Source: Desulfovibrio sp. JC010 (GTDB taxonomy: Bacteria > Desulfobacterota > Desulfovibrionia > Desulfovibrionales > Desulfovibrionaceae). Taken from it: a DNA stretch of 64,000 nt. Shown piece after piece: positions 1 to 64,000 of the stretch. A program made the position numbers and the translations under genes. Position 1 is the stretch's first letter, and every line of letters starts with the position of its first letter. Location of the stretch: the NCBI RefSeq assembly GCF_010470675.1, contig NZ_VOIQ01000001.1, positions 372,001 through 436,000 of the forward strand. The letters are read 5' to 3'. Below the pieces are notes generated by a model. It was not told where the DNA came from, ran no database searches, and saw nothing but the letters and a program-made list of their open reading frames with translations.

Positions 1-453
1 GTATATTTCTGCATCCCCTTCGGCACACCAGCCCAGACCTGTCCGTGGGAAATGAAGGAGAGCAAAGCGCAATTATCCACCGGAAAATTGCGGATACTGG
101 TGGTGGAGGACGAAGCCATCAGCAGGCTTGCGGCCGCCCGGCAACTGGAAATGGCCGGGTGCGAAGTCAGCACAGCTGAAAACGGACAACGCGCATTGGA
201 AAAAATTTCCACCGAATCATACGACCTTATCCTGATGGATATACAGATGCCGGTACTGGACGGACTAAATGCAACACGGGCCATCCGCAACGGAGAGGCC
301 GGGGAATCAATAAAAGATATCCCCATAATCGCTATGACCGCCTACGCCATGAAAGGAGACCGGGAAAAATTTCTGGCCGCAGGAATGGACAATTACCTAT
401 CCAAGCCTTTTGACAACAAAGAACTCCTTAAAATACTGGACAATTTCATCTGA
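1..453 (+). CDS. Hybrid sensor histidine kinase, C-terminal fragment with receiver domain
   Basis: The reading frame is open from base 1, so this is the 3' end of a longer gene, not a free-standing 133-residue regulator. The first codons read VYFCIPFGTP, which resembles the last strand of a histidine-kinase ATPase domain. A receiver domain follows after a short linker: the acidic pocket lies in LVVEDEA, the phospho-acceptor Asp in LILMDIQMP, and the conserved Lys in LSKPF. The protein ends just after the last receiver helix. The role is inferred to be the phosphorelay output end of a membrane or cytoplasmic sensor; the signal and partner cannot be told from this fragment. It is transcribed towards cbiM but separated from it by 164 bases holding a promoter-like sequence. 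Confidence 0.85.
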   Translation, partial: VYFCIPFGTPAQTCPWEMKESKAQLSTGKLRILVVEDEAISRLAAARQLEMAGCEVSTAENGQRALEKISTESYDLILMDIQMPVLDGLNATRAIRNGEAGESIKDIPIIAMTAYAMKGDREKFLAAGMDNYLSKPFDNKELLKILDNFI

Positions 454-505
454 CAAAGGCCACTTTCATGAACTCAGACAAAAGGCTGATTTTGTGCACA
501 CCCGC

Positions 506-532
506 TTGACACGCCCCTGCCTGTGCTATACT
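506..532 (+). promoter_or_regulatory. Putative sigma-70 promoter of cbiM
   Basis: A perfect TTGACA (506-511) is followed after 15 bases by TATACT (527-532), which carries the extended -10 motif TGC directly upstream. The spacer is short, but an extended -10 tolerates that. The start codon lies about 85 bases downstream, so the leader could hold a regulatory structure; I recognise no known riboswitch in it. Confidence 0.5.
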
Positions 533-617
533 TTCAAAAAAAGTATGCAGACAAAACCTCATAAATGAAGAAACAGGACCGACTCTGCCTTACTCATTTA
601 GAATAAGGAACAAGCGT

Positions 618-1226
618 ATGCACATATCAGAAGGGATACTTTCACTGCCTGTACTGGCAAGCGGAGCTGTTGTGGCGGCCACAGGCACCATGATCGGGCT
701 CAGGAAACTTGATTCGGAAAAACTTATTTCCGTAGCCCTGCTCTCATCGGTATTTTTCGTGGCTTCGCTGGTCCACATTCCCATCGGACCTTCCAGTGCA
801 CACCTTATTTTGAGCGGTCTCATGGGACTGCTGCTGGGCTGGGCGGCCTTCCCGGCCATCCTGACCGGACTGCTGCTTCAGGCCGTACTCTTCCAATACG
901 GGGGGCTGACAGTCATAGGCGTAAATACCGCCATCATGGCCCTGCCCGCCGTGGCCTGTCATTACATGTTCCGCCCGCTGCTTAAGAAGAACCTCTTCAG
1001 CATGAGCATCGGGGCTTTCCTTTGCGGAGCCGTTTCCATCGGTCTCTCCGCAATCCTGACCGCACTAGCCCTGTCATTTACTGACGAAAGCTTTGCCACT
1101 GCGGCCCAGATGATTGTTTACGGGCACATTCCCATCATGATTATCGAGGGCTTCATCTGTGCCTCGGCATACGGATTCCTGCAAAAAGTCAGACCTGAAA
1201 TGCTGCTTGCTACGCAGGAAACATAA
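618..1226 (+). CDS. cbiM: CbiM-family cobalt/nickel transport membrane component, solitary
   Basis: Substrate-binding membrane subunit (S component) of a group I energy-coupling-factor transporter for Co2+ or Ni2+. The N-terminus MHISEG matches the family signature in which the free amino group and His2 chelate the metal, so the start at 618 is secure. A second family motif with His is at about residues 61-72 (IGPSSAHLIL). Around six hydrophobic segments fill the 202 residues, the usual CbiM length. In complete systems cbiN, cbiQ and cbiO follow; here the next gene is an unrelated convergent MATE gene, so no energising module is visible locally. It could work with a remote CbiQO pair or alone. 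Metal choice (Co or Ni) is not resolved. Confidence 0.85.
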   Translation: MHISEGILSLPVLASGAVVAATGTMIGLRKLDSEKLISVALLSSVFFVASLVHIPIGPSSAHLILSGLMGLLLGWAAFPAILTGLLLQAVLFQYGGLTVIGVNTAIMALPAVACHYMFRPLLKKNLFSMSIGAFLCGAVSIGLSAILTALALSFTDESFATAAQMIVYGHIPIMIIEGFICASAYGFLQKVRPEMLLATQET

Positions 1227-1247
1227 ATCAAAGCTTACAGAATTTTT

Positions 1248-1280
1248 AAGGCCGGGTTGAAATCAACCCGGCCTTCTTTA
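1248..1280. terminator. Bidirectional intrinsic terminator between cbiM and the MATE gene
   Basis: A 13-bp perfect inverted repeat (left arm 1248-1260, right arm 1263-1275, GC-rich core GGCCGGGTT) is followed by T-rich sequence on the plus strand and preceded by an A run that gives a T run on the minus strand. It separates two convergent genes. Confidence 0.85.
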
Positions 1281-2651
1281 TTACTCAATAACTTTCATAT
1301 CTTCCCACTTCCCGCCCCGGAACCGCCAGTAAAAAGCTCCGGCCAGAATAACCACATATAAAGTAAAGATAGCCCACAGGAAATAAGGCCCAAGGGGGAA
1401 GACTTCCACCCCCATATAGCAGGGAACTACCATCACTGCGATACAGCACACGCCGATACTTTTCATAACATAGACAACATCCCCGGCCCCTTTTAGAGCA
1501 CCGGCATAGACCAGTGCCGTGCCATCAAAAAGAATATAGGCCGCGGTAAAAAGCAGAAAATGGGTTCCGTAATCAAGTACATCAGCAAAGACGGCATCCG
1601 TAATATTTTCCGGACGGAACAATGAGAGAAGCAGCTCCGGAAAGACCAGATAAATAATCCCCATAAACAACATCCAGAGCGTGGTGATATGCAGGGCACA
1701 TTTAGTGGCCCGCCGGGCATAGTCCGGCCTGCCCTGCCCGATGGCCTGCCCCACCAGCGTGCTTACGCCCACGGCAATGCCGTAAGCCGGAAAAAACGAG
1801 ACACCGTCGATGGAAAGCACAATATTGCTGGCCGCAAGAATAACCGTTCCCAGCCGCCCGACCATATATACAAAGAAAGTGATCGCAAAGATGTCGAGGA
1901 AAAATTGCACTCCGTTGGACAGCCCGAAAGAAATGAACCTCTTGAACAGCTGCGGTTCAAAGCGAAAATTACTGCGGGTCTTGAAGGCATTCTCATTTTC
2001 CCGATTGAAAATCAGCGGAATATATATTGAAACGATAACAGCCATGGCCACGATAGTAGCAATAGCCGCCCCACGAATGCCCATCTCAGGAAAAATCCAG
2101 ACTCCGTTGATGAGCGCGTAGTCCAGCGGGATATTCACTGCCGCACCGATCATATTGACCACCATGACCGTACGGGTCAGCCCGCGCCCGGCAAAAAAAC
2201 CGGAAAGCGCGGTATCGAGCACCGGAAGTCCGGCTCCGAGCATGAGGATACGGAAATATTGGATCTCAAGCTCCAGCACTTCCGGGGGATGCCCTCCGCT
2301 TTCCAGCAGAGGAGTCAGCCAGAATCCCATGATTCCCAGCACCAGCCATGAACCGAGGGCAAAATAAATCCCCTGCCAGAGGCTGGAAGCCACCCGCTCA
2401 GGTTTTCTGGCTCCGGTATACTGGGCGATGAATACATTAATATAACTGGCCACTCCCATGAAAAAGGAAATGAACATGAAGGAAAGTATCCCCGCAGGCA
2501 GTGCAGCGGCAATGGCCTCCATGGAATAGCGGCCGAGAAAAATGCGGTCGGTGACCTGCATGATGGTGGTGGAGGCCATGCTCACCGCAAGAGGCATACT
2601 GATATCGAGCACATGCTTGTACCCGAAGGGTTTGTTCCACAAAGATTTCAT
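1281..2651 (-). CDS. MATE family efflux transporter
   Basis: Multidrug and toxic-compound extrusion family antiporter of the inner membrane, 456 residues, the normal length. Roughly twelve hydrophobic segments are visible in two halves; the first begins near residue 15 (ISMPLAVSMASTTIMQVTDR), with the family's typical conserved start. Gly and Pro in membrane segments and the Arg-rich cytoplasmic loop between the halves (around residues 225-240) fit the DinF/NorM branch. It would exchange Na+ or H+ for organic cations; the substrate is unknown. The start at 2651 is preceded by GGAG at 7 bases. It is monocistronic, convergent with cbiM and followed by the shared terminator. Confidence 0.88.
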   Translation of the reverse strand: MKSLWNKPFGYKHVLDISMPLAVSMASTTIMQVTDRIFLGRYSMEAIAAALPAGILSFMFISFFMGVASYINVFIAQYTGARKPERVASSLWQGIYFALGSWLVLGIMGFWLTPLLESGGHPPEVLELEIQYFRILMLGAGLPVLDTALSGFFAGRGLTRTVMVVNMIGAAVNIPLDYALINGVWIFPEMGIRGAAIATIVAMAVIVSIYIPLIFNRENENAFKTRSNFRFEPQLFKRFISFGLSNGVQFFLDIFAITFFVYMVGRLGTVILAASNIVLSIDGVSFFPAYGIAVGVSTLVGQAIGQGRPDYARRATKCALHITTLWMLFMGIIYLVFPELLLSLFRPENITDAVFADVLDYGTHFLLFTAAYILFDGTALVYAGALKGAGDVVYVMKSIGVCCIAVMVVPCYMGVEVFPLGPYFLWAIFTLYVVILAGAFYWRFRGGKWEDMKVIE

Positions 2652-2785
2652 ATCTCAACTCCGAAAATTTGAAACTCAACTAGATTTTATAATTAATAAA
2701 TGCATGACATTTTTGATCATAGGAAAACAGGATCGCAGCGGAGTGAGAGGAAGATTATGAGTATAATTATTTATTTACACATAAA

Positions 2786-2821
2786 AAAAGCCGTTTCCGG
2801 TGTTACCCGGAAACGGCTTTT
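2786..2821 (-). terminator. Intrinsic terminator of the HU gene
   Basis: A 15-bp perfect inverted repeat (2786-2800 and 2807-2821, core GCCGTTTCCGG) with a 6-base loop. On the minus strand the right arm runs into a T stretch, 22 bases after the HU stop codon. Confidence 0.88.
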
Positions 2822-2842
2822 AAAACTTCTTCAGAACCAGAA

Positions 2843-3115
2843 TTATTTAACTGCGTCCTTGAGGAATTTTCCGGGAGTGAATTTGACGCCGCGGGAAGCG
2901 GGGATCTGGATGGCTTCGCCGGTCTGGGGGTTGCGTCCGGTGCGTGCGGAGCGCTCTACGGTTTTGAATGTACCGAAACCTGTAAGGGTAACATTGCCTT
3001 CTTCTTTAAGGCCGTCTTCGATTGCGCTGAGGACTCCGTCCAGTGCTGCAGATGCGTCTTTTGCACTCAGCTCCAGTTTTTCCCGGATTTTCTTAACAAG
3101 AACAGTTTTACTCAT
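2843..3115 (-). CDS. HU/IHF-family histone-like DNA-binding protein
   Basis: Small nucleoid protein of 90 residues that binds and bends DNA as a dimer. The N-terminal helical part (MSKTVLVKKIREKL onward) and the beta-arm region with RNPQTGEAIQIPA are the HU/IHF hallmarks; that Pro-tipped arm inserts into the minor groove. The longest ORF adds five residues (MKELI), but AAGGAG lies inside those codons at good spacing before the ATG at 3115, so I use 3115. The gene is divergent from groES across a 485-base spacer and ends in a strong terminator. HU cannot be told from an IHF subunit with confidence; the residues favour HU. Confidence 0.9.
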   Translation of the reverse strand: MSKTVLVKKIREKLELSAKDASAALDGVLSAIEDGLKEEGNVTLTGFGTFKTVERSARTGRNPQTGEAIQIPASRGVKFTPGKFLKDAVK

Positions 3116-3600
3116 AATTAACTCCTTCAAAAGTATTTTATTCCGCGCTTGCGGCTGCGGATGTCCGTACCCCTAAAAGCCCACTACACCAGAACGCTGG
3201 AAAAAGCCATAGCGAAAAGCAGATCTTAACTTTGAGAGACACAATTTCACGAAACAATCATTACACAGATAAGGTCTCACATTAACGGTGCAGGGGCGGC
3301 ACTGTCGGGTCGGAAGTGGCGGATTACAGGGAATGGCGGGCAGATGTCAAGCGAATTACCCCCAAAATCAACCATTGTCTCAAAATTGACGCAGAGAGCA
3401 CATAATTTCCCGCAAAAAAAGCGCAAGTTTTTTCAAGTCATGGTGTTGACATATGCGCAGGCTGTCTTAGTTTATGTGAGCTTCTACGGAAGCATCCGGC
3501 CTGCTGAGAGACGCAGGCTTTGAAATTTAAAAGTATGATCCGCCATAATCACGCGGATTACTTAATCTTATCTAAAAAGTTTATTTATTCTGGAGGAACC
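3116..3600. promoter_or_regulatory. 485-base divergent spacer with groESL promoter and two inverted repeats
   Basis: No gene is seen here. A sigma-70-like promoter for groES is TTGACA (3446-3451), 16 bases, TAGTTT (3468-3473). Downstream, in the presumed leader, are two inverted repeats: GCCTGC/GCAGGC (3499-3504 and 3513-3518, 8-base spacer) and ATCCGC/GCGGAT (3538-3543 and 3553-3558, 9-base spacer). Neither matches the classical CIRCE sequence that HrcA binds (arms TTAGCACTC/GAGTGCTAA), although the 9-base spacing is the same. I found no clear promoter for HU. Confidence 0.45.
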
Positions 3601-3873
3601 ATGAATCTCAAGCCTTTACAGGATCGCGTACTCATCAAGCGTGTAGAAACCGAGCAGAAGACCGCCAGCGGCATCATCATCCCCGATTCCGCAAAAGAAA
3701 AACCCATGAAAGGCGAAGTTGTTGCAGCCGGTCCCGGTAAAGACAACAACCCCATGACCGTTAAAGCAGGCGACCTTGTTCTCTTTGCAAAGTACGCAGG
3801 TAACGAACTGAAAATCGACGCTGACGAATTCATCATCATGCGCGAAGACGAAATCCTCGCAATCGTCGAATAA
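3601..3873 (+). CDS. groS: GroES co-chaperonin
   Basis: 10-kDa heptameric lid of the GroEL chaperonin, 90 residues. The start [14 protein letters not shown] is the family signature; the following mobile-loop region ([16 protein letters not shown]) binds GroEL. The longest ORF starts upstream at 3520, but TGGAGG stands 5 bases before the ATG at 3601 and the family length agrees, so the extension is rejected. It is the first gene of a groES-groEL operon, with 47 bases to groEL. Confidence 0.97.
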
Positions 3874-3917
3874 TATCCCCTCAATAAATTAATTTTTTCC
3901 AGATCAGGAGAATATAA

Positions 3918-5507
<1,590 letters not shown>

Positions 5508-5527
5508 TTCTGATATACAGACGAGTT

Positions 5528-5565
5528 AAAAGGCCCGGCAACGTTAGTTGCCGGGCCTTTTTTTG
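5528..5565 (+). terminator. Intrinsic terminator of groESL
   Basis: A 15-bp perfect stem (5528-5542 with 5547-5561, core GGCCCGGCAAC), a GTTA loop, and a run of T on the plus strand just after groEL. Confidence 0.93.
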
Positions 5566-5579
5566 TCACCAGAACAAAT

Positions 5580-5611
5580 CAGCCCCCGCAGACAAAAGTC
5601 CACGGGGGCTG
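5580..5611 (-). terminator. Possible terminator of the PHP-glycosyltransferase gene
   Basis: Arms CAGCCCCCG (5580-5588) and CGGGGGCTG (5603-5611) form a strong stem 27 bases past the stop of the minus-strand gene. The minus-strand T run after it is weak (ATTTGTTC), so termination may be partial. Confidence 0.5.
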
Positions 5612-5637
5612 ATTCTGTATGGCAGGTATCTTAAATC

Positions 5638-8076
5638 TTAATGCTGAATAGCATCCCGCTTGGACAAATCTTCATACAAAGTCCAAGTCTTCAAAAACTC
5701 CGCATCAAAGGAGCGTTTCTCAGTGTAAGTACGCGCGCTCTTTTTCATGTACTGCAGAAGTTCAGGATGATCGGCCAAGCGGACGATGGCCCTTGTTAAG
5801 GCATCGGAATTTCCGGCTTCCACAATCAGCCCGGTGGTATCTTCGATGAGATTCTCGCAAGGGCCGCCGCAGTCGGTGACGATGACCGGGAGACCGGAAG
5901 CCTGCGCTTCTAAGACCACGTTGCCGAAAGTGTCTGTTGCGGAGGGGAAGACGAAGACATCAGAGCTGGCGTAGCAGGAGGAAAGCTCGTCGCCGTCCAG
6001 ATATCCGGTGAAAGTTACCGGGCAGCCTTCCAGTCTTGCTTTCATTTCCTCAAGATATGGGCCGTCACCGACCACCACGAGGTGTAATTCCGGGCGCATG
6101 GATGAGACAGTCCTGAAAGCATCGGTGAGTATGTCGAGATTCTTTTCTTTGGAAACACGCCCCACGTAGAGCAGCTTGATACTTTCCTTGACCTTGAAAC
6201 GGTTGTTGTAAAAACCGTTGCGCTTTTCAGGGGTGAAGCGGCTGGTGTCCACTCCACGTGGATAAACCTTGATCTTGTATGGCTTGACGCCCTTCTCGGC
6301 CAACTCGTCTCCGGTGGCTTCGGAAGGAACGAAGACCGTATCCATCTGGTTGTAGAACCAGATCATGAATTTCCAGGATATGTCTTCCAGCCCGGTATCA
6401 TCGGTAAAGGCCCGCACATACTGCGGGAAGGCTGTGTGGTAAGTGCCGTGTACCGGAAGCTTGAGCAGCCTTGCCACGGCCAGCCCGGCCAGCCCTACCG
6501 GACCGGGAGTAGCCAGATGCAGCAGGGTGTAATTGTTTTCAAGGCAGTGGGACAGAACCCGCAGGAAAGGCGGATATTTAAAAGAAAGTTCCGGATACTC
6601 AGGAAGTTCAAACTCCCCTGCCGGGGTGAAATTTACCACCTGATCAGTAGAACCTCCATCGGAGCCGCAGGTTATGACAGTAAGTTTCTTGTCATGCTTG
6701 CGGGCCACATCCAGCTGATGCTGCAGGGTCAGGGCCACACCGTTCACATCGCTGAAGGTATCGGTGAAATGGGCAATTTTGGTCTCCCCTTCCAACGGGT
6801 CCTTGTGCCCGAAGGTTGTGAGGCAGTCCCGGGCGAATTCCCGTTCACTGGCAAAGAGGCCGTAGGAAACAAAGTACGGAGCCAGCAGGGTGTACAGGGA
6901 ACCTGCCGCACCGATGGTATGAAAGACATCAAAAAGATTCGCGCCCAGCGCACTGTTGATAATCTTATCACCGAGACCGGAAAGGACCTTGTCTGTGGCA
7001 TTACCTACAAAACGGAACCATTCATCTTCCAGTTCTTCCGGGCTGTATTTAAATCCGCAGCTTATGTTGCGGGCCCGCTCATCACTTTCAACAATGCGGT
7101 TGGCTTCACGCAGCAGCGCGGCCTGCACGGAATCTGAGGTCTTGAAATAGCTTTTGGAACGCTGGCGGTAGATAAAATTCTGCAGCTTATCAAGGATGGA
7201 GGGACTTTCCTTGTCGCCGGGATCAAGCACGTTATCTATATAACGGAAACACTCAACCGAGCGTTGCAGCTTTGTACAATCGAAATGGGATTTGTAAAAC
7301 TGGTAGGCAATGCCGTAGAGGTTGTGAGCCATGGTGTGCGGGGTGGCTGCTTTACCCTGAACCATGCCCCTGCCTTCGCTGACCGCCTTAAGCATCTCCT
7401 GCGGAGTGTTAACATCCACAAATTCGGTGTAAACACGTGCGATGTTGATGCCGGAATGGTCATCCGACCCTCCGGTGAGTCCCTTGACCCAAGGGGTTTT
7501 TCCGTAAGGTTCAATATTATGTTTATTGGCGAGACGGTCGATTTTTTCAGGAGTGAGGTTATTCACGATGGTCCGCAGGGCTTCGTTCTGCATTTCATCG
7601 CGGGTGCCGTTGAGCTCAAGGGTGTTGAAGAGGAGCAAAGCCTGCTCAAAATGCTCCGGGGTCAACCTTTCATTAACTGCGAATAGCGGATGGGCCAGCA
7701 CGTGAACAATGGACTGTTCACGCAGGTAAGGAACAAGATCAAAAACATTCTCACGCACCTTCTGAAATTCGCGGTGGTGTTCTTCGGTAATATCATAGGC
7801 CAGCACGTGCAGCTTGCAGCCGTCTTCAGGGAAATATGTGGTGATCTCTTCACTGATGAACGCGTTATCAAGGTGGGCAATTTCCAGACTGCCTTTGATG
7901 GTGTTGTGATCGGTAATGGTGACCATGTTCATGGACCGCGCCATGGCCCGGTCATAAATTTTCAACGGTTCGGTAAAGCTCTCCGGGCAGCCCAGCTTCT
8001 GCAGAATCCACTGGGACGGACGGGTTGAATATTTAGAGTGTACATGCAGGTCCACCCTCACATTAGAACCTTTCAT
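5638..8076 (-). CDS. PHP-domain phosphoesterase fused to GT4 glycosyltransferase
   Basis: An 812-residue two-domain protein. The N-terminal third is a PHP domain: VDLHVHSKYS (about residues 8-17), ITDHNT (about 55), HVLAHP (about 134), and TGGSDDHSG (about 202) supply the metal-binding His and Asp residues. The C-terminal half (from about 400) is a GT-B fold glycosyltransferase of the group 1 type, with GRVSKEKN and the donor-binding motif FPSATDTFGNVVLEA; the usual first Glu of that E-x7-E motif is Asp here. The likely role is transfer of a sugar from a nucleotide donor to a lipid or polysaccharide; the PHP part may hydrolyse a phosphoester on the acceptor or product. AGGAGG precedes the ATG. 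The substrate is unknown. Confidence 0.82.
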   Translation of the reverse strand: MKGSNVRVDLHVHSKYSTRPSQWILQKLGCPESFTEPLKIYDRAMARSMNMVTITDHNTIKGSLEIAHLDNAFISEEITTYFPEDGCKLHVLAYDITEEHHREFQKVRENVFDLVPYLREQSIVHVLAHPLFAVNERLTPEHFEQALLLFNTLELNGTRDEMQNEALRTIVNNLTPEKIDRLANKHNIEPYGKTPWVKGLTGGSDDHSGINIARVYTEFVDVNTPQEMLKAVSEGRGMVQGKAATPHTMAHNLYGIAYQFYKSHFDCTKLQRSVECFRYIDNVLDPGDKESPSILDKLQNFIYRQRSKSYFKTSDSVQAALLREANRIVESDERARNISCGFKYSPEELEDEWFRFVGNATDKVLSGLGDKIINSALGANLFDVFHTIGAAGSLYTLLAPYFVSYGLFASEREFARDCLTTFGHKDPLEGETKIAHFTDTFSDVNGVALTLQHQLDVARKHDKKLTVITCGSDGGSTDQVVNFTPAGEFELPEYPELSFKYPPFLRVLSHCLENNYTLLHLATPGPVGLAGLAVARLLKLPVHGTYHTAFPQYVRAFTDDTGLEDISWKFMIWFYNQMDTVFVPSEATGDELAEKGVKPYKIKVYPRGVDTSRFTPEKRNGFYNNRFKVKESIKLLYVGRVSKEKNLDILTDAFRTVSSMRPELHLVVVGDGPYLEEMKARLEGCPVTFTGYLDGDELSSCYASSDVFVFPSATDTFGNVVLEAQASGLPVIVTDCGGPCENLIEDTTGLIVEAGNSDALTRAIVRLADHPELLQYMKKSARTYTEKRSFDAEFLKTWTLYEDLSKRDAIQH

Positions 8077-8211
8077 GGCAAAACCTCCTGACGTGCAGTT
8101 AATTTTTGCCTCTTAAATAAGGACAGGAGGCTGTAACAGTCCCACGGTTCGGTTACGGTTTCGGGTTATTTCGGAGAAAACAAAAGGAGGAAAATATCCC
8201 ATGGCCCCCAA

Positions 8212-8293
8212 CGGCAAAGCCTACTAAAACGTTTTGGGATTCTTAAACCCTTTTGGAAAAGGGTTTAAGGCCCCCGGCAGGGTCGCCGAAGGC
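8212..8293 (+). repeat. Composite palindromic intergenic element, copy 1
   Basis: Family consensus, read in plus orientation: (CGGCGAAGCC)CTAATAAAA, then GTTTTGGGATTC, then a palindrome TTAAACCCTTTT/AAAAGGGTTTAAG, then CCCCCGGC(A/G)GGG and CCGGAGGC. This copy is in plus orientation between the PHP-GT gene and purL, with a GAAGGC end followed at once by the purL terminator. It explains most of the 274-base spacer. Confidence 0.85.
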
Positions 8294-8328
8294 AAAAAAG
8301 GCCGCGCTCCCAATGGAAACGCGGCCTT
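8294..8328 (-). terminator. Intrinsic terminator of purL
   Basis: Stem AAGGCCGCG (8298-8306) with CGCGGCCTT (8320-8328); on the minus strand it is followed by six T. It lies 22 bases after the purL stop. Confidence 0.85.
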
Positions 8329-8350
8329 CAATTTCTATTTAACTACCCTG

Positions 8351-11329
8351 CTACCAGTTCAGGGTTTCCTTAAAAGCGGTAGCGAGGTCTTCGGTCTTGC
8401 AACGGATGATGCCTTCAGAGCCTTCCATGAGGCCGAAGGAGTTGCCGCCCATGGTCATACCGATGCGCTGGCAAATCTGACCTGCGAAGAGATCTTCGAA
8501 CTTGCCAGCATTCTCAGGAGCCACGGTTACTGCGAAACGGGATGCTGATTCGCTGTAAAGTGTGGACAGGGTGGACATGCCATACTCGGTGGGTACGGAG
8601 CGCAGATCCACTTCACAACCGATGCGGCCGCCCAGCGACATCTCGGCAAGAGCCACACCCAGACCGCCGTCGGAAAGGTCGTGGCAGGAGCTGACCAAGC
8701 CCTGACGCATAGCCTGATTAAGAGTGATGTAACGGGCCTTGGCTGTGAGGGCTTCAACATGGGGAACTTTGTCGTGGACGAAGTTGAGCTGGGAAGCGAT
8801 TTCAGAGCCGCCCATTTCGTCACGGGTCAGACCGAGCACGTAGATGAATTCTCCGGCCCTCTTGAAGTCGGAGGTCACGCACATGTTGATGTCCGGAACA
8901 ATACCCACTGCGGAGAACAGAACTGTCGGCGGAATGGAGATTTTTACGCCGCCGCCCTTGTAGTCGTTCTTCATAGAGTCCTTACCGGAAATGCAGGGCA
9001 CTCCGAAAGCACGGCAGAAATGGGACAGGGCCTGGTTGGCGCGAACCAGCTGGGCCAGCTTGTAGTGTCCGTCCGGGGTGGATTCGGACTGGACCGGGTC
9101 GCACCAGCAGAAGTTGTCGATACCGGCCATATGGGTGATGTCACCACCAACGGCAACCGCGTTACGGATGGCTTCGTCAACTGCGTTGGCCATCATCCAG
9201 TAGGTATCGAGATCGGAGAATTTGGGGCAGATACCGTGGGAAACGACCAGACCTTTGTCATCATCAAAGTCCGGGCGGAGCACGCCGGCATCAGCGGGAC
9301 CGTCTTCCTGCTCACCCACCAGCGGCTTGACCACACTGCGGCCCTGCACTTCATGGTCGTACTGGCGGATGACGTATTCCTTGCTGCAGATATTCAGACG
9401 TCCGAGCATATCCTTAAGCAGCTCGGTGTGATCAGCAACTTCGGGTTCTCCGCTGAATTCGATTTCAGGACGCTCCCAGACCGCCTTGAGCTTCATCTGG
9501 GGTACGCCGTCGTGCAGGAAGTCCATGCGCAGACAGGCCACGGGCTTTTCGCCGTAACGGATGTTGTAGAGGCCGCTGTCGGTGTAGGTACCAAGCGCGG
9601 TTGCTTCCACGTCCATTTCATCGGCCAGAGCCATAAACTCGTCCAGCTTTTCCGGCGGAACTGCGAGAGTCATGCGTTCCTGTGCTTCGGAAACAAGGAT
9701 TTCCCAAGGCTTGAGACCGTCATACTTGAGCGGGGCCTTGGCGAGGTCGAGATCACAACCGCCGCAGTCTTCAGCCATTTCACCAACGGAAGAGGACAGG
9801 CCGCCCGCACCGTTATCGGTGATGGCGTTGTACAGGCCCATGTCGCGGGCACGCATCAGGCAGTCGTACATCTTACGCTGGGTGATGGGGTCGCCGATCT
9901 GCACCGCAGTTGCCGGGGAACCTTCGTGAAGTTCCTCGGAAGAAAAGGTTGCTCCGTGGATGCCGTCCTTACCGATACGGCCCCCGGTCATGACGATAAT
10001 GTCACCGGGCATGGCCTGCTTTTCGTGGCTGAGGCGACCGGCGGATTCAACGGGCATGGTTCCCACGGTACCGCAGTAAACCAGAGGCTTACCGAGATAT
10101 CTTTCATCAAAAACAATGGAGCCGTTTACAGTGGGGATACCGGATTTGTTACCGCCGTGCTCCACACCTTCGCGCACGCCTTCGAAAACGCGGCGGGGAT
10201 GCAGCAGGCGCGGGGGCAGCTCGCCTTCATGGAAGGGAGAAGCAAAGCAGAAAACATCGGTGTTGCAAAGCAGGTTCGCGCCCAGTCCGGTACCCATGGG
10301 GTCACGGTTGACACCGACAATCCCTGTCAATGCTCCGCCATAGGGATCAAGAGCGGAAGGACTGTTATGAGTCTCCATCTTCACGCAGACGTTGAGCTTG
10401 TCGTTGAATTTAATAACGCCTGCGTTATCCTTGAACACGGAGAGACAGAAATCATCATCGCCTTTTTCAGCGCGGATTTCCTTGGTGGTGTTCATGATGC
10501 AGGTTTTGTAGAGGCTGTCTACAGTGGAGGAAACCCCGGTTTCCTTGTTTTCGTATGAGATTTTGGAGCTGAAAATTTTATGCTTGCAGTGCTCGGACCA
10601 GGTCTGGGCCAGAGCTTCCAGTTCAGCATCGGTGGGCCGGGCGGTGAGTCCCATTTCCTCACGCTGCTTAACCACTTCGGGATCAGCATAATAACTGCGG
10701 ATACCGTGGAATTCTTCAAGACTCAGGGCAAGGGTGTTCTCGCGGCTGAAGGCCATCATTTCGTCATCGGACATGGCTGCGAGATCGATAATCTGAACTT
10801 CATCGCTGGCCTTGCCGGTAACCCGGGCGGCCTTGGCTTCAAATCCGGGAGACTTGATCCACTCGTCTGCCGAGCGGATTTCGTAACGCTGGATGAGTTC
10901 GTTGGCCAGCAGGTCCTTGGCAATATGGCTGACCTGCTCCAGACCGAGATCTTCGGCAAAAAGATACTGGGTGGAGGTGTAAACCTTCACCGCTTCAACG
11001 TCGGCAGGTTCAGTAACCAGAATAACTGATTCCTTGGCGGTGCGGCCTTCGTTATCGGTAACACCGGGACGGAAGCCCACTTCAAGATTCCATGCAAAAT
11101 CCTTTGCCAGCGGTTCCAGCGAAGGGGTATGCAGAACCGGATCGTGCAGCACTCCCAGTTCCAGAACCTTTTCGATTTCGTCTTTTTCAAGACCCTCTAC
11201 AGTATATACTTTGATGGTCCGGACTTCACCGGCCTCAAGACCGAGTTCTTCCTTGATTTTATTGGAAACTTTGTGTCCGTGGACATCACGGACATGGTCT
11301 TTAAGTGCGACCTCGACACGCCAGAGCAT
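8351..11329 (-). CDS. purL: Phosphoribosylformylglycinamidine synthase, PurS-PurL fusion
   Basis: Purine biosynthesis step 4: FGAR + ATP + glutamine-derived ammonia to FGAM. The 992 residues begin with an approximately 80-residue PurS-like domain (MLWRVEVALKDHVRDVHG), which in small-type enzymes is a separate protein, and continue as a PurL synthase with the catalytic TWSEHCKHKIF segment, ETHNSPSALDPYGGA and the AIR-synthase-like metal and nucleotide sites. No PurQ glutaminase domain (Cys-His-Glu triad) is at the C-terminus, so a separate PurQ must supply ammonia from elsewhere in the genome. AGGAG lies upstream of the ATG. The gene stands 33 bases from the next minus-strand gene upstream. 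Confidence 0.94.
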   Translation of the reverse strand: MLWRVEVALKDHVRDVHGHKVSNKIKEELGLEAGEVRTIKVYTVEGLEKDEIEKVLELGVLHDPVLHTPSLEPLAKDFAWNLEVGFRPGVTDNEGRTAKESVILVTEPADVEAVKVYTSTQYLFAEDLGLEQVSHIAKDLLANELIQRYEIRSADEWIKSPGFEAKAARVTGKASDEVQIIDLAAMSDDEMMAFSRENTLALSLEEFHGIRSYYADPEVVKQREEMGLTARPTDAELEALAQTWSEHCKHKIFSSKISYENKETGVSSTVDSLYKTCIMNTTKEIRAEKGDDDFCLSVFKDNAGVIKFNDKLNVCVKMETHNSPSALDPYGGALTGIVGVNRDPMGTGLGANLLCNTDVFCFASPFHEGELPPRLLHPRRVFEGVREGVEHGGNKSGIPTVNGSIVFDERYLGKPLVYCGTVGTMPVESAGRLSHEKQAMPGDIIVMTGGRIGKDGIHGATFSSEELHEGSPATAVQIGDPITQRKMYDCLMRARDMGLYNAITDNGAGGLSSSVGEMAEDCGGCDLDLAKAPLKYDGLKPWEILVSEAQERMTLAVPPEKLDEFMALADEMDVEATALGTYTDSGLYNIRYGEKPVACLRMDFLHDGVPQMKLKAVWERPEIEFSGEPEVADHTELLKDMLGRLNICSKEYVIRQYDHEVQGRSVVKPLVGEQEDGPADAGVLRPDFDDDKGLVVSHGICPKFSDLDTYWMMANAVDEAIRNAVAVGGDITHMAGIDNFCWCDPVQSESTPDGHYKLAQLVRANQALSHFCRAFGVPCISGKDSMKNDYKGGGVKISIPPTVLFSAVGIVPDINMCVTSDFKRAGEFIYVLGLTRDEMGGSEIASQLNFVHDKVPHVEALTAKARYITLNQAMRQGLVSSCHDLSDGGLGVALAEMSLGGRIGCEVDLRSVPTEYGMSTLSTLYSESASRFAVTVAPENAGKFEDLFAGQICQRIGMTMGGNSFGLMEGSEGIIRCKTEDLATAFKETLNW

Positions 11330-11362
11330 GGCTATCTCCTCTTAATGATTAAAAGTCCGAGC

Positions 11363-13849
11363 CTATTTGGCCCAGACCAGTACATTTCCGCCCAAATCCT
11401 TGGCTTCATATGTAGCTTTATCAGCGCGGTTCAACATGGCTGCGGAAGTATCCCCTTCCTTGAGCACGGTTAGCCCGCCGCTGATAGTGACTTTACCAGA
11501 AAATTTCTTCTCCACCCGGAGCCTGATCCTGTTCCCGATTTTCTCCAGAGCCTCAGCCCGGACTTCAGTAACAATGACCCCGAATTCATCCCCGCCGTAA
11601 CGGCAGGGAAAATCCATACCGGAACGCAGTTCATTACGCAGAATCTCGCCCACACTCTTAAGAACATCATCGCCGACCTGATGGCCTTCAGTATCATTAA
11701 CAGCCTTGAAGCCGTCCAGATCAAAGAAAAGCAGCCCCACAGGACGCCCGGTGCGTCTGCTGCGGTTGATCTCTCGGGCAAGCAGGGTGTTAAACTGAGT
11801 GTGGTTGAAAAGATCGGTCAATCCGTCAAACACCGCCTGCCGCTTAAGCTTATCTTCAAGCCTGCGGATGGCGGTAAGATCACGGGCGACAATCAGACTC
11901 TTCTCACCCGGCCCGGCCAGTTTGCTGATGACGAATTCAAAAGGACGCCCTGCTGTATCAGTTCTTTTTAATAGAACTTCCACAACAGTCTTTTCCCTAT
12001 CAAACATATCCGATCCCCAGCGACCGGTATATGTTTCAACGGGGCTGGCAATTTCAAAAATATTGCGCCCCAGAAAAATCTTGGAAAAACGGGACGATGC
12101 GTAAGTTATATGTCCCCGTTTATCCACAGTGAGCACCACGTCACGCATGGAATCTACCAGCCCTTCAAGAAAATCGCGTTGCTTGAGGGCCTGAATCTGG
12201 CTTTCGGAAATTTCCCGGATATCCTCCATGACCAGAGAAATCAGATGTTCCTCGCCCCGGTCCTGTTTGTAGGCCGAAACATAAAGGCAGGCATCTCGCG
12301 GCATGCCCCCGGTGCGCAGGCTGGCGCAGATGATTTTGCTGAATGAACTTCTTGAGTCATCGCTGAGGAATGTATCCCAGCTGGCCCCCAGTCCGGCCCC
12401 CAGCCCTAGCTTAAAAAGTTCATTGAAATTTTTACTGCCGGAGATTGAAGCCCCGCCCAGCAGCCGGACCATTTCCTCGTTCATATCAATCAGATCGCCC
12501 TGTATATCCAAACTGGCTACGCCAAGCGGAAGGGTTTCGAGGGTCTCGGCCCGGTCTTCAATGAGGTGCTGCTTTGCACAATAGTGCTCATAAGCCTGAC
12601 CGATAAAACGGAAATAAAGTTTCAAGCTCTTCAGATCTTCAGCACTGAGGCTCTTGGAATCAAACCGGAACCTGCCCAGAAGCATATTCCTGCTGACGAT
12701 ATCCTCCGCTGCTCCGCGTTTCTGCCATGGGATTTCATCCAGCGGACAATCTGCGGCGACCATGTTCAGTCCCTCACCCTCAGCAACCCGGTATAATTTA
12801 TACTTATCCGTGTGCGGAGACTTAAGAGCCAGCTCCCAACCGACAATATCCCAGCTGAGTTTCAGGTGCCTGCCGATGGTCCGGGCAATGGAATCCACTC
12901 CGCCCTCGGCAGTAAGTAGCTCAAGGCTCAGAAAATAGCTGGACTGAAGATTTTTGATAGAATGATTGTAAAAATGAGCATCCTCTTCCCCGTCGGCCAT
13001 ACCGAGTATCTTGAGCATGGACTGAAACTTGGTCCGGCAGACCTCACGAAAAGCCTCAATGGCTTCTTCATCCATATCAAGGGAACGCTGCAACTGCACT
13101 TCAAACTGCAAAACATTAAAGGGAGCGGAATCGTTACCCAATTCCATTTCAGCCCATCTGGTAGCCAGAATAACGGCCTGAGTCGGCAGATCAAAAGTAT
13201 CGATTTCATCAAGGGCGTGGTGATGCTGCAGGGCCGGGCAATTAAGATGGTCCATCTTCCAGCGGGTAAGCAGCAGCTGACTCAGTCCGCCGTGATTCAT
13301 ACCCCAGATGTCATTTTCAGTTTCCGCCTGCCCTGAATAGGACCGGGTGACCGAATCTTTTGAAATATCATCCGGCAACTCACCGGGGGCGGCACAACGC
13401 AGGAACAGCAGGGAAATATCTTTAAGCAGGCAGCAGAGATAAACCTGATCCGCCTGTTCAGGGCATATACGGGAGGCAATAAGCTGTGCGGAAATCGCTC
13501 CCCAGACAGTCAGCATCCAATCATTGTAAATCTTATAACTGTCATTCTGCAGATTGGTGCAGATATGCTTCTGGTAGGTGATGGTCACCGCCAGATTCAG
13601 AAGCTCACGGGTGCCGAGAACCACTGCGGCCCGTTTAAAATCGGTAATTTCCTGCGACAGGCCGTAAAAAGGGGAATTGACAAGATTAAGAATTGTGGTG
13701 GAAAGAGCCGGGTCCATGCTGATGATCTTGCCGAGCACTGCAAAATCAGGTTCCGGCTTGCTGGCCTCCTGCATGAGCTGGAGCATGACCGGAGGAAAGC
13801 TGAGTTTCATCATCAAGCGCGGTGATTCAAGAATATCTTCCAGACTCAT
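11363..13849 (-). CDS. HDOD-PAS-PAS-GGDEF diguanylate cyclase
   Basis: 828 residues. The N-terminus is an HDOD domain (IISMDPALSTTILNLVNSPF, about residues 43-62), related to HD phosphohydrolases but usually without their catalytic His-Asp pair. A middle region around 430-640 contains two PAS-like segments (LPLGVASLDIQGDLIDMNEE and VVLTVDKRGHITYASSRF). The C-terminal 165 residues are a GGDEF domain with an intact RYGGDEF active-site motif and DFDGFKAVND-type helix (here FFDLDGFKAVND), so cyclic-di-GMP synthesis is expected. The cue is probably sensed by the PAS segments. It sits 28 bases before the polyprenyl synthase gene in the minus-strand series, probably by position only. Confidence 0.88.
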   Translation of the reverse strand: MSLEDILESPRLMMKLSFPPVMLQLMQEASKPEPDFAVLGKIISMDPALSTTILNLVNSPFYGLSQEITDFKRAAVVLGTRELLNLAVTITYQKHICTNLQNDSYKIYNDWMLTVWGAISAQLIASRICPEQADQVYLCCLLKDISLLFLRCAAPGELPDDISKDSVTRSYSGQAETENDIWGMNHGGLSQLLLTRWKMDHLNCPALQHHHALDEIDTFDLPTQAVILATRWAEMELGNDSAPFNVLQFEVQLQRSLDMDEEAIEAFREVCRTKFQSMLKILGMADGEEDAHFYNHSIKNLQSSYFLSLELLTAEGGVDSIARTIGRHLKLSWDIVGWELALKSPHTDKYKLYRVAEGEGLNMVAADCPLDEIPWQKRGAAEDIVSRNMLLGRFRFDSKSLSAEDLKSLKLYFRFIGQAYEHYCAKQHLIEDRAETLETLPLGVASLDIQGDLIDMNEEMVRLLGGASISGSKNFNELFKLGLGAGLGASWDTFLSDDSRSSFSKIICASLRTGGMPRDACLYVSAYKQDRGEEHLISLVMEDIREISESQIQALKQRDFLEGLVDSMRDVVLTVDKRGHITYASSRFSKIFLGRNIFEIASPVETYTGRWGSDMFDREKTVVEVLLKRTDTAGRPFEFVISKLAGPGEKSLIVARDLTAIRRLEDKLKRQAVFDGLTDLFNHTQFNTLLAREINRSRRTGRPVGLLFFDLDGFKAVNDTEGHQVGDDVLKSVGEILRNELRSGMDFPCRYGGDEFGVIVTEVRAEALEKIGNRIRLRVEKKFSGKVTISGGLTVLKEGDTSAAMLNRADKATYEAKDLGGNVLVWAK

Positions 13850-13877
13850 AACTACAGCTCCTCTCTTTTACCGGGAC

Positions 13878-14846
13878 CTACTTTTTACGGGTCAGCACAA
13901 AATCAGCGGCCTGTTTCAGCACCTGCTTTTCTTCACTTTCGGGTAGCGGAGCCAAACACGATTTGGCTTTCTCCACATATTCAGCAGCGTAGGTCCTGGT
14001 GCGGGAGCCCAGTCCGTGCTTCCTGATCTCCGCTAACACATGTTCGCGCTTTTCATCCGACAGAGTCCGGTTCTTGATTTCAGCAAGTAACTGCTCCGCC
14101 TCTTTTTCTTGTAACATCTCAAGATAAAGAATCAAAGGTAAAGTGATTTTACCTTCCCTGAGATCTCCGCCTTCGGGTTTTCCGGTATCATCCGCCGGGG
14201 ATTCATAATCAAGTGCGTCGTCAACAAGCTGGAAGGCAATACCCATGTTCAGGCCGAAATTGCCCAGCGCATCTTCTTTCTCGCGGTCATCCGAAGCGAG
14301 GATGGCTCCCAGCCTGCAGGAGGTCTCGATCAAACGAGCGGTCTTGCCGATGATGATATCCATGTAGGTATCACGATCCATCAACGGCTCGGAAATATGG
14401 GCGATCTCGAGAATTTCACCTTCAACGGTCGCCATAATGCCGGAAGCGAGTACGGAACTGATACGCGGCTTGCCGTAATCCGCCCCTATTCTGTTAGCCA
14501 GTGCGAGCAGAACATCCCCTGCCAGAATAGTTTCGGTGGTGCCGAAAACCAGATGGGAAGCTTCCACACCACGACGCAGGTCTGCATCATCTAAAATATC
14601 ATCGTGCAGCAGGGTAGCGGCATGAAGCAGCTCCAGAGAACCGGCCAGAGGGTAGATATCATCTTTTCCATACCCCAGTCCGCGGGCGGAAAGAATGGTC
14701 AGCACAGGACGGATTCTCTTGCCCGGAGCAAGCAGAACATGTCTTGCAACATCTTTAACCAATCCCTCAAGCTTAGCGGTTTCCTTATCAAGGAAATCGT
14801 TAATCAGAGGCAGTTCCTTTTCAAAATAGGCTAATAACTCAATCAT
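13878..14846 (-). CDS. Polyprenyl diphosphate synthase (long-chain, menaquinone side chain)
   Basis: Trans-prenyltransferase that extends allylic diphosphate with isopentenyl diphosphate. The first Asp-rich motif is HDDILDDADLRRG (about residues 78-90), the second is LVDDALDY (about 205); both Mg2+-binding sites are complete. The 322 residues and the absence of bulky residues before the first motif suggest a long-chain (hexa- to octaprenyl) enzyme. Its neighbours mqnB and ubiE/menG on the same strand belong to menaquinone synthesis, which supports a role in making the quinone tail. The exact chain length is not predictable by eye. Confidence 0.88.
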   Translation of the reverse strand: MIELLAYFEKELPLINDFLDKETAKLEGLVKDVARHVLLAPGKRIRPVLTILSARGLGYGKDDIYPLAGSLELLHAATLLHDDILDDADLRRGVEASHLVFGTTETILAGDVLLALANRIGADYGKPRISSVLASGIMATVEGEILEIAHISEPLMDRDTYMDIIIGKTARLIETSCRLGAILASDDREKEDALGNFGLNMGIAFQLVDDALDYESPADDTGKPEGGDLREGKITLPLILYLEMLQEKEAEQLLAEIKNRTLSDEKREHVLAEIRKHGLGSRTRTYAAEYVEKAKSCLAPLPESEEKQVLKQAADFVLTRKK

Positions 14847-14896
14847 CCGCGTATGAATTACCCCGGTTGCGAGAGAACAAGAACAGTTTTAGGGAA

Positions 14897-15595
14897 TCAC
14901 TTGAGAAGAACTGAGCAGACCCGGCCCAGTTCGGCCAAAGCACCGCGCAAATCCCAATCATCACTATCTCTTGAACCCACAAGGTTCGAAACAGTCCGCA
15001 CCTGGCATAGCCCCACCCCGACAAGGGCGCACACATACGCAGCCGCAAAACCTTCCATATTTTCTATATCCGCCGCATATTCATTTCTGTATGCGGCAGC
15101 ACCCTCCGCTGTGGCGGTCACTCCGCTCACAGTCAATGACACAGCTTCGGGCAGATTTTCAAATCGGTCAAGTCCTGAATCAAAAAGACTTTTTCCGGAA
15201 CAAAGTTTGACCTCGTTCCAGACAGGCTGCCCGTCGATCTCCGCGAGACTGAACCCCAGTCCCTTGGGATCGACATGACCGTCTTTCTTCAGCCCGTACT
15301 CGGGCCAGATTTCCTTCTTAACCACGCAGGCTGAACAGAGCGGAAAAGGTTCTGCATTAAATGTCCCGGCGATTCCGGCCAGCACAACCATGCCCACATC
15401 ATTTCCGGCCAGAGCCTGCCCCAGCGCGAAAGAAGTATTAATAACCCCGATTCCGGTTACCAGCAACAGCCCGGGACGATCGCCGAACATGAACTCCGCA
15501 ACCCGGCCCTGCTTAAGAGCGGGCAGTTTGCAGACACCGCCCAGCGCGGCTTTCATCTCCTTGGCTGTTGCCGTAACAAAAAGAATCGGTTTCAA
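14897..15595 (-). CDS. mqnB: Futalosine hydrolase
   Basis: Nucleoside-phosphorylase-fold hydrolase that removes hypoxanthine from futalosine in the alternative menaquinone route. The protein is 232 residues; its start MKPILFVTATAKEM and the motifs VVLAGIAGTF and VENMEGFAAAYVC-type region (ADIENMEGFAAA, with the base/ribose-binding Met-Glu) match the family. The start codon is TTG at 15595, three bases past the stop of the UDP-sugar dehydrogenase gene, so the two are co-transcribed. The usual context with other mqn genes is missing; only polyprenyl synthase and ubiE are near. A 5'-methylthioadenosine nucleosidase is the alternative, less likely given the context. Confidence 0.82.
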   Translation of the reverse strand: MKPILFVTATAKEMKAALGGVCKLPALKQGRVAEFMFGDRPGLLLVTGIGVINTSFALGQALAGNDVGMVVLAGIAGTFNAEPFPLCSACVVKKEIWPEYGLKKDGHVDPKGLGFSLAEIDGQPVWNEVKLCSGKSLFDSGLDRFENLPEAVSLTVSGVTATAEGAAAYRNEYAADIENMEGFAAAYVCALVGVGLCQVRTVSNLVGSRDSDDWDLRGALAELGRVCSVLLK

Positions 15596-15598
15596 AAA

Positions 15599-16909
15599 CT
15601 AAAGTCTCCAGTGCCTGATGCCCGCTGCTTCCAGTTCCTTGCGGTCAAAAAAGCATTTTACATCGATAATCAGTGCGTTTTCGGGATTTCTGAACCAGCT
15701 CTTGATGGTATCGAAATCCAGTTCACGGTATTCATCGTGGGATACAGCCAGCACGACTGCTTCAAGATCCTTGAACTCATCAAGGGAAGAAGTGTTGATG
15801 TTGTATTCTTCAACAGCTTCTTCGGGATCAGCGTAAGCATCATGAATCAACACATCAACACCGAAGGATTCCAGCTCATCCACAACGTCAACAACCTTGG
15901 TGTTGCGCAGGTCGGGAACATTTTCCTTAAAGGTCAGGCCGAGAACACCGACCTTGGCACCCTTGACCTTGCTGTCGCCGTTGATCATCTGTTTGATGGT
16001 GGTATCGGCAATAAACTTGCCCACGGAGTCGTTGATCTTACGACCTGCAAGGATTACCTGCGGGTGGTGGCCGATCTCTTCCGCTTTGGTGGTCAGGTAA
16101 TAGGGATCGACACCGATGCAGTGTCCGCCTACCAGACCGGGACGAAACGGCAGGAAATTCCACTTGGTTCCCGCTGCTTCCAGAACATCGAGAGTATCGA
16201 TGTCCATCTTATCAAAAATCATGGAAAGTTCGTTCATAAGCGCGATGTTCAGGTCACGCTGGGTGTTTTCAATAACCTTGGCGGCCTCGGCAACCTTGAT
16301 GCAGGACGCACGGTGGGTACCGGCGGTAATGATGGAAGAGTAGAGCTTATCCAGCAGTTCTGCAACTTCAGCATTGTTACCGGCTACGACCTTGACGATG
16401 GTCTGCAGGGTATGTTCGCGGTCACCGGGGTTGATGCGCTCGGGAGAATAACCGACACCGAAATCAGCACCGTACTTGAGACCGGACTTCTCTTCGAGAA
16501 TGGGTACGCAGATATCTTCGGTAAGTCCGGGGTAAACAGTGGATTCGTAAACCACCACGGAACCGGCCGCCATGTTCTCGCCGACCATGGTGGAAGCTCC
16601 GACAACAGGACGCAGATCCGGGTTGCGGGCTTCGTCAATGGGAGTGGGTACGGCAACAATAATTACACCGCATTCCTTAAGACGGGAACCGTCGGTGCTG
16701 AACTCCACATAGTTGTGGAAGTCGGTCTCCAGCACTTCGTTGGTGCGGTCAAATCCTTCGTTCAATTCTTTCACGCGCTGTTCGGAAATATCAAGACCCA
16801 GCACTTTGAATTTACGGCCAAGGGCGACAGCGAGAGGCAGCCCCACATAACCGAGTCCCACCACAGCAATAGTTGTGTTCTTTGCTTCAATGTCAGAGAA
16901 TTTAATCAT
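15599..16909 (-). CDS. UDP-N-acetylhexosamine 6-dehydrogenase (TviB/WbpA type)
   Basis: NAD-dependent oxidation of the C6 hydroxyl of a UDP-HexNAc (or UDP-hexose) to the uronate for surface polysaccharide. It is 436 residues with an N-terminal Rossmann motif VVGLGYVGLPLAVALG (about 16-31), the catalytic Cys in GGHCIGVDPYYL (about 265-276) and the C-terminal dehydrogenase domain with GLTFKENVPDLRN. The sequence resembles the TviB/VipA branch more than UDP-glucose dehydrogenase. The start at 16909 has only AGGA at long spacing. No other capsule or LPS gene lies next to it; the PHP-glycosyltransferase at 5.6-8.1 kb is the nearest sugar gene. Confidence 0.88.
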   Translation of the reverse strand: MIKFSDIEAKNTTIAVVGLGYVGLPLAVALGRKFKVLGLDISEQRVKELNEGFDRTNEVLETDFHNYVEFSTDGSRLKECGVIIVAVPTPIDEARNPDLRPVVGASTMVGENMAAGSVVVYESTVYPGLTEDICVPILEEKSGLKYGADFGVGYSPERINPGDREHTLQTIVKVVAGNNAEVAELLDKLYSSIITAGTHRASCIKVAEAAKVIENTQRDLNIALMNELSMIFDKMDIDTLDVLEAAGTKWNFLPFRPGLVGGHCIGVDPYYLTTKAEEIGHHPQVILAGRKINDSVGKFIADTTIKQMINGDSKVKGAKVGVLGLTFKENVPDLRNTKVVDVVDELESFGVDVLIHDAYADPEEAVEEYNINTSSLDEFKDLEAVVLAVSHDEYRELDFDTIKSWFRNPENALIIDVKCFFDRKELEAAGIRHWRL

Positions 16910-17053
16910 AAACTTTTTTGTCCTTTATTTCTTAGATAACAAAATAAGCCCTTAAAACACTTGTATAATAATTCCGGCCTTAAAATTTAATAAAACAACT
17001 CTGTTTCGTTAAGGGTAGACATAATCAACCAGCACATATACATATCATTCATT

Positions 17054-17263
17054 ATGCATATCGATTGGTCCTTTCTTCTGTCCGCCCTTGGTCTGGCCTT
17101 CATTATTGAAGGGATTCCCTATTTTGTCTTTTCTGAGCGCATGCCCAGAATCCTTATTTCCATTATTGAGCGCGGTCCGCGGCAGTTACGCATTCTTGGA
17201 CTCATCGCCATGATTTTCGGTCTGCTGCTGATCTCTTTCGGTCAGTCATTGACAGATTTATAG
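17054..17263 (+). CDS. DUF2065-family small membrane protein
   Basis: A 69-residue protein with two hydrophobic segments (about residues 5-22 and 47-64) separated by a basic loop (ERMPRILISIIERGPRQLR). The pattern GLAFIIEGIPYFVF and the RxLR loop match the DUF2065 (YjeT-like) family, of unknown function and often found near hflC or purA. It is one of the few plus-strand genes here and ends two bases before the converging ubiE stop. Confidence 0.8.
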   Translation: MHIDWSFLLSALGLAFIIEGIPYFVFSERMPRILISIIERGPRQLRILGLIAMIFGLLLISFGQSLTDL

Positions 17264-17265
17264 CA

Positions 17266-17997
17266 TTACTCTCCGGTTTTCTCGGCCACGTGGATGTAGA
17301 CAATCCCTGAAAGTAACGGGATGAACATCACACGTCCGAAACCTGCTTCGCGCAATTCCTCAGCAAGGGCCCGCTCATCCGGGAAGGCCCGGATTGTGTC
17401 CGCCAGATAAGAATAGGCCCCGGAATCACCGGAAACCACCTTGCCCAGCAGGGGCAACACCTTGTTCAGGTAAAAATTGTAAACACCCTTCCAGATTTTT
17501 TTGCTTCCGGAACCGAATTCCAGAATACAGAAACGTGCGCCGGGTTTGAGCGTACGCAGGACTTCCCTGTAGCAATCCTCACGGGGAAGAATATTTCTGA
17601 TGCCGAAAGAAATTGTAGCTCCGTCAAGGCAGTTATCCGGCAAAGGCAAAACCCTTCCGTCGGCTTGAACCGAGGCGATGCTCCGGCTGCGTTCGACGTG
17701 TTTGCCTTCCAGCTTTTTGGTCTTACCGCAGGCCAGCATCTGGTGGGTATAATCCATGGCCAGAACTTTCACATCCGGGTACTGACGCAGCATCTCCACG
17801 GAAACATCAAGGGTTCCGGCCGCAAGATCAAGCACCAGACCATTCTTGCCCGGACGCACAAGCTTTACCTGACGATAACGCCAGTAAATATCCTGCCCGG
17901 CACTCAAAAAATGGTTCAGGAAGTCATACCATCCGGCAATTCTGCCGAACATATCCTGTACTTTCCTGCCATGCTCCTGATGCGATTCCTGCGCCAT
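17266..17997 (-). CDS. ubiE: Demethylmenaquinone C-methyltransferase
   Basis: SAM-dependent methylation of demethylmenaquinone, the last step of menaquinone synthesis (MenG/UbiE family). In 243 residues the signatures are present: VQDMFGRIAGWYDFLNHFLSAG at the N-terminus (family pattern FxxIAxxYDxxNxxLS), SAM motif I VLDLAAGTLDV (about 72-82), and the family's second motif FGIRNI (about 131). AMDYTHQML matches the acidic post-I strand. The start ATG at 17997 directly follows the stop codon of the 64-residue gene upstream, with no base between, so translation is probably coupled. No ubiquinone pathway is expected in this organism. Confidence 0.92.
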   Translation of the reverse strand: MAQESHQEHGRKVQDMFGRIAGWYDFLNHFLSAGQDIYWRYRQVKLVRPGKNGLVLDLAAGTLDVSVEMLRQYPDVKVLAMDYTHQMLACGKTKKLEGKHVERSRSIASVQADGRVLPLPDNCLDGATISFGIRNILPREDCYREVLRTLKPGARFCILEFGSGSKKIWKGVYNFYLNKVLPLLGKVVSGDSGAYSYLADTIRAFPDERALAEELREAGFGRVMFIPLLSGIVYIHVAEKTGE

Positions 17998-18192
17998 CTA
18001 CCTTGCATCTCCCTTGCCGTCTTCGGAAGTCCCGGCAAGCTTGTTTTCCTGCTCCACAACGGAAGCAACAACATCAGCATGGATGGCATTAAAGTGCTCA
18101 GAAAAATTGGAGGGGGAAATTCTTCCTACCTCGATGAATTTTACTACGATTTCCTTAGCGACCTGCAAAGCCTGCTTCTGAATTTTATCCAT
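17998..18192 (-). CDS. Conserved small protein of unknown function (64 residues)
   Basis: A short, mixed-charge, probably helical protein (MDKIQKQALQVAKEIVVKFIEVGRISPSNFSEHFNAI...). The segment VKFIEVGRISPSNF has the look of a conserved domain. It has AAGGA upstream of the ATG at 18192 and abuts ubiE exactly, which argues that it is real and co-transcribed. I do not recognise a function. No Cys, no membrane segment, no signal peptide. Confidence 0.6.
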   Translation of the reverse strand: MDKIQKQALQVAKEIVVKFIEVGRISPSNFSEHFNAIHADVVASVVEQENKLAGTSEDGKGDAR

Positions 18193-18216
18193 GGTATATA
18201 TCCTTGATTAGGCTTG

Positions 18217-18375
18217 AAAAACCCCGCCCGGTGGGAAATGGCCACGACCTCCACAGGTAGGGCGCCGGGCGGGTAAAAAGAAGAAAACCTGTTAAGCACC
18301 CTTCTTTTGTGAGGCTCTTTAGCATGAGACCTCCAAATAGTCGACCTGCTTTTTCCCACCCAATCCATATAAATT
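18217..18375 (-). ncRNA. Candidate structured RNA ending in a strong terminator
   Basis: The 246-base gap between two minus-strand genes is rich in complementary segments. Read on the minus strand: an outer pairing between GGGTGGGAAAAAG (18349-18361) and CTTTTTACCCGCC (18268-18280, imperfect); a hairpin GAGG(T)CTC-loop-GAGCCTC (18311-18333); a hairpin ACCT-GTGG-AGGT (18247-18258); and a terminal stem CCCGCCCGG/CCGGGCGGG (18265-18273 with 18223-18231) followed by GTTTTTC, a textbook intrinsic terminator. It could be a free-standing small RNA or an attenuating leader of the 64-residue gene/ubiE pair. I cannot match it to SRP RNA, RNase P, tmRNA or a known riboswitch; 6S RNA was considered but not shown. 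A possible leader peptide start (GGAGG then ATGCTAAAG) also lies inside. Confidence 0.45.
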
Positions 18376-18377
18376 AA

Positions 18378-18411
18378 ATCGGTCCGGCAGACTTTTGTCC
18401 GCCGGACCGAT
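18378..18411 (-). terminator. Hairpin terminator after the acidic repeat protein gene
   Basis: Arms ATCGGTCCGGC and GCCGGACCGAT enclose a further GAC/GTC pairing around a TTTT loop; a T-rich stretch (TTTAATTTA) follows on the minus strand. It lies 28 bases past the stop codon. Confidence 0.7.
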
Positions 18412-18438
18412 CTTTGAGATCTTTTAATAAAGCTGAAA

Positions 18439-20451
18439 TTAATCTTCAAGTTCGCGGGCAAGTGCCGCAATCTCTTCACGGATAATCCGGGCAGCTTCAG
18501 CCGGGACCGCACGATCAAGCTTGTCTGCCAACATTTCTTCCACCGAAGCCTTGAAGGATTCTTCAAGTTCACCCTTCATGCTCTCAATCTTTTCAACCAG
18601 ACGCGGAGCAAGGTAATCTTCGATATCTTCGGTCAAACGGCCCTTAATACGGTAGAAAGCGGGGGAATCAGGATCAAGTTCCTTTTCAAGGGACTTGCTG
18701 ACCACTTCTTCCACATCAGGCAGGGAATTAATCTTCTCTTCAATTTCGCCAAGACGCGGCTCATGGTCGGGAAGTTCTTCCAGTCTGGCTTCAGCTGCTG
18801 CGATACGCGGCTCAAGGTCCGGGCTTTCATCCAGCCTGCCTTCTATGGAAGCGATGCGCTCTTCGGCATCGGCGCGGACTTCACGAAGTCCCAGCTGAAT
18901 CTTGTCAGTCACCCTGTCGCCGACTTCGTCAGCAGCGGCTGCGGCAATGGCTACAACTGCTGCGGACTCCGGTCTCAAAGCTTCACTGAGCTGCTGGTTA
19001 ACAGCATCCTCAACTCCGCTGCCCTGAGCCATCTTTTCTTCCAGCAGACGCATATTTTCAGCAAAAGCAGCCATATTTGATTCAATGGAATCAATCTGCG
19101 AAATACGTTCGGTGGCTGATTCAAGAGCCTGCTCAAGCACAGCAATGCGCTCTTCGGCATCTCCCAGCGAAATTTCAAGAGCTTCGGAACGCTTGGCTGC
19201 GGAAGCCGCCTTTTCTTCCAGCTCTTCGATAATCGCGGCCTGTTCACCCATGTCAACAGCAGCTTCGCTGTCATCGGCTTCCAGTTCCGCGTCAAGGTCG
19301 GAAAAATCTATTTCTGTATCTTCGAGCAATTCTCCGAGATCAAGATCATCTTCTTCGGCATCAAGCTCTTCATCAGCGACCATTTCAAGGTCAGCCGCCA
19401 GATCAACATCCCCGGCAAGCAATTCCGGTTCGGCAACTTCCGGGGCGGCAATCTCAGGCTCTGCTATTTCAGGCTCAACCAGCTCCGGTTCGGCTACTTC
19501 AGCTACCGGCTCTGCTACATCTTCGAGCATATCAAGCCCTTCTTCCTGAAGCTCCACAACTTCTTCATGGTCTTCAGAGAGCAAACCTTCAATGTCTTCA
19601 TCAGCCAGCACATCTTCGCCGAGATCACCGATTTCAACACTGTCCTCAACATCGCCAAGCAGACCGTCAAGTTCTTCATCTTCATCGGACGCAGCTTCAT
19701 CAAGCAGAGAATCCAGATTATCCACTTCAGCGTCATCTTCAAAAAGCGAATCAACATCTTCGGCATCGTCCTCGGCAACGGTCGCGTCACCGCCGAGGTC
19801 ATCGATGAGACCGTCAAGGCCGTCTTCATCAAGCTCACCGCCTTCAGCACCGGCAGCAGCCAGCACCTCGGCTTCGCCGAGATCAAAATCAATATCATCC
19901 ATCGGATCAGCTTCGGCTACAGGCTCTTCTGCAACCCCGGCTGCCGAGGATTCGGAAATTTCTGTTGCTTCTTCAGCAATTTCACCGAGATCAAGCACAT
20001 CATCGGTTTCTTCAACTATGTCATCAAGCTCAAGGACGTCTTCAGCAGCCACTTCTTCGACCACATCGTCAAGCACGAGAGCATCATCCCCGGCTTCTTC
20101 CACGATGTCGTCAAGCTCAAGGACATCTTCTCCGGCTTCGACAACATCATCGAGCACAAGGGCGTCGTCATCCCCTGCTTCAACAACATCATCAAGCTCT
20201 AAGATATCATCACCGGAAGCCTCTTCCACGACATCATCCAGCACCAGCAGATCATCGCCATCATCAGCAACATCGTCCAGCACAAGAAGATCGTCTGAAT
20301 CATCCATGGTCAATTCAGGCTCTTCAATTTCAAGGTCTTCAGAAAAAAGGTCTTCGAGTTCCTGCTCAAAGCTGGCATCAACCTCTTCAGCAACATCATT
20401 AAGGTCGAGAACCTCTTCCGCGCCTTTAGTATCCGGTGAATCCGGGGTCAT
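18439..20451 (-). CDS. Very acidic repeat protein with C-terminal coiled-coil region
   Basis: 670 residues with no recognised enzyme domain. The first ~170 residues hold about eight tandem units of 13-18 residues built on L-[VED]-L-D-D-[VI]-[VA]-E (examples: LLVLDDVVEEASGDDI, ILELDDVVEAGDDD). Residues 170-400 stay extremely Asp/Glu-rich with a PE/VAEPE tract (EPELVEPEIAEPEIAAPE). From about 400 the sequence changes to heptad-like helices (EELEEKAASAAKRSEALEI) that predict a long coiled coil. There is no signal peptide or membrane segment, so it should be cytoplasmic. It follows the cytochrome c3 gene but a terminator separates them. I do not know its role; scaffold, metal/polycation buffer or chromosome/cell-pole factor are guesses. 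Start ATG at 20451 has AGAGGG upstream. Confidence 0.85.
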   Translation of the reverse strand: MTPDSPDTKGAEEVLDLNDVAEEVDASFEQELEDLFSEDLEIEEPELTMDDSDDLLVLDDVADDGDDLLVLDDVVEEASGDDILELDDVVEAGDDDALVLDDVVEAGEDVLELDDIVEEAGDDALVLDDVVEEVAAEDVLELDDIVEETDDVLDLGEIAEEATEISESSAAGVAEEPVAEADPMDDIDFDLGEAEVLAAAGAEGGELDEDGLDGLIDDLGGDATVAEDDAEDVDSLFEDDAEVDNLDSLLDEAASDEDEELDGLLGDVEDSVEIGDLGEDVLADEDIEGLLSEDHEEVVELQEEGLDMLEDVAEPVAEVAEPELVEPEIAEPEIAAPEVAEPELLAGDVDLAADLEMVADEELDAEEDDLDLGELLEDTEIDFSDLDAELEADDSEAAVDMGEQAAIIEELEEKAASAAKRSEALEISLGDAEERIAVLEQALESATERISQIDSIESNMAAFAENMRLLEEKMAQGSGVEDAVNQQLSEALRPESAAVVAIAAAAADEVGDRVTDKIQLGLREVRADAEERIASIEGRLDESPDLEPRIAAAEARLEELPDHEPRLGEIEEKINSLPDVEEVVSKSLEKELDPDSPAFYRIKGRLTEDIEDYLAPRLVEKIESMKGELEESFKASVEEMLADKLDRAVPAEAARIIREEIAALARELED

Positions 20452-20474
20452 AGACTACCCTCTTAAAAAATTTG

Positions 20475-20501
20475 GAAAAAAGGGGGCAAAAGCCCCCTTT
20501 T
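20475..20501 (-). terminator. Intrinsic terminator of the cytochrome c3 gene
   Basis: AAAAGGGGGC (20478-20487), AAAA loop, GCCCCCTTTT (20492-20501); six T follow on the minus strand. It lies between the cytochrome gene and the acidic protein gene. Confidence 0.88.
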
Positions 20502-20520
20502 AATTACACATCAAGAAAAC

Positions 20521-20928
20521 TTATTTCTTTTTCTTGGGGTGGCAGTCGCCGCACTTGGTGGGGCCGGTTGCCTTTTTAGCTTTCTTCAGAGCCTTATGAC
20601 AGCCTACGCAGCTGATTTCAGACTTGGAATGGAAAGCGGAGTAGAAAGAAGTGGGCTTCTTTTTACCTTTCTTGCTGGTGTCTACGTGACAACCTTCAGC
20701 AGAACATTTTTTCACAGCAGCTTTACCATCCCAGGTGTGGTGACACTTGGTACAGTCGATAGCTGCGTGACCTTTGTGAGAAAAGTCCACCGGAGCCTTT
20801 TTCATTTTGGTTCCAGCGGGAGCCTTCAGAACCATGTCACCGGGTGCATCAACAGCGTACAGGCTGGGCAGAGCGAAAGCGCAAACCAGAGCAGCTGTTA
20901 CCATGCTGATAAGCAGGGTCTTTTTCAT
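20521..20928 (-). CDS. Periplasmic tetraheme cytochrome c3
   Basis: Class III c-type cytochrome, electron carrier between periplasmic hydrogenases/formate dehydrogenases and membrane complexes. A Sec signal peptide (residues 1-25, ending SLYAVDA) precedes four heme sites: CTKCH, CSAEGCH (the CX4CH form), CVGCH and CGDCH. Classical type I c3 has CX4CH at sites 2 and 4; here the last site is CX2CH and the protein ends at once in PKKKK. His residues before the first site (FSHKGHAA) serve as distal ligands. The mature protein is very Lys-rich, as type I c3 is, for docking to acidic partners. AAGGAGG precedes the ATG, and a good promoter lies upstream. Confidence 0.93.
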   Translation of the reverse strand: MKKTLLISMVTAALVCAFALPSLYAVDAPGDMVLKAPAGTKMKKAPVDFSHKGHAAIDCTKCHHTWDGKAAVKKCSAEGCHVDTSKKGKKKPTSFYSAFHSKSEISCVGCHKALKKAKKATGPTKCGDCHPKKKK

Positions 20929-20978
20929 CCTCAGTTCCTCCTTAAAATAACGTTAACCTAATTACAGTCTTCTTGTGG

Positions 20979-21006
20979 ATTTAATTTAGATAAAAAACCA
21001 TGTCAA
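20979..21006 (-). promoter_or_regulatory. Sigma-70 promoter of cytochrome c3
   Basis: On the minus strand a perfect TTGACA (21001-21006), 16-base spacer, TTAAAT (20979-20984). The start codon is about 50 bases downstream with a strong AAGGAGG. Confidence 0.55.
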
Positions 21007-21066
21007 GCACGGTGAAAAAATCCACTGATTAAAATTAGCGGTATCAAATAGTTATCACACCCGGAA

Positions 21067-21825
21067 TCAAATGTCATACTTGTTGGCGTAGCCACGCGGG
21101 GTGAGCATTTTCCCCGCAACCTCCCGGGTAGAAGAATTTCCAACAATCAGAACCGTTTGCATATCAACATCATTCACATCCAGACTGTCCAGAGTAACCA
21201 CCCGCACCTGCTGTCCGTCACGATATGCCCGGTTCACGATACCCAGCGGGGTGTTTCCTTCACGATATTTTTTTAAAATTTCAACAGCTTCACCAAGATG
21301 TCCGGCCCTTTTTTTAGAACGCGGATTGTAAATGGCGATGACAAAATCGGCAGAAGCCGCAGCTTTCAGCCTTTTTTCAATTTTTTCCCACGGGGTAAGC
21401 AGATCACTGAGGCTGATGGAAGCAAAATCGTGCATAAGCGGAGCACCGAGCAGGGCCGCAGCCGCACCGAACGCAGGAATTCCCGGCACGACTTCAAAAA
21501 TAACTTTATCGAACAAGTCGCTAGCTTCAAGCAATTCCATAACCAGCCCGGCCATGGCGTAGATACCCGGATCCCCGCTGCAGACCATGACCACATTACG
21601 CCCTTCTACAGCGGCCTCCACTGCCTTGCGGCAACGTTCCACCTCGGCCATCATACCTGTGGAGAGAACTTCCCGCCCTTCCAGCAACTTTTGCGGAACC
21701 AGCTTCACGTATCCGGTATAGCCGACCACAGCATCCGCGTCCTCAATGGCCTGCCGGGCCTGCGGAGCCAGAAGACATTCATCTCCGGGACCAAGCCCGA
21801 TCACTTTTATACAACCTTTACTCAT
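21067..21825 (-). CDS. cobJ: Precorrin-3B C17-methyltransferase
   Basis: SAM-dependent ring-contraction enzyme of cobalamin synthesis (CobJ/CbiH), 252 residues. The N-terminus IKVIGLGPGDECLLAPQA is the tetrapyrrole methylase signature; VVMVCSGDPGIYAM and PGIPAFGAAAALLGAPLMHDFASISLSD are the second and third family motifs. Its ATG overlaps the cbiG stop by four bases, so the pair is translationally coupled. With cbiG upstream it makes the cobalt-early (anaerobic) path likely, so cbiH would be an equally good name. Confidence 0.92.
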   Translation of the reverse strand: MSKGCIKVIGLGPGDECLLAPQARQAIEDADAVVGYTGYVKLVPQKLLEGREVLSTGMMAEVERCRKAVEAAVEGRNVVMVCSGDPGIYAMAGLVMELLEASDLFDKVIFEVVPGIPAFGAAAALLGAPLMHDFASISLSDLLTPWEKIEKRLKAAASADFVIAIYNPRSKKRAGHLGEAVEILKKYREGNTPLGIVNRAYRDGQQVRVVTLDSLDVNDVDMQTVLIVGNSSTREVAGKMLTPRGYANKYDI

Positions 21826-22847
21826 ATTTTCCTTGCTATTGCCGCAGTCACCCGCGCACTTTTTGTCTTGGGTATCAGAATTTCAGTGGAGTCCGCCAGT
21901 TTCATTGCCGCAGCTTCGCAGACACCGCCGACCCCCATATGTTTCATTACCATACCCGAAGGATTGGCAACTTCAATTTCATCAAGTTCCGCCGCACTGA
22001 AAAATTTCAAATCCAGCCCTAAAATTTCAGCCGCTTCGATCATCCCGGCTTCATCGCTTTTGGCATCAATGGAGCCCATGCAAAAAATTGACTCAAGAGC
22101 AATGCCATTATCAGCAACAACACTGCGAACCAGCTCCAGAATTTCATCCGCAGGAACCCCGCGCCGACAGCCCACACCAAGCGTAAGGCAGCGCGGATAA
22201 AGAGCTAAGCACCGCTCAGGCAATTTGTGCTTACGCCAGTCCACAACAACACCGCAACAAGACTCCGACAACACATCAACATCGTCCACCACATAAAAAT
22301 AAGCACTGAAAGCGGATATGTCCAAAAAACCGTCAGGATCATAGACCGGAACCTGCTCCCCATCCAGAAGCGCAGCATTGATATGTTTAATTAAACCGAT
22401 ATCGCCAATACTCAGCCCCTGATCACGGGCCAGCAGATCCATGGAAGGCACCCCTGCGCAGTCCGTAGCCGTAGTTATCACCGGAACGGCACCGATCTTA
22501 TCGCCCACCAGCCGGGCCAGTTCATTGGCCCCGCCCAGATGTCCGGAGACTAAACTAATAGCGAACTCCCCTTCCTGATCCACAACAACCACAGCCGGAT
22601 CCACATCTTTGCTTTTCAACAGCGGCGCGATCATGCGCACCACAATGCCCGAGGCAGCCACGAAAACATGGCTTTCATACTTGTGGAACTTATCGGCAAC
22701 TGTGTCTTTGAGGGAAGTGAACGGAATGTCGGATTCGGAGGCGTAGCGATCTAAAACGTAGCAATCAGAAAGGAGTAACGCAGCGAGTTTATGAGCTAGT
22801 TGCGCCCCCCTTTTAGTGAGAGCAAATATTGCGATGTTAGCAGGCAT
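21822..22847 (-). CDS. cbiG: Cobalt-precorrin-5A hydrolase
   Basis: Opens the delta-lactone of cobalt-precorrin-5A with loss of acetaldehyde in anaerobic B12 synthesis. Motifs: ANIAIFALTKRGAQLA at the N-terminus, VFVAASGIVVRMIAPLL (about 79-95), LVSGHLGGANELA (about 124), and the C-terminal CbiG_C region beginning LGVGCRRGVPADEI. The longest ORF adds 30 residues by reading into the intergenic repeat at 22881-22966 (MGKVSLPQTPSL...), so I start at the ATG at 22847, which gives the family N-terminus. It is the first gene of the cbiG-cobJ pair. Confidence 0.9.
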   Translation of the reverse strand: MPANIAIFALTKRGAQLAHKLAALLLSDCYVLDRYASESDIPFTSLKDTVADKFHKYESHVFVAASGIVVRMIAPLLKSKDVDPAVVVVDQEGEFAISLVSGHLGGANELARLVGDKIGAVPVITTATDCAGVPSMDLLARDQGLSIGDIGLIKHINAALLDGEQVPVYDPDGFLDISAFSAYFYVVDDVDVLSESCCGVVVDWRKHKLPERCLALYPRCLTLGVGCRRGVPADEILELVRSVVADNGIALESIFCMGSIDAKSDEAGMIEAAEILGLDLKFFSAAELDEIEVANPSGMVMKHMGVGGVCEAAAMKLADSTEILIPKTKSARVTAAIARKI

Positions 22848-22880
22848 GGCATTGCCTTGGCGGTTGATGGCGGACGGAGC

Positions 22881-22966
22881 GAAGCCCGCTAAAAAGTTTT
22901 GAAGGGATGGGGTCTGGGGAAGGGAAACTTTTCCCAAAAGTTTCCCTTCCCCAGCCGCCGGAGGCT
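22881..22966 (+). repeat. Composite palindromic intergenic element, copy 2 (variant B hairpin)
   Basis: Same flanks as the main family (GAAGCCCGCTAAAAAGTTTTG at the left, GCCGCCGGAGGC at the right), but the central palindrome is GGGGAAGGGAAACTTTT (22916-22932), CCC loop, AAAAGTTTCCCTTCCCC (22936-22952). It fills the gap between hemL and cbiG, with the GGAGGC end next to the hemL stop. Confidence 0.85.
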
Positions 22967-22968
22967 TC

Positions 22969-24237
22969 TTAGCCTTTAAAGCTTTTAACAGCTTCCAGAG
23001 TGGCTTCGTAGTCTGCTTCGCTGTGTGCGAAGGAGGTAAAAGTACACTCGAAGCTGGATGGTGCGAGATTCACGCCCTGCTCACGCATGTGACGGTAGAA
23101 CTTGGAGTAAAGTTCAGCATCGCCGGTCTTGGCGGATTCAAAATCAGTTACATCCTGATCAGTGAAGAACAGAGTGAAGATGGAAGCGATATGGTTCAGG
23201 ACAATTTTGAAACCATTGGCTTCCAGAGCTGCTTTCATATCCTGAGCGAGCTTGAGGGTACGTGCTTCAAGTGCATCGTAATCCTGCTGCTGCAAAGAAC
23301 GCAGGGTCGCAACACCGGCAGCCATGGCAACGGGGTTACCGGAAAGTGTTCCGGCCTGATAAACATCACCGCAGGGAGAAATACGGCTCATGTATTCCTT
23401 CTTGCCGCCGTAGCAGCCCACCGGGAAACCGCCGCCGATGATTTTACCGAGGGTGGTCAGGTCCGGGGTAACGTTAAAACGGGGACCTACGCCGCCGGAA
23501 GTTACGCGGAATCCGGTGATGACTTCGTCAAAAATCAGCAATGCGCCGTGCTCGTCGCAAAGTGCGCGCAGCCCCTCGAGGAATCCTTCCTTCGGCAGCA
23601 CGAGGCCCATGTTGCCTGCCACAGGCTCAACGATGATTGCGGCGATATTTTTACCTTCTTTTTCAAAGACGGCTTTAACAGCATCAAGGTCGTTGTAAGG
23701 AGCAAGCAAGGTATCTTTTACGGTTCCTTCGGGAACACCGGGGGTGCCGGGGATAGAAAAAGTTGCCAGACCGGAACCTGCGCTGGCGAGGAAGCAGTCA
23801 CTGTGACCGTGGTAGCAGCCTTCAAATTTAAGAACCTTGTCACGGCCGGTCACGCCGCGTGCGAGACGCAGTGCGGACATGGTTGCTTCGGTACCGGAGT
23901 TGACCATGCGCACCATCTCGATGGAAGGAACCATTTTGATGATCTCTTCGGCCAGCTCGATTTCACCGGGACAAGGTGCGCCGTAGCTTGCGCCCATATC
24001 TACTGCCTTGTGGGCGGCTTCTTTAATTGCCTCGTAACCGTGGCCGAGCATCATCGGCCCCCAGCTCATGACGTAGTCGATGAGTTCCTGACCGTCCACG
24101 GACCACATGCGGCTGCCTTCAGCCTTTTCAATGAAAAGAGGATCGCAGCCGACAGATTTGCAGGCGCGAACAGGGCTGTTAACACCGCCGGGCAGCAGTT
24201 CCTGTGCCTTACCAAAAAGTTCAGATGATGATGTCAT
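22969..24237 (-). CDS. hemL: Glutamate-1-semialdehyde 2,1-aminomutase
   Basis: PLP enzyme that converts glutamate-1-semialdehyde to 5-aminolevulinate, the tetrapyrrole precursor (C5 pathway). It is 422 residues, the standard length. Motifs: [16 protein letters not shown] at the start, [17 protein letters not shown] (about 117-133), FDEVITGFR (about 237), and the Schiff-base Lys in [14 protein letters not shown] (about 262-275). It is surrounded by genes that use its product: ahb (heme) upstream, cbiG-cobJ (B12) downstream. A GGAAT Shine-Dalgarno stands before the ATG at 24237. Confidence 0.96.
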
Positions 24238-24285
24238 GTGAGATTCCTTTTAAGAAATTTGATGCGCTTCGCGCTTTTGATTAAA

Positions 24286-24370
24286 GAAGCCTCCGGCGGC
24301 CCTCCGGGGGCTTAAACCCTTTTGGGAAAAGGGTTTAAGAATCCCAAAACTTTTTATTAGGGCTTCGCCG
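24286..24370 (-). repeat. Composite palindromic intergenic element, copy 3
   Basis: Minus orientation between ahb and hemL: GCCTCCGGCGGCCCTCCGGG, then CTTAAACCCTTTT/GGGAAAAGGGTTTAAG, GAATCCCAAAAC and TTATTAGGGCTTCGCCG. A small palindrome GATGCGCTTCGCGCTTTT (24261-24278) flanks its GGAGGC end; the same satellite accompanies copies at 50.8 and 52.4 kb. Confidence 0.88.
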
Positions 24371-24422
24371 ATAAGGTGCTTGGGTGTGCGGGGAAAATGA
24401 GTTCGTACTCCCCGTGTAAAAA

Positions 24423-24908
24423 TTATTTCTCTTCGAAATAGACCATGGAGGTCTTCTTCAGCTCTTTCAGACTGCGCAGGGTGCAGTGATCGGTGATCCC
24501 GGTCTGCTTTTCCAGCTCGGCGACAACGTTTTTACAATCATCCGGTCCTTTGCCGTGGATCATTGTATAAAGGTTGTACGGCCAGTCCTCGTAAGTGAGA
24601 CGCAGATAGCAGTGGCTGATTTCAGGACGTGCGGCCATGAATTCGCCGACCTTTTCCGGTTCCTGATCCTCGGTCACCCGCCATGCGACCATGGCGTTTG
24701 CGCCGTACCCGGCCTTCTGGTGCCGCAGGGTCGCGCCGAAACGGCGGATGATCTTGTCGTCTTTAAGACGGGTCAGAAGATCAAGCACTTCCTGCTCGCT
24801 GCAGCCCACCTGTTCGGCAATGTCGGCATAAGGAGTTGCACTCCATGAAAGATTGGTGCCCGCCAGTGCCAGAATATTATGTTCAAGTTCAGTAAATTTT
24901 ATCGCCAT
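24423..24908 (-). CDS. Siroheme decarboxylase subunit (AhbA/AhbB family, AsnC-like)
   Basis: A 161-residue protein with an N-terminal winged-helix part (ELEHNILALAGTN...YADIAEQVGCSEQEVLDLL) and a C-terminal AsnC/RAM-like ferredoxin fold. The RRFGATLRHQKAGYGANAMVAW and NLYTMIHGKG segments are those of the Lrp-like proteins that decarboxylate siroheme to didecarboxysiroheme in the alternative heme pathway of sulfate reducers. Whether this is AhbA or AhbB I cannot decide. Neighbouring hemL and B12 genes support tetrapyrrole metabolism over a transcription-factor role. I moved the start from 24953 to the ATG at 24908 (AAGGA upstream); the extra 15 residues look non-coding. Confidence 0.8.
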   Translation of the reverse strand: MAIKFTELEHNILALAGTNLSWSATPYADIAEQVGCSEQEVLDLLTRLKDDKIIRRFGATLRHQKAGYGANAMVAWRVTEDQEPEKVGEFMAARPEISHCYLRLTYEDWPYNLYTMIHGKGPDDCKNVVAELEKQTGITDHCTLRSLKELKKTSMVYFEEK

Positions 24909-25026
24909 ATTCCATCCTTGGTCTTTTCTTTGGTCAGCCTGTGATACCCGCATATTGTTTCATGCTCAAGTGCTGAGGACGAAATAATTGTTTTGCCGCT
25001 CGCCCTCAGAAAAGACACCTGTTTTT

Positions 25027-25042
25027 TTGACTTAAGTCATAG
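25027..25042. promoter_or_regulatory. Fnr/HcpR-like palindromic site upstream of nrfHA
   Basis: A perfect 12-bp palindrome TGACTTAAGTCA (25028-25039) in the context TTTGACTTAAGTCATA lies about 135 bases before nrfH. The half-site TTTGAC-N4-GTCA resembles the sites reported for the Crp/Fnr-family regulator HcpR, which controls nitrogen-oxide and nitrosative-stress genes in Desulfovibrio. The assignment is from memory of the motif and remains inference. Confidence 0.45.
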
Positions 25043-25175
25043 ATTAAAAATCACAGATATGAGATATTATGAGTAGTGCAATCTTTTTATCCCCAAACAA
25101 GGAGGAAATTAAAGCAACAAAACTCTATAGAATAATGTTAACGAGGCCAAAGTAAACTTGTAGAGAGAGGTGCCT

Positions 25176-25706
25176 ATGAACTTTAACTCGGTTCTACGGT
25201 TCTGTGCCCTGGCAAGTGTAACAGTCGCTGTGGTAATGGGGGTGTATTTGGTCCAAGAGTCCAAAGCCACTTCTTACATGTCCAATGATTCCACAGCCTG
25301 TATCAACTGCCATGTCATGGAGAGTTATTACGCAACATGGCAGCACAGTTCCCACGCTCAACGCGCCCAATGTGTTGACTGTCATTTGCCGGTGGAGAAT
25401 TACATCGACAAATATGCGTCAAAGTCCCGCGACGGATGGAACCACTCTGTCGCATTCACCTTGAACACCTACGGGAAACGCATGCTCATTACAGATGATG
25501 GAGCCCGGCGTGTTCAGGAAAACTGCATCAGATGTCATTCCAGCTTTTCAAAAACACTCATCAAAAATGTCGACCGCTACCATGCGTTTGACAGCGAGTC
25601 GTTAGGGGAAAGAAAATGCTGGCATTGCCACCGCTATGTCCCGCACGGGAAAGTACGCAGCATTAATGCCGCACCCGTAAGACTTGGCGTAAAGTATACT
25701 CAATAA
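25176..25706 (+). CDS. nrfH: NrfH tetraheme membrane cytochrome (quinol dehydrogenase of NrfHA)
   Basis: NapC/NirT-family cytochrome that takes electrons from menaquinol and passes them to NrfA. One N-terminal membrane anchor (about residues 7-26) leads to a periplasmic domain with four heme motifs: CINCHVM, CVDCH, CIRCH and CWHCH. The Met after the first motif matches the unusual His/Met heme of NrfH. Length is 176 residues. A GTG at 25170 is also in frame, but AGAGAGG sits correctly before the ATG at 25176. It is followed by nrfA after 26 bases and preceded by a palindromic operator-like site. Confidence 0.94.
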   Translation: MNFNSVLRFCALASVTVAVVMGVYLVQESKATSYMSNDSTACINCHVMESYYATWQHSSHAQRAQCVDCHLPVENYIDKYASKSRDGWNHSVAFTLNTYGKRMLITDDGARRVQENCIRCHSSFSKTLIKNVDRYHAFDSESLGERKCWHCHRYVPHGKVRSINAAPVRLGVKYTQ

Positions 25707-25732
25707 TTTTTTTTGAGATGAATGGGGGAACA

Positions 25733-27244
25733 ATGAAGAAAAATACTATCATATTGGTGGGGGCTCTTATCGCAATAGCCTTCATGGCCTACATGCTGCT
25801 TTCAATCCAAACTAAGAAAACTGAACAGGTTCTGCTAAACACCGCTCCGGTGATTAAAGAAAAGGGAGTAGAAGCCAGAAGCGACATCTGGGGTAAGGAA
25901 TATCCCCGCCAGTATGACACCTGGAAAAAAACCAGAGACAGTAACAAGATTGAAGATCTGGTGGAAAAATATCCCCAGCTGGCAATTCTTTGGTCCGGTT
26001 ACGGTTTCGCCAAAGACTATAATGCTCCCCGCGGACACTTCAACGCTCTGCAGAGCAACATCAACACCCTGCGCACCGGCGCACCCACAGGTCCCAATGA
26101 CGGCCCCATGCCCATGGCCTGCTGGTCCTGTAAATCATCTGATGTTCCGCGCCTCATGGAAAGAGACGGTGAGCTTGAATACTTCACCGGAAAATGGGCA
26201 AGAATGGGTAGCGAAATTGTGAACCCCATCGGCTGTGCAGACTGCCACAACAGTCAGACTAGCCAGCTTGAGATCTCAAGACCTTACCTCAAGCGCGGCC
26301 TCGAAGCGAGCGGCAAAAAACTGGAAGACCTTACTTTTCAGGATATGCGCTCACTTGCCTGTGCCCAGTGCCACTCTGAATACTACTTCAAAAAGACCCC
26401 TTACACCGATAAGGCAGGCAACAAGCAGATTGCCGCTGTAGTAACCTTCCCGTGGGCCAAGGGCCTCGCTGCCGAAAACATGGAAGAATACTACAACGAA
26501 TACGGATTCAAAGACTGGACTCATAAGCTGAGTAAGACTCCCATGCTTAAAGCCCAGCACCCCGGTTATGAAATCTTCACCACCGGCATTCACTACAAGC
26601 GCGGCCTTTCCTGCGCGGACTGCCACATGCCTTACACTCAGGAAGGCAGCGTAAAGTTCTCTGACCACCAGATTCAGAGCCCTCTCAACAACATCGCAAA
26701 CTCCTGCCTGACCTGTCACCGCCAGAGCGAGGAAGAGTTCAAGCAGATCGTAGAAGAAAAACTGAAGCGTAAGAACCAGCTGAACGTCATCGCCATGAAC
26801 AGCCTTGCCAATGCGCACCTTTTAGCCAAAAAGGCATGGGAAGTAGGCGCAACCGAAGACGAAATGAGAAAGCCCATTAATACCATTCGTTCCGCACAGT
26901 GGCTCTGGGATTACTCCATCGCCAGCCATGGTTCCTTCTTCCACGCTCCCGGCGAGACCCTGCGTCTCCTTGGTGTAGCAAACAACAAGGCCATGCAGGC
27001 CCGTCTGGAACTTCAGAACATTCTCGCCAACCACGGTGTAACCAACTACGAAGTGCCTGATTTCTCCACCAAGGAAAAGGCTCAGAAGCTGGCCGGCGTA
27101 CCTTTCGACAAGCTCGTTAAGGATAAGATGAGATTCAAGAAAGGATTGGTTGTCGAATGGTATGATGACGCTGTGAAAGCAGGACGTCTGGATAAAAACT
27201 GGTGGAAGATTCTGCCCGACAACACTGCTTACCCGCAGAATTAA
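25733..27244 (+). CDS. nrfA: Cytochrome c nitrite reductase, pentaheme catalytic subunit
   Basis: Periplasmic ammonia-forming nitrite reductase. The catalytic heme site CWSCK (CXXCK, about residue 128) carries the Lys that ligates the active iron; four normal sites follow: CADCH, CAQCH, CADCH(MPY) and CLTCH. An N-terminal hydrophobic segment (IILVGALIAIAFMAYMLL) acts as uncleaved anchor or signal. The 503 residues fit the family. I start at the ATG at 25733, preceded by GGGGGAAC, rather than at 25718. In sulfate reducers NrfHA detoxifies nitrite, which inhibits dissimilatory sulfite reductase, and may allow growth on nitrite. A terminator closes the operon. Confidence 0.96.
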   Translation: MKKNTIILVGALIAIAFMAYMLLSIQTKKTEQVLLNTAPVIKEKGVEARSDIWGKEYPRQYDTWKKTRDSNKIEDLVEKYPQLAILWSGYGFAKDYNAPRGHFNALQSNINTLRTGAPTGPNDGPMPMACWSCKSSDVPRLMERDGELEYFTGKWARMGSEIVNPIGCADCHNSQTSQLEISRPYLKRGLEASGKKLEDLTFQDMRSLACAQCHSEYYFKKTPYTDKAGNKQIAAVVTFPWAKGLAAENMEEYYNEYGFKDWTHKLSKTPMLKAQHPGYEIFTTGIHYKRGLSCADCHMPYTQEGSVKFSDHQIQSPLNNIANSCLTCHRQSEEEFKQIVEEKLKRKNQLNVIAMNSLANAHLLAKKAWEVGATEDEMRKPINTIRSAQWLWDYSIASHGSFFHAPGETLRLLGVANNKAMQARLELQNILANHGVTNYEVPDFSTKEKAQKLAGVPFDKLVKDKMRFKKGLVVEWYDDAVKAGRLDKNWWKILPDNTAYPQN

Positions 27245-27299
27245 ACCGCCTCTGACGGCGTCACAACCAAGACTTAATTGATTGTGATCAGAATGCGCT

Positions 27300-27328
27300 G
27301 CCCCCGGACTTAGGTCCGGGGGCTTTTT
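27300..27328 (+). terminator. Intrinsic terminator of nrfHA
   Basis: GCCCCCGGAC (27300-27309), TTAG loop, GTCCGGGGGC (27314-27323), TTTTT. Confidence 0.93.
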
Positions 27329-27420
27329 CAGTTATGTATACCGCCGCTTTTAAAAGACGCTGAAAAAATGTATGCAGAACTCGACCAACCAAACCTGTAT
27401 TTTAATGAAAGGAAGTGCCC

Positions 27421-28047
27421 ATGCCCTTTTCCATCTGGATATCTTTTGTCGCTGTTTCTATTATTTTCAGCCTCTCGCCCGGAGCAGGTGCGGTTGTTTC
27501 CATGAGCACTTCCATGCGTTATGGGGCCAGAAAAACTTTATGCCTCATTGCGGGCCTTCAATTCGCGCTGCTTATCCATTTAATCTGTGTGGCTGCGGGG
27601 CTGGGTGCCTTGCTGGCCTCATCCGTATTTTTCTTTGAAGCCCTGAAATATGCCGGGGCCGGATATCTTATCTGGCTGGGAATTAAGAAATGGAGAGAAC
27701 GGGCCGTGATCCCTCAGGAAAGCAATCTGATCCATGAAACATCTGCCGGATCGCTCTTTAAAACAGGTATGATGGTCAACCTGAGCAATCCGAAATCAAT
27801 TGTCTTTCTGGCCGCCTTTCTTCCGCAATTTATCGACCCGGCAATTCCGGCTTTAATGCAATATCTCGTCTTGGGCGCGACAACACTTCTGGTGGATGCT
27901 TTTGTCATGATCGGCTACATGTGCGTTGCCGGAACAGCACGCCGCTTTTTCTCCACTCCCAAAAGAATACTCATGCAGAACCGTATTTTCGGGACCCTTT
28001 TCATGGGTGCCGGGCTGGCACTGGCTACGGCCAGAAGATCTACATAA
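27421..28047 (+). CDS. LysE/RhtB-family amino-acid exporter
   Basis: A 208-residue inner-membrane protein with about six hydrophobic segments. The N-terminal SLSPGAGAVVSMSTSMRYGARK is the LysE-family signature (S-PGP-like loop followed by G-x-x-x-G), and NLSNPKSIVFLAAFLPQF is the second typical motif. It would export amino acids or derivatives by exchange with protons; the substrate is unknown. The start at 27421 has AAAGGAAG upstream; an in-frame GTG two codons earlier is less likely. Monocistronic, convergent with the HlyD gene. Confidence 0.87.
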   Translation: MPFSIWISFVAVSIIFSLSPGAGAVVSMSTSMRYGARKTLCLIAGLQFALLIHLICVAAGLGALLASSVFFFEALKYAGAGYLIWLGIKKWRERAVIPQESNLIHETSAGSLFKTGMMVNLSNPKSIVFLAAFLPQFIDPAIPALMQYLVLGATTLLVDAFVMIGYMCVAGTARRFFSTPKRILMQNRIFGTLFMGAGLALATARRST

Positions 28048-28050
28048 AGA

Positions 28051-28075
28051 AAAGGGCGAGTTCTGCCCGCCCTTT
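28051..28075. terminator. Bidirectional terminator between the LysE and HlyD genes
   Basis: AAAGGGCG (28051-28058) pairs with CGCCCTTT (28068-28075); A- and T-rich flanks serve both directions. It is short, with only a moderate T run. Confidence 0.6.
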
Positions 28076-28081
28076 CAAATT

Positions 28082-29407
28082 TTACCCTTCCCGAAAAGAT
28101 TCATCAAACCCGCGAATAATCGGATCAAGGAAATAGGTGATCAGCCTGCGCTGGCCGACCTGCATTTCCGCAGCCAGTTGCATACCCGGAATAAGATTGA
28201 AGTTTTCCGGAACATTACGCAATTCGCTTTGCCCGATTTTAACCTTGGCCCGATAGACTACCTTCTCTCCGCCTTCACCGGACTGCTCCAGAAAAGCATC
28301 CGGACTGATCACCGCCACGCTGCCAAGCAGGATTCCGTAACGCTGAAACGGGAGTGCTTCCAGCTTAATGCGTACCGGAACACCTTTATAAACCCTGCCG
28401 ATATCGCGAGCATTGATTTCCACATCCGCCTCAAGGGTTGAACCCAGCGGAGCCAGAACCATTAGCGGCTCGGCTTCACGGGCGATGGAGCCTGCGGCAA
28501 GCTGGGCAGTCTCCTTAACCACGGCCCGGCGCGGGGCACGGATTTCCACCAACTCACGTATACGCTCGGCCTTGACCAGCCGGTGCCTGAGTTCATTAAG
28601 CTCCTGACGGGCCTCAACCAATGCCTTGGTCAATTCCGCGCGGTAATCCTTTTCCTGTGAAACGCGCTGAGCGCGGGCTTTTTCCAATTGCTCCACCAAT
28701 TGCGCGGCAGAGGCCCCGGCAGCGGCAACCTGCCGCGAAAGCTCGCGGCGGTCCTCGCGGGCCTTAAGATATTCCAGCTTGGAGCACATTTTCTTTTCAA
28801 AAAGTCCCTTATAGGTCTCCTCAATCTCGCGCAGACTTTTACGGCTCAGGCGCAGACGGTCCTGTTCCGCTTCAGCAGCTTCCACCTTGCGCTCAAGTGT
28901 ATCGATTTCATTGTCCAGCGACTCCAGCCGGAATTTCTGCTGTTCCATACGGATAGCCATGAGCCGGACCTGCCCCTGTACCAGCGGACTGGCTGCGGCC
29001 TCGATGCTGCGGCCTTCAAGCTCGGCCTCCACCCTCTCCGAAAGTGCCAGCAGGTATTCCTCGCGGCTGACTATCTCCGCTTCATCCGCGCTGGAAAAGG
29101 TCGGGTCAAGAGTCGCCAGCACCTGCCCTGCTTCCACCACGTCACCTTCCTTCACATTCATGGTCCGGATAATCGCGGTCTGGATGGGCTGGATGACCAC
29201 CGGACGATCGGAAGTAACAACTTTACCCTTGGCGATGACAACTTTATCCACCCGTCCGATACAGGCCCATGTGATGCCGAAAGCGATCAGGCCAAGGATG
29301 GTAAACAGGGAAAAGCGTGCTGCCAGCGGAACCCTGCGTTCACGGATTTTTACGGAATCAGGCAGGAATTCCAGTTCGTTATTTTTTAAGCTGTGTCTAC
29401 GTCTCAT
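28082..29407 (-). CDS. Type I secretion periplasmic adaptor (HlyD family)
   Basis: Membrane-fusion protein that links the ABC exporter to an outer-membrane channel. It has a short basic cytoplasmic N-terminus, one membrane segment at about residues 35-55 (FSLFTILGLIAFGITWAC), a biotinyl-lipoyl-like half motif (VKEGDVVEAGQVLATLDPTF), a long coiled coil rich in Glu/Arg/Leu (about 110-280), and the C-terminal beta-barrel (EINARDIGRVYKG-type segment, VPVRIKLEALPF). The ATG at 29407 overlaps the ABC gene stop (ATGA) and has GGAGG 4 bases upstream; the longer ORF from 29440 is rejected. 441 residues. No TolC-like gene is in the window. Confidence 0.92.
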   Translation of the reverse strand: MRRRHSLKNNELEFLPDSVKIRERRVPLAARFSLFTILGLIAFGITWACIGRVDKVVIAKGKVVTSDRPVVIQPIQTAIIRTMNVKEGDVVEAGQVLATLDPTFSSADEAEIVSREEYLLALSERVEAELEGRSIEAAASPLVQGQVRLMAIRMEQQKFRLESLDNEIDTLERKVEAAEAEQDRLRLSRKSLREIEETYKGLFEKKMCSKLEYLKAREDRRELSRQVAAAGASAAQLVEQLEKARAQRVSQEKDYRAELTKALVEARQELNELRHRLVKAERIRELVEIRAPRRAVVKETAQLAAGSIAREAEPLMVLAPLGSTLEADVEINARDIGRVYKGVPVRIKLEALPFQRYGILLGSVAVISPDAFLEQSGEGGEKVVYRAKVKIGQSELRNVPENFNLIPGMQLAAEMQVGQRRLITYFLDPIIRGFDESFREG

Positions 29408-31551
29408 GCTGCCTCCATCCCTCTGGTCTGCTTTTCCCACAAGTTCCTGTAGATGGGCGAGGCCATAAGCAGTTCATTGTGCGATCCCTGCGCTTCAATA
29501 CGCCCGTCTTCCATGACTATTATCCGGTCCGCGTGACGCAGTGTGGAAAGCCTGTGGGCCACGATGATCATGGAGCGGCCCTCGGCGATCTTTTCGAGGT
29601 TTTCCTGAATGCGGTATTCGCTTTCAGGGTCAAGAGCCGAGGTCGCCTCGTCAAAGATGATCAGTCCGGGATCTTTCATAAGTGCACGGGCTATTGCCAG
29701 ACGCTGTTTCTGCCCACCGGAAAGGTTGGCCCCGTTTTCATCCAGCACGGTGTCATAACCCTGCGGCAGCTTGCGGATGAATTCGTCCGCCCCGGCCAGC
29801 TTGGCAGCTTCTACGATCTGTTCAAAATCCGCCCCCGGTCTGGCCAGTCCGATATTCTCGCGCACCTTGCCGTGGAAAATAAAATTCTCCTGCAGCACCA
29901 CGCCGATGGAATCGCGCAGATGGCGGATATCCATTTCCCGGATTTCTGTACCGTCAAAGGATATGTTGCCCTTCTGGACCGGATACAGACCTTGAATGAG
30001 CCGGGTCAGGGTAGTTTTGCCTGATCCGCTGCGCCCGACCACACCCAGCACTTCACCGGGCTTTATGTTCAGGTCGATGCTGTCCAGTGCCGGATTCTCA
30101 CCCGGAACATAGGAAAAACTCAACTGGTTGATTTCCAGCCCGCCCTTGATTTCCGAGCGAATGCCCCTCCTGTCAAAACCCGGTTCCGGCCTGCGGTTCA
30201 TGATCTCGCCAAGCATGTTCACTGCGAGGTGGGTTTTCTGGTATTCGTGAACCAGCTCCACCAGTCTGATCAGCGGCGTGGTCACATTCTGGGAAAGCAT
30301 CTGAAATGCAATCAGCGAACCTACGGTCATGGTGCCGTCAAACACTGAACTCACCCCCACCCAGATGACCGAAACAGTCATCAGCCGTTCAAGGGTCTTG
30401 ATGATGGCCTGCCCGGCAGCGGCCATTTTCTCCACTGAAAAATTGCTGGAGACCGACTGCGCCGAACCGTCTTCCCAACGCTTGTTGCGCGAAGGTTCCA
30501 GAGCCAGCGACTTAACCGTATTCATACCGGTGATGGTTTCTACCAGCAGGGCCTGCCTTCTACCTTCGGCATCATAAAGCCGCAGCAGTCTTCCGTAGAA
30601 GGGACCAAGCATCAGTCCGATGCAGATAGCTGTGACCAGCGCGAAACCGAGCACGATAAAGGTCAGCTGTGGGCTGTACAGATAAAGGATTGGCAGGAAA
30701 ACCAGCAGGGCCGTGGCATCGAGCATGGTTTCCAGCATATTCCCGGTCAGGAACTCCCGTATCTGCTCCACCTGCTGCATGTGTTTGACCACCACCCCGG
30801 CAAAACTGCGCTCGAAAAAATCCAGCGGCAGCCGCACCAGCCGCGCAAAAGTATTCATGGCCAGCCGCAAATCAATGCGCGAGGTGGCAAACCGGAGCAG
30901 ATATTCCCGCAGAAACCGCAGCACGCCTTCAAAAAGCACCGCGCCTACCACGCCGATACCCATGACGTGCAAAGTGGTAACAGCATGGTGGGCCAGCACT
31001 TTATCCACTACATTCTGAAAGTAGAGCGGAATGGCAAAGGCGAGCAGGTTAAGCACCAGCGCAATAATGACCACCTCGGTAAAAATACGCTTCTCAAACA
31101 GAACCTGCGCCCCGAACCAGAGCAACCCGAACCGTTTCTCGCCCTCCTGCTTCACGGTCTTGAAGAGTATGACCTCCCCGGTCCAGATTTCTTCAATCTC
31201 GGCACGGGAAACAAACTGCAATCCTTCCCCGGTGAAAAGCACAAGGCGGTCATCATCCTTGGTTTCGCCCTGCTCAAAGCCGGAAAAAACCAATGTATCG
31301 CCGTTAGTCAAAACGCCCAGCACCGGGAAGGTTTCTTCAAGGCTATGCAGCCTCTTCCAGCCCACCCTGCGGATTCCCGCTTCCAGCCCGTTCTCACGGG
31401 CCATGCGCAGAAAACGGGAGGTTGTCACAGTTTCTCCGCCGAGATCATACTCCTGCCGCAGATCTTCTGCAGATACATTCAGGCTGTAATGCGAAAACAC
31501 TGCCGCAAGATTGGACAGTGCTGAAATATTTAATTCTCTGGTGCGTGCCAT
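29404..31551 (-). CDS. Type I secretion ABC exporter with inactive C39-like domain
   Basis: A 715-residue HlyB/LktB-type transporter. Residues 1-130 resemble the C39 peptidase fold, but the catalytic Cys is absent at the expected place (the motif reads ALSNLAAVFSHYSL), so it is a docking, non-cleaving domain. The membrane region (about 155-420) is followed by a nucleotide-binding domain: Walker A GRSGSGKTTL, signature LSGGQKQRLAIARAL, Walker B LIIFDEATSALD, H-loop IIVAHRLST. Such exporters recognise an uncleaved C-terminal signal. The start at 31551 has GGAGGGG at 5 bases. It is preceded by a hairpin that separates it from the small repeat protein gene, probably the substrate. Confidence 0.94.
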   Translation of the reverse strand: MARTRELNISALSNLAAVFSHYSLNVSAEDLRQEYDLGGETVTTSRFLRMARENGLEAGIRRVGWKRLHSLEETFPVLGVLTNGDTLVFSGFEQGETKDDDRLVLFTGEGLQFVSRAEIEEIWTGEVILFKTVKQEGEKRFGLLWFGAQVLFEKRIFTEVVIIALVLNLLAFAIPLYFQNVVDKVLAHHAVTTLHVMGIGVVGAVLFEGVLRFLREYLLRFATSRIDLRLAMNTFARLVRLPLDFFERSFAGVVVKHMQQVEQIREFLTGNMLETMLDATALLVFLPILYLYSPQLTFIVLGFALVTAICIGLMLGPFYGRLLRLYDAEGRRQALLVETITGMNTVKSLALEPSRNKRWEDGSAQSVSSNFSVEKMAAAGQAIIKTLERLMTVSVIWVGVSSVFDGTMTVGSLIAFQMLSQNVTTPLIRLVELVHEYQKTHLAVNMLGEIMNRRPEPGFDRRGIRSEIKGGLEINQLSFSYVPGENPALDSIDLNIKPGEVLGVVGRSGSGKTTLTRLIQGLYPVQKGNISFDGTEIREMDIRHLRDSIGVVLQENFIFHGKVRENIGLARPGADFEQIVEAAKLAGADEFIRKLPQGYDTVLDENGANLSGGQKQRLAIARALMKDPGLIIFDEATSALDPESEYRIQENLEKIAEGRSMIIVAHRLSTLRHADRIIVMEDGRIEAQGSHNELLMASPIYRNLWEKQTRGMEAA

Positions 31552-31570
31552 AAGCCCCTCCCCTCTGGGG

Positions 31571-31596
31571 CCCGGAGAGCCCTTGGGCTCTCCGGG
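31571..31596 (-). promoter_or_regulatory. Long hairpin between the 11-mer protein gene and the ABC exporter gene
   Basis: CCCGGAGAGCCC (31571-31582) pairs perfectly with GGGCTCTCCGGG (31585-31596). No T run follows on the minus strand, so it is more likely a transcript-stabilising or partially terminating structure. It would let the first gene be made in excess over the exporter genes. Confidence 0.6.
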
Positions 31597-31608
31597 TCAC
31601 AATTTGTA

Positions 31609-32145
31609 CTAACTTGCCAAGAGTTGAGTTTTCTTTTCTTCAGTTCCGCTTACATTTGCCCCGGTGCTGGATGCACTGAGTGCAGTGTAATCCTTGTAAG
31701 CCAGTGACTGTCCGTTTGCGGGTGCACTGCTCAGGGAACCGCTTTTGGCTTCAGCTACAGCCTTGGCTCCGGTCAGAAAATTTTTAGCTGTGTCATAGTA
31801 CTTCTTGCCTTCATTGTAGGTTGTGCCGACCCACTTGCTGGCGGTGGCGTACTTTTTCTTGGCCCAGTTGGATGCGGTGAGGGCGGTATTGCCCACCCAC
31901 TTGGCGGCGGTGCTGACCTTTCCGGCCAGCCAGTTGGCCGCTCCTCCTATGGACTCCGCTGTCAGTTTCACAGTTCCGTTTTTAATCCCCTTGAACCAGC
32001 TAGACGCAGTAGACACAGTACTCTTCACAAAGGAAGCAGCTTCATTGTACTTTTTGGTCACAAATGCAGCGGCAGTCTTGTAGCTCTTGGTTACGAAACT
32101 TTTTACCTGTGCAGCCTTCTTCTTGATCCATGAAAAGAAACCCAT
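31609..32145 (-). CDS. 11-residue-repeat amphipathic protein, probable type I secretion substrate
   Basis: 178 residues and no family I recognise. Residues 14-123 form ten consecutive 11-residue units with no gap, consensus A-[AS]-x-[WF]-[VLA]-x3-[YVA]-x-[TE]; for example AAAFVTKKYNE (25-35), AASFVKSTVST (36-46), AANWLAGKVST (69-79), AAKWVGNTALT (80-90), ASNWAKKKYAT (91-101), ASKWVGTTYNE (102-112). Lys, Thr and aromatic residues alternate, as in lipid-binding 11/3 helices (synuclein, LEA, apolipoproteins, perilipins). The N-terminus MGFFSWIKKK is also amphipathic. The last ~45 residues (from about 135) are Ser/Ala/Thr-rich, weakly charged, ending TQLLAS, which suits an uncleaved type I signal. 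First gene of a sigma-54 operon with the exporter genes; AGGAG is 7 bases upstream of the ATG. Confidence 0.8.
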   Translation of the reverse strand: MGFFSWIKKKAAQVKSFVTKSYKTAAAFVTKKYNEAASFVKSTVSTASSWFKGIKNGTVKLTAESIGGAANWLAGKVSTAAKWVGNTALTASNWAKKKYATASKWVGTTYNEGKKYYDTAKNFLTGAKAVAEAKSGSLSSAPANGQSLAYKDYTALSASSTGANVSGTEEKKTQLLAS

Positions 32146-32217
32146 AATGTTCTCCTGTTGATTACGGTTGTGCTTGCCTGATTTACTTCCGACTTCCCCT
32201 GCCTTTAGCTTTCTTAA

Positions 32218-32233
32218 GGCATCAACCGTGCCA
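32218..32233 (-). promoter_or_regulatory. Sigma-54 promoter of the type I secretion operon
   Basis: On the minus strand TGGCACGGTTGATGCC: the -24 element TGGCACG is complete, and GC stands exactly 10 bases after GG, as the sigma-54 rule requires (consensus TGGCACG-N4-TTGCW; here ATGCC at -12). The predicted start is near 32207, about 60 bases before the ATG. The divergent gene encodes a sigma-54 activator. Between promoter and activator gene lie direct repeats ACACTATTT (32246-32254, 32265-32273), each joined to AACCAC, and an inverted repeat ATTAC-N9-GTAAT (32328-32346); these are candidate activator sites. Confidence 0.7.
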
Positions 32234-32395
32234 CATTAGCTAACCACACTATTTTATTGGAAATACACTATTTAACCACCAAATTTTCTGCCTGATATTT
32301 CAGAAACCCATTTGATTTAATCAGCCTATTACGATATTTCGGTAATGCTTGTGAAAAAGTACCCGGACACGCAACCGAACAAACAGGACAGGTAA

Positions 32396-33943
32396 ATGCC
32401 CTACGTTAGCTTTCTTAAAGAACTGGCCGAAGAACTCTCCATCAAAGAATTGCAGAAACGTTTCCTGCAGCTGATTCTTAATCTGCAGAATGTGGAACGC
32501 GGTTCCATATGGATAAAAAAAGGAGACCGCATCCAGTGCATTGAAGCTGAAGGAGTGGAAAGCCGGAATGTGGTAGGCATGACCTTAAGCACCAAGCAGA
32601 CAAGCATTGTGGGCTGGGTTCTTGAAAATAAAGAAATGACCATTGCCGAAGGCGGGGTGGACCAGCGTCATTACACGGGCGTGGAAGACAATTTCAAACT
32701 CAAGAGCAAGCTGATCCTCTGTTTTCCCCTGTTCCTGACTAATGGAGAGATATACGGAGCCTTGCAGATTATTGACACCAGCGCGGGCGGTAAAAGACTT
32801 AATCTGCAACCGGAAAACATGAAAATCCTGCAGGATATGATCGATATCGGTTCCATTGCCCTGTCCAACGCGCTGATCCAGCATAAACGGCTAAAGCAGG
32901 TGGAACAGCTTACCGAAACTATCGATTCCATGTACTCCGGCCGCTTCATCATCGGGGTCAGCCAATCATTTAATGAAGTGATGGAGCTGGTGGACAGCTA
33001 CGCGGTCACCGACTACCCCATCCTCATTTATGGTGAATCCGGCACGGGTAAAGAACTTATTGCCAAGGAAATCCACCGTCGCAGCCACCGTAGGGACATG
33101 CCGCTCATGGTCCAGAACTGCAGTGCCATTCCGGGCCAGCTGCTGGAATCGGAGCTTTTCGGGTACGTGAAGGGAGCATTCACCGGAGCCTCACAGAACA
33201 GGGCCGGGTTATTCGAGGCTGCCAACGGCGGGACCGTTTTTCTGGATGAACTGGGGGAAATGGAATACGGCCTGCAGGCCAAAATGCTGCGTGCGCTGGA
33301 AGAAAATGAGATCAAGCCGCTGGGTTCACCGCAGTCCCGCAAAATCAATATGCGCATCATCTCGGCCACTAACAAGAACCTTGAAAAAGCCATTGCGGAC
33401 GGTGAATTCCGTCAGGACCTCTTTTACCGATTAAACGTGCTGCCCCTGCATTTGCCGCCTCTGCGCGACCGCAAGGAGGACATCCCCTTCCTGACTGAGC
33501 ACTTCATCAATCGCGAAGCCAAATTCATGAACTGTGCGCGTAAAAAAATCAGCCCCGATGCCATGAAGCTGATCCGCTCCTACCGCTGGCCGGGCAATAT
33601 ACGTGAACTGGAAAACTTCATCCGTCAGCTCATGGTACTCTGCCATGACGAGATGGTGGAAGCCAAACACCTGCCCGGATATATCCGTGACAACCAGTGG
33701 TGGTGCGAAGCTCCTTTTGACCGGGCACAGGAAAACTACACTCCCTTCCTTGAAGACGGCTGCACTGACTCCAACATCGACATGGAAGGACTTACATGGA
33801 ATGAGATTGAAGGGGCTTACGCTAAATTCCTGCTGGAAAAATGCGAAGGCAATATCTCCCGTGCGGCCAAGGTCGCCAACCTGAACAGATCAACCTTTGA
33901 TTCACGCCTTTCCAAGCTGGGAGTGAAAAAAGTACCGAATTAA
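32396..33943 (+). CDS. Sigma-54-dependent activator, GAF-AAA+-Fis
   Basis: 515-residue enhancer-binding protein. An N-terminal GAF-type sensory domain (about 1-165; FLQLILNLQNVERGSIWIKK through GEIYGALQIID) is followed by the AAA+ core (about 185-420) with Walker A YGESGTGKELIA, the sigma-54-contacting loop GAFTGA, Walker B TVFLDELGEM and the FRQDLFYRLNVLPL segment. The C-terminus has a Fis-type helix-turn-helix (GNISRAAKVANLNRSTFDSRLSKLG). There is no receiver domain, so a small molecule or protein, not phosphorylation, should set its activity. It is divergent from the secretion operon whose sigma-54 promoter lies about 160 bases away, so it is the likely activator. Confidence 0.93.
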   Translation: MPYVSFLKELAEELSIKELQKRFLQLILNLQNVERGSIWIKKGDRIQCIEAEGVESRNVVGMTLSTKQTSIVGWVLENKEMTIAEGGVDQRHYTGVEDNFKLKSKLILCFPLFLTNGEIYGALQIIDTSAGGKRLNLQPENMKILQDMIDIGSIALSNALIQHKRLKQVEQLTETIDSMYSGRFIIGVSQSFNEVMELVDSYAVTDYPILIYGESGTGKELIAKEIHRRSHRRDMPLMVQNCSAIPGQLLESELFGYVKGAFTGASQNRAGLFEAANGGTVFLDELGEMEYGLQAKMLRALEENEIKPLGSPQSRKINMRIISATNKNLEKAIADGEFRQDLFYRLNVLPLHLPPLRDRKEDIPFLTEHFINREAKFMNCARKKISPDAMKLIRSYRWPGNIRELENFIRQLMVLCHDEMVEAKHLPGYIRDNQWWCEAPFDRAQENYTPFLEDGCTDSNIDMEGLTWNEIEGAYAKFLLEKCEGNISRAAKVANLNRSTFDSRLSKLGVKKVPN

Positions 33944-34312
33944 TCAGCCTAATTCCTGCAGGGCCTGCTCCAGCATCTGATCAGCTACGGCAAGCACCTC
34001 AGCAATTTCCTGTTTTTCGGCATTCTCCAGATGAATTCCGCAGACTGCGGACACAGTACAATTGGACGCTGTTGCCAGCGTGTATGAAATTTTGCGGGCC
34101 AGTTCGTCTTCCTTATGCCCGGTAACGGTCAGCAGAGAAACCGAAGCATCTGCCTTTTCCGGGTCACGTAGTCCCGCATGGGGAACTGCCAGAGCCACAG
34201 CTCCGATATGGGGAGAGTCGCCACCGTAAAGGCATACATTTAAATCTTTGCCCATGCGCTGGATTGTCAGGATCAGGGTAAAGCGCGGGGTTGTTTTTTC
34301 AATATGGATCAT
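33944..34312 (-). CDS. LpdD-like protein (prenylated-flavin chaperone-like domain)
   Basis: A 122-residue single-domain protein. The pattern CLYGGDSPHIGAVALAVPHAGLRDP, SVSLLTVTGHKEDELARKISYTLA, and AVCGIHLENAEKQEIAEVL is that of the small LpdD-like/proteasome-assembly-chaperone-like family seen beside UbiD decarboxylases, where it is thought to aid the prenylated FMN enzyme. No ubiD is in the window, so the partner is unknown. I moved the start from 34369 to the ATG at 34312, which has AAGGA at 7 bases. It converges with the activator gene with no spacer at all (stop codons abut). Confidence 0.65.
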   Translation of the reverse strand: MIHIEKTTPRFTLILTIQRMGKDLNVCLYGGDSPHIGAVALAVPHAGLRDPEKADASVSLLTVTGHKEDELARKISYTLATASNCTVSAVCGIHLENAEKQEIAEVLAVADQMLEQALQELG

Positions 34313-34501
34313 GAAACTGTCCTTGCAAAAGATTCTCAAAGCAACATGAGAATATACAGGTCCACTCATCCATGCAATTTTTCTTTTTCGTAAACGCTAA
34401 CCCCCTTTCATTTTTGAACAGGTTGCCAAATTTTACCACGGGAGTTAACACTGAATTGATTCAAGAATTCACGCTGAAGACAACTCTCAAGGAGATAATG
34501 A

Positions 34502-35491
34502 ATGAAGATAGCAGTTATCGGAGCCGGAGCATGGGGGACCACCCTTGCCAACACTCTGGCCAAAAAAGGACTTGATACCCATCTCTGGGTCCGTGAACAG
34601 GAACTCAGCGACGAGATAAACAACACCGGATACAACAGCGTATTTCTGCCTGATTTCAAACTTTCGGAAAACCTGAAAGCCAGCAGCGATGCCGAGGAAA
34701 TAATCACCGGGGCCGACTACTACGTTCTGGTTGTCCCCAGCCAGTTCCTGCGCAGTGCCCTGATTGAAATGAAACAGTATTTCCCAAAGAACCCAGCGGT
34801 TATCTGCGCCAGCAAAGGGATCGAACTGAACACCGGAGCACCCATGTCGCAGGTGGTTCATGAGGCGTTGGAAGGTTTGAATCCAAGATTCGCCCACCTG
34901 TCCGGCCCCACTTTTGCCTATGAGCTTAGTTCCGAGCTGCCCACGTCCATTGTACTCGGCTGTGAAGATGAAAAGCTGGCCGCAGAAGTGCAGGATTTTT
35001 TCTCCACACCCTATTTGCGGATTTACACCAATCCCGATTACCGGGGCGTGGAGATCGGCGGGGCCATTAAAAATATCATGGCTATTGCCGCAGGTATGGC
35101 CGACGGCTTGAAATTCGGGCACAATACCCGTGCAGCCCTGATCACCCGGGGAATTGCTGAAATGGGCAGACTGGGGGAAGCAATGGGGGCCAAGCACTCC
35201 ACTTTCATGGGGCTTTCCGGTATGGGTGATCTTGTACTGACCTGCACCGGTGACCTTTCGCGCAATAGACAGGTAGGGCTCAAGCTCGGACAGGGGCTGA
35301 AGCTGAGCGAAATCCTGAAAATGCGCATGGTGGCCGAAGGCGTTAAAACAACCGAGTCTGTTCACCTGCTGGCAAAAAAACTGGGCGTGGAGCTGCCCAT
35401 AACCGAACAGGTTTACAAAATTCTCTACGAAGACAAAGACCCCGCAACAGCGGTGTGCGACCTGATGAACCGCGACCTCAAAGCGGAGTAA
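34502..35491 (+). CDS. gpsA: Glycerol-3-phosphate dehydrogenase [NAD(P)+]
   Basis: Reduces dihydroxyacetone phosphate to sn-glycerol-3-phosphate for phospholipid synthesis. N-terminal Rossmann motif MKIAVIGAGAWGTTLANTLA, the substrate-binding catalytic Lys in EIGGAIKNIMAIAAGMADGL (about 183-201), and LSGPTFAYELSSELPT in the middle. 329 residues is standard. CAAGGAG precedes the ATG. It is followed after 17 bases by a small lipoprotein gene, with which it shares a terminator. Confidence 0.95.
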   Translation: MKIAVIGAGAWGTTLANTLAKKGLDTHLWVREQELSDEINNTGYNSVFLPDFKLSENLKASSDAEEIITGADYYVLVVPSQFLRSALIEMKQYFPKNPAVICASKGIELNTGAPMSQVVHEALEGLNPRFAHLSGPTFAYELSSELPTSIVLGCEDEKLAAEVQDFFSTPYLRIYTNPDYRGVEIGGAIKNIMAIAAGMADGLKFGHNTRAALITRGIAEMGRLGEAMGAKHSTFMGLSGMGDLVLTCTGDLSRNRQVGLKLGQGLKLSEILKMRMVAEGVKTTESVHLLAKKLGVELPITEQVYKILYEDKDPATAVCDLMNRDLKAE

Positions 35492-35508
35492 TTTTAAAGG
35501 AGTAGCTG

Positions 35509-35787
35509 ATGAAAAAACTGATCCTGCTGACCGCAGCCCTGTTTATGCTGGGCGGCTGCGGCTCATGGCACAATCCGAACATTGCCGATCCGGCCAAGGA
35601 AAAAGAAATTTTCAAACGTGACCGTGAATTCTGCCAGAACTACAACAAACAGAATGTTCCCGTAGGGGCGCAGACCGACGGAGAACCGCCGGAACCCACC
35701 ACCTACGAAGCTGAGTTCTCCGAAAACTACGCCTACGAAAATACATTTGAAAAATGCATGAAAAGGCGCGGCTGGACTAAAAAGTAA
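35509..35787 (+). CDS. Small lipoprotein of unknown function
   Basis: 92 residues with a lipoprotein signal peptide (MKKLILLTAALFMLGGC; lipobox LGGC, lipidated Cys17). The mature part is polar with two further Cys (about 44 and 84) that could form a disulfide, and a conserved-looking YENTFEKCMKRRGW end; this tail motif occurs in small outer-membrane-associated lipoproteins of Proteobacteria. It is co-transcribed with gpsA. Confidence 0.78.
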   Translation: MKKLILLTAALFMLGGCGSWHNPNIADPAKEKEIFKRDREFCQNYNKQNVPVGAQTDGEPPEPTTYEAEFSENYAYENTFEKCMKRRGWTKK

Positions 35788-35829
35788 AATTAAATCCCCT
35801 TCGCATAACAACGAAGGGGATTTAATTTT
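35786..35829. terminator. Bidirectional intrinsic terminator
   Basis: A 17-18 bp stem (AAATTAAATCCCCTTCG with CGAAGGGGATTTAATTT) and an 8-base loop, with T and A runs on either side, between the converging lipoprotein and cheV genes. Confidence 0.9.
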
Positions 35830-35858
35830 TAAACATATTGTCTCAACAGTCACGGACA

Positions 35859-36818
35859 TTAAGCCGACAATCGTTTCTCCCTGTATTTCTCAACAAGAGC
35901 AATTGCCCGCCCGGTAAGTTCATTGAATTCCGGTTTGGTAATCTGGTCATCGGCCTTAACCTTCTCACCTTTGTGGTAAAGCCCTTTGGTGATCAGCGAT
36001 GAAAAAAGAATTACCGGAAGCTGAGAAAGGTCCGCATGTTCCTTGATACTCCTGGTCAGGGTGTAGCCGTCCATCTGGGGCATTTCAATATCCGAAACAA
36101 CAATATCAATTACATCGATGATGGAGCCACCGCTTTCCTTGGCTTCTGTATTCATGGCCTTCAAGGCTTCCAGAGCTTCCTGTCCGTTGGTATAAAGCTT
36201 GACCTCGAAATTGGCGGACTCGAAATTCTTATTGAGCAGGGTCCGCACTGAAACGGAATCATCAACCAGCACGGCGGTCATTTTTTCCGAAGTGGAGTAA
36301 ACCTTGCCGTCACTTCTTTCAGCCATTTCAGGATCAAGCTCACCGAGAATCCGCTCAAGGTCGATCATCAACACAAAGCGGTCCTCGATCTCCACAGTCC
36401 CGGTTATGCAGTTGGTATGCATGTCGGCGATGTACTTGTTGGGAGTCTTCAGGTCCGCCCAGCCGATGCGGTGAATCTGGGTTACCCCGGTTACAAGAAA
36501 ACCGGTGATCACGTTGTTCATCTCGGTAACCACGATAAGCTCGTTCTCGGACTCCTTGCGCTCAATGCCCAGCCAGACCGCAAGATCAATAACCGGAAGG
36601 ATAATATCACGCAGGGACATGGTTCCCAGATAACTGGGATGCGGTGCGCCCTCGGCTGCTTCCAGTCCTTTGGGAGCCTCAACCACCTCAAGCACTTTTG
36701 CCACGTTTATGCCGAAATAATCTCGCTCACCTTTGCCCTCGCAAAGATCATCGATGAAAAATTCAATAATTTCGAACTCATTAGTACCGGTATCCAGTAA
36801 TATTTCATTATCCAGCAT
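35859..36818 (-). CDS. cheV: CheV chemotaxis coupling protein (CheW-receiver)
   Basis: 319 residues. The N-terminal CheW-like domain (about 10-165) contains DYFGINVAKVLEVVEAP and GTMSLRDIILPVIDLAVWLG, the usual receptor/kinase contact regions. The C-terminal receiver domain has an acidic pocket VLVDDSVS, phospho-acceptor Asp in IVVSDIEMPQMDGY and the conserved Lys in ITKPEFNEL. It should link chemoreceptors to CheA with adaptation through phosphorylation. It stands alone without other che genes, as usual for CheV. GGGGAG precedes the ATG. Confidence 0.93.
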   Translation of the reverse strand: MLDNEILLDTGTNEFEIIEFFIDDLCEGKGERDYFGINVAKVLEVVEAPKGLEAAEGAPHPSYLGTMSLRDIILPVIDLAVWLGIERKESENELIVVTEMNNVITGFLVTGVTQIHRIGWADLKTPNKYIADMHTNCITGTVEIEDRFVLMIDLERILGELDPEMAERSDGKVYSTSEKMTAVLVDDSVSVRTLLNKNFESANFEVKLYTNGQEALEALKAMNTEAKESGGSIIDVIDIVVSDIEMPQMDGYTLTRSIKEHADLSQLPVILFSSLITKGLYHKGEKVKADDQITKPEFNELTGRAIALVEKYREKRLSA

Positions 36819-37049
36819 TTTCAGACTCCCCAGAAATCAATCCCTTGTTCAGCCTTTCACACGAAATAGCCCATATTGTAGATGCCTGTCCGGCCTATAT
36901 CAAGGGAATATCTTCTTTTTCAAAATAAATACACATATTCTTTAAGTTTGCGAAGGACTGTATTCAATCTTTCCGTCTGTTATTGCTAGGCTCCACACTT
37001 TAATATACAACTGGTGCAAAGTATCGTTCACACAATTTAAGGGGTAGTT

Positions 37050-37688
37050 ATGTTAAAAAATTCCGGTCTTGTAAAACTCTTCTGCTGTTTCCTGCTGATC
37101 TTTATATCCGGTTGCGCCGGACACGAAACAAAACCAGCTGTCCCCATGACGGTATTCAACCCCACCCCCGGCTCATTCAATGTGCAGGTTATTCTTTTTG
37201 ACCTGAAAGGCAACGGTATGCCGCACAAAGTGGAAGCGGGTGTGGTGCCCATGGAGCAGAACATCATTCAGGCCCTTGACGGCATAGGCTACCATTATGC
37301 TCCTAACGGAGCCGCCAATTACCTCATTGAAGCACGCATCGGCTCCATTTCGCCCAAGTTGGCCGCAGCCGGAGCTTCACAACACGTAGGATTCGCCTAC
37401 GAAGGATTCTACGGAGATCCTTTTTTCAGAGAATACCCGGTATTGATCAACGAATGGACCCCGGAAATTCAGCGTATCCGCAGCGGGCCGAACACCTGTT
37501 TCATTACCATGCAGGTCCTGATCAAAGAATCCAAGGCCGGACGTGACACCGTTGTCTACCACGGCACCCCGAGGCCCATGGAAGTGCCTTACGAACTGGG
37601 CTGTCCCTATGCAAAATGCGGACAGGGAGCCACTCAGGCCCTTACTTCCTACCTGCTGGAACTGTTCTCCAGATCGGCCCGGAAATAG
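37050..37688 (+). CDS. Lipoprotein of unknown function (DUF4136-like fold possible)
   Basis: 212 residues with a lipoprotein signal peptide (LLIFISGCAG, Cys about residue 22). The mature protein alternates beta-like segments (FNVQVILFDLKGNGMPHKVEAG) and ends with a Cys pair GCPYAKCGQGA. YLIEARIGSI followed by the GFYGDPFF segment resembles envelope lipoproteins of the DUF4136 type, but I am not certain. GGGG precedes the ATG at 37050. No functional partner is adjacent. Confidence 0.72.
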   Translation: MLKNSGLVKLFCCFLLIFISGCAGHETKPAVPMTVFNPTPGSFNVQVILFDLKGNGMPHKVEAGVVPMEQNIIQALDGIGYHYAPNGAANYLIEARIGSISPKLAAAGASQHVGFAYEGFYGDPFFREYPVLINEWTPEIQRIRSGPNTCFITMQVLIKESKAGRDTVVYHGTPRPMEVPYELGCPYAKCGQGATQALTSYLLELFSRSARK

Positions 37689-37754
37689 CTTACATACAAA
37701 CTTGCAAGAATTTAAACTGATCAATATACTCGCCCCTCTTTTAAGGAAAAGCGA

Positions 37755-37775
37755 CATCCCCTATGCGGGGGGATG
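37755..37775 (+). other. Hairpin in the leader of the acyl-CoA ligase gene
   Basis: CATCCCC (37755-37761) pairs with GGGGATG (37769-37775), followed by the palindrome GACGGCCGTC. There is no T run. It could be the 3' end of the lipoprotein transcript or a leader element. Confidence 0.35.
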
Positions 37776-37833
37776 ACGGCCGTCCCGGTTTCGGAGCGGC
37801 AACAGTAATGTATTGAATAAGGGAAGGTTAGGA

Positions 37834-39516
37834 GTGGAGATTAAACGCCCATGGCTGGATCATTATGATCCGGATGTGCCCCAGACAATTGATTTCGTGT
37901 ATCGGCCCATATTTGAATATCTGGACCTGACAGCTGAAAAATGGCCCAAACGCAAGGCCATTGAATTCCAAAACTGGTCAATCACTTACGACAAGCTGCA
38001 GCGCGAAGTGGAAATCATGGCTGCAAACCTGCGCAAGCTGGGCATTGAGCCGGGCGACCGTATAGCCGTCATGCTGCCCAATACCCCGCAGATGATCATG
38101 ACCTACTTCGCAATCCTCAAAGCAGGAGCTGTGGTCACCCTGACCAACCCGCTGTACATGGAAACCGAAATCGTCCACCAGCTCAATGATTCCGGGGCCA
38201 AGATGCTGATCACCATCGACCTGCTCTGGTCCAAGGTGGAAAAACTGCGCGACAAACTCCCGGTACGCAAATATCTGGTTACCAGAATTTCCGACACCCT
38301 GAAATTTCCCCTGAACATGCTTTACAAGGTAAAATGCATGCGGGAAAAAAGCTCTCCCAAAGTCCCCTACAACGAATCGTCAATCCTGAAGTGGGACATT
38401 CTGCGGGCCGGCAAGGAACGCTACAGCGCCACAAACATCAGGCCGGAAGATACCGCCATGCTGCAATACACAGGCGGAACCACCGGGCTTTCCAAAGGCT
38501 GCAACCTGACCCACGCCAACCTCGGTGCGAACGTGCAGCAGGCCCATGCTGTGCTCAGCAATCTCGGCGAGGAAAGGGAAATTGTAATGGGCATCCTGCC
38601 TTATTTCCATATATACGGACTGACTGTCTGTTTGAACTTTCCCACCCTGCTGGGTGCGACCATGATTCCGTTTCCGCGCTACGTTCCGCTTGACGTGCTC
38701 AAAACCATGCACAAACTCAAGCCGACCATTTTCCCCGGTGCCCCGGCCCTGTATATTTCCCTGCTGCAACAGAAAGAACTGGAAAAATACGATGTTAAAT
38801 CTGTAAAATACTGTATCTCGGGTTCCTCTCCCATGCCGGTGGAAGGAATCAAACAGTTCAAGGAAGTTTTCGGGGCAACCATTGTGGAGGGTTTCGGGCT
38901 TACCGAAGCTTCTCCCCTGACTCACCTCAATCCCCTTAAAGGGATCAAAAAACCGGGTTCCATCGGAGTTCCCGTACCTTCCACGGATGCCGCCATCGTG
39001 GACATGGAAGTGGGCAGTGTGCAGCTTCCTCCCGGAAAAATGGGCGAGCTGGTCATCCGCGGGCCACAGGTAATGAAAGGTTACTACAACAAACCGGACG
39101 AGACCGCCGGGACCCTGCGTAACGGCTGGCTCTACACCGGAGACATCGCCTACATGGATGAAGACGGCTACTTCTACATTGTGGACCGCAAAAAGGACAT
39201 GATCATATCCAGCGGCTACAACATCTACCCCCGCGAGGTGGATGAAGTACTCTACAAGCATCCCAAAATTCAGGAAGCCGTAACTGTAGGCCTGCCGCAC
39301 AAGACCCGCGGTGAAATCATCAAGGTCTACATAGTCCTCAAGGAAGGCCAATCCATGGACCGCGCTGAAGTCATCGCCTATTGCCGGGACAAGCTTGCCG
39401 GATACAAGGTTCCCAGACAGGTTGAATTCCGCGCTGAACTTCCCAAGACCATGGTCGGCAAGGTTCTGCGCCGCGCCCTGCGTGAGGAAGAACAAAAGAA
39501 GAAACAAAAATCATAA
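37834..39516 (+). CDS. Long-chain acyl-CoA synthetase (AMP-forming ligase)
   Basis: Activates fatty acids to acyl-CoA through an acyl-adenylate. The P-loop-like motif TAMLQYTGGTTGLSKGC (about residues 210-225) is followed by the GFGLTEASP motif (about 357), YTGDIAYMDEDGYFYIVDRKKDMI (hinge, A7-A8 motifs) and the catalytic Lys in LPKTMVGKVLRR near the C-terminus. The ORF opens with TTG at 37813, but the GTG at 37834 has AAGG at a better distance and gives 560 residues, the usual FadD-like length. Sulfate reducers use such enzymes for fatty acid uptake or lipid recycling. A terminator follows within 170 bases. Confidence 0.9.
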   Translation: MEIKRPWLDHYDPDVPQTIDFVYRPIFEYLDLTAEKWPKRKAIEFQNWSITYDKLQREVEIMAANLRKLGIEPGDRIAVMLPNTPQMIMTYFAILKAGAVVTLTNPLYMETEIVHQLNDSGAKMLITIDLLWSKVEKLRDKLPVRKYLVTRISDTLKFPLNMLYKVKCMREKSSPKVPYNESSILKWDILRAGKERYSATNIRPEDTAMLQYTGGTTGLSKGCNLTHANLGANVQQAHAVLSNLGEEREIVMGILPYFHIYGLTVCLNFPTLLGATMIPFPRYVPLDVLKTMHKLKPTIFPGAPALYISLLQQKELEKYDVKSVKYCISGSSPMPVEGIKQFKEVFGATIVEGFGLTEASPLTHLNPLKGIKKPGSIGVPVPSTDAAIVDMEVGSVQLPPGKMGELVIRGPQVMKGYYNKPDETAGTLRNGWLYTGDIAYMDEDGYFYIVDRKKDMIISSGYNIYPREVDEVLYKHPKIQEAVTVGLPHKTRGEIIKVYIVLKEGQSMDRAEVIAYCRDKLAGYKVPRQVEFRAELPKTMVGKVLRRALREEEQKKKQKS

Positions 39517-39523
39517 ATTGTGC

Positions 39524-39640
39524 ATTTAGGGCCTCCGGCGTCCAAAGACCTATAGCCGTTAGGCGAGAACTGAAAGTTCGAGTCTTACGGAAATAGAGAG
39601 TGGAACGCTAAGGCCCTCTGGACTCCCTGAGGGTTATTCC
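39524..39640 (-). repeat. Variant intergenic element with an unusual folded insert
   Basis: Read on the minus strand, flanks match the repeat family (GAGTCCAGAGG at the left as in the 41.2-kb copy; TTTGGACGCCGGAGGC at the right), but the simple central hairpin is replaced by about 75 bases able to fold as a branched structure: closing stem AGGGCCT/AGGCCCT (39528-39534, 39611-39617), an inner stem CCGTTAG/CTTACGG (39556-39562, 39584-39590, one mismatch) and a hairpin GAAC-TGAAA-GTTC (39567-39579). A side hairpin CCCTC/GAGGG (39614-39618, 39629-39633) overlaps the closing stem. I know no RNA class of this shape. Confidence 0.5.
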
Positions 39641-39651
39641 TGCTAAATCAT

Positions 39652-39688
39652 AAAGCCTTGCCGTTAATTTCATTCGGCATGGCTTTTC
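39652..39688 (+). terminator. Intrinsic terminator after the acyl-CoA ligase region
   Basis: AAAGCC-T-TGCCG pairs with CGGCA-T-GGCTTT around an 11-base loop, followed by TTTT. It could end the ligase transcript or a transcript of the folded element upstream. Confidence 0.8.
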
Positions 39689-39797
39689 TCATTTCTGCAA
39701 TTTGACAACCTCAAAAATCAAGAGCATTATCATCAATAATTACAGCAAATTATATCAAAAAACACACAATTCAGCCTATCAATTTGCGAGGACTGCC

Positions 39798-40313
39798 ATG
39801 CAGGAAAATCTTAAGACAGTGACAATGCAGGCCGGAATACCGGGAACAATCACCCTGCTGCAAAAGGGCGTTTTCATCCACGCTACTTCCGGTATGAGTG
39901 TTCGTGATTTCATGGTGGAAACAATAGGTCTGGACCCGGATTATGCCGAAACAAGGGTGCGGGCGATCTTCGTAAACGGCTCACCTGTGGATGATATTGA
40001 CGGGGTAAAGATCAATGACGGTGACGAGGTCTCACTTTCCGGCGCGCTGCCGGGAATCAGCGGAATCGCCATGTGCCGGGACACTCCCATCGGTGCTTTC
40101 CGCAGCGACATCAGTGCCCAATCATCCGACGCAGTGCGTTCCGGTGACGCAAAAATATACCTGAAACTGTTCAATCTCATAGCGCAGGAAGCAGGCAAAA
40201 CCCTGCTGCAAAAAGGCGTAATTGCACTGGCTGAAGATGTGCGGGCTTACTTGAAAGAAGGAGCACCGGAAGAACTTCCGCCTGAAAACGGACCCGTTTT
40301 GCTGAAGATTTAA
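39798..40313 (+). CDS. Unknown protein with a beta-grasp-like N-terminal domain
   Basis: 171 residues after moving the start from 39702 to the ATG at 39798 (GAGGA upstream; the removed part is Asn/Ser/Tyr-rich and looks non-coding). The segment RAIFVNGSPVDDIDGVKINDGDEVSLSGALPGISG resembles the end of ubiquitin-like MoaD/ThiS folds (V-N-G...DGDEV...G), but there is no terminal Gly-Gly: the protein continues with a helical half (AKIYLKLFNLIAQEAGKTLLQKGV) and ends in VLLKI. No active-site pattern. I do not recognise the family. Its neighbours give no hint. Confidence 0.6.
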   Translation: MQENLKTVTMQAGIPGTITLLQKGVFIHATSGMSVRDFMVETIGLDPDYAETRVRAIFVNGSPVDDIDGVKINDGDEVSLSGALPGISGIAMCRDTPIGAFRSDISAQSSDAVRSGDAKIYLKLFNLIAQEAGKTLLQKGVIALAEDVRAYLKEGAPEELPPENGPVLLKI

Positions 40314-40448
40314 TCAATCAGACAAACTGTTTTTCGCTTAAAACTACCAACTGAAAACTTGTTTATTTAAAAAAGTAGACTTTATTATTTTGATAATATA
40401 CAAGCGGCGTGAAGTGCAAAAACCTCTAACTGCTTTTGGATTATCACC

Positions 40449-41087
40449 ATGAAAAGACTGCTTTTAATCTGTATTCTATCTCTTTTGACTTTGACCGGTT
40501 GCGCGGTCGGCAACAAATACGATCTGGCAACCGCTGTTCCGGAAGTCACACACTCCTCAGATCAGGAAGTGGCTCTGGGCGTTCAGGATGTACGCGAGTA
40601 CATTGTTGACGGTGACAAAACTCAGGATTTCATCGGACTCCAGCGCGGCGGCTTCGGCAACCCTTTCGATGTAAGCACCCAGAGCGGCAAACCGCTTGCT
40701 GACGATATCTTAAACGTACTTGCCGCCGGTCTGGAAAAACAGGGCTACAAGGTCAACAAAGCGGAAATCTCTCCGCTGACAACCACTGAACGGGCAGTGG
40801 AAAAATTAACTGCCGATCATAAAAAACGGGCTCTGCTCGTCTCTATCCTCAACTGGAAATCCGACACCATGTACAGTGTTGCCATGCATTACGACTTTAG
40901 AGCTACCGTATACGACGAGTCCGGTAAAAAAGTGGCTGCAACAACCCTGAAAGGCGAAGACGAATTAGGAGGCAGCATGATGAATCCTCCTGCTCATGCC
41001 ATGAAAGTTGTTCCGCAGGCTTTGCAGGAACAGCTTGAACGGATAATTAATGCGCCCGTAATTTCGGATGCCCTGCGCGAAAATTAA
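40449..41087 (+). CDS. YajG-like lipoprotein of unknown function
   Basis: 212 residues with a lipobox at the N-terminus (LLTLTGCAVG; Cys about 18). The mature portion is a single alpha/beta domain: the LGVQDVREYIVDGDKTQDFIG start, a helical ILNVLAAGLEKQGYKV and KRALLVSILNWKSDTMYSVAMHYDF strands. This layout is like YajG-type outer-membrane lipoproteins. It is monocistronic with a strong terminator. Function unknown. Confidence 0.72.
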   Translation: MKRLLLICILSLLTLTGCAVGNKYDLATAVPEVTHSSDQEVALGVQDVREYIVDGDKTQDFIGLQRGGFGNPFDVSTQSGKPLADDILNVLAAGLEKQGYKVNKAEISPLTTTERAVEKLTADHKKRALLVSILNWKSDTMYSVAMHYDFRATVYDESGKKVAATTLKGEDELGGSMMNPPAHAMKVVPQALQEQLERIINAPVISDALREN

Positions 41088-41110
41088 CATTTAATCAGGC
41101 TTTAAATCAA

Positions 41111-41144
41111 AAAACCGCATTCAATTCTGAATGCGGTTTTTTTT
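41111..41144 (+). terminator. Intrinsic terminator of the lipoprotein gene
   Basis: AAAACCGCATTCA (41111-41123), ATTC loop, TGAATGCGGTTTT (41128-41140), then further T. Confidence 0.93.
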
Positions 41145-41170
41145 GATTTAAAATGGTCTTTCAGCCTACG

Positions 41171-41258
41171 CGGCGAAGCCCTAATAAAAGGTTTTGGGAG
41201 AGTCCAGAGAACCCTTTTGCAAAAGGGTTCTTTGGCCCCCGGAGGGCCGCCGGAGGCA
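41171..41258 (+). repeat. Composite palindromic intergenic element, copy 4 (GAGTCCAGAG form)
   Basis: CGGCGAAGCCCTAATAAAAG, GTTTTGGGAGAGTCCAGAG, palindrome AACCCTTTT/GCAAAAGGGTT, CTTTGGCCCCCGGAGGGCC and GCCGGAGGC. The TTGGGA-TTC block of the common form is replaced by GAGAGTCCAGAG. Its GGAGGC end is within 5 bases of the dxs stop codon. Confidence 0.88.
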
Positions 41259-41261
41259 TTC

Positions 41262-43181
41262 CTATTCCAGCCCCAGCATCTCCATCATGGTTTCTTTCAT
41301 GCCTGCGGTGTCAATGCCGAGCTCATTACGCAGTTCCAGCTGGGTGCCGTGCTCGATGAACTCATCGGGAATGCCGAGACGCTTGATCTCGTGACCGTCA
41401 ATGGCGTTATTGTCCACCAGCATCTCCACCACTGCGGAACTGAAACCGCCGGCCTTGGCGTTTTCTTCCACAATGAGGATTTTCTTGAACCTTCCGGCCA
41501 GCTCCAGAATCTGTTTTTCCGGCAGCGGCTTGATGAAACGGGCGTTGAAAACGGCCACGGCTTTGCCATGCTCCTCGTCAATCTCTTCCACAGCTTCCAC
41601 TGCAGGCCAGACCCTTGAACCGACGGTAATAACCAAACCGTCAAATCCGTCACGAAGAAGCTCGCCCTCACCGATTTCAAGAGGACTGGGGGTCTCTTCA
41701 AGAATGGCACCGATACCTACACCGCGGGGGTAACGCACCGCAGCAGGACCGTTAAAATCAATGGCAGTACGGACCATGCGTGAAAGCTCGGCCTCATCCT
41801 TGGGAGCCATGAAAATCAGGTTCGGAATATGGCGCATGTAAGACATGTCAAAAACGCCGTGGTGGGTGGCACCGTCAGCACCGACCAGGCCGCCGCGATC
41901 AAGGAAAAAATTCACATTCAGGTTCTGCAGACAGACATCGTGCACCACCTGATCGTAAGAACGCTGCAGGAAGGTGGAATAAATAGCCACCGCAGGCTTG
42001 AAGCCCATGGTTGCCAGTCCGGCGGCAAAAGTCACCGCGTGCTGTTCACAGATGCCCACATCCACAAAACGGTCCGGGAACTGCTCACGGAAAGGACTTA
42101 CTCCGGTTCCTTCGGGCATGGCCGCGGTGATGGCAACGATCTTGTCATCCTTTTCCGCCAGCTTGCAGAGGGTCTTGCCGAAAACTTCAGTATAGGAAGG
42201 CAGACCGCCCTTGAATTTTTTGGCCCGTCCGGTTTCCGGCTCAAAGCTGCCCACACCGTGAAAATAGGTGGGGTTGTCTTCAGCCGGGGTATATCCCTTT
42301 CCTTTTTTGGTCAGCACATGGACAAGCACCGGGCTATCGATCTTTTTGACCTGCTCGAAAACATCGACCAGATCATCCATGTTATGCCCGTCAATGGGAC
42401 CGAGATAAGTAAAATCAAGAGACTCGAAAAGCATGCCCGGAGTGAAGAAGCTCTTAAAGGAATCTTCACCGCGCTTGGCGTACATGGCCAGATCATCACC
42501 GATCTTGGGAATCTGCTTGAGGACGGATTCAAAATCCTTCTTGAAACGGTTCATGACCGGGTGGGAAAGTTTACGGCTCAGGAATGCGGAAAGCGCGCCA
42601 ACGTTATCCGAAATGGACATTTCGTTGTCGTTAAGCACAACCACCATCTTGCGTTTCATACCCCCGGCCTGGTTCAGACCTTCAAAAGCCTGTCCTGCGG
42701 TCATGGAGCCGTCACCGATTACGGCCACACAATTGCGTTTTTCACCCTCAAGATCACTGGCCACAGCCATACCCAGCGCAGCGGAAATGGAAGTACTGGA
42801 ATGCCCTACACCGAAATGGTCATAGGAATTCTCAGCCATACGGGGAAAGCCGCTGATGCCGTCCTTCTGGCGCAGGGTATGGAACTCCTCGTACCGTCCG
42901 GTCAGAATCTTATGGGCATAAGCCTGATGACCCACATCCCAGACCAGACGGTCCCGCTCAAGGTCGAAACACTTGAACAGGGCCAGAGTCAGCTCAATTA
43001 CACCGAGAGAAGGAGCCAGATGGCCGCCGCCCACGGATACAGTATTGATTATGCATTTACGCAGTTCATCTGCCAGCTGAGCCATTTCTTCATCGCTCAG
43101 ACCCTGAACCTGCGCAGGATTATTTATTTTCTGCAGCAGCTCATATTTTCCGCATCCGCAGGAATTCTCATTTTTACTCAT
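41262..43181 (-). CDS. dxs: 1-deoxy-D-xylulose-5-phosphate synthase
   Basis: TPP enzyme that condenses pyruvate and glyceraldehyde-3-phosphate, first step of the methylerythritol phosphate route. 639 residues. Signatures: HLAPSLGVIELTLAL and VWDVGHQAYAHKILTGR near the N-terminus, the TPP motif VIGDGSMTAGQAFEGLNQAG...NDNEMSIS (about 150-190), and the transketolase-like DRGGLVGADGATHHGVFD (about 420). It is the last gene in a block with ispA and xseB, followed by repeat copy 4. No canonical T-run terminator follows, so the repeat may end the transcript. Confidence 0.97.
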   Translation of the reverse strand: MSKNENSCGCGKYELLQKINNPAQVQGLSDEEMAQLADELRKCIINTVSVGGGHLAPSLGVIELTLALFKCFDLERDRLVWDVGHQAYAHKILTGRYEEFHTLRQKDGISGFPRMAENSYDHFGVGHSSTSISAALGMAVASDLEGEKRNCVAVIGDGSMTAGQAFEGLNQAGGMKRKMVVVLNDNEMSISDNVGALSAFLSRKLSHPVMNRFKKDFESVLKQIPKIGDDLAMYAKRGEDSFKSFFTPGMLFESLDFTYLGPIDGHNMDDLVDVFEQVKKIDSPVLVHVLTKKGKGYTPAEDNPTYFHGVGSFEPETGRAKKFKGGLPSYTEVFGKTLCKLAEKDDKIVAITAAMPEGTGVSPFREQFPDRFVDVGICEQHAVTFAAGLATMGFKPAVAIYSTFLQRSYDQVVHDVCLQNLNVNFFLDRGGLVGADGATHHGVFDMSYMRHIPNLIFMAPKDEAELSRMVRTAIDFNGPAAVRYPRGVGIGAILEETPSPLEIGEGELLRDGFDGLVITVGSRVWPAVEAVEEIDEEHGKAVAVFNARFIKPLPEKQILELAGRFKKILIVEENAKAGGFSSAVVEMLVDNNAIDGHEIKRLGIPDEFIEHGTQLELRNELGIDTAGMKETMMEMLGLE

Positions 43182-43343
43182 ATCCGAAAGAACCTCACCA
43201 CTGGTTTCAATCTATGTAAAACTCAAGCAGTGTAACAGCAAACTCCCCTACTCCCTCTGGAATCCACTGCTTGGCGCACACTACTTAACACTGTTAACTT
43301 TAGAACGTATAAAAAATCTTATCCCACCGGAAACCGGCTTAAC

Positions 43344-44234
43344 CTAGTAAACCCGGTCCACGATATAACGGGCAAGTTCCGCGAGGAACTCGGCCTCTTC
43401 ACCGGAATAGGGAGAAAGCAGCTCCACGGCCTCATCAACATATTTACGGGCCAGTTCCTTGCTTTCCTCAAGTCCGATCAGGCTGGGGTAAGTGGATTTA
43501 CCCTGCTCGATGTCGCTACCCACAGGCTTGCCGAGGGTTTCTTCATCGCCGACAACATCCAGAACATCGTCCACGATCTGGAACGCCACACCGATAAGAC
43601 GTCCGTATTCTTCAGCTCTGCGGACATCATCTTCGGTCGCCTCTGCTCCTTTAGCCAGAATTGCGCCTGATTTACAAGCAGAAAGAATGAGTGCCCCGGT
43701 TTTCATGGAATGCATAACCTTGAGTTCGTCAAGGGTCACGCCTTCACGTCCGGTGTAGCTCATGTCCACAACCTGACCGCCGACCATGCCCGGACAACCT
43801 GCGGATTTTGCCATCAGCGCGATGGCTTCAACCACGTACTGGGCAGGGGCGTCAGCTTTAGCCATGAAGCCGAAAGCTTCGGTAAGCAGACCGTCACCGG
43901 CCAGAATAGCGGTAGCTTCATCAAACTTTTTGTGGTTTGAAGGCTTACCGCGACGCAGATCATCATCATCCATGGCCGGAAGATCGTCATGGATCAGCGA
44001 ATAGGTATGGATCATCTCAAGGCTGGCTGCGAAAGGCATGACTGCCTCTTTCTTTGCTCCAAGCATTTTGGCCCAGACCAGCACCAGAACCGGGCGCAGC
44101 CTTTTGCCGCCCGCCAGCAGGCTGTATTCCATGGACTCAAGAAGATTCTCTGGAATCCCCATATCTTTCAGACATCCACCCAGATATTTCTCAACATCCG
44201 CAGCATGTACCGCGAGTTTTTCTTTAACTGTCAT
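43344..44234 (-). CDS. ispA: Geranyl/farnesyl (or geranylgeranyl) diphosphate synthase
   Basis: Short-chain prenyltransferase, 296 residues, that builds C10-C20 prenyl diphosphates. The first Asp-rich motif DDLPAMDDDDLRRG (about 84-97) has the two-residue insertion of bacterial type II FPP synthases; the second is FQIVDDVLDVVGD (about 224-236). It is encoded between xseB and dxs as in many bacteria. The ATG at 44234 overlaps the end of xseB by 11 bases; the longer ORF from 44258 would overlap more and is rejected. Confidence 0.93.
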   Translation of the reverse strand: MTVKEKLAVHAADVEKYLGGCLKDMGIPENLLESMEYSLLAGGKRLRPVLVLVWAKMLGAKKEAVMPFAASLEMIHTYSLIHDDLPAMDDDDLRRGKPSNHKKFDEATAILAGDGLLTEAFGFMAKADAPAQYVVEAIALMAKSAGCPGMVGGQVVDMSYTGREGVTLDELKVMHSMKTGALILSACKSGAILAKGAEATEDDVRRAEEYGRLIGVAFQIVDDVLDVVGDEETLGKPVGSDIEQGKSTYPSLIGLEESKELARKYVDEAVELLSPYSGEEAEFLAELARYIVDRVY

Positions 44235-44463
44235 CCGCTGTATCCTCTTCTGTATCAACGTCGAAATCTTCCACTTCGCCGTCAGTGACTATTTTTACTT
44301 CGTTACGGGCCTTTTCCAGCTGTTTGGCGCATTCCTTGGAAAGAATCTGCCCTTCTTTAAAAAGGGCCACGCCTTCTTCCAAAGGCAGGTCGCCCTTTTC
44401 AAGGGCGGACACTATCGCCTTCAAGCGGTCCAAGCGATTTTCGAATGTATTATCTTTTTTCAA
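44224..44463 (-). CDS. xseB: Exodeoxyribonuclease VII small subunit
   Basis: 79 residues, helical, that bind XseA in multiple copies to form exonuclease VII. The core TFENRLDRLKAIVSALEKGDLPLEEGVALFKEGQIL is the family signature. The start codon is TTG at 44463, with GGAGG at 5 bases; that Shine-Dalgarno is the right-hand end of the intergenic repeat at 44466-44549. The protein ends in an acidic tail (DFDVDTEEDTADDS). Its stop overlaps ispA. Confidence 0.93.
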   Translation of the reverse strand: MKKDNTFENRLDRLKAIVSALEKGDLPLEEGVALFKEGQILSKECAKQLEKARNEVKIVTDGEVEDFDVDTEEDTADDS

Positions 44464-44465
44464 AG

Positions 44466-44549
44466 ATGCCTCCGGCGGCTCTCCGAGGGCTTAAACCCTT
44501 TTCCAAAAGGGTTTAAGAATCCCAAAACGTTTTATTAGGGCTTCGCCGC
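44466..44549 (-). repeat. Composite palindromic intergenic element, copy 5, donating the xseB ribosome-binding site
   Basis: Minus orientation: GCGAAGCCCTAATAAAACG, GTTTTGGGATTC, TTAAACCCTTTT/GGAAAAGGGTTTAAG, CCCTCGGAGAGCCGCCGGAGGC. The final GGAGG (44469-44473) is 5 bases from the xseB TTG, so the element is inside the mRNA and the gene depends on it for translation. Confidence 0.9.
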
Positions 44550-44566
44550 TTCGAATCTTAAAATCT

Positions 44567-45466
44567 TTATTTTATACCGAGCAATTGATCGGTTGTTTTA
44601 TGCATTACGTAGTTGGGATCAACCAGCCTGCCCTGCACTGATACACTCATATGCAGGTGCGGTCCGGTCACCCTTCCTGTTGAGCCGATGCCGCCGATAA
44701 GCTGGCCCCGTTCAACCGATTCGCCTTCCTTAACATCTATCCGTGAAAGATGGAAATACATAGTAACCACCCCGTTACCGTGGTCAACATACACGGAGTT
44801 TCCGGCGTAGTAATGGTTGCCCACCAGAACCACCTTGCCGTCGGCCATGGCCTTGATGGCAGTTCCCTTTGCGCCCCGAAAATCGAGACCGCGATGCGGA
44901 TTCTTGGGCTTGCCGTTCAAAATGCGCTGTGCGCCGTAGGGACTTGATTGCGCCCCCTTGGTGGGACGATCAAAAGGTACGAACCATTTACGGTCAGCGG
45001 TCATCACCTCTTTGGCAACTTTTACTTCCTTACGGTCCTGCGCGATCTTATCGTAAACTTCCTGCGGCGGAGTAACCATTTTCTCCGGCAGGGTCAGCCG
45101 CTGGATCTTGTATTTCTTTTTATGAATTTTTACTGTTCTGCCGAAAGAACGTTCCTTGCCGTTAGATACCGTTTTGATGACCAGTTTATCCTTGCCAGTT
45201 TTATCAAAAAGCACGTCTGTGCCGAACATTGCCAGTGCCACTGAACGCCCCTTCCAGCTGCGGATTTCAGGCTCAACAGATTTGCCCTTCCATTTAATGG
45301 AGACGGAATCCAGCGGTTTATCCGAGGTAACCCGGACCATAAACGGTTCACCGAGACCGACATTTTTCGGATAGGCCAGAAATACTGAAGCCAGCGCAGT
45401 GGACGCGCAGAGCAGGAGCAGAAACAGAGTAAGAAGAGCAATACGAAATTGTTTGTATCCATTCAT
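44567..45466 (-). CDS. Periplasmic M23-family metallopeptidase (LytM type)
   Basis: Cell-wall endopeptidase or activator, about 299 residues. A Sec signal peptide (about 1-27; LLLCASTALA) is followed by a beta-rich domain and a C-terminal LytM domain with HRGLDFRGAKGT (first zinc His, Asp), VYVDHGNGVVTMYFHLS and GPHLHMSVSVQG (HxH). All zinc residues are present, so it should be active on peptidoglycan cross-links. The start is ATG at 45466; a TTG two codons upstream (45472) lies closer to GGAG and cannot be excluded. It is encoded between xseA and xseB, the subunits of exonuclease VII, with no functional link apparent. Confidence 0.9.
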   Translation of the reverse strand: MNGYKQFRIALLTLFLLLLCASTALASVFLAYPKNVGLGEPFMVRVTSDKPLDSVSIKWKGKSVEPEIRSWKGRSVALAMFGTDVLFDKTGKDKLVIKTVSNGKERSFGRTVKIHKKKYKIQRLTLPEKMVTPPQEVYDKIAQDRKEVKVAKEVMTADRKWFVPFDRPTKGAQSSPYGAQRILNGKPKNPHRGLDFRGAKGTAIKAMADGKVVLVGNHYYAGNSVYVDHGNGVVTMYFHLSRIDVKEGESVERGQLIGGIGSTGRVTGPHLHMSVSVQGRLVDPNYVMHKTTDQLLGIK

Positions 45467-45486
45467 TTTCAATAATCTCCACAGAA

Positions 45487-46863
45487 TTATTCAGATGTAA
45501 CCCTCGCCCTGACCTCACCGGATTTGACCCGCACCCGGATAGCATCGCCATCTGCAACTTCATCCGGGCTGCGCAAAAATGCTTCGCTCTTTTCCACGGT
45601 TACGAGAGCATAGCCCCGCTCCAGCGGACTTTCCGGATCCAGCATGCGCAGTGAGGTGGACACATTTTCAAATTCAGCCAGTTTGTCTTTCAAAAAAATA
45701 TCTGCTGCACGGGACAGCCGGGATTCAAGTCCGGCAAGATCGTGTTCCATGCGTTCAATCCGGTCCCCGCCAAAGGCAAAGGACAGGCGTTGTGACAAAG
45801 CTTTTACACTGTCACTCTTTGCATTGATGAAATTTTCAGCAGCCCGGTACAGCCTTTCCCCTTCTTCATCAAAGGAGGTCAGCAGCCGTTCAATGCGCCG
45901 GGCAGGTGATAGCCAGCTGAGTCCCTTTTGCAGGGTTTCCAGCCGGGATTCACGTCTGTTCAGAAAATTTTCAAAACTGCGCTTAAGCGAACCTTCCAGC
46001 TCATCCACAGTCTGCATCAAAGTCTCGCGCCGAGGCCAGAGTTCCTGCGCCGCATGACTGGGGGTCGCCACCCGTTTGTCAGCAACGTAGTCGGCAATGG
46101 AAACATCCACTTCATGCCCCACCCCGCAGACCACCGGAACAGTGGCCCGGAAAAGCGCGTCCGCCACCTGCTCGGTATTAAAGGCCCAAAGATCTTCCAG
46201 TGAACCGCCGCCGCGAATGAGCACCACTACCTCGGCCCAGCCGTCATCGTAAACCCTGTCCAGAGCCTGCGCGATCTGTGCAGGCGCGAGATCACCCTGC
46301 ACCAGTGTGGGATAGATTCTTATCTCCGCCCCGGTACCACGCGCTTCGGCGATTTTCAGGAAATCGCGCACTGCCGCGCCCGTGGGAGCGGTGACCACCG
46401 CCACCCTTTTCGGGGAACGGGGGATTTCCATTTTGCGGTCTTCGGCAAAATATCCTTTCTCGGCCAGCTTGCGTTTCATGGCTTCAAAGGCAAGCTTCAG
46501 GTCGCCTACGCCCTGCTCCTGCACCAGTTCAGCCACCAGCTGGTACACGCCGCGCGGGGGGTAGACATTCATGTGTCCGGCAACGAGAATTTCCATGCCG
46601 TCCTCAAGTTCCAGAGGACCGCCGGATTCAATCTCCCCGGTGAGCGGATTTACGGACTCTTCGCCGTCACCGCCCATGCGCTGGTTACCTTTAAACCAGA
46701 CCACAGAAAGGCCCGCGTCACCGTCAGTGAGCGTAAAATAAATATGCCCGGACGCAGGCCGGGCCAGATTCGTAACCTGACCCCGCACCCAGATAAACGG
46801 AAATTCCGTTTCCAGAACATCCTTAACGGCACGGGTAATGTCAGTTACAGAAAATATTTTCAT
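45487..46863 (-). CDS. xseA: Exodeoxyribonuclease VII large subunit
   Basis: Catalytic subunit of exonuclease VII, which degrades single-stranded DNA from both ends. It begins MKIFSVTDITRAVKDVLE, then an OB-fold (VRGQVTNLARPASGHIYFTL), the catalytic core with VVTAPTGAAVRDFL, VVLIRGGGSLEDLWAFN and VGHEVDVSIADYVADKRVATPSHAAQ, and a coiled coil. 458 residues. The longest ORF adds 15 residues (MEKGLRPPAGSPKAK) that are translated repeat copy 6; I reject them. GAAGG from the repeat end is 5 bases upstream of the ATG at 46863. Confidence 0.95.
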   Translation of the reverse strand: MKIFSVTDITRAVKDVLETEFPFIWVRGQVTNLARPASGHIYFTLTDGDAGLSVVWFKGNQRMGGDGEESVNPLTGEIESGGPLELEDGMEILVAGHMNVYPPRGVYQLVAELVQEQGVGDLKLAFEAMKRKLAEKGYFAEDRKMEIPRSPKRVAVVTAPTGAAVRDFLKIAEARGTGAEIRIYPTLVQGDLAPAQIAQALDRVYDDGWAEVVVLIRGGGSLEDLWAFNTEQVADALFRATVPVVCGVGHEVDVSIADYVADKRVATPSHAAQELWPRRETLMQTVDELEGSLKRSFENFLNRRESRLETLQKGLSWLSPARRIERLLTSFDEEGERLYRAAENFINAKSDSVKALSQRLSFAFGGDRIERMEHDLAGLESRLSRAADIFLKDKLAEFENVSTSLRMLDPESPLERGYALVTVEKSEAFLRSPDEVADGDAIRVRVKSGEVRARVTSE

Positions 46864-46866
46864 TTT

Positions 46867-46950
46867 TGCCTTCGGCGACCCTGCCGGGGGCCTTAAACCC
46901 TTTTCCAAAAGGGTTTAAGAATCCCAAAACGTTTTAATAGGGCTTTGCCG
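46867..46950 (-). repeat. Composite palindromic intergenic element, copy 6, upstream of xseA
   Basis: Minus orientation: CGGCAAAGCCCTATTAAAACG, GTTTTGGGATTC, TTAAACCCTTTT/GGAAAAGGGTTTAAG, GCCCCCGGCAGGGTCGCCGAAGGC. The GAAGG end is the apparent Shine-Dalgarno of xseA. Confidence 0.9.
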
Positions 46951-46978
46951 TCTTAAAAATATTTATACGATGCAAACT

Positions 46979-47057
46979 AAAAGGTTTTGAAAGGGATGGG
47001 GTCTGGGGAAGGGAAAACTTTTGCAAAAGTTTTTCCTTCCCCAGCCGTCGGAGACAT
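46979..47057 (+). repeat. Composite palindromic intergenic element, copy 7 (variant B hairpin)
   Basis: Plus orientation: AAAAGGTTTTGAAAGGGATGG, GTCTGGGGAAGGGAAAACTTT, TGCAAAAGTTTTTCCTTCCC, CAGCCGTCGGAGAC. Same variant hairpin as copy 2. It lies 28 bases from copy 6, back to back, between xseA and proS; its GGAGAC end abuts the proS stop. Confidence 0.85.
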
Positions 47058-48800
47058 TTATGAGTTCAAACCCCATGACTGCCAGATTTCGGCACGCCAT
47101 GTTTTGAAAGCTTCCATGAAACCTTCGAGGGGCAGTTCGATTTTTTCTCCGGTTTTGCGGTTCTTGGCTTCCACAATACCGTTCTTAAGGCCCTTGCCGC
47201 CGATAACCAGCTGCATGGGGTAGCCTATCAGGTCAGCATCTGCGAATTTCACGCCCGGACGTTCCTTGCGGTCATCGTAAGCGGCATCAATACCCATTTC
47301 CATGAGTTCATTGTAAAGTTCTTCTGCTTTTTCATTAACAGCAGCATCCTTGCCTCCGAGGGAGATCACGCAAAGTTCAAAAGGCGCGATGGTGGGCGGG
47401 AAGATAGCACCGTTCTCATCATTGTTCTGCTCAATGGCGGAAGCAACGATGCGGGATACGCCGATGCCGTAGCAGCCCATAACCATAGGCTGGGTCTTGC
47501 CGTTTTCATCAAGGAAAGTGGCTTCCATCGACTTGGAATACTTGGAACCGAGCTTGAAAACGTGACCTACTTCAATACCCTTGGTGAACTCGATAGCCGC
47601 GCCGCACTCAGGGCAGGGATCTGCTTCGGTGATCACGCGCAGGTCGGCGAACTGCTCGATTTTGCAGTCGCGGCCGAGAGAAAGATGCTTGATGTGGGTA
47701 TCACCCTTGTTGGCTCCGGCAATCCAGTCGGTAGCGGACAGCAGTTCATGGTCGGCGAAAATACGCTCAACCTTGATGCCCACAGGTCCGGCAAAACCGA
47801 CAGGTGCTCCGGTCCATTCCTTGACCTGCTCCTCGGTTGCCATTTCGATTTCATTGCCGCCGATGAGGTTGCGCAGCTTGACGTCATTCAGTTCGCGGTC
47901 ACCGCGTACCAGTGCAGCTACAGGCTCACCGTCCACGGTGAAAAGCAGGGTCTTGACCAGCTTGTCCTGACCTACTTCGAGAAATTCGCAGACTTCTTCC
48001 ACAGTGTGCTTGCCCGGAGTGGCAACTTCTTCGATTGCCGGGCAGTCAGCTTCAAGCATGGATTCGCCAGCCGGGGCGGCAACCTTGGCTTTTTCAAGGT
48101 TGGCAGCGTAGCCGCATTTTTCATCCTTGCAGACTGCTATGGTATCTTCACCGGTATCGGCAAGCACATGAAATTCGTGTGAAAAATCACCGCCGATGGC
48201 ACCGGAATCCGCCTGTACGGGACGGAAATTCAGCCCGATGCGGGTGAAAGCTTTTTTGTAAGCCTCGAACATATTCGCGTAGGACTCTTCTGCACCGGCT
48301 TCATCTTTATCAAAGGAGTAAGCATCCTTCATGATGAATTCACGGCCGCGCATGAGGCCGAAACGGGGGCGGATTTCATCGCGGAACTTGTTCTGAATCT
48401 GGTAGAGATTGAGAGGCAGCTGCTTGTAGGATTTTACTTCGCCGCGCACGAGGTCGGTGATGACTTCTTCGTGGGTGGGTCCGAGGCAGTAGTCACGACC
48501 GTGACGGTCTTTCACGCGCAGCAGTTCCTTGCCGTAGTAATCCCAACGTCCGGTCTCTTCCCAGAGATCACCGGGCTGAACCATGGGCATGAGCACTTCC
48601 AGTGCGCCCGCACGGTTCATTTCTTCGCGCACGATGCCCGCAACCTTGTTCACGGACTTAAGGCCCAGCGGCAGGTAGTTGTAGATACCGCTGGTCAGCT
48701 TGCGGATCATGCCCGCGCGCATGAGCAGTTTATGGGAAACCACTTCCGCTTCGGAAGGATCTTCTTTCAATGTGGGAATATAGTAACGGCTTAAACGCAT
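47058..48800 (-). CDS. proS: Proline--tRNA ligase
   Basis: Class II aminoacyl-tRNA synthetase, 580 residues, bacterial type with an editing (INS) domain between motifs 2 and 3. Motif 1 lies in [30 protein letters not shown], motif 2 in [25 protein letters not shown] and motif 3 in [14 protein letters not shown]. The INS region (about 230-385) carries the [19 protein letters not shown] segment. The start abuts the ispG stop with no spacer, so ispG and proS are co-transcribed. Confidence 0.97.
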
Positions 48801-49877
48801 TTATTGTCCTCTCTTTTCTTTCAGGAATATTTCGATTTCTTTCATAAATTCAGGCAGCAGATTTTCATCGCCCTTAACCTTGCGGATAATCTCACCTTTG
48901 CGGAAAATAAGTCCGGTACCCCGGCCTCCGGCAATGCCGATATCAGCTTCTCTAGCCTCTCCGGGACCGTTAACCACACAGCCCATAACCGCCACGGTAA
49001 ATACATCTTCAACGCCGCGCAGGTTGTCTTCAACCTTCTGGGCCAGATCAATCAATTCAATTTCAGTACGTCCGCAGGTGGGGCAGGAAACAATTTCAGG
49101 ACCGCGTTCACGCAGTCCCAATGATCTCAGAATCTCCCATGCAACGCCCACTTCCGCCACCGGATCATGGGTCAGGGAAACACGCATGGTATCGCCCAGC
49201 CCTTCCCAGAACAGGATACCCAGACCAACGGAAGATTTGACCGCGCCGCGCACCAGAGTCCCGGCCTCGGTGATTCCCACGTGCTGCGGATAATCCACTT
49301 TCTCAGCCAGCAGCTTATAAGCGGCGATGGTGTTCAGCACGGAGGAGGATTTGAGGGAAATCTTGGTGTTGTAGAATCCTCTCTTTTCCAGCATCCCCAC
49401 GTGTTCCAGTGCACTTTCAACCATGGCTTCCGGGGTCGGGCCGCCGTATTTAGCCAGCAGGGATTTATCCAGCGAGCCGCCGTTCACGCCGATGCGGATG
49501 GGAATATTATTCGCCTTGGCTGCGGAAACAACAGCATCCACCCGCTTTTCATCGCCGATGTTGCCGGGGTTGATGCGCAGGGCGTCGATTCCCGCCTCAA
49601 TGGCGGCAAGAGCCAGACGGTAATCAAAATGGATGTCAGCCACCAGCGGCACCGGGGAACCTTTACGGATCTGGGGCAATGCAGCCGCAGCTTCCTGATC
49701 AGGAACGGCAACGCGCACAATCTCGCATCCGGCCTCGGCCAGCGCGTCGATCTGGGCGCGGGTGGAAAGGGCATCGCGCGTGTCCGTGTTGCACATGGAC
49801 TGAACCCTTACCGGGTTGTCACCGCCAATACCCACATCCCCGATGAACAGCTCACGGGTCTTTTTTCTATTGATCAT
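48801..49877 (-). CDS. ispG: 4-hydroxy-3-methylbut-2-enyl diphosphate synthase (GcpE)
   Basis: Fe-S enzyme that converts MEcPP to HMBPP, the sixth step of the methylerythritol phosphate route. 358 residues. Start motif RELFIGDVGIGGDNPVRVQSM, the TIM-barrel part with LVADIHFDYRLALAAIEAGIDALRINPGNIG, and the [4Fe-4S] Cys residues in SCPTCGRTEIEL and AVMGCVVNGPGEA. It heads the block ispG-proS-xseA-M23-xseB-ispA-dxs, so three of the seven genes serve isoprenoid synthesis. Confidence 0.96.
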   Translation of the reverse strand: MINRKKTRELFIGDVGIGGDNPVRVQSMCNTDTRDALSTRAQIDALAEAGCEIVRVAVPDQEAAAALPQIRKGSPVPLVADIHFDYRLALAAIEAGIDALRINPGNIGDEKRVDAVVSAAKANNIPIRIGVNGGSLDKSLLAKYGGPTPEAMVESALEHVGMLEKRGFYNTKISLKSSSVLNTIAAYKLLAEKVDYPQHVGITEAGTLVRGAVKSSVGLGILFWEGLGDTMRVSLTHDPVAEVGVAWEILRSLGLRERGPEIVSCPTCGRTEIELIDLAQKVEDNLRGVEDVFTVAVMGCVVNGPGEAREADIGIAGGRGTGLIFRKGEIIRKVKGDENLLPEFMKEIEIFLKEKRGQ

Positions 49878-49961
49878 ATTTCACCTGATTTATTCAGTTT
49901 CTAAGCTCATTAAGAAATAACGTGCGCGGTAGCATAATATATATTGATATAAGAGCCAAGT

Positions 49962-50044
49962 ATGCCTTCGGCGACCCTGCCGGGGGCCTCAAACCCTTTT
50001 GCAAAAGGGTTTAAGAATCCCAAAACCTTTTATTAACGCTTCGC
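49962..50044 (-). repeat. Composite palindromic intergenic element, copy 8
   Basis: Minus orientation between ung and ispG: GCGAAGCGTTAATAAAAG, GTTTTGGGATTC, TTAAACCCTTTT/GCAAAAGGGTTTGAG, GCCCCCGGCAGGGTCGCCGAAGGC. The ung stop is 10 bases from its left end. Confidence 0.88.
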
Positions 50045-50054
50045 GTCTATCATT

Positions 50055-50762
50055 TTATTTTACCCAGTTGATTTCCGGGCATTTGGCGAAGTGGTTTTCG
50101 CCGAGGAATGAGCCGGGCTTCTTGGCGTAAAGCATGGGGTGGTGGCTTTCAAGCTTATTTGCGGCGGGAACGAAATCACCCATTTCGCAGGCATTGCCGC
50201 CCCAAAGCAGCCATTTGGCCTGCGGGTTGGCTTTGTGGATGAAACGCAGCAGTTCTTTTGCAAAATTCTGCCAGATATCGCGGTGGCTGTTGGATTCACC
50301 TATTTTGCAGGTCAGGGCGGTGTTTAAAAAGAGCACACCCTGCTCCTCCAAATGCGGGAACAGCTTCTTCGGCGGCAGGAGCGGAAATTTGCCCTCGGCA
50401 ATATCCTTTCGCACCGGGCCGATGCCGAGCACTTCATCAATGTCCATGTAATTTTTATGGAAAAGCTTGATCATATTGCCCAGTGAATTATTCACCGGAT
50501 CGTTCCAGCTTTTGATATCACCCACTTCAAAGGCCCTGCCGGTAGCAACACCCTGTTGGGGATACGGATCCTGCCCGAGAATGATGACTTTCATTTTGGA
50601 AAGGTCAGTCTTGCAGAAACGCAGAACTTTATCCGCATTGGGAGTAAAGTCTTTACCAATAGATGAGCTGATCCGGTCCAGCTCCATCATTCTGGGCAGG
50701 TTAAAAAATCCTTTCCATGAATCATGTACTTCATAAGATGACAAACAAAAATTTACTCTCAT
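50055..50762 (-). CDS. ung: Uracil-DNA glycosylase (family 1-like, divergent motifs)
   Basis: Removes uracil from DNA in base-excision repair. 235 residues. The catalytic water-activating loop is VIILGQDPYPQQGVATGRAF (canonical GQDPYHGPGQAHGLAF) and the minor-groove loop is SHHPMLYAKKPGSFLGENHF (canonical HPSPLSAHRGFFGCxHF). The Asp and the second-motif His are conserved; the Tyr-Pro-Gln and Met-Leu-Tyr changes make it a divergent Ung. FLNTALTCKIGESNSH is the family-typical middle part. Repeat elements flank it on both sides. Confidence 0.85.
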   Translation of the reverse strand: MRVNFCLSSYEVHDSWKGFFNLPRMMELDRISSSIGKDFTPNADKVLRFCKTDLSKMKVIILGQDPYPQQGVATGRAFEVGDIKSWNDPVNNSLGNMIKLFHKNYMDIDEVLGIGPVRKDIAEGKFPLLPPKKLFPHLEEQGVLFLNTALTCKIGESNSHRDIWQNFAKELLRFIHKANPQAKWLLWGGNACEMGDFVPAANKLESHHPMLYAKKPGSFLGENHFAKCPEINWVK

Positions 50763-50789
50763 AATTTTCTACTCTCTTTATACTTAGCC

Positions 50790-50853
50790 TCCCCTACTAA
50801 AAGGTTTTGGGATTCTTAAACCCTTTTGCAAAAGGGTTTAAGCCGCCGGAGGC
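50790..50853 (+). repeat. Composite palindromic intergenic element, copy 9 with satellite palindrome
   Basis: Plus orientation, somewhat short: CCCTACTAAAAG, GTTTTGGGATTC, TTAAACCCTTTT/GCAAAAGGGTTTAAG, CCGCCGGAGGC; the CCCCCGG block is missing. After the GGAGGC end comes the satellite AAGCGCGAAGCGCATCAAAA (50869-50888). Confidence 0.88.
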
Positions 50854-50895
50854 AAAATCTTTTCATCACAAGCGCGAAGCGCATCAAAACTCTTC

Positions 50896-51600
50896 TTAAA
50901 AATATCCCATGGAAGTAAGCTGTTCCAGATTGCGTTCTTTTTCGCTGCTGCGCCCGGCTCGCTCACCCTCTCCGCCCTTAACAGTGCAAGGCTTGCATCC
51001 TAACGAACGATAGCCCTGATCATAAAGTTCGCAATGAGGAATCTGGTGCATGGTGATGAACGACCAGATGTCCATCTCAGTCCACTCAAGGATGGGATTA
51101 AGCAGGGTGTGGTCGGGATCATCACGCACTTCCATATATCTGCGCCCTGCCCTGCTGGGATGTTCATCCCTGCGGATTCCGGTAATGAGCAGGTCGATTT
51201 CAAATTCTTCTATGGCTTTCTGCAGGGGCTTTATCTTTAGCTCGGCGCAACATTTCACCGGGTCCTCGGCTACCGGATAACTGGCGAGATCAATATCAGG
51301 CCGGAGAACTTTCACGTCCACTCCCCATTTCAGGGCAGTGAGGTCGCGGAAAGCCATTACTTCTGGAAACTTGATCCCGGTATCAATGGACAGAGCTTGC
51401 GGAACCAGCACCAGCGATGCTTCCTTGCCCTTATTCTTGAGTACCTCGCGCCAGAGGGCCAGCACCACCGTGGAATCCTTACCCCCGGTCCACGCCACGG
51501 CAATCCGCTGCGGCGGATACATTTCCAGCATACCGGACATCAAGCCTGCGCTATGAGCAACCTTGGCGTCAAGGGGGGTGGACGCATTAATATCAGTCAA
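50896..51600 (-). CDS. PAPS/APS-reductase-family protein lacking the C-terminal catalytic Cys
   Basis: 234 residues of the adenine-nucleotide alpha hydrolase (PP-loop) fold. The PP-loop is AWTGGKDSTVVLALWR (about 33-48); SIDTGIKFPEV is the CysH/CysD-typical next motif. Cys pairs CC (VKCCAELKIKP, about 115) and CxxC (LGCKPCTVKG, about 201) match the [4Fe-4S] ligands of APS reductases. The C-terminal ECG(I/L)H that carries the redox Cys is absent: the protein ends GERAGRSSEKERNLEQLTSMGYF, nearer to CysD. It may therefore bind an adenylyl sulfate or activate another substrate without classical reduction. The start is TTG at 51600 with GGAG at 7 bases. Confidence 0.75.
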   Translation of the reverse strand: MTDINASTPLDAKVAHSAGLMSGMLEMYPPQRIAVAWTGGKDSTVVLALWREVLKNKGKEASLVLVPQALSIDTGIKFPEVMAFRDLTALKWGVDVKVLRPDIDLASYPVAEDPVKCCAELKIKPLQKAIEEFEIDLLITGIRRDEHPSRAGRRYMEVRDDPDHTLLNPILEWTEMDIWSFITMHQIPHCELYDQGYRSLGCKPCTVKGGEGERAGRSSEKERNLEQLTSMGYF

Positions 51601-51712
51601 AATCAGACTCCTTCAAGAAAGTGGTTTCCTTGTTGCCTGAAACGGTTCTTTTTGCAAGCGGCTCACGCCTTATTGCAAACTTAATAATTCTTAATTCAAA
51701 CTTAATAAACGT

Positions 51713-51728
51713 TGGCTAAACACTTGCT
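51713..51728 (+). promoter_or_regulatory. Sigma-54 promoter with upstream direct repeats
   Basis: TGGCTAAACACTTGCT has the -24 GG and -12 GC exactly 10 bases apart and a perfect TTGCT. Upstream, AAACTTAATA occurs twice (51677-51686, 51698-51707), 21 bases apart, i.e. two helical turns, as expected for paired activator sites. The predicted start is about 35 bases before the ATG at 51774. Confidence 0.65.
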
Positions 51729-51773
51729 GAAATTAAGTCGATATTAATTTTACACACTTTCAAGGAGGCAATG

Positions 51774-52373
51774 ATGGTCACAATTGATTCACTGGGAAAC
51801 TCGTCTGCCACTGGCGTTTTCCAATTAAACAAAAACGAGCAGGAAGAACAGCGCAAAGCCATTGATGAAAGGCTTAAAGACGGTGATACCGTTAAAATTT
51901 CAGCAGAAGCCATGGAGCTGTTTAAATCAAAATTGGAAGAATACGGTGCCCAGAACCCCGGCGACCTGACCAAAGACCAGAAAGAAGACCTGAAGGACAC
52001 CATGGAAAGTTTTGCCGAGGAAAACAACATTGACCCGGAAAATATGCCCCGCCCCGGCGGAATCCCCCCGGGAGGCATGCCTCCTGAAGGAGAAGGCGGC
52101 AATCCCGGAGGCAAGCAAGAAGGCCAAGGCGGGAGGGACAGAGGTCCCGGAGGTGCGGGTAAAGCAGGAGGAGGCCAGCAGGCAGCATCCAGCGACAGCA
52201 CTGACGATGTAGAAGACAAAGAAGATGAAATCGAAACACTGCAGGATGAAATCACACAACTCCGCGCCGAAGCCACCAACGATGAAAAAGCTGCAGAAAA
52301 ATTGAAGACCAAGGAAGTGGAACTTGCCGCACTGCAAGCTGAGTTGGCGCTGCTTGAAAGCCAGTCTGCCTAA
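51774..52373 (+). CDS. Unknown protein with Gly/Pro-rich linker and C-terminal coiled coil
   Basis: 199 residues. The N-terminal third is helical and polar with DGDTVKISAEAMELFKSKL, a pattern (V-x-I-S-x-E-A) found in several small Desulfovibrio proteins and in FlgM-like sequences. Residues about 85-130 are a Gly/Pro-rich, low-complexity linker (PRPGGIPPGGMPPEGEGG...); the last 55 residues are a clear coiled coil (DEIETLQDEITQLRAEATN). There is no signal peptide and no Cys. The first ATG (51771) is only 2 bases from AGGAGG; the second, at 51774, is 5 bases away and is preferred. A sigma-54 promoter drives it. Function unknown; a motility or biofilm link is only a guess from the promoter type. 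Confidence 0.8.
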   Translation: MVTIDSLGNSSATGVFQLNKNEQEEQRKAIDERLKDGDTVKISAEAMELFKSKLEEYGAQNPGDLTKDQKEDLKDTMESFAEENNIDPENMPRPGGIPPGGMPPEGEGGNPGGKQEGQGGRDRGPGGAGKAGGGQQAASSDSTDDVEDKEDEIETLQDEITQLRAEATNDEKAAEKLKTKEVELAALQAELALLESQSA

Positions 52374-52392
52374 GACTCCCCACATACAACAA

Positions 52393-52474
52393 CTAGGGAG
52401 TCCAGAGGGGTTTAGCCCTTCTGGTCCCGCTGAAGGCGAAATCAAATCGTCAAAAGCGCGTAGCGCATCAAATC
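52393..52474 (+). repeat. Degenerate intergenic element, copy 10, with satellite palindrome
   Basis: AGGGAGTCCAGAGG, GTTTAGCCCTTCTGGTCCCGC and TGAAGGCGAAATC form a reduced copy of the GAGTCCAGAG form, without the long palindrome. The satellite AAAAGCGCGTAGCGCATCAA (52453-52472) follows its GAAGGC end. Confidence 0.65.
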
Positions 52475-52479
52475 ACATC

Positions 52480-52516
52480 AAAAGGCCCCCGCATCCATCG
52501 GATACGGGGGCCTCAA
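52480..52516. terminator. Bidirectional intrinsic terminator
   Basis: AGGCCCCCG (52483-52491) with CGGGGGCCT (52505-52513), T-rich on the plus side and TTTT on the minus side, between the converging coiled-coil gene and por. Confidence 0.85.
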
Positions 52517-52546
52517 TTTTATCAGGTATTTCTGCTGCGGGCTTGA

Positions 52547-56089
<3,543 letters not shown>

Positions 56090-56116
56090 TTATGGTTGGG
56101 AAGGCGTGCGCCGAAA

Positions 56117-56122
56117 AGTATA
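56117..56122 (-). promoter_or_regulatory. Possible -10 element of the por promoter
   Basis: On the minus strand the sequence TGTGCTATACTTT contains TATACT with an extended TGC; it is identical over 13 bases to the promoter before cbiM. I see no convincing -35. The implied leader is about 40 bases. Confidence 0.35.
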
Positions 56123-56223
56123 GCACACGACCATATGCGTTGCCTACCCGTATTTAGGGACTTCAGGGGTGCTTAATGCAAAAAAATTGATCGGAAATTC
56201 AAACCATCTGAAATATAAGCATT

Positions 56224-56265
56224 AAAAAAGGGCTAAACCCTGCCCTAAAGCAGAAGAAAGCCCTT
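56224..56265 (-). terminator. Intrinsic terminator of pta
   Basis: AAGGGCT (56229-56235) with AGCCCTT (56259-56265) around a 23-base loop, T6 following on the minus strand. Confidence 0.65.
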
Positions 56266-56293
56266 GAAAAGACATTCAATCTTGAAAATATTT

Positions 56294-58408
56294 TCAACCG
56301 CCGGAATTATTTTTTTCCGCTATGGCCTGAATGGCGGTAATTGCCACGGTATTGACCACATCACGCACAGTACAGCCGCGGCTGAGATCGTTAACCGGTT
56401 TTTTCAAACCCTGCAGGACCGGACCGATGGCAACTGATTCCGGCTGTGACCGCTGCACGGCCTTGTAGGTATTGTTCCCGGTATTGAGATCGGGAAAAAT
56501 GAGTACGCTGGCCTGTCCGGCAACATCGCTGTCCGGCATGAGCTCAGCGGCAACTTCCGGGTCCACGGCGGCGTCATATTGCAGCGGTCCTTCCACTGCT
56601 ATTTCCGGTGCCATTTCCCGGATCAACTTGGTTGCCTCCTTGACTTTATCAACCGACAAGCCCTTACCCGATTCTCCGGTGGAATAAGAAAGCATGGCTA
56701 CCCGCGGTTCTATTCCGAAGATTTCCGCAGTGTGCGCGGAACTGATGGCAATTTCGGCCAGTTCCTGTGCATTGGGATTAGGGTTTACCGCGCAATCACC
56801 GTAAGCCATAACCTTATCATTGTTGCACATGAGAAACACACTGGAAACAATGGAAAAGCCAGGTTTGGTCTTGATGAATTCAAATGCAGGACGAATGGTC
56901 TGGGCAGTGGTTGTAATGGAGCCGGAAACCATGCCGTCGGCTACTCCGGTATAGACCATCATGGTCCCGAAATATGTAGGATCGCTCATGCGGTCACGGG
57001 CATCATCCTTCACAATACACTTATGTTTGCGCAGTTCGAAATACTCATCCACAAAACGGTCAAAATGCTCGGAATTAACCGGATCGACAACTTCAATACC
57101 GTTCAAACTGATACCGATATCCGAAGCAGCATGGCGCACTTCATCTTCATTGCCGAGCAGGGTCAGGTTGACAACATCACGGCGGCGCAGGATGTCCGCA
57201 GCACGCAGGATGCGTTCCTCCTTGCCTTCAGGAAGTACAATATGCCGTTTATCCTCACGGGCTTTGTGCAACAGGGTGTGCTCGAACATGTAAGGTGTGA
57301 TCCGGGTGGAACGGCTGGAAACCAGCTTCTGCTGCAGCTCATGTGAATCAACACAGGTTTCAAACAGCCCCATGGCCGAAAGCACCTTGGCCTGATTTTC
57401 CGGATCAATCTTGCCGTGCAGCCCGCGCAGAATCTGGGCGGTTTTGTAAGTATGCCCCGGTGCCACGAGGATGGGCAAAGGAACGCCCTTCCACCCTTCT
57501 ATTAAATGATGCACGGTCATGGCCGGCTTGATTCCCCCGGTAAGCAGGATTCCCGAAACATTGGGATATGAATCGGAAAGACGCGAGGACAGGCTGGCGA
57601 GGATTATGTCTGAACGGTCGCCGGGGGTTATGATCAGACTGCCGTCATTGACGTATTTCAGGAAATTCTCAATCTGCATGGCCGCGACCACATAATTATC
57701 AACAGGTGTATCAAGGCGGTCTTTACCGTAAAGCACATTACAGTTCAGCCATTTGACAACGTCATTCATGGTCGGATTGCCCAGCCTTTTGTCATCGGGC
57801 AGCACGTAAACCAGCGGGTTGTTCTTGCTCTTCAGGCAACCGCGCAGATTATTCGCAAGCTCCGGGGAAAAATGCTTTGAAGCCCGGTTGACCATGACCG
57901 AAATGACATCCAGTCCCTTTTCCTCAAACATGGCTACGGTGCGGTTGGCAAGATCGCAGATCTCATCTTCGTAACTGTCCATGGCATTGAGCACCGCCAG
58001 CACAGGACTGCCGAGGTTGCTGGCTACATCAAGGTTCATCTGAAATTCCAGCGCAGCTTCACCGCCGAGGTAATCTGTACCTTCACAAAGAACAAAGTCG
58101 TAATTGTCCTCCAGCTCCTTGAAACGGTCGAGGATATTTTCCATGAGCAGGGATTGTTTGCCGTCATTGAGCAGCCGGGTGGCCTCGCTCTGGGTGTAGG
58201 CGTAGGTGGTGTCATAATCCTGCGGAAGTTTGAAATGGCGCAGGATAAGATCAATATCATGGTCACGGTCCCGGAAATTGTCGTGAATGATGGGCCGGAA
58301 AATCGCCACCTTGCGCAGGTGGGTCAGAAGCAGCTGCATCACTCCGAGGACGATTGCAGATTTCCCACTCCGGGCCTCAGTTGCCGCAATGTACAAGCTC
58401 TTTGACAT
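56294..58408 (-). CDS. pta: Phosphate acetyltransferase (long form with DRTGG and CobQ-like domains)
   Basis: Converts acetyl-CoA and phosphate to acetyl phosphate for substrate-level ATP formation. 704 residues, the long form. The N-terminal P-loop-like domain starts MSKSLYIAATEARSGKSAIVLGVMQ; a DRTGG-type middle domain follows (DRSDIILASLSSRLSDSYPNVSGILLTGG); the catalytic part (about 370-704) has IVLPEGKEERILRAADIL, GTMMVYTGVADGMVSGSITTTAQTI and SYSTGESGKGLSVDKVKEA. I start at 58408 (AGGAG upstream) rather than 58453. No acetate kinase gene is adjacent, although it normally follows pta; it must be elsewhere. Confidence 0.95.
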   Translation of the reverse strand: MSKSLYIAATEARSGKSAIVLGVMQLLLTHLRKVAIFRPIIHDNFRDRDHDIDLILRHFKLPQDYDTTYAYTQSEATRLLNDGKQSLLMENILDRFKELEDNYDFVLCEGTDYLGGEAALEFQMNLDVASNLGSPVLAVLNAMDSYEDEICDLANRTVAMFEEKGLDVISVMVNRASKHFSPELANNLRGCLKSKNNPLVYVLPDDKRLGNPTMNDVVKWLNCNVLYGKDRLDTPVDNYVVAAMQIENFLKYVNDGSLIITPGDRSDIILASLSSRLSDSYPNVSGILLTGGIKPAMTVHHLIEGWKGVPLPILVAPGHTYKTAQILRGLHGKIDPENQAKVLSAMGLFETCVDSHELQQKLVSSRSTRITPYMFEHTLLHKAREDKRHIVLPEGKEERILRAADILRRRDVVNLTLLGNEDEVRHAASDIGISLNGIEVVDPVNSEHFDRFVDEYFELRKHKCIVKDDARDRMSDPTYFGTMMVYTGVADGMVSGSITTTAQTIRPAFEFIKTKPGFSIVSSVFLMCNNDKVMAYGDCAVNPNPNAQELAEIAISSAHTAEIFGIEPRVAMLSYSTGESGKGLSVDKVKEATKLIREMAPEIAVEGPLQYDAAVDPEVAAELMPDSDVAGQASVLIFPDLNTGNNTYKAVQRSQPESVAIGPVLQGLKKPVNDLSRGCTVRDVVNTVAITAIQAIAEKNNSGG

Positions 58409-58540
58409 TCTTTCTCCTGATTCAGTTACAGCATGTGAGTGTATCAATACCAAATCTTTTATTTTTAATCACGTAAATGGGAGACGGAAAAAGTGTCTAT
58501 TTTGGAGACACCCGGCAGCGGCCACTCTGGGGAGGTGCTG

Positions 58541-58735
58541 ATGAGGTCCGCCATGCTGCCTTTATTCGGGCAAACAAATTGTGACCCTGCCGGGGGGATG
58601 CTTGCGGCACATCCGGTGTCTCCCGGTCCGAATTTCGGACGCAAGTATGGAATCCGCAACCATGCGGTCGCAGAGAAATTTCAAAAGAAGTTTATATTAA
58701 ACAGCTTGAGGAAATATGTTTCCGGGCGGAACTAG
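58541..58735 (+). CDS. Possible small protein with strong ribosome-binding site
   Basis: A 64-codon frame starts at ATG 58541 with GGGGAGG at 5 bases, the best Shine-Dalgarno on the plus strand in this 349-base gap. The product (MRSAMLPLFGQTNCDPAGG... to ...ILNSLRKYVSGRN) has no recognisable family. Its stop lies inside a 12-bp hairpin (GTTTCCGGGCGG/CCGCCCGGAAAC, about 58720-58749). It is the only plus-strand candidate among the minus-strand carbon genes, and I see no promoter. It could be spurious: the region may instead be leader DNA of pta on the opposite strand. Confidence 0.25.
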   Translation: MRSAMLPLFGQTNCDPAGGMLAAHPVSPGPNFGRKYGIRNHAVAEKFQKKFILNSLRKYVSGRN

Positions 58736-58757
58736 CCGCCCGGAAACGTAGGGGGTG

Positions 58758-60296
58758 TTACTTAGGCATAACAGCCCAGTCGGGGAGGACACTTAAATCA
58801 ATACCCCAGAGCACCGGCAGCAGGTAGACCACTGAGAAGGTGATCAAAACCGCGCCGATCATGTTCAGCCAGAAACCTGCCGAGGCCATCTGTTTGATGG
58901 ACACACAGCCGGAGCCGAAAACAACCGCGTTTGGCGGGGTTGCAACCGGGAGCATGAATGCAAAGGATGCGGCCACGCAGGCACCGATGATGGTTGCAAA
59001 GGGGTGAACGCCCATGGCGATTGCCGCACTGCCCATGATTGGGACAAGCAGGGTCGCGGTGGCGGTGTTGGAAGTGATTTCAGTCAGGAAGATGGTGATA
59101 ACGACCACGATAGCTACGAAGGCCAGAATGGTCAGGCCGTCAAGCATGGTCAGTCTGGAAGCGATAAAGGTCGCCAGTCCGGTTTTGGAGAAACCGTTGG
59201 CGATTGCCAGACCACCACCGAAGAGCAGGATTACATCCCAGGGAATCTTAACCGCAGTTTTCCAATCAAGCAGGAATTCACCTTTCTTGAAGTTGGTCGG
59301 GATCGCGAAAAGGATACCCGCACCGAGAATACCGATGGTTGCATCATGAACAAAGCCGAAGTTGGGCCAGAGTTCCTGCACGAATGCCATCTTTTTCAGG
59401 AAACCGCGGGAGAGCCAGAAAGCAGCTACGAAACAACCGACTGCGACGATGTATTTTTCTTCCTTGGACATGGGTCCAAGAGCTTCGATTTCCTTATCAA
59501 TGATGGCTTCACCACCGGCCAGTTCCAGACCCTTGGACGGGAACAGGACCTTGGTAAGAATCCACCAGGAAATACCGATCATAAGAGCGGCAAGGGGAAC
59601 ACCGTAGAGCATCCACTGTCCGAAACCGATCTGTACGCCGTACATTTTGTCGACCATGCCGACCATAACGGTGTTCGGGGGGGTACCGATGATAGTACCG
59701 ACACCGCCCATGGAAGCAGCATAGGCGATACCGAGCATAAGACATTTACCGAAGTTGGATTCAGGACCGCTGGTAGCACAGGCTCTGAGGGTCTTGGAAT
59801 CAAAACCGGTGGCCTGCTGGATAACCGCGAGACCGATGGGCACCATCATCATGGTTGTTGCTGTGTTGGAAACCCACATGGAAAGAAAACCGGTGGCAAT
59901 CATGAATCCGAGAATCATACGGTTCGGGCTGGTACCGACGGTTTTAATAGTATGCAGGGCGATGCGTCTGTGCAGATTCCACCTTTCCATGGTCACGGCG
60001 AGAAAGAAGCCACCCATGAACAGGTAAATAAGATGGTTAGCATAAGGAGCACAGGCCGCTTTGGATTTCATGATACCCAGAAGCGGAAAGAGTGCGATAG
60101 GCATCAGGGAAGTTGCGGGAATGGGGATCGCTTCAGTGATCCACCAGATCGCCATCAGGGCTGTTACTGCCGCGACCTTCCACGCATTTGGTTCCATACC
60201 GGAAGGCACGGGCATTAAAAACATAATCAGGAATACTATCGGTCCCAGAAAAAAACCGATTCTACGTCCGTTACCACTATCTTGTTGATCGCTCAT
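58758..60296 (-). CDS. DASS-family dicarboxylate (or anion) sodium symporter
   Basis: 512-residue inner-membrane transporter with 11-13 hydrophobic segments (SLC13/CitT family). Typical motifs: WWITEAIPIPATSLMPIALFP (about 50-70), MWVSNTATTMMMVPIG (about 140-155; S-N-T substrate/Na+ motif) and its second copy EITSNTATATLLVPI (about 400-415). Succinate, malate or fumarate are likely substrates, and the neighbouring malic enzyme, fumarase and fumarate reductase genes on the same strand support that. GAGGG precedes the ATG. Confidence 0.9.
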   Translation of the reverse strand: MSDQQDSGNGRRIGFFLGPIVFLIMFLMPVPSGMEPNAWKVAAVTALMAIWWITEAIPIPATSLMPIALFPLLGIMKSKAACAPYANHLIYLFMGGFFLAVTMERWNLHRRIALHTIKTVGTSPNRMILGFMIATGFLSMWVSNTATTMMMVPIGLAVIQQATGFDSKTLRACATSGPESNFGKCLMLGIAYAASMGGVGTIIGTPPNTVMVGMVDKMYGVQIGFGQWMLYGVPLAALMIGISWWILTKVLFPSKGLELAGGEAIIDKEIEALGPMSKEEKYIVAVGCFVAAFWLSRGFLKKMAFVQELWPNFGFVHDATIGILGAGILFAIPTNFKKGEFLLDWKTAVKIPWDVILLFGGGLAIANGFSKTGLATFIASRLTMLDGLTILAFVAIVVVITIFLTEITSNTATATLLVPIMGSAAIAMGVHPFATIIGACVAASFAFMLPVATPPNAVVFGSGCVSIKQMASAGFWLNMIGAVLITFSVVYLLPVLWGIDLSVLPDWAVMPK

Positions 60297-60640
60297 AGTC
60301 CCTCACTTGAGCTTGTGGCCGTCATGCCGGATAAGGAGATTCCCACTGCCCCGTCAGTGCTGTTAGCAGTCAGCACTTTTGCGGGTTGTCAGCGCAGTTC
60401 AAACCATCCTGCCTGAATCCGTACACACAGCCGATACTTTACATACAGGACCTCACCACCAGTTTTGTACCCTCTCGGCCGCACAGGACCGAAAAAGTTT
60501 GTTCGCAAAAAAACTTTTTAAGAGAACTGACGCTTTGCCAAATAAAATGACGAAGCCCAGCTAAAAAGTTTTGGGATTCTTAAACCCTTTTCCAAAAGGG
60601 TTTAAGGCCCCCGGCAGGGCCGCCGGAGGCCATCCTAAAC
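60297..60640. other. 344-base spacer between the transporter and malic enzyme genes
   Basis: The left part holds CAGTGCTG-TTA-GCAGTCAGCAC, an imperfect inverted repeat near 60354-60379, in the presumed leader of the dicarboxylate transporter gene. The right part is repeat copy 11. No gene or certain promoter was seen in between. Confidence 0.5.
60551..60631 (+). repeat. Composite palindromic intergenic element, copy 11
   Basis: Plus orientation: CGAAGCCCAGCTAAAAAG, TTTTGGGATTC, TTAAACCCTTTT/CCAAAAGGGTTTAAG, GCCCCCGGCAGGGCCGCCGGAGGC. Its GGAGGC end is 10 bases from the malic enzyme stop codon; no other terminator follows that operon. Confidence 0.9.
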
Positions 60641-61960
60641 CTAGATATCCAAGTCGTAAGACTTGATGAAATCACCGACGCGTTCTCTGGAAGCAGCCAG
60701 ACGCTCGCGCAGTTCTTTCTTGTACTCTTCGATGTCGATCTTCTTGCGGGCCACACCGGTATCCATGGCGGCCTGCGCAACTGCTGCTGATTCGAATTCG
60801 ATCAGACGCAGGTCAAGCGGCTTGGGAATGATGTAGTCGATACCGAATTCGAGCTTGTCCACACCGTAAGCTTCGCAGACGTAATCCGGAGCCGGGGTCT
60901 TTGCCATGGCTGCCAGTGAGTTCGCTGCTGCAATCTTCATTTCTTCGTTGATGGCGGTAGCGTTTACATCCAACGCACCACGGAAGATGAAGGGGAAGCC
61001 CAGAACATTGTTGATCTGGTTGGGGAAGTCGGAACGTCCGGTACCCATGATGGCGTCGGGACGTGCTTCCTTGGCATCGGTGTAGGAGATTTCAGGATCG
61101 GGGTTGGCCATGGCAAAGATAATGGGAGAATCAGCCATGGATTTAACCATATCTTTGGTGACCATGCCTTTGACGGAGAGTCCGAGGAATACGTCAGCAC
61201 CGTTCATGGCGTCAGCGAGATCCTTGTATTCTTTGTCAGTGGCAAAAGACTGCTTCTGTTCGTTGAGACCTTCACGGCTGTTGTTGATGTGGCCGCGGGA
61301 GTCGAACATGGCGATGTTCTCAGGTTTGATGCCCAGAGACTTGTAGAAGTTGGTGCAGGCTACTGCGGAAGCACCTGCGCCGGAAACAACCAGACGCATG
61401 TCTTCGATTTTCTTACCGGTGATTTCAGCAGCGTTGATCAGCCCTGCACCGGAGATGATGGCGGTACCGTGCTGGTCATCATGAAAAACCGGGATATCCA
61501 TTTCTTTTTTGAGCTTTTCTTCAATGTAGAAGCATTCGGGAGCCTTGATATCTTCGAGGTTGATACCGCCGAAGGTGGGTTCCATAGCTTTAACAATGGC
61601 GCAAAGTTCGTCAGGATCGGAAACATCGAGGTTGATGTCGTAAACGTCAACGTCTGCAAAGACCTTGAAGAGAACGCCCTTACCTTCCATAACCGGCTTA
61701 CCCGCTTCGGGGCCGATGTTACCGAGACCGAGAACTGCGGTACCGTTGGAAACAACAGCAACAAGGTTGCCGCGACCGGTGTAGAGGTAGGATTTTTCTT
61801 TATCTTCCGCGATTTCCTTGCAGGATTCAGCAACACCGGGGCTGTAAGCCATGGAGAGGTGTTTCTGGGTATCGCAGGGTTTTACGGGAACGACTTCAAC
61901 TTTACCCTTTCTACCTTTGGAATGGTAATCAAGAGCTTCCTGTTTAGTGAAAAGAGCCAT
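60641..61960 (-). CDS. NAD(P)-dependent malic enzyme
   Basis: Oxidative decarboxylation of malate to pyruvate. 439 residues, the short bacterial form without a phosphotransacetylase-like tail. N-terminal part [28 protein letters not shown], metal-binding [15 protein letters not shown] and [22 protein letters not shown] motif [15 protein letters not shown], and the late [24 protein letters not shown]-type signature ([13 protein letters not shown]). It is the last gene of the frdB-fumarase-malic enzyme series, with 28 bases to fumB. It would turn fumarate-derived malate into pyruvate for por. The cofactor (NAD or NADP) is not clear by eye. Confidence 0.95.
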
Positions 61961-61988
61961 GAATATTTCTCCTTAATTAACAAAATTA

Positions 61989-62546
61989 TTATTCAACACC
62001 AGCCGCCTTGCGGTCGGGAACGGCGTACAGTTCGCCACCGTGGGTATCATTGATGACCAGCAGAGGAAATTCCTCAACGGTCAGTTCACGGATGGCTTCG
62101 GGACCCAGTTCATCAAAGGCGATAACTTTCGCTTCCTTGATGCACATGGAAAGCAGAGCTCCGGCACCGCCGGTTGCTCCGAAATAAACAGCTTTATGAT
62201 CCTTCAGGGCCTGCTTGACCTCATCGTTACGCTTACCCTTGCCGATGCTGGCCTTCTGGCCGAGGCTGTGCAGCCGGGGTGCGTAAGTGTCCATGCGGTA
62301 ACTTGTGGTCGGTCCTGCGGAGCCGATGGGCCTGCCCGGAGGGGCCGGGCTGGGACCGACGTAGTAAACCACCGAACCTTTTAGGTCGAAAGGCAGTTCC
62401 TTGCCTTCGTCTAGCAGGTCGCAAAGTCTTTTGTGGGCAGCATCGCGGGCGGTGTAGATGGTTCCGGTCAGTTTGACCACATCCCCGGCCCTCAGCTGGA
62501 CCATATCTTCATCAGTCAGCGGAGTATTCAGCTTGTATTCAGCCAT
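61989..62546 (-). CDS. Fumarate hydratase class I, beta subunit
   Basis: C-terminal half of the two-subunit, Fe-S fumarase (or tartrate dehydratase family). 185 residues. Motifs: LNTPLTDEDMVQLRAGDVVKLTGTIYTARDAAHKRL at the start, PIGSAGPTTSYRMD (substrate loop) in the middle, and YFGATGGAGALLSMCIKEAKV. The ATG at 62546 overlaps the alpha stop by one base (TAATG), which fixes the start and rejects the longer ORF from 62582. Gene order alpha-beta is as in other Desulfovibrio. Confidence 0.93.
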   Translation of the reverse strand: MAEYKLNTPLTDEDMVQLRAGDVVKLTGTIYTARDAAHKRLCDLLDEGKELPFDLKGSVVYYVGPSPAPPGRPIGSAGPTTSYRMDTYAPRLHSLGQKASIGKGKRNDEVKQALKDHKAVYFGATGGAGALLSMCIKEAKVIAFDELGPEAIRELTVEEFPLLVINDTHGGELYAVPDRKAAGVE

Positions 62547-63385
62547 TAGAGTACAACCTCCTCGTGCCTTGAAGAATGGCACTGGATGTTCACCGCCAGC
62601 GGCAGGGACGCAATGTGGCAGGGGCGCATTTCGATCTTGACGTCAAAAACGGTGGTCTTGCCGCCAAGGCCCATGGGACCGATGCCGAGCTTGTTGATAT
62701 CTTCCATGAGCTCAGCTTCAAGCTTGGCCATTTCAGGATCGGGATGAGGCTCACCCACTTTGCGCATGAGCGATTTTTTCGCCAGCAGAGCGGAGTATTC
62801 GAAGGTACCGCCCACGCCGATACCGACCATGGTCGGGGGACAGGGGTTGGGTCCGGCTTCGGCAACGCGCTCGATGACAAACTTCTTGATGCCTTCCCAG
62901 CCCATGGCCGGAGCCATCATGGTTACGCGACTCATATTCTCGGAACCGCCGCCCTTGGCCATAAAGGTGATTTTGATCTTGTCACCGGGGACGATATCAA
63001 AATGAATGATGGCCGGGGTGTTGTCCTTGGTATTGGCCCGGGTCAGGGGATCACAGGCGGACTTGCGCAGGAACCCTTCATCGTACCCCTTGCGGACGCC
63101 TTCATTGATGGCCTCGCGGATGTTCATGTCTTCCACACGCACATCTTCGCCCATCTCAACAATGAAGACAGCCAGTCCGGTATCCTGACAAAGCGGCAGA
63201 CCTGATTCGGCAGCCAGCTCCCAGTTTTCCTTGATCTGCTTGAAGACTTCCTTGGCCGCCGGGGAATCCTCGGCAGCAGCGCATTCTTCAAAACGCTTTT
63301 TCACGTCTTCGGGCAGGTAGCGGTTTGCGCTTACGCACATTTTCGCCACGGCATCGATAACCTGTTCAGCTTTAATGGTACGCAT
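62546..63385 (-). CDS. Fumarate hydratase class I, alpha subunit
   Basis: N-terminal half of the oxygen-sensitive class I fumarase, 279 residues. Three Cys ligands of the [4Fe-4S] cluster are expected at LPLCQDTGLAVF, KSACDPLTRANTKDNTP and NPCPPTMVGIGVGG; all are present. It is three bases after the frdB stop, so both are co-transcribed. Together with fumarate reductase it links malate, fumarate and succinate. Confidence 0.95.
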   Translation of the reverse strand: MRTIKAEQVIDAVAKMCVSANRYLPEDVKKRFEECAAAEDSPAAKEVFKQIKENWELAAESGLPLCQDTGLAVFIVEMGEDVRVEDMNIREAINEGVRKGYDEGFLRKSACDPLTRANTKDNTPAIIHFDIVPGDKIKITFMAKGGGSENMSRVTMMAPAMGWEGIKKFVIERVAEAGPNPCPPTMVGIGVGGTFEYSALLAKKSLMRKVGEPHPDPEMAKLEAELMEDINKLGIGPMGLGGKTTVFDVKIEMRPCHIASLPLAVNIQCHSSRHEEVVL

Positions 63386-63388
63386 AGC

Positions 63389-64000
63389 TTACTTCCTGAA
63401 TATTTCCTTGATTGCGGTGATACCCATCTTGCGGCGCAGGAAACCGAGCTGGTTCTGCAAAGGCAAGCCTTTGGGGCAGACATCTTCACAGCCGAGGAGT
63501 CCCATACAGCCGAAGATACCTTCATCATTACCGATAACTTCAAAGTAATCGCGGTCGGTGCGCTGGTCGCGGGGGTCAACTACGAAACGGGCCACACGGT
63601 TGAGTGCGGCGGCACCGAGGAAGTCGTCACGAAGACGGGCGGTACCGCAGGCGGCAACGCAGCAGCCGCATTCAATGCAGCGTTCCAGTTCGTAAATCTG
63701 CTCGGCAACTTCGTTTTCCATGCGCTCTTCAAGAGCGGTGGGATCGAAGGTCTTGTTGGTGTGAATCCATGATTCTGTGGTCTGGTACATTTCCCTGAAC
63801 CATGAACCGGTATCAACTGAAAGGTCACCGATCAGCTGATATACAGGCAGGGGCAGCAGGGTAATCTGACTGGGCAGGTCCACAGTCTTGGTCTGGCAGG
63901 CCAGACGGGGTTTACCGTTGACCACCATGGCGCAGGCACCGCAGATGCCCGCGCGGCAGCAGAAATCAAAAATCAGGCCGGGGTCCTGCTCTTCGCGCAG
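63389..64000 (-). CDS. frdB: Fumarate reductase/succinate dehydrogenase iron-sulfur subunit (partial, 5' end outside)
   Basis: The frame runs off the right edge; the internal Met at 63928 is not the start. The first visible residues (LREEQDPGLIFDFCCRAGICGACA) carry the [2Fe-2S] Cys motif. Further on CIECGCCVAAC supplies the [4Fe-4S] cluster, and CMGLLGCEDVCPKGLPLQNQL the last cluster's ligands. It passes electrons between the flavoprotein and the membrane cytochrome b. The flavoprotein gene should be to the right, outside the window. The gene leads directly into fumarase. Confidence 0.94.
   Translation of the reverse strand: MREEQDPGLIFDFCCRAGICGACAMVVNGKPRLACQTKTVDLPSQITLLPLPVYQLIGDLSVDTGSWFREMYQTTESWIHTNKTFDPTALEERMENEVAEQIYELERCIECGCCVAACGTARLRDDFLGAAALNRVARFVVDPRDQRTDRDYFEVIGNDEGIFGCMGLLGCEDVCPKGLPLQNQLGFLRRKMGITAIKEIFRK

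Follow-up and report, generated by a model that had tools for sequence, protein, structure and literature searches.

The locus of Desulfovibrio sp. JC010 studied here raises the question of what a small repetitive protein, encoded next to the genes of an exporter, does for its cell. An earlier note, made from the sequence of the 64,000-nucleotide stretch of DNA that we analysed (the window), described uninterrupted 11-residue units in this protein and proposed that it is type I secretion cargo with a surface-active or lipid-binding role. The sequence establishes five features of the locus: the repeat geometry, the pairing of the gene with an exporter, a C39-like exporter domain without cysteine, a conserved C-terminus and a sigma54-type site. 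From these we infer that the protein, hereafter the cargo, is exported and surface-active, and what biological role it may have.

The cargo gene and its repeat geometry

The cargo gene is an open reading frame on the minus strand (31609-32145) that starts with ATG at 32145, ends in a stop codon and encodes 178 aa. That the gene is real follows from its orthologue in another species of the genus, with 89 % amino-acid identity and a dN of 0.077 against a dS of 0.85. Residues 14-123 (31777-32106, minus strand) split exactly into ten ungapped units of 11 residues, as had been claimed, and the proposed unit consensus is likewise visible: alanine stands at position 1 in seven of the ten units and W or F at position 4 in eight, with V at position 5 in five, Y or V at position 9 in six and T or E at position 11 in seven. 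Units 1, 5 and 10 fit it most poorly. The protein ends in TQLLAS as described, and the GGxGxD motif, said to be missing, is indeed found neither in the cargo nor in any of the 15 members of its family.

The periodicity had been left to a statistical repeat test, and it passes. BLOSUM62 self-similarity of the cargo at lag 11 has a z of 7.4, a signal reached by none of 5000 shuffles when the maximum over lags 2-40 is taken; z is 6.3 or 7.2 at lag 22, in two calculations, and 3.5 at lag 33. When the whole 178 aa are used, with no region chosen, the best lag is 22, twice 11, again reached in 0/5000 shuffles. Lag 11 is the best lag in 15/15 family members, and its signal is reached by one of 1000 shuffles in the L008 member and by none in the others. 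The repeat observation is correct and not a product of chance.

The 11/3 amphipathic geometry that the earlier note had attributed to the repeats is also borne out. Over cargo residues 14-130 the hydrophobic moment is greatest at 98.5 degrees per residue, compared with 98.2 degrees for an 11/3 helix. The peak value is 0.301, which 0/300 shuffles reach (maxima 0.175 +/- 0.022); at 160 degrees the moment is 0.029. On such a helix the hydrophobic positions of the unit fall at 295 degrees (position 4, W/F), 0 (position 1, A), 33 (position 5, V) and 65 (position 9, Y/V). The peak lies at 98.5-99.5 degrees in 14 of the 15 family members, one copy at locus L039 having a moment value reached by 1/300 shuffles. 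The exception is the L008 member, with a peak at 101.5 degrees and a value reached by 4/300 shuffles.

Geometry of this kind recalls several families of lipid-associated or protective proteins, without making the cargo a member of any. No Pfam or NCBIfam family describes the cargo, and no apolipoprotein, synuclein, LEA, perilipin or phasin profile matches it at E <= 1. Among the matches listed (25 of 33 Pfam families) for the 15 members, ApoO is hit by five (best E 1.2e-4), Apolipoprotein A1/A4/E by three (best E 0.0014) and two phasin models by one member each (E 0.22 and 0.59). Such apolipoprotein-like and phasin matches probably stem from amphipathic composition. The cargo has the 11-residue period and the 11/3 geometry of these groups, a likeness in action and not in membership. 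A close parallel is Perilipin 4, described in excerpts of two papers as an intracellular protein whose long, repetitive, 11-residue-based amphipathic helix coats neutral lipid (PMC5889406, PMC8064757). The cargo too is predicted to form a long 11-residue-based amphipathic helix, but where the excerpts give the Perilipin 4 helix no bulky hydrophobic residues, the cargo carries W or F in most of its units.

Antifreeze helices with 11-residue spacing also exist; the bulky W/F/V face of the cargo led us to set this identity aside. Open-licence literature, as far as its searchable text extends, yielded no description of the cargo family.

A family paired with one exporter clade

The family is narrow. 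Used alone as the query, the cargo sequence picked up 7 of 148 relatives at E <= 0.01. A six-member profile (A1) searched at the same threshold in 348 genomes of the class matched 19, of which 13 are strong (E <= 1.6e-36) and belong to four genera of one family; the scores of the strong members are partly so by construction, since the profile includes six of the 13. Six genomes with weak matches (E 3.8e-6 to 0.009; G084, G011, G318, G215, G054 and G008) were left out of the count. The G084 match was rejected as a small lipoprotein-like ORF with no exporter match, and that in G011 as a different ORF of 77 aa. Across the phylum, a sample of 395 genomes from 246 genera gave four matches at E <= 0.001, all in the same family as the strong ones. 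Scanning genome contigs with the cargo alignment returned five loci; with the single cargo protein it returned 36 pattern matches, none of them confirmed, and the same held for 113 pattern matches in viral contigs. Named records with a cargo are Solidesulfovibrio magneticus, S. alcoholivorans, Solidesulfovibrio sp. and a Desulfovibrionaceae MAG. Family members are 173-236 aa long and helical by prediction. Two genomes have tandem cargo paralogues, and both copies keep the C-terminus.

Plasmid searches touched the family only by convergence. Matches of the cargo to Zymomonas (seven plasmid and two phage records, all Zymomonas) were rejected as convergent, and a plasmid search with a second family member found no match. 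The one of these records that was read, the Zymomonas mobilis plasmid NZ_CP036460.1 (L003:7986-8867), encodes in a phage-like region a protein in which the 11-residue unit VKEKVRQALNW is repeated in tandem almost perfectly, ahead of a hydrophobic stretch; the 16 kb covered there include no annotated exporter.

On the minus strand of the window the cargo gene is followed by an ABC exporter gene (29404-31551, 715 aa) and a gene for an HlyD-type periplasmic adaptor (28082-29440, GTG start as listed). The adaptor scores 319 bits against TIGR01843 (cut-off 208.65). The ABC protein scores 662 bits against TIGR01846, under the cut-off of 725.55, and HlyB is its closest solved structure in the PDB. 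Its N-terminus matches Peptidase_C39 (PF03412) at 25.7 bits (cut-off 22). The earlier note had taken this domain to be inactive, and an alignment of 13 exporters agrees: its first 20 columns, in which the catalytic cysteine is expected, contain no cysteine at all, and five exporters have one or two beyond them. An outer-membrane channel partner could not be singled out among 15 OEP domain matches elsewhere in the genome.

The earlier note held that homologues found mostly without exporter genes would speak against a type I cargo; the opposite was found. Thirteen loci were examined beside the window, 12 with strong homologues and a thirteenth (L042) that was weak and set aside. Regulator, ABC and HlyD genes adjoin the cargo gene in 12/12 of the strong loci and in the window, hence in 13/13, across four genera. 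An exporter search of the same 348 genomes gave 41 matches at E <= 1e-160, and those at 61 % identity or more come from exactly the 13 strong-cargo genomes, all others being at 50 % or less. Gene order is not constant: the window genus has the cargo gene ahead of the exporter genes and a divergent regulator, and at the 11 other loci it is the cargo gene that diverges, from a regulator, ABC and HlyD on one strand. Four genes kept together through such rearrangement are what a cargo-exporter unit predicts. Apart from ORFs antisense to these four, no other ORF of at least 80 aa is common to all loci at E 1e-8, in a comparison in which two stretches end at contig ends and small or fast-changing ORFs would be missed. 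From this linkage, the cargo is very probably the dedicated type I cargo of the neighbouring exporter.

The second line of evidence is the C-terminus. Residues 147-178 (31612-31707, minus strand) form a putative type I export signal. The earlier note had claimed an uncleaved C-terminal signal; the conserved element stands, the last 32-35 residues being conserved in 15/15 members behind a linker of variable length, and we infer its function as a signal. When seven of the 13 cargo genomes were searched with a C-terminal profile, it gave eight strong matches, all on cargo genes, with two at chance level. According to an excerpt on RTX cargo, L and A are preferred near the C-terminal end (PMC8861453), and the cargo likewise has both there. 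GG or GA occurs in the first 40 residues of only 4/15 members and is not conserved, so that the leader of a C39-processed bacteriocin or microcin is not in evidence, and the lack of cysteine in the exporter's C39-like domain argues that the cargo is probably not processed.

These two lines also bear on whether the protein leaves the cell at all. It could instead be an intracellular LEA-, phasin- or synuclein-like protein whose gene lies next to the exporter genes by coincidence. Repeats of 11 residues are found in LEA proteins as well, and the single weak phasin-model matches point the same way, but the genome-by-genome correspondence with one exporter clade across 348 genomes, linkage at every strong locus and a conserved C-terminus behind a variable linker all stand against an intracellular role, which we consider very improbable.

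Between the cargo stop and the ABC start lies a gap of 57 nt that holds a 10-bp G+C-rich hairpin (31572-31595, minus strand; fold z -2.84, one of 200 shuffles being as stable). A scan for intrinsic terminators did not call it, and Rfam has no match in 31000-32500 of the window. The hairpin may lower exporter expression relative to the cargo. In a sister species (L010:10074-10304) a longer hairpin follows the cargo gene, unlike that of the window in sequence and length.

Two neighbouring observations belong to the exporter genes. Beyond the HlyD gene, window positions 25170-27244 hold two multihaem-cytochrome-like ORFs that, from their CxxCH motifs, presumably resemble NrfH-NrfA. A relative of the exporter (49.6 % identity) is encoded with an HlyD on the Rhizobium leguminosarum plasmid NC_012852.1 (L129), about 1.7 kb from the gene of a very long DUF4082 protein, and may therefore carry quite different cargo.

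Sigma54-type control and a shared regulator

Upstream of the cargo gene a -24/-12 site of the sigma54 type, TGGCACGGTTGATGCC (32218-32233, minus strand), agrees with the consensus at 10 of 12 positions. In 13/13 loci the first cargo gene is preceded, at a distance of 71-88 nt, by a site with 10 or 11 of 12 matches, with p per locus of 0.000-0.022 under a first-order Markov model; the second tandem copies at two loci have no such site (p 0.26 and 0.96). Only two sites in the whole 64-kb window score 10 or more, one of them the cargo promoter. Divergent from the cargo gene is the gene of a sigma54 enhancer-binding regulator of 515 aa with a GAFTGA loop (32396-33943, plus strand; PF00158 E 7e-67). 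The locus thus pairs a -24/-12 site with an adjacent enhancer-binding regulator, the two marks of a sigma54-dependent operon as predicted from sequence. Two direct repeats of GAAATATC, 31 nt apart (32294-32340, minus strand) and aligned in four genomes, are the probable activator-binding site.

The regulators fall into two lineages, 34-41 % identical, with GAFTGA in the window genus and GVATGV at the other 11 loci (L011-L014 and L035-L041); the window regulator is 34-39 % identical to the latter. As the -24/-12 sites occur in 13/13 loci, sigma54-type control persists while the regulator differs. DVUA0100, which in D. vulgaris regulates type III secretion together with sigma54, also has the unusual GVATGV loop according to an excerpt of its description (PMC4641369). 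It shares this loop with the 11 regulators outside the window genus, but those stand beside a type I exporter; the window regulator is of the other lineage. A plasmid regulator of N. vulgaris DP4 (L128:7701-9545), itself with a GVATGV loop and placed among type III secretion genes, is 47.6 % identical to the L012 regulator over 69 % of the query.

Within the genus the regulator gene also faces a second kind of gene. Orthologues of at least 73 % identity occur in four of 17 genus genomes; a copy at 51-55 % is found in each of the 17, with or without that orthologue, and in two genomes that were inspected this paralogue adjoins other genes. The cargo operon is present in two of the four, G000 and G007. 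In the other two, G012 and G006, the orthologue (73 %; the G006 match contains one TAA) faces a divergent protein of 1421 or 1417 aa with GH18 and CBM2 domains (L118:3894-9986 and L119:9031-15108). These regulator and chitinase genes adjoin the same neighbour gene as the cargo loci, presumably GpsA-like, and GH18 occurs in exactly 2/17 genus genomes, again G012 and G006. The intergenic regions align across all four genomes, with both GAAATATC repeats in common at the 31-nt spacing and a sigma54-type site 138 nt upstream of the chitinase gene. The GAAATATC pair, derived from the alignment of those same four intergenic regions, was found once in each of the four genomes searched and the reversed control never, by which the regulator looks single-target.

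A chitinase output in two species and a cargo output in two others suggests a shared cue. The chitin link comes from the regulator in two other species and not from the cargo. That the cargo serves the colonisation of solid polymers such as chitin is accordingly a tentative idea. Tentative too is the fuller scheme, in which an exported 11/3 amphipathic-helix family of type I cargo acts in a perilipin-like manner and the genus regulator, apparently with a single target, has swapped its output at one chromosomal position between cargo and GH18-CBM2 chitinase, both serving attachment to, or use of, insoluble polymers.

A proposed secreted surface-active protein and its alternatives

The face of the helix is conserved and its charge is not. 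The two proteins of the window genus carry net charges of +18 and +21, the 13 others -2 to -8; charge is thus not the conserved property, the cationic character being absent from the homologues outside the genus. An amphipathicity that is conserved where charge is not fits an interface coat or the packing of helices better than charge-guided attack on membranes. This weighs on the idea of a membrane-active, bacteriocin-like cargo without leader peptide, whose amphipathic helices would disturb the membranes of competitors. The cationic, W/F-rich sequence of the window genus would suit such a protein, as would an exporter of the wider peptide- and protein-export kind, the tandem paralogues in two genomes and, among the weak matches listed, Endotoxin_N (one of 15 members, E 0.01) and AMEP412 (four of 15, best E 0.022). 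The negative charge of the 13 homologues speaks against it. The comparison of ORFs of at least 80 aa at E 1e-8, which a small or fast-changing gene would escape, offered no immunity-gene candidate common to all loci, and we regard the idea as improbable.

The conserved A/W/V face could equally serve to join helices to one another, and the cargo might then be an exported structural or matrix protein whose hydrophobic faces join helices into bundles or fibres of a biofilm or sheath, with no coating of lipid or oil. Hendecad coiled coils have an a-d-e-h hydrophobic pattern, which the hydrophobic positions 1, 4, 5 and 9 of the cargo do not follow. AlphaFold2 models of two family members are all-helical but of low confidence (mean pLDDT 42.9 and 41.9) and show no confident packing, which counts weakly in the same direction. 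Sigma54 promoters of D. vulgaris, in the excerpt cited above, often control cell-exterior and biofilm genes (PMC4641369), in keeping with a matrix role. On balance we think this role unlikely.

We favour instead, with some confidence, a type I-exported cargo that acts as a secreted surface-active coat or conditioning protein. As pictured from promoter and gene order, the divergent activator would fire the sigma54 promoter, and cargo, ABC and HlyD would be transcribed in that order. The cargo, probably unprocessed, would be recognised through its conserved C-terminus and leave in one step through the ABC-HlyD pair and an outer-membrane channel that is presumably encoded elsewhere. Outside the cell its ten units would probably form a long 11/3 amphipathic helix, the W/F-A-V-Y/V face of which would adsorb at hydrophobic interfaces or pack helices, giving the coat or conditioning protein. 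That the cargo works through an amphipathic interface is itself somewhat likelier than the contrary.

The exporter is of a known kind, and no described cargo family matched the cargo. Like the HlyB/HlyD/TolC type I system, the locus has an ABC protein closest to HlyB, an HlyD above the TIGR01843 cut-off, a C39-like domain without cysteine and a cargo gene beside the exporter. It differs from that system in a short cargo that is helical by prediction, has no RTX repeat in 15/15 members and stands under a sigma54-type promoter. The biofilm adhesin exporter of Desulfovibrio vulgaris shares type I export and the bacterial family; as described, it carries large adhesins as opposed to a small repetitive cargo. 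The pairing of cargo and exporter suggests a so far undescribed kind of exported, probably surface-active protein.

If the cargo is exported, it would add to the range of type I cargo, otherwise made up of RTX proteins, adhesins and small processed peptides, an amphipathic-helix protein that has no RTX repeats and is not processed. The clean pairing of cargo and C-terminus with the exporter in 13 genomes means that few components would be needed to test the export signal. The regulator, whose gene in two sister species stands opposite a chitinase gene, would offer a direct handle on the timing of cargo production. Biofilm formation and corrosion are the fields in which surface-active proteins made by sulfate reducers would matter.
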